A stretch of DNA of 31,939 bases from Chrysochromulina tobinii. Taxonomy: Eukaryota; Haptophyta; Prymnesiales; Chrysochromulinaceae. Both the position numbers and the translations under genes were made by a program. The notes beneath the pieces were generated by a model. It saw only the letters and a list, made by a program, of their open reading frames with translations, was not told the DNA's origin and made no database searches. This document shows, piece by piece, positions 1 to 31,939 of this stretch. The stretch spans positions 1-31,939 of the forward strand of contig JWZX01002301.1 in the NCBI GenBank assembly GCA_001275005.1, written 5' to 3'. Numbering within the stretch: position 1 is the stretch's first letter; each line of letters begins with the position of its first letter.

Positions 1-174
1 GGGAAGCGTGTGCCATTCACAACGGCCGAGGTGGTCTACCTCAAGGAGGGAGTCGTCAAGTTCAAGAGCTCAAAGCAGATGTGGAGGGACATCCTCACCA
101 ACTACAAGTTCCACGAGCGGCGTACGGCTGTCGACCTTAAAGATAAGTACCGCAACCTGTGCAAGAATGCCTAG
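1..174 (+). CDS. Telobox Myb/SANT DNA-binding domain, C-terminal end (partial)
   Basis: Frame 1 is open from the window edge to a TAG at 172-174 and gives 57 residues; the start lies outside the window. The residues form the end of a Myb/SANT domain. A helix region with KQMWRDIL is followed by the recognition helix RRTAVDLKDKYRNLCKNA. VDLKDK(W/Y)RNL is the telobox signature of TRF/TBP/SMH-type proteins, which bind double-stranded telomeric repeats in plants, fungi and animals. Here Tyr replaces the usual Trp. The protein ends six residues after the motif, so the Myb domain is C-terminal, as in TRF/TRB-like telomere proteins. The family call rests on this one motif, and the rest of the protein cannot be seen. 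Confidence 0.72.
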   Translation, partial: GKRVPFTTAEVVYLKEGVVKFKSSKQMWRDILTNYKFHERRTAVDLKDKYRNLCKNA

Positions 175-215
175 GCGGGCGCGAGCGGCTTGAGCGCGCG
201 CGCGCACGCTGTGCA

Positions 216-312
216 GGAGAGCGAGAGAGAGAGAGAGAGGGAGGGGGGAAGTGAGGAGGGGGGAAGAGACCTAGAGAGCGGGGAGGGGGGGTCGAGACTC
301 GAGAGAGAGAGA
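216..312. repeat. Purine-rich GA/GGA tract (simple repeat)
   Basis: The plus strand is almost pure purine here, with (GA)n runs at both ends and G-rich blocks such as GAGGGGGGAAG between them. A short (GC)6 run precedes it at about 195-204. It lies in the 3' flank of the Myb gene. Mirror-type GA tracts of this sort can adopt triplex DNA. No coding function is supported. Confidence 0.85.
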
Positions 313-316
313 GATT

Positions 317-1915
317 TGTACGCTGAACATCAGGCTACCCTACGCCTATTGGCGCGGGGCGGGTGGGAGAGGAGAGGGCACGTCGCCAACGGCAACGCCC
401 AGAACGGCCGGTTCAGTGCGCGTGCGGTCTGCGGATGTGCGGAAGTCCGGGGAACGGGAGCGCGCCTCGACCGCACCCGTGGCCGTGCGCGTCGGACGGC
501 AGCGGAGCGGACGAAGGTCGAAGCCAGCACGAAGCGCGGGTTTTTTTCGCCGGCTCCAGCTCAGGTCAGGGGCGCCGCCAGCCACTAGTGGCGAGGGTGT
601 AATCTGAGAACCCTTGGGGAGTTAGGGGACCCGCGATGGTACCATTCGAATCGCCGTCGGCGTCGCGCGTAGAACGAAGAGCCGCAAAGATCTGGCGAAG
701 AGCCGCAAACCCCCGCGTTAATTGAAAATTCGTCATTCGTACCGTCACTGGTGCCCATCACCATGCGCGATCGGAGGTGATGCACTATGTAGAAACACCA
801 TAGGGTAATTACCTGGTTGTCAAAAGCCCTTTTTGGGTTTTTTATGGTCCTAGAGACCTTTCTCAGATCGCCGCGAGTCCACCCCCTCTACAACCCGACT
901 CTCGCAGAATGGCGGTCACCATCACGAATGACCAGACAGACGAGCATCTCCTTCAAGGATTCTTTCGAGCACCCTCTTGAAGACGCAGCATGGAGGCTTC
1001 CCCACGCTGCGCGCGCACGACAAATCATGAACAACAAACGAATCCGGAGCCCTGCACGGCCACCTTGACTTGCCACTAACAATCGCTGACTTTGCGCGAA
1101 GCGCCTGCCCGAAAGCCAGCAGATTCCCTATGACACTCGCCACTCCGCTTGTCTCCTCAGCAGCCTCAGCCAGCGCACGCCCGAGCTCAGCCCAGGTGGC
1201 CTGTTCTCGAGCCGACGACGTCTTCGTGATTCGACAAAAACATCGCGAAGTCTTTTCCTTGATGATTTTTGAGGAATTCTGATTGACATCCCGCCTCCTT
1301 TGCCACATTTGATTTGACTTGATAGTCCATCAATAACCCCCTCAGAGAGTCGCCTTGACTATAATCAGGCTCGCAACTCTCAAAACGGAAAGCAAAACAA
1401 AGCAAACATCCAAGAACGTCACCACCCTTCCCCACAGGGGGAGAGTGGGACCACCCCCCTCTACGGGGGCGGCCGCGACGTCCAACACCGCCACACAGCA
1501 AAGAAAACGAAACCTCCCAACCCACCCCCCGTCGGAAAAGCGGGGTTCGAGGTGTGGGTTTTTACTAAGGGGGGTCTAGTTAGTGTGCACCACTGCAGAC
1601 TGTAACTGTACCGTAGTACACGCCCATCACGTTCGGGCTCTCCAAGTGAGGCCCTAGGGTGCGTGCGTGTATAGGTATGGTCCGGTCACCAAAAGCAAAC
1701 TTTTCTAAACATAAACAACAGACAACCAAACGGAAGCCTATCAAGCAAGCTAGTTAGTCGAAACACACAAGTACCTAAACGAGCGTTGCTTGCTTACTTG
1801 CTTGCTTGCTCGGAAGCCTATCGAAAGTGCAACTTGGAGGCCGCGCGTGCGGTTTCGTCATCAAGCGGTGGGTCATCGGCTGCGATCGACGCATTCTTGC
1901 CGTACCGGCGCGACG
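317..1915. other. Gene-poor stretch, no supported gene
   Basis: No ORF here has recognisable domain content. Visible elements are a 14-base direct repeat (CGAAGAGCCGCAAA at 675-688 and 696-709), a 12-base direct repeat (CGGAAGCCTATC at 1731-1742 and 1811-1822) and a CTTG-type tetranucleotide run at about 1786-1810. A minus-strand ATG ORF at 922-1308 (128 codons) is possible but has no recognisable family and lies in AT-richer sequence. The right-hand part probably holds the promoter and 5' leader of the gene that begins at 1916. Confidence 0.5.
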
Positions 1916-2475
1916 ATGAACCTCTTTGTTGCGACTGCTTGTATGACCCATACCATCACGCCGCCGTCGCTAATGATGACGATTCCTCATCCAGTTGTGG
2001 CTATTCACGCTGCACGTGTCGCAGCTCCGCATACACAACATGTGGCTGAAGTCGGAGAGATCCTCTTTCCTTCAACACTGAACGTAGCCTTTATCCAGCC
2101 ACCCGGGCTAGGCGCGCCAAAGGCCAGTCAGGCTAATCCAGGAGGAGCAGGCAATGCGGTGAGATGCTGCCTTCTCTCGCGTGCACTTGCTGTTGCCCTA
2201 CTCTAGCACTACTCTGCCTTTTCTTGCTCTGACGTGACTTGTGTGCGTCATGGCAGGAAGGTAACTGGTGGACACCCAGCAATGTGTCACCGAACGATTT
2301 GGAGGGCAAGGTGGCGGAGATCAAAGCCAGACAGGCCATCAACGAGCAGAATGGAGCATACAAGCTCGAGAAGCTGAAAGCCGCTGAGAAGAAGGCAGCC
2401 GAGAAGAAGGCAGTAGCCGCCGAACGTGAGGCCGAAATGAAAGCGAAGCAGGCCAAGTTCGCAAACAAGCGGTGA
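1916..2475 (+). CDS. Small lysine/glutamate-rich coiled-coil protein, two exons, unknown function
   Basis: Exon 1 is 1916-2158 and exon 2 is 2257-2475. The 98-bp intron starts GTGAGA and ends GGCAG, and it joins the exons at a codon boundary. The product is about 153 residues. Its first part is hydrophobic and proline-rich without a known domain. Exon 2 opens with EGNWWTPSN and continues as an alpha-helical region rich in Lys, Glu and Ala (KLEKLKAAEKKAAEKKAV) that should form a charged single helix or coiled coil. It ends with basic residues. The start at 1916 is the first ATG in the exon 1 frame; upstream codons in this frame begin only with TTG. The family is not recognised. The splice sites and exon 2 are better supported than the exon 1 start, which could lie elsewhere if another upstream exon exists. 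Confidence 0.55.
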
Positions 2476-2721
2476 GAGAGTGACTAGTCGATCTAGCGCG
2501 CTGAACAACTTGGCTGGAGCCAATGCCGCAAGACCGGCGCGCGGCGCTCGCGTATTCAAGCTGTGTCCCGCCCGGCGCGCGGCGCCGCGGCCAGCGTCGT
2601 GGCGGTCTGGCTGCGGGCGAGATCTTCCGCGCGGGCCTTTCCCTCGCTCTCGCGCCGGAGCGCAACGAACGTTGGAATGGTTTTGTGAAATCTGACACGC
2701 ACCACACCATCCGGAATCGGC

Positions 2722-3468
2722 TCACTTGCGACTCGTCTGAGAGCGCTGCTGCCGCTTGTATTCACTCGGCGAGACGCCCTCCGGGAACTCGCTCCACATG
2801 CCCTGGCGCTGCCGTTTCGCCTCCGCCTCGATGAGCTCCCACTCTGTGCGGGTACGGTGTCCGTAGGAACCATCGGTGCCCCGATACACCACGGCGAGTC
2901 CACGGCGCAGCAGCGAGCTCGACAATTCTTGATTCCCGAAAAAGCCGTAGCGCAGCTCGCCAATGAGCCGACCATAGCGGTCACGCCCGATGCAATTCAC
3001 CTTCACTCGCTTGTGGAGCACGGCGTCGGAGACAAACTGCTTCGCCGCCTCTGCATAAGGCTGCGAGTCACTTCCAAACTTAGCCACCTCCGGTGCATCG
3101 ACGGCAAGGAGCCTCACCTGGATAGTCTCCTCGGAGAGCTTACCTGTGAACTCTCCCGAAAGGAAAAGTGGTGTGTGTCGCACGCGCAATGTGTCACCGT
3201 CCGTCACGGTCACAACCACACCTTCCAGCGCCTTGTGCTCGCGTATGATGTTATTTGGAATGTCTGCGGCCGTCGCGTAGACCTCAAAGGGATTTGAAGA
3301 GATTGCACATCCTGCAGCCACACCGCACGCAAAGGACACTGCCGCCACGAGTGGTGCTTGCCTGATGGCTGCAGCTGCTCTGCCTGGGAGACCTGGGAGC
3401 GCCGTGCAGAACGGCAATACGAGCAAGGTGAACGCCCCCATTCCTGCTGTCATTTGCAGCACCACCAT
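2722..3468 (-). CDS. Membrane-anchored staphylococcal-nuclease-like (SNase/thermonuclease) protein
   Basis: A 248-residue protein with a hydrophobic N-terminus (two apolar stretches at about residues 10-27 and 38-57) followed by an SNase-fold nuclease domain at about 83-225. The catalytic pattern of Staphylococcus nuclease is present: TDGDT (Asp90, Asp92), VRLLAVDAPE (Arg119, Asp124, Glu127) and DRYGR (Arg167). The enzyme family cleaves DNA and RNA with Ca2+. Membrane-anchored versions such as fungal LCL3 sit in mitochondrial or other organelle membranes, and the N-terminus here fits that layout. The frame is open up to 3633, but only non-ATG starts exist there, so the first ATG (3466-3468) was chosen. 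The upstream part is a partly duplicated leader sequence. A stop follows SQTSRK. The gene lies downstream of the methyltransferase on the same strand. Confidence 0.9.
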   Translation of the reverse strand: MVVLQMTAGMGAFTLLVLPFCTALPGLPGRAAAAIRQAPLVAAVSFACGVAAGCAISSNPFEVYATAADIPNNIIREHKALEGVVVTVTDGDTLRVRHTPLFLSGEFTGKLSEETIQVRLLAVDAPEVAKFGSDSQPYAEAAKQFVSDAVLHKRVKVNCIGRDRYGRLIGELRYGFFGNQELSSSLLRRGLAVVYRGTDGSYGHRTRTEWELIEAEAKRQRQGMWSEFPEGVSPSEYKRQQRSQTSRK

Positions 3469-3775
3469 GCGGGCTAGCCCGCGAGCGAGCCACACAGGCG
3501 GCGTGAGCGTCGGAAAGCGCGTGGACGCCGGTCCGGTGTCTTTACAAACATTGGCTGTGAATGATCGAGGATGGGTCCAGCCGAGAACTAGTCCGCATCC
3601 GTATGTACGCCGATCCGGTGTCTTGGGTGTCAAATTCTAACCATTGGCTGTGCATGTGAATGTGTGCTTGTGCCGTTGTGCGTGAGATCATTGCGTAGAA
3701 AACGCCCCCGACGCGGACGCCAAGCTTTTGAATAACATGACGACATCAGAAACACTCTGAAACCACCAGGCGTAC
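3469..3775. repeat. Imperfect direct duplication upstream of the SNase-like gene
   Basis: On the plus strand, CGCCGGTCCGGTGTCT followed by CATTGGCTGTGAATG (about 3528-3565) recurs as CGCCGATCCGGTGTCT followed by CATTGGCTGTGCATG with extra bases in between (about 3609-3656). The blocks lie in the presumed 5' leader or promoter of the SNase-like gene, between it and the methyltransferase. The rest of this 307-bp gap shows nothing recognisable. Confidence 0.65.
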
Positions 3776-5515
3776 TCACCAGCCACCGATGAGCTCGCTG
3801 AGCATGTCGCCGCTTCGCTCGTCGGTGCCACCGTGCCATGCGGTCCGACTGGTCCGCGCACCGCCATCGCCGCCGGTCTGATCGGCGGCGTGTTGCAGCT
3901 GCCGTGGCGGCGCCGTGGGCGCCGCCATGCTCGTGACGGCAGAAAGTTCGGAGTCTGGAAGTACCGGTGCTAAGGATGCCTCGCCCCGTATCGGCTGAGC
4001 CCCGACGGCGGCGGGCTTGGCGAAGACGAAGATGGGCTCGCAGTGTGTAGTGAGCGTCTGGGCCGTCGCGCGCGTCTTGGTGGGCTTGAGCATGCGCAAG
4101 GTGTCGCGTGGCTCGAAGCCGGCGCGGAGTGCCTGCCGACGGACGGCCTGCTCGAGGTCCATGCCGCCCTCGAGCAGCATCCTGTTGTTGGACACGTTGA
4201 GCAGGAGATGCCCGCCCGGACGCAACGCGCCGAACGCGTGGCGCACCAACGGCCCGAGAAACTGCGCTTCCCACCAACTGTGTGTTGGGTACTTGACGTG
4301 TGCCTGACTCGGCTCGCCGTCGGCATAGAGCTCCAGGTTAAAGTACGGCGGGGATGTGAAGACACAATCGACGCTTCCCGCGGGTAGAGGCGTGTCCTCA
4401 GCGCCGCGTCGGAGCAGCTCGACCTTCATGCTTCGCGTAGCCGCGTGCGCCCGGAACAGCACCTCGAGCTCCCGCAACCCTGCGTACGTGGCACTCGATG
4501 GCTCGCATGCAATGTACGTCCCAACATTACGCGCGAGCGCTGCCCCGAGCAGCCGCCCGCCCCAGCCGGCGCATGGGTCGTACACGACCGCATTGGACGC
4601 TGGCGCGAAGCGACGATAGATGGCGCTCGCGATCAGTGGCTGGAAGTTGAGCACCCATGAGCCCGACAAGATCGTGATCTCGCGCCGCAGCACGCTAGCA
4701 TACGACGGGCGGTACGTCGCACGGCCGTCGAGAGCCTCGCTTCCTGAGGCGGCGCCCGAGCCCTCTAGCGGACTTGCCGGTTCCGCGAAGCGCTCGAGTA
4801 CCGAGCGAACGGACCGAGCGCGGTTGGCGAGCCTCGACTCGAACCAGTCTCGCGCTGATGGGCGCGGGGCCACCTCCTGCCAGCCGGCCGCGCACGTTCT
4901 GGCCTTGCTCGTCGCAAAGATGTGTGGCTGGAAGGAGAGGCAGAGCAAATTGCCGGGAGCGCTCCAGTGGTCCCTTTGCTGCAGCCGCGTCGGACTCATC
5001 CAGGTGTCACTGGCGGCACTCGCAGCATGAAGCGCTGCGACAAGCTGGCGCGCGCGCCACGCTGGCGTGGTTGGCACGAACGGAAAGCCACACGCGCTTA
5101 CAACCTCTGTGTATCGGCGAAGCTCCGTAAGCACGCTCTGCTCATCGGGCCCAACAGGCTCATTGACCAGCTGCCAGCCGCGGCTTCGTGCCTCAACATC
5201 CCATGCGGCGGCCGCATCCGCGCTTGTCGCAAAGCAGCCGAGATGAACGGCCTCGGAGGCCGACTGGCCACCAAAGATCGCGTGGTAGCGGATGCCATGA
5301 GTGGCCAACTGTGGCGGTGCTGCGCCGACCGATAGTACCTGGAAAACACCCACGGGTCGACCGAATATTTCAGCTTCGCCCCAGCCGCTCCGCAGCATGC
5401 GCGTGCATCCACAGCGCGGCGGTGCGTGCAGAGGTTGATGACTGCACGCGTCGTCGTCTATGTCCTCGCAGTCAGCGCCCACCGCATCGGCGAGCCGCTT
5501 CCGCGGGGCGGCCAT
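3776..5515 (-). CDS. AP2-like domain fused to a gamma-order N6-adenine/N4-cytosine DNA methyltransferase
   Basis: A 579-residue protein starting at the first ATG of the frame (5513-5515). Residues about 74-118 resemble an AP2/ERF-type DNA-binding repeat: GIRYHAIF, then HLGCFATSADAAAAWDVEAR, matching the usual (L)G-F-T-x-x-x-A-A-x-A-Y/W-D-x-A pattern. The C-terminal half is an S-adenosylmethionine-dependent DNA amino-methyltransferase. FQPLIASAIYRRFA precedes motif I (DPCAGWGGRLLGA, from about 313), and motif IV is TSPPYFNLELY (from about 387). The order I then IV fits gamma-type adenine or N4-cytosine enzymes, and this style (DPCAGWGGR, TSPPYF) is frequent in phage and bacterial methylases. 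It would methylate an exocyclic amino group in DNA; the recognition site is unknown. The stop overlaps a perfect splice-donor string (GTGAGT at 3773-3778 on the minus strand), so the real C-terminus may include a further exon. Confidence 0.85.
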   Translation of the reverse strand: MAAPRKRLADAVGADCEDIDDDACSHQPLHAPPRCGCTRMLRSGWGEAEIFGRPVGVFQVLSVGAAPPQLATHGIRYHAIFGGQSASEAVHLGCFATSADAAAAWDVEARSRGWQLVNEPVGPDEQSVLTELRRYTEVVSACGFPFVPTTPAWRARQLVAALHAASAASDTWMSPTRLQQRDHWSAPGNLLCLSFQPHIFATSKARTCAAGWQEVAPRPSARDWFESRLANRARSVRSVLERFAEPASPLEGSGAASGSEALDGRATYRPSYASVLRREITILSGSWVLNFQPLIASAIYRRFAPASNAVVYDPCAGWGGRLLGAALARNVGTYIACEPSSATYAGLRELEVLFRAHAATRSMKVELLRRGAEDTPLPAGSVDCVFTSPPYFNLELYADGEPSQAHVKYPTHSWWEAQFLGPLVRHAFGALRPGGHLLLNVSNNRMLLEGGMDLEQAVRRQALRAGFEPRDTLRMLKPTKTRATAQTLTTHCEPIFVFAKPAAVGAQPIRGEASLAPVLPDSELSAVTSMAAPTAPPRQLQHAADQTGGDGGARTSRTAWHGGTDERSGDMLSELIGGW

Positions 5516-5619
5516 CGTCGGGAAAGTTTGAAAAACGGACAAGTCAAGTCAAGTGAAGAAAATTGGCGCGCGAGCGCTATATTGGGCGCGGAAACACACC
5601 CGCTCCATGAAGACAGTGT

Positions 5620-6070
5620 CTTCCCCGAGCCCAGGACGCCAGCGCCAGGGAGTAGTCGAACCAATCGTCCAGGGCGCTCGGCGCCGAGGCGCTCATTGTT
5701 CTTGGTTTTCGCACCAGTCTGCCAGTCCAGCGAGAGCGCACTCATCGGCGCAGGCATGGATCAGCGCGTCGGCCACCCCTGCACCGGGCGCGGCTTCGCT
5801 GATGAACAGGTCAGTCAAGACGGCGATGCGACCCCCATTGAGTATTTGCCAGCTCTCCAAAAAACGGTTGAATCGCCGATCACTTCTTGCGTGCGCAATT
5901 AGCTGGAGGCCTTCACGCTCAGGGTCGGCCAGCAGCGCGCGGCTCAGTGCCAGCAGCGCCTGCCAGCAGCGCCTCGTCGGAAGGTGAAACCTTGTTTGAG
6001 GGTGAAAAGTCGCATAGCCGCGCATCAGTGGCAGTAGCGCGTCAAGGTCGCTCTCACAGACCCGCTTTGT
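5620..6070 (-). pseudogene. Decayed GNAT-family N-acetyltransferase
   Basis: Minus-strand sequence resembles a small GNAT acetyltransferase but is spread over three frames. The first frame gives ESDLDALLPLMRGYATF, later RALLADPEREGLQLIA and RIAVLTDLFISEAAPGAG, which fits the GNAT core strand and the CoA-binding loop. The continuation LSLDWQTGAKTKN is in a second frame and LDDWFDYSLALASW in a third. Near the N-terminus the expected KVSPSDEALLA is also out of frame, and frame is regained by a 13-bp tandem duplication (5949-5961 and 5962-5974). The longest single ORF (5693-6025, 110 residues) is too short for the family's usual 150-170. Together these point to a pseudogene. Unrecognised tiny introns or sequence errors are the alternative. 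Nothing upstream supplies an ATG before a stop at about 6071. Confidence 0.6.
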
Positions 6071-6612
6071 CTAAGCCGCCAGCATTTTTGTGCCCTGTTT
6101 GCAGTGCACCTGCGCCATCAAGGGAAGGGAGGCGTGAGATGGTTCTTGCTGCGGCGATGCGGGCGTCGACGGTTGCGCTGCAGGCGTGCTCAGATTTTTT
6201 GCGTTTTGCGTTCAATGCCCCAAAGGGCTCAAACAAGAGGTGTCAGAAGGCGCTTTCAATCATCAATGCAACGATGCGCCACGGGAGAAGAGCGCAGCGA
6301 GTTGGAGATCGTGTGCGCACCTATCTAACGGTGCAGCACGCGTCACACTGGGTGGGTGGGACGCGCTCACAATGTCGGCCACGTCGCCGATTGGCGGCAC
6401 GAATCGCGAGCACTCAAGTACGAAACTCTTCAAACGTCTCAGGATGCCGGTAAAAAGACACAGGGGGGAGCCGGGACACACACGGGACACGGGATGCCGG
6501 TACGTTGGTGTCACGATTTCTTCCTTCTTGAAGAGTTTCGTTCCTGTTTCATTCGTCCCGCGAAACTTCTCGACATCCGCCTGAAAGCCGACCACATTTT
6601 GCCGGACAGGTC
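6071..6612. other. Intergenic stretch with one copy of a dispersed repeat
   Basis: No gene is supported. It holds a short repeat at 6442-6502 whose inverted copy lies at about 24897-24943 (see separate entries). It also contains the presumed promoter of the gene starting at 6613. Confidence 0.5.
6442..6502 (+). repeat. Dispersed short repeat, copy 1
   Basis: GGATGCCGGTA occurs at 6442-6452 and again at 6492-6502, bracketing a core that reads AAAAGACACAGGGGGGAGCC then GGGACAC. The core recurs, inverted and with few differences, at about 24897-24943. Both copies are bracketed by short direct repeats, suggesting a small mobile or recombinogenic unit. Confidence 0.65.
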
Positions 6613-8664
6613 ATGGCCACGCCGCGGGCGACCGGGGCCACACCGCGGGCGACCGGGGACACACCCCGGGCGACCGGGGAGACAGCACAGGCCAGTGCCC
6701 GGGTCGCTATCTCCTCCAAAAAGCCCGCCAAGGCCAAGGCGTCGTCCACCAAAGCCTCAAAAGTCCTCGACTCCGAGGGCCCAAAATCTGCGCGCCGAGC
6801 AAAACCAGCCAAGAAGCGCAGTAAAAAGAAGCCTGGCATCAGCGACGATGATGCGACGGAAGTTGAGGACGGACTGCCGAGAACCGCTGTCGAAGAAGAG
6901 GCGACTGAAGAAGAGGCGGCTGAGATGGGGCAGGTGACTCAGAGGCTTCCAGCTTTCTTGGCTGAGATCGGCGAGCAAGATCCCCTGGACATAACCACGC
7001 ACCGCAACTACCAAGCGGTGCTCGCCGAGATGAAAGCAATCACCGAACGGACCAAGCAGGCTGCGGCGATGCCCGTTTCGCCCAGCGTGGAGGTCACGCG
7101 GATGAAAGCCATCACCGAACTGACAAAGCAGGCTGCGGCGATGCCCGTTTCGCCCAGCGTGGAGATCACGCGAAGCGCGGTCATCGCGGCCAAGAGCGCT
7201 CTCGCGTCCGTGGCCACTGCTACCGCACTGCCTCTCGCCCAGTCGCAGCTGCCGCAGCAGCCACCCACCGAAGGGGCACTAGCGGGCTCGCTGTCGACCC
7301 GGATGGCCGCGCGACGGCGCGAGCGGCAGCAGCTGCGCGCTGGTGCAGTGGGCGCACAGACGCAGAGCGGCGCCGGCGGCAACGCGGCGCCGGCGCGGCA
7401 CGACCCGGACGCGGTAGAGGAGCTCGCGCGCATGCGGCAGGAGCGCGAAAAGCGTGCGCAAAAGCTGATGGCTCACCTTGAGGCACTGAGTGTGGTTTCG
7501 GCCCCGGGTACGTCGCCCTCCGCCGCCGCCGCCGCCCTCGACTCGTACCGCGCAGCCGGAGGCTCGGTGGGAGTGGCAGCGCACGTGGTACGTCTGGGGA
7601 TGCCGCTGCAGATGCAAGCGTCGGCGCACCGGCCGCCGACGCCGACGCCAGCACGCGCTGCAGCTTCGCCGCCGACGACTGGCGAACTCGTGCCGGCCGC
7701 GCCTCGCCGCGGCGTACCCGCTTCGGCGTCGCCCTCGCTGCCGTGGCCAGAGATGTTGCCGCCGCTGCCTCGGCCAGAGGCGCTCGTTGCACGCAGCCAG
7801 AGCGCGGCCTTCCTGCCAGCGCCGTTGCGGAGCTCGCTCGCGATGGTGCCTTGGAACCCGGGCGTCGAGGGCGCCGATGGTGTGGCCGGCGTGCGCGAGT
7901 GGCCGCAGCCTGAGGAACCCGAACGCGTCGGGGTAACCGGCGAGCGGCAGCCGTTGAGTGCTGCATGGGGGCGCGCCGATCGCACAATGGTCCCTTTTGG
8001 TGGCCGCGGCAAGCTGGCGCGTACCTCCTCCCCGTTGGGCTTAGGCGAGGAGTTTGACATCACGCTCGATCTCGGGCGGCATGAGACGCGCCGTCAGCTG
8101 CGCGAGTGGCTCGCTACGGAGAACCGCGCAGCGCAGGTGCTCAACCTCCTCAAGCGCGCGCCTGCGGGCCAAGCGCGTGCGCTCACCGACGTGCTCGCGC
8201 GGCTTCTCCTAGGCGACGATGCTCCGACCCACCGCAGCGATGGCCTCATCGAGAGCAGCGAGGGCGGCGGCCTCCTTGAGATGACGCACGACGTTGATGA
8301 GGTTCACAATCTCGTCGAGCTCGCAGACTATAGCAGCGGCGGTGGCGGCAGCACCTCGACGGCGCTCGTGACGGCGCTCGTGCGTACGCGTGGCTCGGAG
8401 ATAGTTCTACATGAGGCGCCGCTCGTGCCCGTGCCCGCACTCAACCTCGATCGCCTCCCAGCAGAGAGCCAGAGGGCGCGGCCCGGGGTGCCCAAGCTCA
8501 GCGACGGAACGGTGCCAACGCTCAGGATACGGAACGACGTCGGCGGTGGCGCCAGCAGCTCGGGTGGGTCGCGCTCCCTTCACCTCACCGTGCGCAGCTC
8601 GCACCCGGATCACGCCGAGATTGTCAGCGTTCGGCTGGGCACACAAGAGATTTCTCTCACGTAG
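6613..8664 (+). CDS. Large low-complexity basic/acidic protein with internal tandem repeats, unknown function
   Basis: A single ATG-started ORF of 683 residues without a domain I recognise. The N-terminus is a minisatellite-encoded repeat of seven residues (ATPRATG, ATPRATG, DTPRATG). It is followed by a Lys/Arg-rich block (ARRAKPAKKRSKKKPG) that could act as a nuclear localisation signal, then an acidic patch (EEEATEEEAAEM). Residues about 140-187 are two nearly identical 24-residue repeats. A helical, charged segment (about 255-295) and a long Ala/Pro-rich disordered region follow. The C-terminal third is less repetitive (LGLGEEFDITLDLGRHETRR, NRAAQVLNLLKRAPAGQARA) and may fold. The length of open frame and third-position GC bias support coding. 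The 72-bp and 21-bp repeats suggest recent slippage within the gene. A nuclear role is only a guess from composition. Confidence 0.65.
   Translation: MATPRATGATPRATGDTPRATGETAQASARVAISSKKPAKAKASSTKASKVLDSEGPKSARRAKPAKKRSKKKPGISDDDATEVEDGLPRTAVEEEATEEEAAEMGQVTQRLPAFLAEIGEQDPLDITTHRNYQAVLAEMKAITERTKQAAAMPVSPSVEVTRMKAITELTKQAAAMPVSPSVEITRSAVIAAKSALASVATATALPLAQSQLPQQPPTEGALAGSLSTRMAARRRERQQLRAGAVGAQTQSGAGGNAAPARHDPDAVEELARMRQEREKRAQKLMAHLEALSVVSAPGTSPSAAAAALDSYRAAGGSVGVAAHVVRLGMPLQMQASAHRPPTPTPARAAASPPTTGELVPAAPRRGVPASASPSLPWPEMLPPLPRPEALVARSQSAAFLPAPLRSSLAMVPWNPGVEGADGVAGVREWPQPEEPERVGVTGERQPLSAAWGRADRTMVPFGGRGKLARTSSPLGLGEEFDITLDLGRHETRRQLREWLATENRAAQVLNLLKRAPAGQARALTDVLARLLLGDDAPTHRSDGLIESSEGGGLLEMTHDVDEVHNLVELADYSSGGGGSTSTALVTALVRTRGSEIVLHEAPLVPVPALNLDRLPAESQRARPGVPKLSDGTVPTLRIRNDVGGGASSSGGSRSLHLTVRSSHPDHAEIVSVRLGTQEISLT
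7030..7173 (+). repeat. Tandem 72-bp in-frame duplication
   Basis: Units 7030-7101 and 7102-7173 differ at only a few bases and both encode 24 residues of the form MKAITE(R/L)TKQAAAMPVSPSV followed by E(V/I)TR. The copy lies inside the 6613-8664 gene and keeps the frame. Confidence 0.95.
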
Positions 8665-9413
8665 ACTACGACCGGGCACATTCGTTAGGGACTGCGGCGG
8701 ACAAGTAGGACGACAGCCGATGCTCACTTGTGTGAGCGAGCAAATGACTGTGACGAATGGATATGTGCGCATGCCTTCGAATCACGCACCAGATGCATAG
8801 AGTCAAGAATTGGCCAACACGTGCGAGAGGTCGACGCTCTCGAGCTGAACGAAAGCGCTTGACGCTCTCGAAACTGTGGGCGCCAGGTGGCGTGTGTGTG
8901 CCTACACGCGTCATGCGCGTACCCCTTCAGGATAGCAAGATGAAAGGCTTTAGAGAGGACAGACCAGAACGAGAACGGGGCAACGCACGCGGACAGGAGC
9001 GTGATTCGAGAGCGTGATGGGTGACGCGCGGCGAGGACCGGTGTCTGGTGCCGAAGTGTGTCGCCACCGCGCACGTCGCTCGTCGGGCTCAACCCGAACC
9101 CGCGTCGCCTGAAGTGTGAAGAGGCCGGACCCCCCGCCCGCCAAGCATGGACGCCGCTCACTTAAGCGCCTCACGCTCACCCGCGCACACCGGACATCTA
9201 TGATCTAACGGCGCGCGTTTATTTAATTTAAAAATAGATAACTGACCTCAACTCGGGATTGACCATAACCGCGGACTTGGGGCCTGTGAGTGCACTGTGA
9301 TCTGTGTCTCGACCGGTGAGACACTCTGCCCAGGTCTGGAGTCACGCCCCTCGCCCGGGGGCCCGTAAAAGCGTAACACTCAGGGCGGAGCTGTCGCACA
9401 TCACGCTCTCGAA
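8665..9413. other. Intergenic region between convergent genes, largely occupied by an inverted-repeat element
   Basis: No gene is supported between the 6613 gene (plus) and the coiled-coil gene (minus). From 8993 rightwards it is taken up by the 27-bp inverted-repeat element described separately. That element includes an AT-rich patch (TTTATTTAATTTAAAAATAG at about 9219-9238) that stands out against the GC-rich surroundings. Confidence 0.6.
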
Positions 9414-9425
9414 TCACGCTCCTGT
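8993..9425. mobile_element. MITE-like element with 27-bp terminal inverted repeats
   Basis: Left end 8993-9019 reads ACAGGAGCGTGATTCGAGAG then CGTGATG; its exact reverse complement is at 9399-9425. The 433-bp unit has no ORF with recognisable content. No clear target-site duplication flanks it, so it could be an old non-autonomous DNA element or an inversion product. The right end lies inside the coding sequence of the minus-strand coiled-coil gene and contains its stop codon. Confidence 0.55.
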
Positions 9426-9447
9426 TACGCTTTTACGGGCCCCCGGG
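9354..9447. repeat. 24-bp perfect inverted repeat (large hairpin)
   Basis: CCCGGGGGCCCGTAAAAGCG then TAAC at 9354-9377 has an exact reverse complement at 9424-9447, with a 46-base spacer. It overlaps the right end of the MITE-like element. The right arm codes for the last residues (PGARKSVTG) of the minus-strand coiled-coil gene; the arm pair could fold as a hairpin in RNA. Confidence 0.9.
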
Positions 9448-10481
9448 AGAGACGCGAGACGTACATCACGCTCTTGCTGGATGCCGGCCCCGCGAGCATA
9501 ATAGGAAGCAGCGGAAAGTCGAGCGCATTGCTCCTCGGTCGCAAGCAGCAGCGCCTTGAGTGATCGATTCTCCTCGGCCAGCACACTCGTGCCGTGGCCG
9601 CCTCCTCCGCTGCCGCCGCTGGCGCCCTGCTCAGCCGCACGATGATGGAATTCGGCGAGTTGCTTGCGGAGCGTGATATTCTCGAGCCGCAGCTCATCGA
9701 ACCCTGATGTGTCGCGGCGCAGAATCGCATTGGCCTGCTCCGCGAGCGCTCTCGCAGCCGCAACCTCGTCAGTGTCCGTCAAAGCTTCAAGCGCTTGTGC
9801 CTTAAGCGAGGCCATCTCCTCGGTCGTGAGCACCTTGCCAGCGACGAGCTTGCGCGTCATCGGGGTATCGATGGTGACAGGACCATGCCCGCCCGCCTCC
9901 ACCACAAACCCATGCGCATCCATGCGATGGCCGCGTGACGGCCTGGACGGCTTGCCTTGCAGATCGTCAACACGCTGCGTCATGATGGCCAAGGCACGCT
10001 GAAGCTCCTCGAGTTCACGCCGGTGTTTTCGCCGCTCAAGCTCGTGCTCGCGTTCGTACTCGACGAGCAGCTGGCTGCGCATAGCCTCGATCGCTCCATC
10101 CCCGACGCCGTACTGGGCGGCCGCCTCGAGCCGGGCGACATGCAACATGAGCTGGCGGTTGGCCCTTGCCAGCTTGATGTTCTGAGCGCGAAGCCATACG
10201 ACGTTTCCACGCTGCTGCTGAAGTTCGGGCTGGACATTCTCGGCCACTGATAGGCGCATCATTTGGTCGACGTTGTGAGACGAATAGGCAACACCGGTCC
10301 TCGCTGACGAGTATGTCAGTGTGGGGTTCGGAGGTGCCCGATGCGGAGGTGCCTGCACGATGCCTGCATGGTTCCAGGGCAATTTTTCGGTAGTGGTGGA
10401 TTCAGTAGCGGCGCTTCCTCTCGGAGCTGGGCGCGACCTCAACGTCGTCCCGGCAACAGGAGCTGTGCGATGTGATGCCAT
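9414..10481 (-). CDS. Coiled-coil protein of unknown function
   Basis: A 355-residue ORF with an ATG at 10479-10481. The first 65 residues are Pro/Thr/Ser-rich and probably disordered. Helical, heptad-like segments follow at about residues 75-180 (for example LEAAAQYGVGDGAIEAMRSQ and YEREHELERRKHRRELEELQ) and about 220-330 (LRLENITLRKQLAEFHHRA, LAEENRSLKALLLATEEQ), separated by a more ordered stretch around PVTIDTPMTRKLVAGKVLT and a Gly-rich break. No enzyme motif is visible. The last ten or so residues and the TGA stop fall in the inverted-repeat sequences at 9399-9447, so the native C-terminus was probably replaced by an insertion. It is divergently arranged with the aminotransferase gene; starts are 84 bp apart, suggesting a shared promoter. 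Family not recognised. Confidence 0.7.
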   Translation of the reverse strand: MASHRTAPVAGTTLRSRPAPRGSAATESTTTEKLPWNHAGIVQAPPHRAPPNPTLTYSSARTGVAYSSHNVDQMMRLSVAENVQPELQQQRGNVVWLRAQNIKLARANRQLMLHVARLEAAAQYGVGDGAIEAMRSQLLVEYEREHELERRKHRRELEELQRALAIMTQRVDDLQGKPSRPSRGHRMDAHGFVVEAGGHGPVTIDTPMTRKLVAGKVLTTEEMASLKAQALEALTDTDEVAAARALAEQANAILRRDTSGFDELRLENITLRKQLAEFHHRAAEQGASGGSGGGGHGTSVLAEENRSLKALLLATEEQCARLSAASYYARGAGIQQERDVRLASLPGARKSVTGA

Positions 10482-10565
10482 TTACGCAGCGTCAACGGCC
10501 AGCGAAAATGGACTCTTGGTGTGAAACGGCTGTGTGCCGGTGCTTCCGGACATTCCCGAGATGGC

Positions 10566-11945
10566 ATGAACTCAGCGTTGAAAAGGTCAGCGCGGCTTCG
10601 TCAATCCATGCCGAGTTTCCGATGGCCGCCCAGCTCCTTCCAGGCTGCGACCGGTCGCAGGATGTGCTCATCCATCGCTCAGCGCGTCACGGCCGTGTCC
10701 AGCCGGCGGCGGCCGTCTCCAATCCGCGCGCTCATGCCGCTGGCCGCACAGCCTGGCATGATCAGCCTCGGCTCCGGCTCGCCTTCGCCAGAGTCCTTTC
10801 CCGTGACCAACATCTCAATCACTCTTCGTGACGGCTCCTCTGTCACGCTCGGCGAGACCGCGACCGCTGCCGCCATGCAGTACTCGCCGACGACAGGGAT
10901 GCCGCCGCTCACCAAGTGGATTTCGCAGCTGCAAGCAGCGGAGCATGGCTGGCAAGTCGGAGCAGGGGGCCGCATCTGCGTGACCACGGGCAGCCAGAAT
11001 GCGCTGCATCTCGCGCTGACGATGCTGCTCGAGAGCGGCGACACTGTCCTCGCCGACGAGTATGCCTACCCGGGGATGCTCGAGACCGTGCGGCCCATGG
11101 GCGTGGACGTCCTCGGTGTCGCCGGCGACGGTCTGGGCATGGACCCGGACTCACTTGAGGCGGTGCTCCAGCAGCACGCGAGCGGAACGGCGCGAAGACC
11201 GCGCCCGCGCGTGCTCTACACGATCCCAACAGGTCACAATCCCACGGGTGCGACGCTTCCCAACCCTCGCCGCCGGCGCGTCTACGAGCTCTGCCAGCAG
11301 TACGACATTCTGATCCTGGAGGATGATGCTTACTGGTTCCTCAGCCTCGACGAGCCGATGTCAGACGAGGAGCCGCTCGAGAGCTTCCTGTCGATGGACG
11401 CGCGCAGTGGCGACGGGCGCGTGCTGCGCTTCGATTCCCTCTCCAAGGTGCTCTCTGCCGGGTTGCGTGTCGGGTGGGTCAGCGGACCATCAGCGCTCAT
11501 CGAGCGCATCGAGCTGCACCAGCAGGTGGCAGCTCTGCACAGCTCGGGCCTCTCGCAGGCAGTGGTCGCGGCAGTGCTCGAGGCGTGGGGCCCTGCAGGC
11601 TGGCACGCCCACTGCAAGGGCGTGCGGGCGCTCTATCGCGCCAGGCGGGGGAGTATGCATGCAAGTGCGATTCGTCATCTGGACGGTCTCGCGAGCTGGA
11701 CCCGGCCGACGCACGGCATGTTTTTCTGGCTCGACTTGACGCCGAGTGGGTGCACAGACTCGAACGCGCTCGTCAAGACACGCGCCGTCGAGGCCAAGGT
11801 GCTGCTCATCCCGGGCTCCTCGTTTGCGGCGGCCGCCGCGCCGCTGTCAACCAGTCCGTTTGTGCGCGCCGCCTTCAGCCTCGCGAGCGAAGAGGAGATG
11901 GATGTCGGGATGGAGCGACTCGCAGGGTTGCTCAAGTCCATGTGA
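10566..11945 (+). CDS. PLP-dependent aminotransferase, 2-aminoadipate/kynurenine aminotransferase type
   Basis: A 459-residue fold-type I aminotransferase. Visible motifs: the substrate-binding N-terminal loop ISLGSGSPSPESFP; YSPTTGMPPL; VTTGSQNALHLAL (cofactor phosphate pocket); PTGHNPTGATL (Asn stacking on PLP); LEDDAYW (Asp/Tyr to the pyridine ring); and FDSLSKVLSAGLRVGW with the Schiff-base lysine at about residue 294. This is the AADAT/KAT II/LysN type, which transaminates 2-aminoadipate and kynurenine with 2-oxoglutarate and works in lysine and tryptophan breakdown. The first ATG (10566) yields an Arg/Ser-rich, acid-free leader (MNSALKRSARLRQSMPSFRW) typical of mitochondrial targeting; an upstream GTG at 10521 is not needed. 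No intron is needed. Substrate choice between aminoadipate, kynurenine and aromatic amino acids cannot be set from sequence alone. Confidence 0.9.
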   Translation: MNSALKRSARLRQSMPSFRWPPSSFQAATGRRMCSSIAQRVTAVSSRRRPSPIRALMPLAAQPGMISLGSGSPSPESFPVTNISITLRDGSSVTLGETATAAAMQYSPTTGMPPLTKWISQLQAAEHGWQVGAGGRICVTTGSQNALHLALTMLLESGDTVLADEYAYPGMLETVRPMGVDVLGVAGDGLGMDPDSLEAVLQQHASGTARRPRPRVLYTIPTGHNPTGATLPNPRRRRVYELCQQYDILILEDDAYWFLSLDEPMSDEEPLESFLSMDARSGDGRVLRFDSLSKVLSAGLRVGWVSGPSALIERIELHQQVAALHSSGLSQAVVAAVLEAWGPAGWHAHCKGVRALYRARRGSMHASAIRHLDGLASWTRPTHGMFFWLDLTPSGCTDSNALVKTRAVEAKVLLIPGSSFAAAAAPLSTSPFVRAAFSLASEEEMDVGMERLAGLLKSM

Positions 11946-12168
11946 GGTAAGAGGATATTATCAAAGTGGGAAACAGGCATTTCCTGTCGTGTGACTAACG
12001 TGTGACTTGACTCGACTTTTCCAGTCTGCGACCTCCACGTTGTGTCTCCACGGGACCTGTGGTCGAGCGTCTTCCCGATAGGGCATTTTAACTTGAACGT
12101 GAACTTCGGACTTTTCCTGTGAACTTCCTGACGCACCCCCACAGCACGAGCCGCCTCTTCCGCACGAG

Positions 12169-12485
12169 ATGGCCGACGATCCTGTCCGGAGCGCGGGAGA
12201 GATCAAGAACGATGCGCGCGACGATCGGCTATCAGGCCCGATGTCTCTCCGGCACCGCGAACGCAATCACGTGCGGAAGCAAATGGCCGCAGATGCACGC
12301 GACAAGTGCTGGGAGACGCGTGACGCCTACGTGGAGTGCGCACGAGGTGTGCACTTTCCGTGCCCATGCGCTGGCATTCGCGATGACTTCAATTGTGTCT
12401 CCTCTTCGCCACAGGCCGGACGCTCAGCTTGCCGTTCATGTGCCGCAGCGTCTTCAAGGAGTTCAACACATGCCTGAGCCAATAG
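12169..12485 (+). CDS. CMC1-like twin CX9C mitochondrial protein, two exons
   Basis: Exon 1 is 12169-12346 and exon 2 is 12415-12485. The 68-bp intron starts GTGTGC and ends CCACAG, splitting a glycine codon. The 82-residue product carries CWETRDAYVEC and CRSVFKEFNTC, two CX9C motifs that form the disulfide-bonded CHCH hairpin of proteins imported into the mitochondrial intermembrane space by MIA40/ERV1. The order (basic helix RHRERNHVRKQM, then the twin motif close to the C-terminus) fits CMC1/COX19-type cytochrome c oxidase assembly factors. Only splicing brings the two motifs together, which confirms the intron. The protein ends LSQ shortly after the last Cys, somewhat shorter than animal CMC1. 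A second ATG ORF (12470-12640) overlaps the end in another frame and extends through the presumed 3' UTR. Confidence 0.82.
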
Positions 12486-13306
12486 TGCGGCCGCCCCACG
12501 TAGAAACCACTCTCAGTTCTGTGCTGAACTCACGACTGCCTCGCCCGTTCGGCAGTACTACTGAGGCGGAATTTGAGCGCCGGATGGCGGAATTCCAGCC
12601 CAAGAACGCGGTTATCACGCCCAAGGATTTCTACAGGTAGTACGCTGTGAGCTTCGTTTGACAATACTGTGCTCACGGCCTTGGTAATTCGTCCTCATGT
12701 TCGTCCTCGGCCTCGCTCATTTGGAAATTCAGGCATCGCTTTAATTTTGTCCGCTTGGTTCGTTGGTGGCGCTCTGATGAGTGCATGGCATGTAGTACTT
12801 GTGAGATCGGATAGATAGCAGCGCTTCTTCGCGTCGTGGAGGCTCTGGAGAGCACGCGACGCCTCCGAAAAACCACGCAATCGAATGACGGTGTATGACG
12901 TGAAAGTTGAAACCACCCCGCGGGGCATGCGGCTGCGCCTACCGGAACCCGGCGCACGCGGACCGCCACGCGTGTGCGCCGGCACACGCCACACGCTCGC
13001 GACACGCACACACATGTCGTGTCAGCGCTGACGTGAGAGACAGTCGAGCCGGTGTCACACCTCCTGACCTCCAACGACGCGCACGCGACCCGGACCCGCG
13101 GTCCGACGCGCGGTGCACACGCCCCGCCCGTGAACCGCACGATGCCACGGTGCCCCGGTGTAGCGCGGGGTCCGCGGACGCCACACGCCTGTGCTAAACA
13201 GGTGCTAAACGCCTGCCAGGGCGAGAGCCGTGTTTGCCCCGCCCCCCGCCACGCCGCCAGAGAGCCACATACCGTATTGTGCCCCTGAGCCCTGTCCTAG
13301 GGATCC
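12486..13306. other. Intergenic stretch, nothing recognised
   Basis: Between the CMC1-like gene (plus) and the EF-hand/disordered gene (minus) there are about 820 bp without a convincing gene. A 56-codon ATG ORF at 12470-12640 is discussed in the findings. The part from about 12,940 to 13,170 is rich in CACACG/CACGCG dinucleotide-like repeats. Minus-strand ORFs here have biased composition and no domains. Confidence 0.5.
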
Positions 13307-15543
13307 CTACGCTTGCACAAATGGCGCCTCCCTCCGCCCGAGGCGTCCCTGTGAGGGAAGCAGCGCAGGCAGCGACCTGGAACGCCCACTCTCGACACTT
13401 GTCGAGCTCCAAGTTTGGGGGCGCTGGAGCGTCGGCCGTGTGAACGATGTTGACGATGTCGCTGTAGCAGGGCTCGCAGGCACGCTGTAGCTCACGACCT
13501 TCACATCAGTAGTCATGACGATTGAGGGGGCACCTAAGTCGGGCGCATTATATGGATAGCTCGTCTCCAGCTGGGCCCTGGGCATGGGCATCGGCCGATG
13601 TGGTTGCCTGACCATGTGCTCCTGGGCCGCCGTCGCCGCTCTCGTGAGCGTCCTCGTGAGCTTGGATATTAACGGGGCCGCGTCGGGCTGAGGCGCGTCT
13701 GGCGTGGTCGTGGTGATGCTTCGTTGCGCATGGCGTTGTGAGGCGCTCAGCTGCACCGAAGGGCGATGGCGTTGCATCTCGAGCGGCGCCGGCCTCGTCG
13801 CCAACATCGACGAGGACGACCCGGTGTACATCAACGTCGAGGGAATCCCGCTCTGAGGCGCCGAGAGCGTCGACGACTCGTGCGGCAGGTGCGGCGCGGG
13901 CAGCGAGGGAGAGCGGTTGAGCGGTCTCGTGAGCGCATGGCGGAGTACATTCGTCCTGTTCGCATTTGGGCTGCGGTAGATTGTGCTCTGATGGAGTGCG
14001 TCGATCGCCTCCCTGGCTCGTTGGGCTGGCGATAGCTTCGACTGCGCAAGCAGGACGTCATGCCACTCTTGTTGCTTCTTGAGCTGCTGCGCGTGGTAGA
14101 AGGGACTCGTTACCACCTGATTCGTCAAATCGGCGGGCAGATCCCACGGACACCGACCCAGCGCAGTGCGCTCGCGTTGATCGTGTAGCCTTTGCCTGCG
14201 TTCGCCCCACTGCTCCCAGTGCGCGTTGACCTGGGCCGCCCACGACGGCGAGGGCGTGGGTGGCGAGCCTACGCCGGGTACCTCGATGTTGCACGTGGGC
14301 GGGGGATCGAAGAGCAGCCGCGGCAGGCGTGGCGGCGGCGACCCCTGCCGCAACTGTGAGGGCGAGATGATCGGAGGGGGCGAGCTCACGATCTGTTTCG
14401 CGAGAGCCTCTGTAAGAGCAAGACCAGCGGCAGCGGAAGCATCGGCAGCCGCCTTGACCATGCGCTGCCCCTTCTCTTTCGAATGCGGCCGGCAAGTGGG
14501 CTACTGTACGTCCTCGCAAGTGGGCTACTGTACGTCCACCTGGCGGCGTTGCGGCCTTCGGTCCCATCCGCACCCACATCCTGCGGCAGTGCTGCAGCTG
14601 CGGCCAGGAGGCTGCCGTCAGCGTCGCCTGCATCCGCGTCGCGCAGCGGCATCAGGCGATGCAGTGCGTGCTCGAGCTGAGCTTCAGCCATGCTCATGTA
14701 CGGTGCACCGTGCCCCCCCGCACTCTCGGCCGTCAGGAATTCGTCGAGGCTCATGTTCAGCTCGGTTGGGTACCCAAGCGCCTCGCACAATGCGAGCACG
14801 TTGCTCTCTTTAGGCAACAGCCCGCCAGAGGCACGTGCGAGCTTGCGCATGGCGCTATCCTCTTGCGGAGTGAGCTTCAGGTCGAGGTAGACGTCCTTCT
14901 TGAGCAGCCCCTTCTCGAACTCCATGTACGAGATCTCGCCGGAGCCATCTGCGTCGAAGGCGTTGAAGAGCCCTTTGATGGCTATGGGATGTGCACGCAC
15001 GCCGAGCATCGTCATCGCCCGGCCGAACTCGTCCCGAGAAATATGCTGATCGTCGTCGTCGTCCCAGCTCTTGAAGAGATCGAGAACCCGTTTCCCGTGC
15101 TTGCGCAGATATTCACGCAGCTGCGCGGAGACCGAAAGATTTGATTCGACGTCAATCTTGAAGGCTGGCAGTGTCTCCCTGTTTTTTGAAGCTCCTCGTC
15201 GCGGCTTTCGTGGGTCACCGGGTGGCACATCTGCATACTTGCGCAACTCCCCGATCTCAAGCGTGCCGCTACCATCCGTGTCGAGGGAATCGAAGATGAT
15301 GCCCGCCCCGAGCTTGTCCGTCGCCCACTGGCCCCTCGCGCCATAAAGTGAGTTGAATCCCCGAATGAATTCTCGCTTGTCGACTTTGCCAGACTTATCC
15401 GCATCCATCGAAACCAAGAACTCAGCGAGTTCTGCGGCGGAGCGGCCAAGGATCTCTTCGATGGCCATCTTCGTGGCTGTCGTGTCTGTGACCCATTTCT
15501 GTTTTTTCTGGGGCGGTGAAAAAGCCTGCTTGCCGGCCTTCAT
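13307..15543 (-). CDS. EF-hand calcium-binding protein with long disordered C-terminal extension (probably two exons)
   Basis: Exon 1 (14578-15543) begins at the first ATG and encodes four EF-hands with loops at about residues 47-58 (DADKSGKVDKRE), 88-99 (DTDGSGTLEIGE), 161-172 (DDDDDQHISRDE) and 197-208 (DADGSGEISYME). Loops 1, 2 and 4 are canonical Ca2+ binders; loop 3 has His instead of the central Gly. I infer a 113-bp intron (14465-14577, GTGGGT to GGGGCAG) that joins in phase to the large ORF ending at 13307, giving about 707 residues. The second exon is Pro/Ser/Thr-rich with no known domain (for example PPPRLPRLLFDPPP) and a more ordered patch around PWDLPADLTNQVV. Without splicing the EF-hand frame would end at 14386 in a basic tail. 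The second exon could instead be a separate gene with its own ATG at 14461. The EF-hand part is certain, the join is not. Confidence 0.75.
14465..14577 (-). other. Inferred intron containing a tandem repeat
   Basis: On the plus strand GCAAGTGGGCTACTGTACGT CC occurs twice in tandem (about 14497-14518 and 14522-14543... allowing a few bases). The repeat sits inside the inferred intron of the EF-hand gene and introduces a stop in the frame of the downstream exon, which argues for its removal by splicing. Confidence 0.5.
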
Positions 15544-15849
15544 TTGCTGCAACCCTGCAGTGCAAAGCGCAACGCGAAGCCGAAGGTGCACCGCGATTCG
15601 CAGGAAGCCATGTACATGTAACTGCTTCTCGAAGCGAAACGGTTAGAGAAGACTGCATGCAAGATCACACCCACACCTTTCAAACGCGATCACTCCCTCT
15701 GGACCCTTTCTACTAGCCACTCGCAGTGACGCCGCTATGGATACCGTGTGAATAGTACGCGCCCCGCAAAGGCCCTGTGCCCGGCTGTGCACAACCGCCG
15801 GCACCCCTATGATTCTGCAATCTCTCACACGCTCGATGCATATAAGATC
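15544..15849. promoter_or_regulatory. Upstream region of the EF-hand gene
   Basis: A 306-bp gap between the EF-hand start and the stop of the ankyrin gene, both minus strand. It should hold the EF-hand promoter and the ankyrin 3' end. No individual motif can be supported. Confidence 0.4.
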
Positions 15850-16461
15850 CTAAGACACCTCGATTGGCGAGGCTGGTGGTATAGCCGCTGCCTCTTCGAC
15901 GTCGGATCCCTTGGCTGAGCTCGCGCGGGGAGTGTCGCTCGGCGTGGGCTCCACTTCGGCACCGTCGTCGTCATCCATGTCGAGACCCTTGGCCAGGCCG
16001 ATGGTGCCATCGTCTTTGCCCTCGACAAGTGCAACGATGAGGAGCGCTGCGTCTTCCTCTCCAATGTCCTGTGCCACTTGGAGTGGCGTCTTCTTCATCG
16101 CGTTCTTCATATCAAAGATCTTGGCATTCTTTGAATAGAGCAGGCGGAGGATGCTGAGAGAGCCAAAGGCAGCGGCTATATGAGCTATGCCGTGGCCCCT
16201 CTGCGCTTGCGGGCCGATGCGAATCAGATGGCGCGTGAGCAGGTGGGGTCGGACGGTTCTTGGCATGTGTGCTCATGGGATGTGCTCCAACACACGCACC
16301 TCATTCACAAAGTCAACTGAGGCTCCTTTGGCGAGCGCCTCCTCGGCCTTGGCGAGCTGATCATCCTTGGCAGCCTTGCAAAACGCCTCGTTAGCCTTCT
16401 GCCTGGCCGCCGCCTCCTGTTCCTCTGCGCTGAGTTTGGGTGGCGTTGGCTTCTTGCCCAT
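15850..16461 (-). CDS. Ankyrin-repeat protein, two exons
   Basis: Exon 1 is 16300-16461 (54 codons from ATG) and exon 2 is 15850-16200. The 99-bp intron starts GTGCGT and ends GCGCAG and leaves a phase-0 junction. The 170-residue product begins with a lysine-rich helix (MGKKPTPPKLSAEEQEAAAR). Ankyrin repeats follow: KAAKDDQLAKAEEALAKGAS, then VDFVNE joined by splicing to RGHGIAHIAAAFGSLSILRL and LYSKNAKIFD, then KKTPLQVAQDIGEEDAALLI. The junction falls exactly inside an ankyrin repeat, which validates the intron. The C-terminus is acidic and disordered (MDDDDGAEVEPTPSDTPRAS). It is probably a small cytosolic or nuclear adaptor; the partner is unknown. It is divergent from the VPS4 gene with 224 bp between starts. 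Confidence 0.8.
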
Positions 16462-18443
<1,982 letters not shown>

Positions 18444-18892
18444 AGCGAGTGTACACAGGCACAGGGCGCCAAGGCGTGAGAGTCGCGACGTCCAACGCGC
18501 GGCAGACTGAGGAGACGACGCTTAGACGACGCTTAGACGACGCTTGCATCCGGGGCCGACCTCCGCGCGGCGGCCACTCTCTGCTGCTCCCCGTCCGGTC
18601 TTCACGTGTGCGCCCCGCCGGTGACACTGCATCCAGCAGTCTGTGGAAATCGGACACACGACAGTTGTATAGCGTGTATTAGCTCCGTATTTGATTTAGT
18701 TACGGTGCCGTTATGCGGTTATGCCGTTATGGGACCGCCTTCAGCACGCTATCGTTACTTTTCTAAGATAATCGATGTCGGAGACGAGAGTACAGAGTGC
18801 ACCACGGTTGCGAGATTCCGTACGTTCGATTCGTGCCGTGTGCTGGTTATACGCGGTTTACGCGGATTCTCCACAAGTCGAGCGCGCTCCTC
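18444..18892. other. Intergenic stretch between convergent genes
   Basis: About 450 bp between VPS4 (plus) and the RING-H2 gene (minus). It holds three tandem copies of an 11-base unit GACGACGCTTA (18514-18545) and short CCGTTATG repeats (about 18708-18731). No gene seen. Confidence 0.6.
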
Positions 18893-19938
18893 TCAAAAGA
18901 GCATGAATGTTGTAAACCACTGAAGCAGCCAGAACGTCCCCACACCATGGCCGGTGAAGGGGCCGTCAACGAAGGGGGCCGTCAACGATGGGAACCTGGC
19001 GATGAACTGGCGGCGCATGTCGGCATGGGCGGCCGCATACCGGATCCGGGGATTGGCATGTGGCGCCGCGCTCATGATCACAAAAGTGGCACCAGCAACA
19101 ATCAAGAAAAGGAAGCAGCACACTATCACCACCAACCGCAGCAGCCGTGTCAGCCACTCCAGACGATCCTGGAACGGGAACGCACCACCGCCCTGCCCGC
19201 CGCCTCCGCCCGCGTGAGCTCGCGGAGCTTCGGCTGTTGCGGCGGCACTTGCGGCGGGATCCAGGCTTCGGTTGCACAGCGGGCAGGCAGGTGCACGGCG
19301 CTTCGTTGCCGTGAGAAGCCAACGATCGATGCACTCGATGTGGAAATAATGGCCGCACCGTAGCAATCGGAGCGGCTCGCCATCTGCATACTCTTCATAG
19401 CACTGCCAGAAATCGGGAGTCGATCGCGCAGCTACGCTTGAGTGGACTCACGCCGCGAAGGCGAGGGGCGCAGGCTCTCGATGAGCATGCGCACAATGCT
19501 GCACAGCGTGTCGTGAGGTGCACGCTCCAGCTCATTGACAAGATCCTCCTTCTCCAGAAGCACTCGCACAGAGGGCACAGAAGCATTTGCACAGCCTGTG
19601 CGGTGGCGCAAGCGCTGCCGCAGTTCTGAGACGGACGCTGACTGGCGACTGCTTTGGCACATCCACGACTCGATGGGGAGCTCATTGACGAGTGCATGCA
19701 CGCGCGCCTCGCGAGTGCGCTCGTTCTCCTCAGGTTCAGCGTCAGGATGTATTAGGCGACTGCAGTACATAGCGATGTATCCTATCACTAACAAAACGAG
19801 AAGCTTCCACGGCAGCCAGTTTGAGAATGGTTGCCAGCGCCTTGGCAACCCAGAATCGGAGAGCAAGCAACACACGACAGAGAACAATATGGAGAGCGCG
19901 ATGCTCGTCGCGTTCCGACCCGCTACGATGAAGAACAT
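18893..19938 (-). CDS. RING-H2 membrane protein, probable E3 ubiquitin ligase, two exons
   Basis: Exon 1 is 19495-19938 and exon 2 is 18893-19402. The 92-bp intron starts GTGCGC and ends TGGCAG in phase 0. Splicing completes the first zinc knuckle: exon 1 ends DTLCSI and exon 2 starts [20 protein letters not shown], giving C-x2-[10 protein letters not shown] then supplies the Cys-His-His-Cys ligands, followed by IDRWLL and CPLCN. All eight RING-H2 ligands are therefore present. The 317-residue protein has apolar segments near residues 11-25 and 44-59 and a strong transmembrane segment after the RING ([20 protein letters not shown]). It is therefore membrane-bound, with the RING probably facing the cytosol to recruit E2 enzymes. 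Substrates are unknown. ATG at 19936-19938. It is divergent from the PhyH-like gene and convergent with VPS4. Confidence 0.92.
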
Positions 19939-20283
19939 GGATGGGTCGCCTCGTTACGCCTCAAACCACACGATGAACTCGATGAGCGGAGAACAAACCT
20001 CCCGTATTTGTTTGCCGAAATCCATTCACAAAAGACCAATCCCCCTCATACACACGACGGTAGAGACCCTAATACACACGACGGTACCGGTAGAGACCGT
20101 CTAGCGCAGGTGCACGAAGCCCGGTCATTACGGTCACTTAGGTCACGGCCGAGCGGGTTACCCGGTAAGAGCGGGCCATGAGGGGATCCACATCGTATCC
20201 ACATCGAGGGTCCGAGAAGGCACCAACTCTCTGTGAAAAGGTCGTGCCTGCATCCCCAGCAGGACAAGGCCTCGCGCATACAC
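19939..20283. promoter_or_regulatory. Divergent promoter region with a short tandem repeat
   Basis: 345 bp separate the RING-H2 gene and the PhyH-like gene start codons. ATACACACGACGGTAGAGACC at 20048-20068 is repeated at 20072-20098 with a 6-base insertion (one 21-base unit). Its position suggests it lies in the promoter or leader of one or both genes; function unknown. Confidence 0.5.
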
Positions 20284-21468
20284 ATGCACACTGTCATCAC
20301 GCCGTGCCTGCTCGGCCTGCTCGGAGCCATGATTGTGGCGAGGCCATTGGCTCCGATGCGCGTAGCACGCGCACATCTGCAGATGGCCGCGCCAGCAGAC
20401 GACGAGCAGGTTGATGTGGAGGTTTTTGAGTTTGCTGACGGTGGCATGGACGTCGCATCGCTCCTCGCCGCCCTTGGCGGAGATGACGGCCGCGCCTTGG
20501 ACATATTCGGCGATGAAGGCCGCACTTTGGACCTGGACTCGATCGGCAGCTTTCGTACCACCGCGTCGTCAAAGGAGTCGTCTTTGGTGCTCGAGAACGA
20601 CGAGTGGGAGTTGCCGCCCTCACCACTACTGATGAATGAAGGGAGAGGGCGAGTTTCACCAGATGCTGCAGCAATCAAAGCGGTGCATGAGGTGGGCGTG
20701 GTGCGCACGCGCGCAGTGTCACGCACGACCGCAGAGGCGCTTCGGGCCGACGTGCTCGAGCAGCTCGAGCTTGCACGCGCGACGATGTCGACCCATGGGC
20801 TGGGGCTGACCGACTCGTACCTGTCGAGCGTCCTCGCGCCGGACAATGGGTCCGAGCAAGTGAGATGGGACGTGCGGCTGGCGCTCACGCCGGCTGTTCG
20901 AATGGCGCTACGCGAGATGCTCGCGGTGGAGGCCGGTTCACTGACCTCGATCTTTGAAGCCCTGGCAGGAGGTGGAGATGCTGAACTTTGGGAGTGCGCG
21001 GCGATCGTGTCGGCACCTGGAGCAACTGCACAGCCAGTGCACTCGGACACCGAGTACTCGCCCTCGCCATGCCTATTCACCGCCTTCGTGGCGCTGCAGC
21101 CCGTCACGGCTGACAATGGGCCAACGCGTTTCTTGCCGCGCACGCACACGGCCGAGGCACACACGCCGCGCTCGGCGGCCGATGAGCGCTCGTTCTTGAC
21201 CGCTGCGGCGTCGAGTGTCGCGCTGCTTGAAACGGGCGAATGCGCGCTCTACGACGGCCGGTTGCTCCATTGTGGGACCGCGCATCAAGGCGATGAGCTG
21301 CGGGTGCTCTTCTACGTCACATTCCGCCACGTCAACGCCGATAGCTCCCTCGCGAATGAGGCAGCGCATTCGATTCGCGACGAGTACAAAGGAGCCCTGC
21401 GCCTGCGCGACTTCTCGGCATCGGGAGGAGAACTGTCCGACTGTACCCGTAAGCTTTTTACTTCGTGA
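20284..21468 (+). CDS. PhyH-like Fe(II)/2-oxoglutarate dioxygenase with signal-like N-terminus
   Basis: A 394-residue protein beginning at the first ATG (20284); the frame upstream has only a GTG. The N-terminus (HTVITPCLLGLLGAMIVARP) resembles a signal peptide and could be the first part of an ER or bipartite plastid leader. After an acidic linker, the C-terminal domain shows the phytanoyl-CoA-dioxygenase fold: QPVHSDTEYSP carries the iron ligands His253 and Asp255, NGPTRFLPRTHT is the conserved Gly-Pro/Pro-x-x-H segment, and LLHCGTAHQGDELRVLFYV carries the distal His (about 329) and the Arg that binds 2-oxoglutarate (about 340). Such enzymes hydroxylate lipids or small molecules; the substrate is unknown. 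No intron is needed. It is divergent from the RING-H2 gene. Confidence 0.83.
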   Translation: MHTVITPCLLGLLGAMIVARPLAPMRVARAHLQMAAPADDEQVDVEVFEFADGGMDVASLLAALGGDDGRALDIFGDEGRTLDLDSIGSFRTTASSKESSLVLENDEWELPPSPLLMNEGRGRVSPDAAAIKAVHEVGVVRTRAVSRTTAEALRADVLEQLELARATMSTHGLGLTDSYLSSVLAPDNGSEQVRWDVRLALTPAVRMALREMLAVEAGSLTSIFEALAGGGDAELWECAAIVSAPGATAQPVHSDTEYSPSPCLFTAFVALQPVTADNGPTRFLPRTHTAEAHTPRSAADERSFLTAAASSVALLETGECALYDGRLLHCGTAHQGDELRVLFYVTFRHVNADSSLANEAAHSIRDEYKGALRLRDFSASGGELSDCTRKLFTS

Positions 21469-21860
21469 TTTCCACCTTGACCTTTAATACGGAGTTCTCG
21501 TCGTGCGCGAACGGCGTCACCCGACGTGTCGCTGTCGGGCGGTCGCGCCGCGCCCCGCGCGCTGGACCACATGCACCATCTGGGTATGGCCGCATTGCGC
21601 CAAATCCACGGTGTCCGCACGTAATCAACTAGTAATCAAGCCGACCATATGCTGCATCCGGCAACCGACCAGGTTGCGGCTACTAACAGACCACATAAAC
21701 CGTACCCGATTAGTGACAACGGTTCTACGCTGTAGTCTGCAAGCAGGACTCCACGCCCGCAGCGGCGCTGCGCGCGTCGGGCTCGTGCTAACCCGTCGAG
21801 AAGCATCGCGGTGCCCTCGATGCGCAAGCGAAGCGCTCGCTGCCTCGGCGGCTCGGGAAT
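21469..21860. other. Intergenic stretch between convergent genes, nothing seen
   Basis: 392 bp between the PhyH-like gene (plus) and the charged coiled-coil gene (minus). No ORF with recognisable content and no clear repeat. Confidence 0.5.
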
Positions 21861-22550
21861 CTAGCTGCTCATGACCGTATGACCAAGTTTGACGCCATTG
21901 GTCATGTCGGCGAGGCTCTTGCGCATCGAGCCGAGCTTGGCCGTCAGCCGCGCACGCATGGAGACCGTATCGCCATTCACTTCCTTCGCAATCGTCTTCA
22001 ATTTCTCCTCCATCTGCGGCATTGATTTGAGCAGTTTCGACTCCTGCTTGACGAGCTTCGAAGCTAGCGCACGGTCGCGCCGCTCCTCGCGCATCAGCGC
22101 CTGCTCCTGCGCCTCGATCTCAAGGGCGAGGTCCTCAGCGATCTTCAGGTCGTTGCGGCACAGCTTGCGCTCCGCGAGCTGCCGCTGCTGCTTCTCGAGC
22201 TTCGCGACCTGCAGAGCCTCCTTCTGTAACTCGGCCTCGAGCTGGCGCGCGAGCCGCTCGTCGCGTTCTATGGCGCTCTCGAGCGCCTGCTCATCTGCGA
22301 GAAGCTTGCGCGCAATGTCGAGATCCTGCGTCTCGAGGTTACTGATCGTCGCCTCCTCCTCTTCGTCCAGCTGGAGGCCCAGCCGGAGCGCCTCCTCTGC
22401 CGCCGCGAGCTCCTCCTCGTCGAACGCTTTGGCGAGATCGGCGCCATACTCTTCGAACTCGGCAATATCCGCCGCCGACTGAAGGGCGGCGCGCTCGCGC
22501 GCCGCCAGGGCCACTTCCTTGGATTGCTCAAGCATGTCCATCAGCCCCAT
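21861..22550 (-). CDS. Highly charged coiled-coil protein, unknown function
   Basis: A 229-residue ORF starting at an ATG (22548-22550). Almost the whole protein is predicted helix rich in Glu, Leu, Lys and Ala, for example FDEEELAAAEEALRLGLQLD, LDIARKLLADEQALESAIER and DERLARQLEAEL. The repeated D/E-x-x-L-A-x-x-L pattern recalls ubiquitin-interacting or Golgin-like coiled coils, but no specific family can be named. The C-terminal 50 residues contain a basic region (RARLTAKLGSMRKSLADMTN) that could fold as a small helical bundle. There are no transmembrane segments. It is divergent from the membrane-protein gene at 22784, with 233 bp between the starts. Confidence 0.75.
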   Translation of the reverse strand: MGLMDMLEQSKEVALAARERAALQSAADIAEFEEYGADLAKAFDEEELAAAEEALRLGLQLDEEEEATISNLETQDLDIARKLLADEQALESAIERDERLARQLEAELQKEALQVAKLEKQQRQLAERKLCRNDLKIAEDLALEIEAQEQALMREERRDRALASKLVKQESKLLKSMPQMEEKLKTIAKEVNGDTVSMRARLTAKLGSMRKSLADMTNGVKLGHTVMSS

Positions 22551-22783
22551 GGTGAATCGGTAGCGGCGTCGGGCGTCGGAGAGGCCTCCGATAGTGGATT
22601 CAAAAAAAGTGTGAAGGACTCTTCGTGTGAATCTCGATGGAACGCTTGAATGAAATTTCGATGCAACTTCGGCGCGAGTTCAACTTGAACTTGAACGTGA
22701 TCTAAAGATTCGAACTCCGCGGTGAAGTTTGCCCCCGACGCAACCTCGCGTGTCCGTGTGCTCCAGAGGGCGGACTCGTGACG

Positions 22784-23692
22784 ATGGCCCTTGAGCTCGT
22801 ACGTCTCTGCTTCGCTTTTCATGCCTCCGCGATCGTACAGCCTGACATTCATCTTCGAGCTCGCGCCTGCCAAATGGGCCCGCCCGAAGGCTGGGAGCCA
22901 CCGCCGCCGCCTGCCGAAGGCGATTTCGTGGATGCTAGCTGCCGCTGGCTCAACAATGCGATGGAGCAAACTGTCGTGCCGCCGCTGCGCAAGTACACGC
23001 AGGTTCGCCAGTCCGGAGAGCCGCAGGGTGATTTCTGGTCGACGGTGACCTCACCGCCTCAAGTGCCTGGGCTCTCGCGGCCGGTGTGGCTCACCATCGC
23101 AGCCTCTGTGCCAACAGCCCTCGGTTGGTACGGTTGGTACAAGTTCTCGGTGGAGGAGGAGCTGTTCTACGACGAGCTGCGACGCGAAGGCCGCACTTCG
23201 GGTGCAGGAGGGTACGGCACGTTGATCCTCTTCTCATGGCTCGTGCTGCTCGGCGGCTTGGGCTCCATCGCTGGCGTACCAGGTGCAGACAAGCTGATTG
23301 ACGCCGGCGCCATCTGGATCCTTGCGGGGCAGGTCAACCTATACCGACGCGTCAATGAGCTGCTCGAAGAGCAGCCAGGCGGCTCGGCGCCACTGCACGC
23401 GTGGTGGGCGGTGCTGCCACCGCCTCTCGATGTGGTCGTCGGACTTCGTCAAGTGCACTTCCTTGCTCGCTACTGGAGCGAGGTGCGGGGTGAGACCTGG
23501 CAGACGGACAAGGTCGCCGAGGAGCTCTTCCCCTTCATCTCTAGCCCACGCTTTACGCTCAGGGAGTTCGCCCGGACTCCGAGCATGTGGTTCTGGTTCA
23601 CCAAAGAGATGGAAGACTTTGATTGGCCCATACTTGCCGACCCAACGATGCCTGCAGCTCGAGCCGATCGGGGTGGAAAGACGCGCGATTGA
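22784..23692 (+). CDS. Multi-pass membrane protein, conserved-looking, unknown function
   Basis: A 302-residue protein from ATG 22784; a GTG two codons earlier is ignored. The N-terminal 18 residues (ALELVRLCFAFHASAIV) look like a signal or organelle leader. The middle part has hydrophobic segments at PVWLTIAASVPTALGWYGWY, at YGTLILFSWLVLLGGLGSIA and around AGAIWILAGQVNLYRRV. After the last comes a Trp- and aromatic-rich soluble part (HAWWAVLPPPLDVVVGLRQ, ARTPSMWFWFTKEMEDFDWP). The mixture of an N-terminal leader, two or three membrane spans and conserved-looking aromatic motifs suggests a plastid or ER membrane protein. I do not recognise the family. It is divergent from the charged coiled-coil gene. 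Confidence 0.72.
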   Translation: MALELVRLCFAFHASAIVQPDIHLRARACQMGPPEGWEPPPPPAEGDFVDASCRWLNNAMEQTVVPPLRKYTQVRQSGEPQGDFWSTVTSPPQVPGLSRPVWLTIAASVPTALGWYGWYKFSVEEELFYDELRREGRTSGAGGYGTLILFSWLVLLGGLGSIAGVPGADKLIDAGAIWILAGQVNLYRRVNELLEEQPGGSAPLHAWWAVLPPPLDVVVGLRQVHFLARYWSEVRGETWQTDKVAEELFPFISSPRFTLREFARTPSMWFWFTKEMEDFDWPILADPTMPAARADRGGKTRD

Positions 23693-24071
23693 ACACGGTC
23701 GAGGTACTGGCACTTCGAGCACTTCGAGCGGGTGCGTCGGAGGTTCGTGTTCTCGTGCAATGATTGCATCTTTGAGTCACTTCCTTGTACCGGAGCAGTA
23801 GGAACCCACAGTACAGCCGTGAGCGAGGTTCCCAGCTCTCGCGACTCGCCGCTCCGCAACTTGTGCGCCTGCGCGTTGATTGTACACGTGCCGCCGGCGA
23901 CTGCATGTCGCCTTGATGCCCATTGTTGTTGCCGCGTCTGGAAACTGTCGTAATTTTCGTTCAAATGCGCTGAAGAAGGCTTCTCGAGACGTTTTATGCA
24001 TGCTCTCGTTCGTCCCGTCCCCTTTCACGGCGGGAATTAAACTGTGGAGGTGACGAAACAGGGGCGCATGA
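23693..24071. other. Intergenic stretch upstream of NAA40, nothing seen
   Basis: 379 bp between two plus-strand genes. Antisense ORFs here are continuations of shadow frames. It should carry the terminator of the membrane-protein gene and the promoter of the acetyltransferase gene. Confidence 0.45.
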
Positions 24072-24854
24072 ATGGTCGACTTCGTTGGCCGCGGCATGGC
24101 GGACGTCGCGAGCGCACGCGGCTTGCACGTCGTGCAGGAGGTCGGCGCTCGCCTGCCGTTGACTGCGCGCTACGCCGTGCTCGGTCTCATAGAGCGCAAT
24201 CATCGCGAGGTATTGCAACTCTCGGCAGGTGATGCGTACGCCAAAGCGGAGCAAATGCTGCCGGAGCTGTGTCATGAGGCAACCGAGTACGTACTGCTCT
24301 ATGCGGAGGCGTCTGTGCGTACGCTCGTCGGCTTTTCAGCAGCGCGTGAAGTCGAGGAGGAGACGCTGCTCGTGCGATATTTGCTCGAGCTGCAGATCGA
24401 CCCCGATCATCGGCGCAAGGGCCTAGGACGGGCCCTTGTCCAGGATGCGCGGCGAGCCGCTGAGGCAGCCGGTGCGTGTGGTCTCATGCTCACCTGCAAT
24501 ACGCGCAACAGCCGAGCGCTCCGCTTCTACGCAACCCTCGGCTTCGTCACATCTCCGACCTCACCATCACTGTGCGCACCTGCCTCGTGCGCTACATCCT
24601 CCGACGATGGGAACCGCTACGAGATTCTTGCGTTGATCTGGGGCGAGGGAGCCTTCGCTCGGCTTGCTGCGCGTGGCATTGAAGCGCTGCAGCATCATAA
24701 TGCGCGCGTTGACGAGCGATCGGCGGAGAAACGAGCCCTGCTGTCCATCGCAGCGGACGACGACGACGTTTTTGAGGAGCCGCCTACAAAGGAGAGGAGA
24801 CACACGCACAGCCCGTTGCGAAAGGAGGACGAGTCCGTGCACGAGCTAGACTAG
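24072..24854 (+). CDS. NAA40: N-alpha-acetyltransferase 40 (NatD-type histone N-terminal acetyltransferase)
   Basis: A 260-residue GNAT protein. The core shows LLELQIDPDHRRKGLGRALV, the acetyl-CoA pyrophosphate loop (R-R-K-G-L-G). It is followed by GLMLTCNTRNSRALRFYATL and the NAA40-specific tail of the domain: GFVTSPTSPSL, a Cys-containing loop and NRYEILAL, matching the D-x-x-S-P-S and S-Y-E-I-L pattern of animal and yeast NatD. NatD acetylates the N-terminal Ser of histones H4 and H2A co-translationally. The C-terminal 70 residues are an acidic then basic extension (AADDDDVFEEPPTKERRHTH) that is absent from the compact family members. The start is the ATG at 24072; an overlapping ATG four bases upstream is out of frame. 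No intron. Confidence 0.87.
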   Translation: MVDFVGRGMADVASARGLHVVQEVGARLPLTARYAVLGLIERNHREVLQLSAGDAYAKAEQMLPELCHEATEYVLLYAEASVRTLVGFSAAREVEEETLLVRYLLELQIDPDHRRKGLGRALVQDARRAAEAAGACGLMLTCNTRNSRALRFYATLGFVTSPTSPSLCAPASCATSSDDGNRYEILALIWGEGAFARLAARGIEALQHHNARVDERSAEKRALLSIAADDDDVFEEPPTKERRHTHSPLRKEDESVHELD

Positions 24855-24896
24855 CACAGCTGCCGCATCTCTTGTTAAAGTCCCCTACTTTAGGCG

Positions 24897-24943
24897 TACC
24901 GGTATGTCCCGGCTCCCCCCGGTGTCTTTTTACCGGTATGCCC
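24897..24943 (-). repeat. Dispersed short repeat, copy 2 (inverted)
   Basis: TACCGGTATG occurs at 24897-24906 and 24931-24940. Between them the sequence is the reverse complement of the core at 6442-6480, with few differences. It lies between NAA40 and the next gene and contains that gene's first in-frame ATG. Confidence 0.65.
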
Positions 24944-27243
24944 ATTGCGCGAGTGCCCACTGCAGCGCGCTCCGTGTTGCCGCGCGCTTTTCGGTCGGTG
25001 TGTTCACGTCCGATATGTCGGCCGCGTTGGCATGGGCTGGCGCGCTCATGGGTGGCCATCGCGTCAGCGTGGGGATCTCAGAGAGCAGCAGTCTCTACGC
25101 CAGCAAAGGCGCCGACGCCGCTGCCGACGCAGTCGACATCCACATCGAATGCTTTGCTGCTGATGATATCTCGAGCGAGAATGATCACGGCTTCCTGCTG
25201 CCTGTCACGATGCGAACAGCCGGTGGTGCCCACGTGGACCGCCTATTTGTGCTTTCTTCCACGCATCTCGCGCTCAAAGACCTCGAAGCGGTGCGCGAGA
25301 CGTCGAGCGAGACCCACTATTGGGCCCTGAGCACCCTCGTGTCTGCACAGCAGCAAGAGTGCGCCGTCCTCATCACCTTCGCGAGCATGCCGTGGACGAG
25401 GCAGCTGACGCTAACGCTGCCCGATTTCGAGCGTGCGGTGATCGTGCGGCAAAAGATCGCTCACGCTGCGAGCTTCGCCGATCCAGAGACGCTGGCCGAG
25501 CTCGAGCAGCGCGTCTCGGCACTCCGCTTCGACCCGGACGCGCAGTGTGAGGCGGCCGCCGCGGCCGAGCGCAAGGCGAAAGCCGCGGTCAAGCCCGCGG
25601 CCGCGGCTTTCCGTAAGACCTTCCAGACAGCCACGAGAGAAATTGCGAGCGGCGAGTCGGTCAGCTTAATGCAGCAGCTCGAGCAGCTGCAGCAACAGCA
25701 CGAGGCAGCGCTCGCGCGAGCGGCCGAGGCGGAGGCCAAGGTTGCCCTGGCTCAAGAGCGAGCAGCCGAGGCGGAGGTGCGCGCGACCCAGGCGGAGCAG
25801 ACCGCCGCGGCGCTGCTGAACGCGGAGCGTGCCGCGCGCCAGGAGGCCGACCCGGCGGAGGCAGCGGCGACCACCATGCCGTCGGAGGAGGTCGCCATAC
25901 TGCGCTCGGCGCTCGCGACGGCCGAGGCGGTTGCGGCGAACCTTGTGAAGGATGTGCACGAGCTGCGCACGCAGTTGGAAGCGGAGGGAATAGCACGCCA
26001 GGCGGCCGTCGCGCGCATCGTTGAGCTCACCCACAGCGCTGCAACGTCGCAAATGGAACACGAGGCGCGGCTCTCAGGGGCGACCACCGCGGGCGCGGCC
26101 ATCCTGCGGCGAGTCGCGCAGGCCAACCTGTGCCGCCGCTGCTTCATGGTGCTCAAAGCGAATGCAAGCGAGGCGATGAGACAACGGACGCCCCCGCACC
26201 CGATCTACGATGGGATCGCGACACCGCTGTCGTCGCCTATGCAGTGGCTCAAAGGAGTCGTGGGCAACGACGCAGTGAGCGGCAGCAGACCCCGCGCTCC
26301 GAGCACATCGCTGCCCGCCACGGCACATGCGCTCGACTTTTCACGCATCGCCTCTGCCTTTTCGGGCATGCGCTCACCTTCCCCGGCGGCGGCCGAGACG
26401 GGCAGCGACCAGGCGGTGGCGGACGTGGCCGACAAGGTGGCAACCGATTACGCGAGCGTGCTCGCGAGCGCGCAGGCGGAGGCGCTCGAGTCGCAGCGGG
26501 TCGAGATGCGCGAGGTGATCGCGCTGCTCGCCATCCATCTGGAGGGCATCCAGCAGCTGCACTCACTCCTCCTAGGCCGGAGTGCCGAAGAAGTTATCGA
26601 CGAAGAGCTCGGTACCTTCGGCCTCTCGTGGGAGGTAACGCCACTCGAGGCGGCGGCTGCCAACTCGGATGGGGCAGACTCGGGACGCCCTTCGTTGCTC
26701 GCGTCGCCCCCGCCCTCCTTGTACGAGCCCTTCGAGGGGCCTGCTGAGGGCGGCACCGCCGACGAGGCACGCGGTGCCGACGAGCCCGCCGTCGGGGTGG
26801 TGCCGCCGCCGCCGCCGCCGGGGCTGCTGCGGGAGCTGGGCGACGTAGACGAGGCGGATGAGCTCGTCTCACCCAGCTCGGCGCTTGACGAGTCAGAGCA
26901 GCTGCTGCAGGCGCAGGCGCTGCTGGGCGCGCGCGCACTCGCTGCGCGCCTGAGCGAGCGCATGGCCCTCGTGAGCGCGCTGCATCGTCGGCTCGAGAAG
27001 TCGTCGCTGCTGCAACCGCGCTGGGAGCAGGCGCCCACCGCCGAGTCGTCGCGCACGCGCGCGCAGACGCCGTCGCCGCCCGCGCCCGCGAAGGCGAAAA
27101 AGGAGCGCCGCCCCTCGGCCCTAGAGAGCGCAGCCCTCGAGCAGCTGCAGCGCAGCCAGTACACCAAGGCTGGCTTGGCTGTGCAGGCGTACGAAGGCTT
27201 TGATCCGGCCGCGAGCACGCCACGCCGAGTGGTGGCGACGTAA
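24904..27243 (+). CDS. Large coiled-coil protein with Ala/Glu-rich rod, unknown function
   Basis: A 779-residue ORF. The first ATG (24904) lies inside the dispersed repeat; the next in-frame ATG (25015, residue 38) may be the true start. Residues about 75-190 look globular, with beta-strand-like runs (VDRLFVLSSTHLALKDLEAV, RQLTLTLPDFERAVIVRQKI), possibly a PH-like fold, although this is only a guess. Residues about 245-390 form a long Ala/Glu/Gln-rich coiled coil (MQQLEQLQQQHEAALARAAE). A Cys-containing helix (RRVAQANLCRRCFMVLKANA), a disordered stretch and a second helical region follow. There is a polyproline run (VVPPPPPPGLL, about 634), and the tail is basic. It resembles cytoskeletal or flagellar scaffold proteins in composition, but no family can be assigned. 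Long minus-strand ORFs inside it are shadows of its GC-rich codons. Confidence 0.72.
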   Translation: MSRLPPVSFYRYAHCASAHCSALRVAARFSVGVFTSDMSAALAWAGALMGGHRVSVGISESSSLYASKGADAAADAVDIHIECFAADDISSENDHGFLLPVTMRTAGGAHVDRLFVLSSTHLALKDLEAVRETSSETHYWALSTLVSAQQQECAVLITFASMPWTRQLTLTLPDFERAVIVRQKIAHAASFADPETLAELEQRVSALRFDPDAQCEAAAAAERKAKAAVKPAAAAFRKTFQTATREIASGESVSLMQQLEQLQQQHEAALARAAEAEAKVALAQERAAEAEVRATQAEQTAAALLNAERAARQEADPAEAAATTMPSEEVAILRSALATAEAVAANLVKDVHELRTQLEAEGIARQAAVARIVELTHSAATSQMEHEARLSGATTAGAAILRRVAQANLCRRCFMVLKANASEAMRQRTPPHPIYDGIATPLSSPMQWLKGVVGNDAVSGSRPRAPSTSLPATAHALDFSRIASAFSGMRSPSPAAAETGSDQAVADVADKVATDYASVLASAQAEALESQRVEMREVIALLAIHLEGIQQLHSLLLGRSAEEVIDEELGTFGLSWEVTPLEAAAANSDGADSGRPSLLASPPPSLYEPFEGPAEGGTADEARGADEPAVGVVPPPPPPGLLRELGDVDEADELVSPSSALDESEQLLQAQALLGARALAARLSERMALVSALHRRLEKSSLLQPRWEQAPTAESSRTRAQTPSPPAPAKAKKERRPSALESAALEQLQRSQYTKAGLAVQAYEGFDPAASTPRRVVAT

Positions 27244-27533
27244 TCCACACTGAACGTAATCGTAAGAAGACTACAGAGATCATCTGATAGAGAGTATTAG
27301 TTTGGTTGGGTGACCCGAGCGAGCAAAAATGAATAAAATGGTAGTGCTTCTACTTGCAAGCCGAGCGTAACGTACCGGAACCGGACCGGACTTCTCGTAT
27401 TAACTCGCACGGTGGTACAAGAACACGACGCGTCGTTGTGCTTCCAGCCCCGGGCCGGTTCCGGCGCAATTGCCTGGAGGTCGCCGGTCGGCACGACACT
27501 CTCTCGGCTCGTAGCTGTTTTACCGTTTAAGTG
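27244..27533. other. Convergent intergenic gap
   Basis: 290 bp between the coiled-coil gene (plus) and the CHAT gene (minus). It includes ACCGGAACCGGACCGG and, on the other side, CCGGGCCGGTTCCGG, an imperfect inverted pair that could serve as a 3'-end structure. Nothing else seen. Confidence 0.4.
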
Positions 27534-28859
27534 CTAAACGTTACCCGAGTATCGAGTCCCCACCGCGTCAATCAGCACGGGCACGCCTGCAGCGTGTGGG
27601 TACGGCGCTTTTGCCCCAATTTCTTTGTCTGAAGAAGTTGGCCCACGGAGCTCGAACTTGGGCGTGCAGGTGCCCGATGCACTATCCGACGGTGCCGTCA
27701 CGAAGCGCACCGCACGGACTGCGTGATCAAACGCCTCACGGTACGTGCGGCCATGGACACAGACGGTCTCAAAGAAGACAGTCGAAAAGAGCTTCGCAGC
27801 ACCATCGAGCGTCTCAGTCCTCCAGCATACGACTGTCGGAACACCAGCCTCGCGCGCCGCTCGGCCGAGGGCCTCAGTGTTGCAGCCGTTGAGGAAGCAT
27901 AGATCGAGGGTGCCTTCGCTGTCCTTGCCCTGGGAACCGAGGAGTGTACTAAGATGCTTCGGCTCAACCACCTCGAGTGCGCCGCCGTCCGGGCGTGCAA
28001 AGCCGAGTGTGAGGTCTCCCATGTATCTCGCATCTCCATGGCCAGAGAAGAGGAAGCGGCGCGGGCGGTGCTCGCACAGCTGCCCGTTCAATTCTTGTGC
28101 GGTGGCATTGTCCGACGTGATTTGGCATGTCCAAGCTTTACACTTGGCCTTGATGTCTTCCGCTTCCTTCAGCGCTTGCGGTAGTGGGCTGATCGAAGGG
28201 CTGCACACGAAAATGAGCAACTCGCAGCCCGGCGTGGGTGCGAAGCGCTGCCTTTTCTGAGGCGGCTCTGCAAGTAGGTCGCGTAATAAATGAGATGCTT
28301 GCAGGACTTGTTGATCAGTGTAGGGGTACGGCGAGGACGAGGAGGAAGAGGAGGAGGACGAGGATTGCAAGGAGGGAAGCGTTGGCTCGGGCTTACGCGA
28401 CACCTTGAATGGCGTGCGCCAGAGATCGGTTCCCTGCGGAATCGCCCGGATGATCAAAGTGCCATCAAATTGGTTGGCCTCGTAGTCTGGCGGCACCTCC
28501 ACATCGTGAGGCACGGACTTTATCTTTCGATTCCACCCCATACGCTGCGTGGCTGGCGTGACGGTGCAATTTGTGACGATCACTGTCACCTCGAGGTCCG
28601 TGACTGTCGCCTTGAGCTCATCCAACGAATGTTGGTAACGAGTGTCGGACATTTCTAAAGAATTCTTGAACGTTGCCATCATGCCCGTGATCATCGTCCA
28701 CACTGTCACCACGAAGCTCGTTGCACGAGCGTCAACAGCTGCTGGCCCCGTGATGGCGTATTGCACATCGTCAGACTCATCAGCTGGTTCACCACCTCCG
28801 CCACCTCCGCCACCTCCCCCGCCCCCACCACCTCCCCCGCCCCCCCCGCCCCCCGACAT
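27534..28859 (-). CDS. C-terminal CHAT (caspase-like) protease half of the CHAT-TIR locus
   Basis: The frame is open from 29054 but begins with TTG; its ATG nearest the folded part is at 28857-28859, just before a run of 21 glycines. Then come a mildly hydrophobic helix (SFVVTVWTMITGMMATF), a beta-rich stretch ending FDGTLIIRAIPQGTDLWRTP, a serine run and a basic PPQKRQR. A CHAT domain follows at nucleotides about 27690-28229: LLIFVCSPSISPLP, FLFSGHGDARYMGD with catalytic His, and LCFLNGCNTEALG with catalytic Cys. Then come the CHAT features VPTVVCWRTETLDGAAKLFS and YREAFDHAVRAV. CHAT domains are cysteine proteases of the caspase/gingipain clan (separase is a relative). Because this frame lacks a convincing start of its own and meets the upstream CHAT-TIR frame within a G-rich tract, it is probably the continuation of that protein, displaced by one base. 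Confidence 0.8.
   Translation of the reverse strand: MSGGGGGGGGGGGGGGGGGGGGGEPADESDDVQYAITGPAAVDARATSFVVTVWTMITGMMATFKNSLEMSDTRYQHSLDELKATVTDLEVTVIVTNCTVTPATQRMGWNRKIKSVPHDVEVPPDYEANQFDGTLIIRAIPQGTDLWRTPFKVSRKPEPTLPSLQSSSSSSSSSSSPYPYTDQQVLQASHLLRDLLAEPPQKRQRFAPTPGCELLIFVCSPSISPLPQALKEAEDIKAKCKAWTCQITSDNATAQELNGQLCEHRPRRFLFSGHGDARYMGDLTLGFARPDGGALEVVEPKHLSTLLGSQGKDSEGTLDLCFLNGCNTEALGRAAREAGVPTVVCWRTETLDGAAKLFSTVFFETVCVHGRTYREAFDHAVRAVRFVTAPSDSASGTCTPKFELRGPTSSDKEIGAKAPYPHAAGVPVLIDAVGTRYSGNV
28789..28859 (-). repeat. G-rich glycine-coding tract where two reading frames meet
   Basis: The minus strand is a GGN repeat with a run of eight G (plus-strand C at 28840-28847), flanked by runs of six and five. 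Read in one frame it ends the CHAT-TIR ORF with RGRWWGRG-type residues; in the next it encodes 21 glycines and continues into the second CHAT domain. Confidence 0.85.
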
Positions 28860-31647
28860 TTGCGCCACCTCCACTGCGCCCGCCACCTTCGTCACTTCCG
28901 CCACCTCCGCTGCCTCCATCGGCAGCCATGATCGCTGCTTTCTCCGCTCGGTACTCGCGCATGTTGCTGATCGCTTCTTTCTCCGCGGCATACGTCTTTC
29001 GAACGCAGTCTTCAATGTCCGAACGGCCGTCAAGGCGAGCGACGCAACCTCCAAGCTTGCAGCTCCTCACACCCTCCTGCAGTAACGTCTCATCGCGCTG
29101 CTTTGCGAGCTGGAACAGGACATGCGCCGCAACGGGGTGCACGAGCAAGACAAGCAGGACTGAGCTAAAGCGCTTGAAGACCACATTGATGCCCTCAACA
29201 CTGATGTTTGACGGCCACGCTTTAGTCTTGGTCAGCTGTTCAATGCTCTTCTCAATATCCTCCTCGACGGATGTGTCACTTTGACTGTCGCTCGACTCAG
29301 CAGCGTCACTGCTGTAGGAAGCTGTGCTGTGCTGCGGAAGCTGGGATTCGTCGACCTCGACACGGATGCGGCACCGTTTTGTTCCAATCGTCGCCTTCAT
29401 CTTGGAGGATAATCCGGGCTTTTCGATGCGGATCTTGCAAGGCCTGTTGCAGATCTCCGTATCTAACAGCCCTGCCAACACGCTCTTCAATCGGTCCTCG
29501 CGCGATTGGTCAAAAGAGTCGACGTCACCTTCGAGGCAAAGCGTGATCACCTCGCGTGGCGAAGACATCTGCAGAAACGTGAAATCTGCTATCAAGCGCT
29601 CGACTACAACCTTTCGAAGCTTGGCGTCGGAGGTGATGAGCTCCACCGACTGCTCGTCGCCGATACTTGCGAATTCGGGATCGGATGGCTTTCTCTGCAG
29701 GATGGCTCCGACGTTCACACCTTGCATGTGGCACAGCATGATTTTCTTCCGCAGGCTGATGGCATGACGAAGCTCCATGACACAATACTTGCTGTCAAAG
29801 TACTCGTCGCTTAGCACGAGCATGAACGTCTTGGAATGCTCCACCCCCTCCATCATGGCATGTGTGCCGCGGTCGTTCATGTTCACATCCAGCCACACCT
29901 TGTTGCCTGCCTGTTCGAGGTCCCTGGTGATGAGCGCCGCCGCATGGCCGCTTTCGCGCTGTACGTGAGACATGAAGAAGTCCCACGGGGCACCTTCGTT
30001 TCTCAGCCCCGGAGGAGCCGTGCTTGAGCTGCCTTGTGAGCTGCCTTGAACGGCATCGCTTGCTAGACTGCTTTCTGTCGGTTTGCGGAGCGCCATGTCG
30101 GTAACTCCGAAACTTCCGTTCACCAGGGCCTTGACGGTATCGGCGATCGTAGCGGCGCGGTGCTGCTTACACACGTTCGCCTCCATCCGCGCTTGCTCAA
30201 CGGCTACTGCTGCTTTCGTGTCAACCTCGTTCAGTCGCTCGACGCGTGCCTCCATGTCGATGCGGTCGTCCAGGGTCACCACGACGCCGCCGTGCTTGCA
30301 GCAGCGCACGCCTTGTGCAAGAAGCGGCGCGATGCGCAATTTCGCGAGTTGCATGAGGATGAGGCCGGCTGGCTCAGGCAAGGCAATTACGAGCATGATG
30401 GAGCCCTCTCCATGCCATAAGACCTCGATGTCGGTTTGCTCGAAGCTGAGCGGCCAGTAGTGAGAGCGCACGAGGCTTTTCACGCTATCTTCAATTTGCC
30501 TCGCCACTGAGTCGTCAGGGGTGCTGACGCTCGGCTCGTCGTCGCCCGAGGAGGTACTGACACTTGCGGAGTCTGAGCTGTATTGTGCCCAGCCCTGCTC
30601 GTCGACCTCGACGACCACTCGACAGCGGCTGGTACCAATCTGTGCGGCCAGTGTGCTCGAGGCGACACGTCGCCGCCGGATGCGTATGTTGCAGGTCTGC
30701 AACTCTGAGTCCAGCAGAGCCTTAAGTACCTCCTTGAGCTTATCCTCGCGAACGTTGTCAAAGGCTTTCAGATCCCCGTCGAGGCAGAGCGTGATCACCT
30801 CGCGTGGCGAAGAGGGCGACCGCGGCAAGGCAGGAGCCGTGCTTGAGCTGCCTTGGGAGCTGCCTTGAACGCCATCGCTTGCTAGACTGCCCTCTGCGTG
30901 AAGGAATGATTTGGTGACCGGTCGGTCATGTAGATGCCTCGGGATGCCAGCGGCAATGCGGCCTTTAACCTTGCTGCGAGTTTTCATCCGGCCTGCGTTC
31001 TCCTCGCCACGTTGAAAGACAAGATCAGCATCGTCGGGGTCTGCGAGCTCGTACTTCTGGACCCGAGCCTTGAGACCCGTGTCCAGTTCCCCGTCCTCAC
31101 ACTCCGTCGTGACTCTTGTGCAGGCGCGCTCGAAAGCTGCTGCTGCATCGATGCCATGCGTCGGCTGTCGCGATAGCACGTCTGCGAACGCCTGCCCAAA
31201 GAGCTTGGCTGCGTCGTCGTGGACTCTCGTTTTCCAGCACACCACGTCTTCAACGCTGGTGCCTTCCAGAAGTCGTCGTCCAAGGCGCTCGGTGCAGCAG
31301 CCCGTCAATACAATGAGTCGCAGTCCCGTATGCTTTCGGACCGTGTTCACGAGCGTGTCGATGCTGACCGCCTCCAAGCGGCCGTCGCTCTCGAAAGCGA
31401 GCACGGGCTCTCCTTGCAGCATCGCATCACCATGGGCAGGGCAGAACCAGATGCGCTTGTCTTTCAAGACCTCGTCGAGGCGGCCGACGCTGATCCGAAT
31501 GTGCTTCTCCGCTCGGTTGCCGAAGGCGGACCTAATGTGTTCTGCCTCGGCCTCAACATTAGGTAGATGAATGTGCGACGGAGTACCATCAGGATTCGTT
31601 TGCGCCTGAGACTCCGCTGTGATCAATACGTCAGCCATAGGAAGCAT
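28789..31647 (-). CDS. CHAT-module-TIR-module protein (caspase-like protease plus TIR NADase-type domain)
   Basis: From the first ATG (31645-31647) the frame gives 952 residues. Order: CHAT domain (about 6-210) with IWFCPAHGDAMLQGEP (His72) and LIVLTGCCTERLG (Cys117), then VVCWKTRVHDDAAKLFGQAF. Next is a Ser/Gly linker, then module A (about 282-509: REVITLCLDGDLKAFDNV, IGTSRCRVVVEVDE, GSIMLVIALPEPAGLIL, LLAQGVRCCKHGG). The linker then recurs, followed by a TIR domain (about 554-680: PWDFFMSHVQRESGHAAALI, KVWLDVNMNDRGTHAMMEGV, LVLSDEYFDSKYCVMELRHA). The TIR keeps the glutamate of Y-C-x-x-E-L (about 625), the catalytic residue of NAD-cleaving TIRs. Module B (about 697-909) repeats module A. The last 45 residues are Gly/Arg/Trp from reading a G-rich repeat in the wrong frame. 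The frame upstream of 31647 is open to a TAG near 31900 but has no ATG; a 5' exon is possible. Probably cytosolic; role inferred as immunity or cell death. Confidence 0.88.
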   Translation of the reverse strand: MLPMADVLITAESQAQTNPDGTPSHIHLPNVEAEAEHIRSAFGNRAEKHIRISVGRLDEVLKDKRIWFCPAHGDAMLQGEPVLAFESDGRLEAVSIDTLVNTVRKHTGLRLIVLTGCCTERLGRRLLEGTSVEDVVCWKTRVHDDAAKLFGQAFADVLSRQPTHGIDAAAAFERACTRVTTECEDGELDTGLKARVQKYELADPDDADLVFQRGEENAGRMKTRSKVKGRIAAGIPRHLHDRPVTKSFLHAEGSLASDGVQGSSQGSSSTAPALPRSPSSPREVITLCLDGDLKAFDNVREDKLKEVLKALLDSELQTCNIRIRRRRVASSTLAAQIGTSRCRVVVEVDEQGWAQYSSDSASVSTSSGDDEPSVSTPDDSVARQIEDSVKSLVRSHYWPLSFEQTDIEVLWHGEGSIMLVIALPEPAGLILMQLAKLRIAPLLAQGVRCCKHGGVVVTLDDRIDMEARVERLNEVDTKAAVAVEQARMEANVCKQHRAATIADTVKALVNGSFGVTDMALRKPTESSLASDAVQGSSQGSSSTAPPGLRNEGAPWDFFMSHVQRESGHAAALITRDLEQAGNKVWLDVNMNDRGTHAMMEGVEHSKTFMLVLSDEYFDSKYCVMELRHAISLRKKIMLCHMQGVNVGAILQRKPSDPEFASIGDEQSVELITSDAKLRKVVVERLIADFTFLQMSSPREVITLCLEGDVDSFDQSREDRLKSVLAGLLDTEICNRPCKIRIEKPGLSSKMKATIGTKRCRIRVEVDESQLPQHSTASYSSDAAESSDSQSDTSVEEDIEKSIEQLTKTKAWPSNISVEGINVVFKRFSSVLLVLLVHPVAAHVLFQLAKQRDETLLQEGVRSCKLGGCVARLDGRSDIEDCVRKTYAAEKEAISNMREYRAEKAAIMAADGGSGGGGSDEGGGRSGGGANVGGRGGRGRWWGRGRWRRWRRW

Positions 31648-31939
31648 TGCCCACCGTGATGTACTGCGTCGGCAGTACTCGCGCCGGCTCGCCTGTTGCT
31701 TTCTGTCGGGTTGCGGTCGACAAGTTTTGCCGAAGCGGCGCTTCACATTCACGCCGCGCTCCGCGCGCCGTACCAGGCGTTCACACAACACACACTCGGG
31801 TAGCTCACTGAGCTCTTCCTCACTAAGAGGGGATGACCTCCACACGGTTGGCACAACGGAACAGGTCCCGGGAGTGGGCGGCGGCGCCAAGCGCTGCTAC
31901 CCACATACCCCATTCGCCCGCTTCCGGCAACTCGTGGCA
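31648..31939. promoter_or_regulatory. Upstream region of the CHAT-TIR gene
   Basis: The frame of the CHAT-TIR protein stays open through about 31890, then meets a TAG. The extra residues would include PECVLCERLVRRAERGVNV, with two Cys in a C-x2-C spacing, so a coding 5' exon beginning after an AG cannot be excluded. No other gene is visible before the window edge. Confidence 0.4.

Follow-up and report, generated by a model that had tools for sequence, protein, structure and literature searches.

The window analysed here, a stretch of 31,939 nucleotides that makes up one contig (C1172) of the haptophyte Chrysochromulina tobinii, was searched against the organism's own genome (53 Mb, 2253 contigs) and carries on its minus strand a locus of two long, overlapping reading frames (Table 1). 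Read from stop to stop, ORF1 (31896-28789) is open over 1035 codons and ORF2 over 510 codons; 100 base shuffles of the 4.6-kb stretch gave no frame longer than 291 aa, so that neither length is due to chance. The first ATG of ORF1 downstream of a dispersed repeat lies at 31647, and the second, at 31638, matches the start of a related protein (P0001). Along the minus strand, ORF1 encodes CHAT1-X1-TIR-X2-Gly and ORF2, one base out of phase, continues with Y-CHAT2. A preliminary description had seen here one minus-strand locus with the palindromic order CHAT-X-TIR-X-CHAT. Both frames do lie on the minus strand, but a one-base offset, located in a glycine tract rich in G, keeps them from forming a single frame, and the order is in fact CHAT-X-TIR-X-Gly-Y-CHAT, in which domain Y precedes CHAT2 only.

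Table 1. Features of the locus in window coordinates.
Feature	Position	Strand	Remarks
ORF1, CHAT1-X1-TIR-X2-Gly	28789..31647	-	952 codons, first ATG after repeat to stop
ORF2, Gly-Y-CHAT2	27534..29066	-	stop-to-stop frame
CHAT1 protease domain (predicted)	30925..31638	-	paralog and family-profile matches; invariant dyad, His 31434-31432, Cys 31299-31297
Linker before X1	30811..30930	-	common to four other X genes
X1, probable TRADD-N-like module	30232..30810	-	turn Ser 30402-30400
Second linker copy, directly before TIR	30013..30077	-	61/65 bases identical to linker before X1
TIR domain	29587..29994	-	Pfam TIR_2 8e-12; catalytic-type Glu 29775-29773; aligned with plant TIRs
X2, probable TRADD-N-like module	28993..29562	-	turn Ser 29163-29161
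Glycine-rich tract with one-base frame change	28790..28930	-	G runs 28854-28849, 28847-28840
Domain Y (helix and beta strands)	28374..28775	-	also in C741, C2171, C1921 and a Prymnesium parvum Y-CHAT protein
CHAT2 protease domain (predicted)	27558..28259	-	His 28040-28038, Cys 27884-27882
Dispersed repeat, directly upstream of gene, contig end	31749..31939	-	31 genome DNA matches

The repeat that borders the gene has 31 matches in the genome, its own copy included, and 24 of them are at least 89% identical. When ORF1 is read from stop to stop, its initial ~50 residues lie inside this repeat and were hence rejected as a protein domain. By eye, and with the lengths of all contigs but one at hand, 15 of the 31 copies of this ~190-bp element sit no more than about 300 bases from the end of a contig, and the repeat thus probably breaks the assembly. 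The neighbours of the locus in the window include aminotransferase, EF-hand and PhyH genes, and at 3779-5548 (minus strand) a 590-aa frame shows a sub-threshold match to an N6/N4 DNA methyltransferase.

CHAT2 is recognized directly by Pfam (CHAT, E 3e-8, 33.9 bits against a cut-off of 24). CHAT1 alone has no Pfam match and aligns with the solved CHAT structure 8tl0 at E 0.16 only; it was assigned to the family through its paralogs, because it matches C1782 at E 3e-19 and C1782 is itself above the Pfam CHAT cut-off. A profile of all eight aligned CHATs matches 8tl0 at 5.6e-14, and the caspase-like fold expected of a CHAT peptidase was found. In this alignment His69, Gly113 and Cys114 of CHAT1 are invariant, and the His and Cys are in place in both copies of the window and in 8/8 CHATs. 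CHAT1 and CHAT2 are, as predicted from these motifs, caspase-like CHAT proteases. Among solved chains, the tail of CHAT1 has a ubiquitin-like hit (polyubiquitin, E 2e-6, with no individual stretch significant by itself), which is probably due to chance, because the tails of other CHATs can be aligned with this one. In contrast to SAVED-CHAT, TPR-CHAT (Craspase/Csx29) and separase-type peptidases, no SAVED, TPR or CRISPR part was seen in the window protein, and its two CHATs flank a TIR domain. The own genome also holds CHAT-NB-ARC/NACHT-type (NLR-like) proteins, namely C1782 (L012) and C920 (L010), and two further CHAT-NB-ARC cases in each of which one part is weaker, C1629 (L011/L018) and C434 (L016). 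Like the window protein they use CHAT as effector, yet they carry an NTPase switch where the window protein has X-TIR-X. Pfam gave no NB-ARC, NACHT, Death, STAND, ARM or LRR match in ORF1 or ORF2, so that the NB-ARC or NACHT NTPase that marks an NLR/STAND receptor is not seen in it.

The TIR domain scores 46.1 bits against a cut-off of 28. Its Glu74, which we take to be the catalytic Glu, is invariant in 5/5 copies and aligns on the Glu of the C-x-x-E-L motif of plant TIRs, at weak E-values (0.0015-0.1). The TIR NADases SARM1, plant TNL and CRISPR Cat1 likewise have a Glu at this position, but the window protein has no ARM, NB-ARC or LRR match and its NADase activity is a prediction. Membership in a known defence system was set aside, as the sole PADLOC matches of both frames are weak and at the level of the TIR domain (PDC-S66 4.5e-5, ThsB about 1e-3). 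Two proteins, P0007 and P0008, are PARP-TIR fusions with PARP above cut-off and a TIR 81-83% identical to that of the window, so that a single chain bears two types of NAD-consuming domain. In C852 (L006) and C534 (L008), a stretch that looks SAM-like by eye, though Pfam gives no hit to it, precedes the TIR and recalls SARM1.

With 47% aa identity, X1 and X2 are homologous. The two CHAT domains with intact dyads, the TIR domain and the duplicated unfamiliar module named in the preliminary description are hence all borne out. A structure model of X (mean pLDDT 64; most core blocks 75-89, the end of helix 1 at 68, the strand 2 block at 56) suggests an RRM-like beta-alpha-beta-beta-alpha-beta core, by the order of its secondary structure elements and by its ferredoxin/RRM-like structural neighbours. 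Between helix 1 and strand 2 the model places an insertion of about 85-90 residues, formed by a hairpin and an acidic, Ser-rich stretch. The turn between strands 2 and 3 reads SS or GS, and its Ser is invariant in 11/11 copies. As to its placement, X sits between domains, but in the window protein it does so in two copies instead of the single copy usual for TRADD-N.

These features recall the TRADD-N conflict and apoptosis proteins of bacteria and animals (Kaur et al. 2021, PMC8195603; Kaur et al. 2020, PMC7159879), which, in the parts of the two papers available to us, likewise have an RRM-like adaptor with a conserved hairpin-turn Ser that is flanked by exchangeable domains such as caspase and PARP. 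The Pfam family PF20694 (TRADD-like_N) does not match X and matches nothing in the own genome at E<=1. To test the likeness, we searched 388 cyanobacterial genomes with PF20694 (39 match at E<=0.01, 32 over cut-off) and built a TRADD-N profile from 27 of 30 loci fetched from them. Uncut X compares weakly with this profile (probability 4%, score 20.7). With the insertion removed along cuts chosen from the X model, nine cuts score 22.8-30.7, the best with a probability of 74% and P 2.7e-5, while none of 150 shuffled controls under the same nine cuts reaches the score of cut X (maximum 20.6). CHAT, TIR and Y, cut alike, score 9.0-12.0. Cut X scores 11.6-13.4 in its nine comparisons with 29 ACT domains, which share the superfold, and the fold-level background, as given by ACT compared with TRADD-N, lies at 18.9; ACT is the only fold control in this comparison. 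The alignment runs from strand 1 to strand 3 and takes in helix 1, strand 2 and the Ser turn, with the turn Ser of both families in the same register, and helix 2 and strand 4 align poorly. Foldseek with the X model returned nothing below E 0.03, and TRADD chains are not among the listed structural rows, an absence that rules out nothing. Altogether, we read X as a TRADD-N-like adaptor, with probable membership of that family on the grounds of profile, turn Ser and model, and with a lineage-specific insertion. It differs from the reported TRADD-N proteins, which are usually single-copy, by its presence in a haptophyte alga, by the insertion, by its occurrence beside CHAT and TIR and by its two copies per protein.

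Comparison of X genes points to an exchange of modules. The linker before X1 shares 98-100 of its 120 bases with those of four further X genes (C1442, C529, C1370 and C993), and the BLAST core of linker and first bases of X is 88-90% identical among X genes, while the X bodies behind the shared linker have about 53% of bases in common with X1. The most direct case is P0001, whose CHAT1 is 204/234 identical (87%) to that of the window and is followed by the same linker, but whose X resembles that of C529 (180/190 identical) far more than it does X1 (81/189); with the window's CHAT1 and linker and another X, it implies that modules were exchanged at the linker. Behind its X, the C-terminal third of P0001 reads, by eye, MQIFVKTLT, the start of ubiquitin, and then departs from it, so that this may be a CHAT-X-ubiquitin gene with an intron. 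Elsewhere X is joined to trypsin (P0002, P0004), to EF-hands (P0003), to a DEAD helicase and PARP (P0005, identical to C993; PARP at 24.5 bits, below the cut-off of 26.7), to HEAT (P0006), to SAP (C1370) and to LRR/PX (P0009). P0013 looks by eye like a further module swap, combining a CHAT2 (about 81% identical, 59% of query) with the domain that stands between X and PARP in P0005. The observed spread of X is a lower bound, as only the 7991 candidates sharing most words were scored in the protein search; when the X region of P0009 served as query, P0009 was the sole protein recovered and known relatives of X went undetected. dN/dS, computed for X and TIR copies, is below 1 in all 31 pairs tested (21 X pairs, 10 TIR pairs), X pairs with X1 or the C773 copy being saturated in dS and carrying little information; it ranges over 0.31-0.65 in the ten pairs of the five close X copies and 0.22-0.60 for TIR. 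Both modules are hence under purifying selection, which is not strong for X. A viral origin was set aside, no X, Y or TIR-family relatives having been found in viral contigs by pattern scans that are non-exhaustive and may omit records near the own genome; bacterial contamination was likewise set aside, no X having been found in prokaryote genome contigs. Most likely, the gene is part of a repertoire that gains and loses effectors by recombination in conserved linkers and, probably, also in glycine tracts.

Domain Y (134 residues) recurs in three paralogs. In C741 (L040) and C2171 (L041) it is preceded by repeats of beta-propeller type (in C2171 Pfam SBBP) and by a stretch that looks transmembrane-like by eye, and a trypsin-like part lies 3' of Y in C2171 (by eye) and C1921 (L045; Pfam below cut-off); these proteins may be a surface-receptor form of the system. 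Prymnesium parvum, also a haptophyte, is the only named relative found. In its protein AB1Y20_013664 (P0018; Y profile comparison 96.6%, E 5e-10) Y precedes CHAT as in the window, but this is a separate 550-aa protein, 29% identical over 81% of query, in which no X or TIR was seen. Among the 388 cyanobacterial genomes, one contains a weak Y match (E 5.6e-5; L268 1027-2562, minus strand) directly before a strong TIR domain, which is suggestive of a bacterial relative of Y beside TIR in one protein.

Whether ORF1 and Y-CHAT2 form one product bears on the architecture proposed. The glycine tract contains G runs of 6 and 8 bases (28854-28840), and a one-base slip in them would join the frames, as would each of the 25 GT-AG pairs noted when the stretch was scanned; moreover, in three of the five other X copies (C1442, C529, C1370) the frame of X continues into a glycine tract, and in C741 and C2171 such a tract precedes Y. 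Since a slip or an intron could join the frames, and since X to Gly and Gly to Y occur elsewhere in the assembly, one product is likely, as judged from sequence. If instead ORF1 (CHAT-X-TIR-X) and Y-CHAT were two products, the two-ended CHAT arrangement would be an accident of adjacency. The frame change itself, the stand-alone Y-CHAT of P. parvum and an ATG (28859-28857) that opens the glycine tract of ORF2 speak for such a split, which we nevertheless hold to be rather doubtful in view of these junctions and of the overlap of the frames, which would leave little room for a promoter. Accordingly, the single palindromic protein of the preliminary description is not established, given the frame change, the extra Y and the separate Y-CHAT of P. 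parvum. The frame change could also be a real inactivating mutation in a decaying or recently shuffled gene without present function, in keeping with the fairly relaxed constraint on X (dN/dS up to 0.65), the fragmented assembly and the repeat at the gene start. We consider this very unlikely, as ORF1 (over 952 codons) and ORF2 (over its full length) are open with their motifs intact, and as relatives of Y-CHAT2 at 84-90% identity (P0011, P0012) keep the frame open.

Two further readings concern what the modules are and do. X might be an unrelated ferredoxin-like adaptor: such folds are common, and the missing Pfam hit, the weak uncut comparison and the Foldseek result would all fit. That cut X exceeds all shuffles and the ACT-TRADD-N background, with the turn Ser in register, makes this reading somewhat unlikely. 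The protein might also employ the same effectors as a regulator outside immunity, for example in signalling of stress, DNA damage or self-recognition. The PARP, helicase, SAP and HEAT partners of X would suit chromatin or repair as well, and an animal coactivator, NCOA6, contains TRADD-N (PMC8195603, in the text available); against this, TIR, CHAT, PARP and trypsin under rapid module exchange are typical of conflict systems, and CHAT-NB-ARC proteins exist in the own genome, which renders a non-immune role quite improbable.

With a slight preference, we thus read the locus as encoding a haptophyte multi-effector signalling or cell-death protein, in which two CHATs and a TIR are held apart by X bridges and the beta-rich adaptor Y. 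A role in immunity or cell death is the best-supported inference from the sequence, because of the kinds of domains combined and their exchange, and because of the CHAT-NB-ARC proteins of the own genome and the related PARP-TIR and trypsin-X proteins. Of the immunity or cell-death system proposed in the preliminary description, the conflict-type effectors, now joined by a probable TRADD-N-like module and by these relatives, stand, while its single palindromic protein is not established. By analogy with the model of Kaur et al. for TRADD-N, the X bridges would hold the flanking effectors inactive at rest and let them go when they rearrange. A signal, or crowding of X and Y modules contributed by partners within the family, would oligomerize TIR and free the CHAT proteases. 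Oligomerized TIR may then consume NAD or produce a nucleotide signal, and the freed CHAT proteases may cleave host targets, such that the cell is killed or arrested and infection stopped.

The kind of system is already known from the TRADD-N conflict proteins of bacteria and animals; what is new is the likely identification of module X, together with the evidence that modules have been exchanged. In the literature searched we found no report of a TRADD-N-type system in haptophytes, no paper combining CHAT domain, TIR domain and haptophyte, and none combining TIR domain, haptophyte and NLR. The available parts of PMC8195603, PMC10732462, PMC7159879, PMC12419801, PMC9503650 and PMC10907252 yielded nothing on TRADD-N in haptophytes; there, the word haptophyte is absent from all but PMC9503650, where it concerns a viral TIR. 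According to the accessible text of the latter, Chrysochromulina ericina virus, a giant virus of a haptophyte, encodes a TIR domain that is possibly host-derived; TIR signalling may therefore matter in the contest between haptophytes and their viruses.

In summary, we tentatively propose a haptophyte immune or cell-death network of TRADD-N type, in which a mobile X and its DNA linker are combined with CHAT, TIR, PARP and trypsin, and in which the window protein would carry three enzymes on one chain, releasing NAD consumption and proteolysis together. It would be the most loaded member that we saw. Marine algae suffer mass death from viruses, and the molecular switches of algal cell death are poorly known; the locus and its relatives are concrete candidates for such switches. 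If the proposal is true, adaptors of TRADD-N type would extend beyond bacteria and animals, and a eukaryote would assemble its effector repertoires through module swaps at conserved DNA linkers. Our findings thus suggest that single-celled algae may build mix-and-match proteins for immunity or self-destruction.
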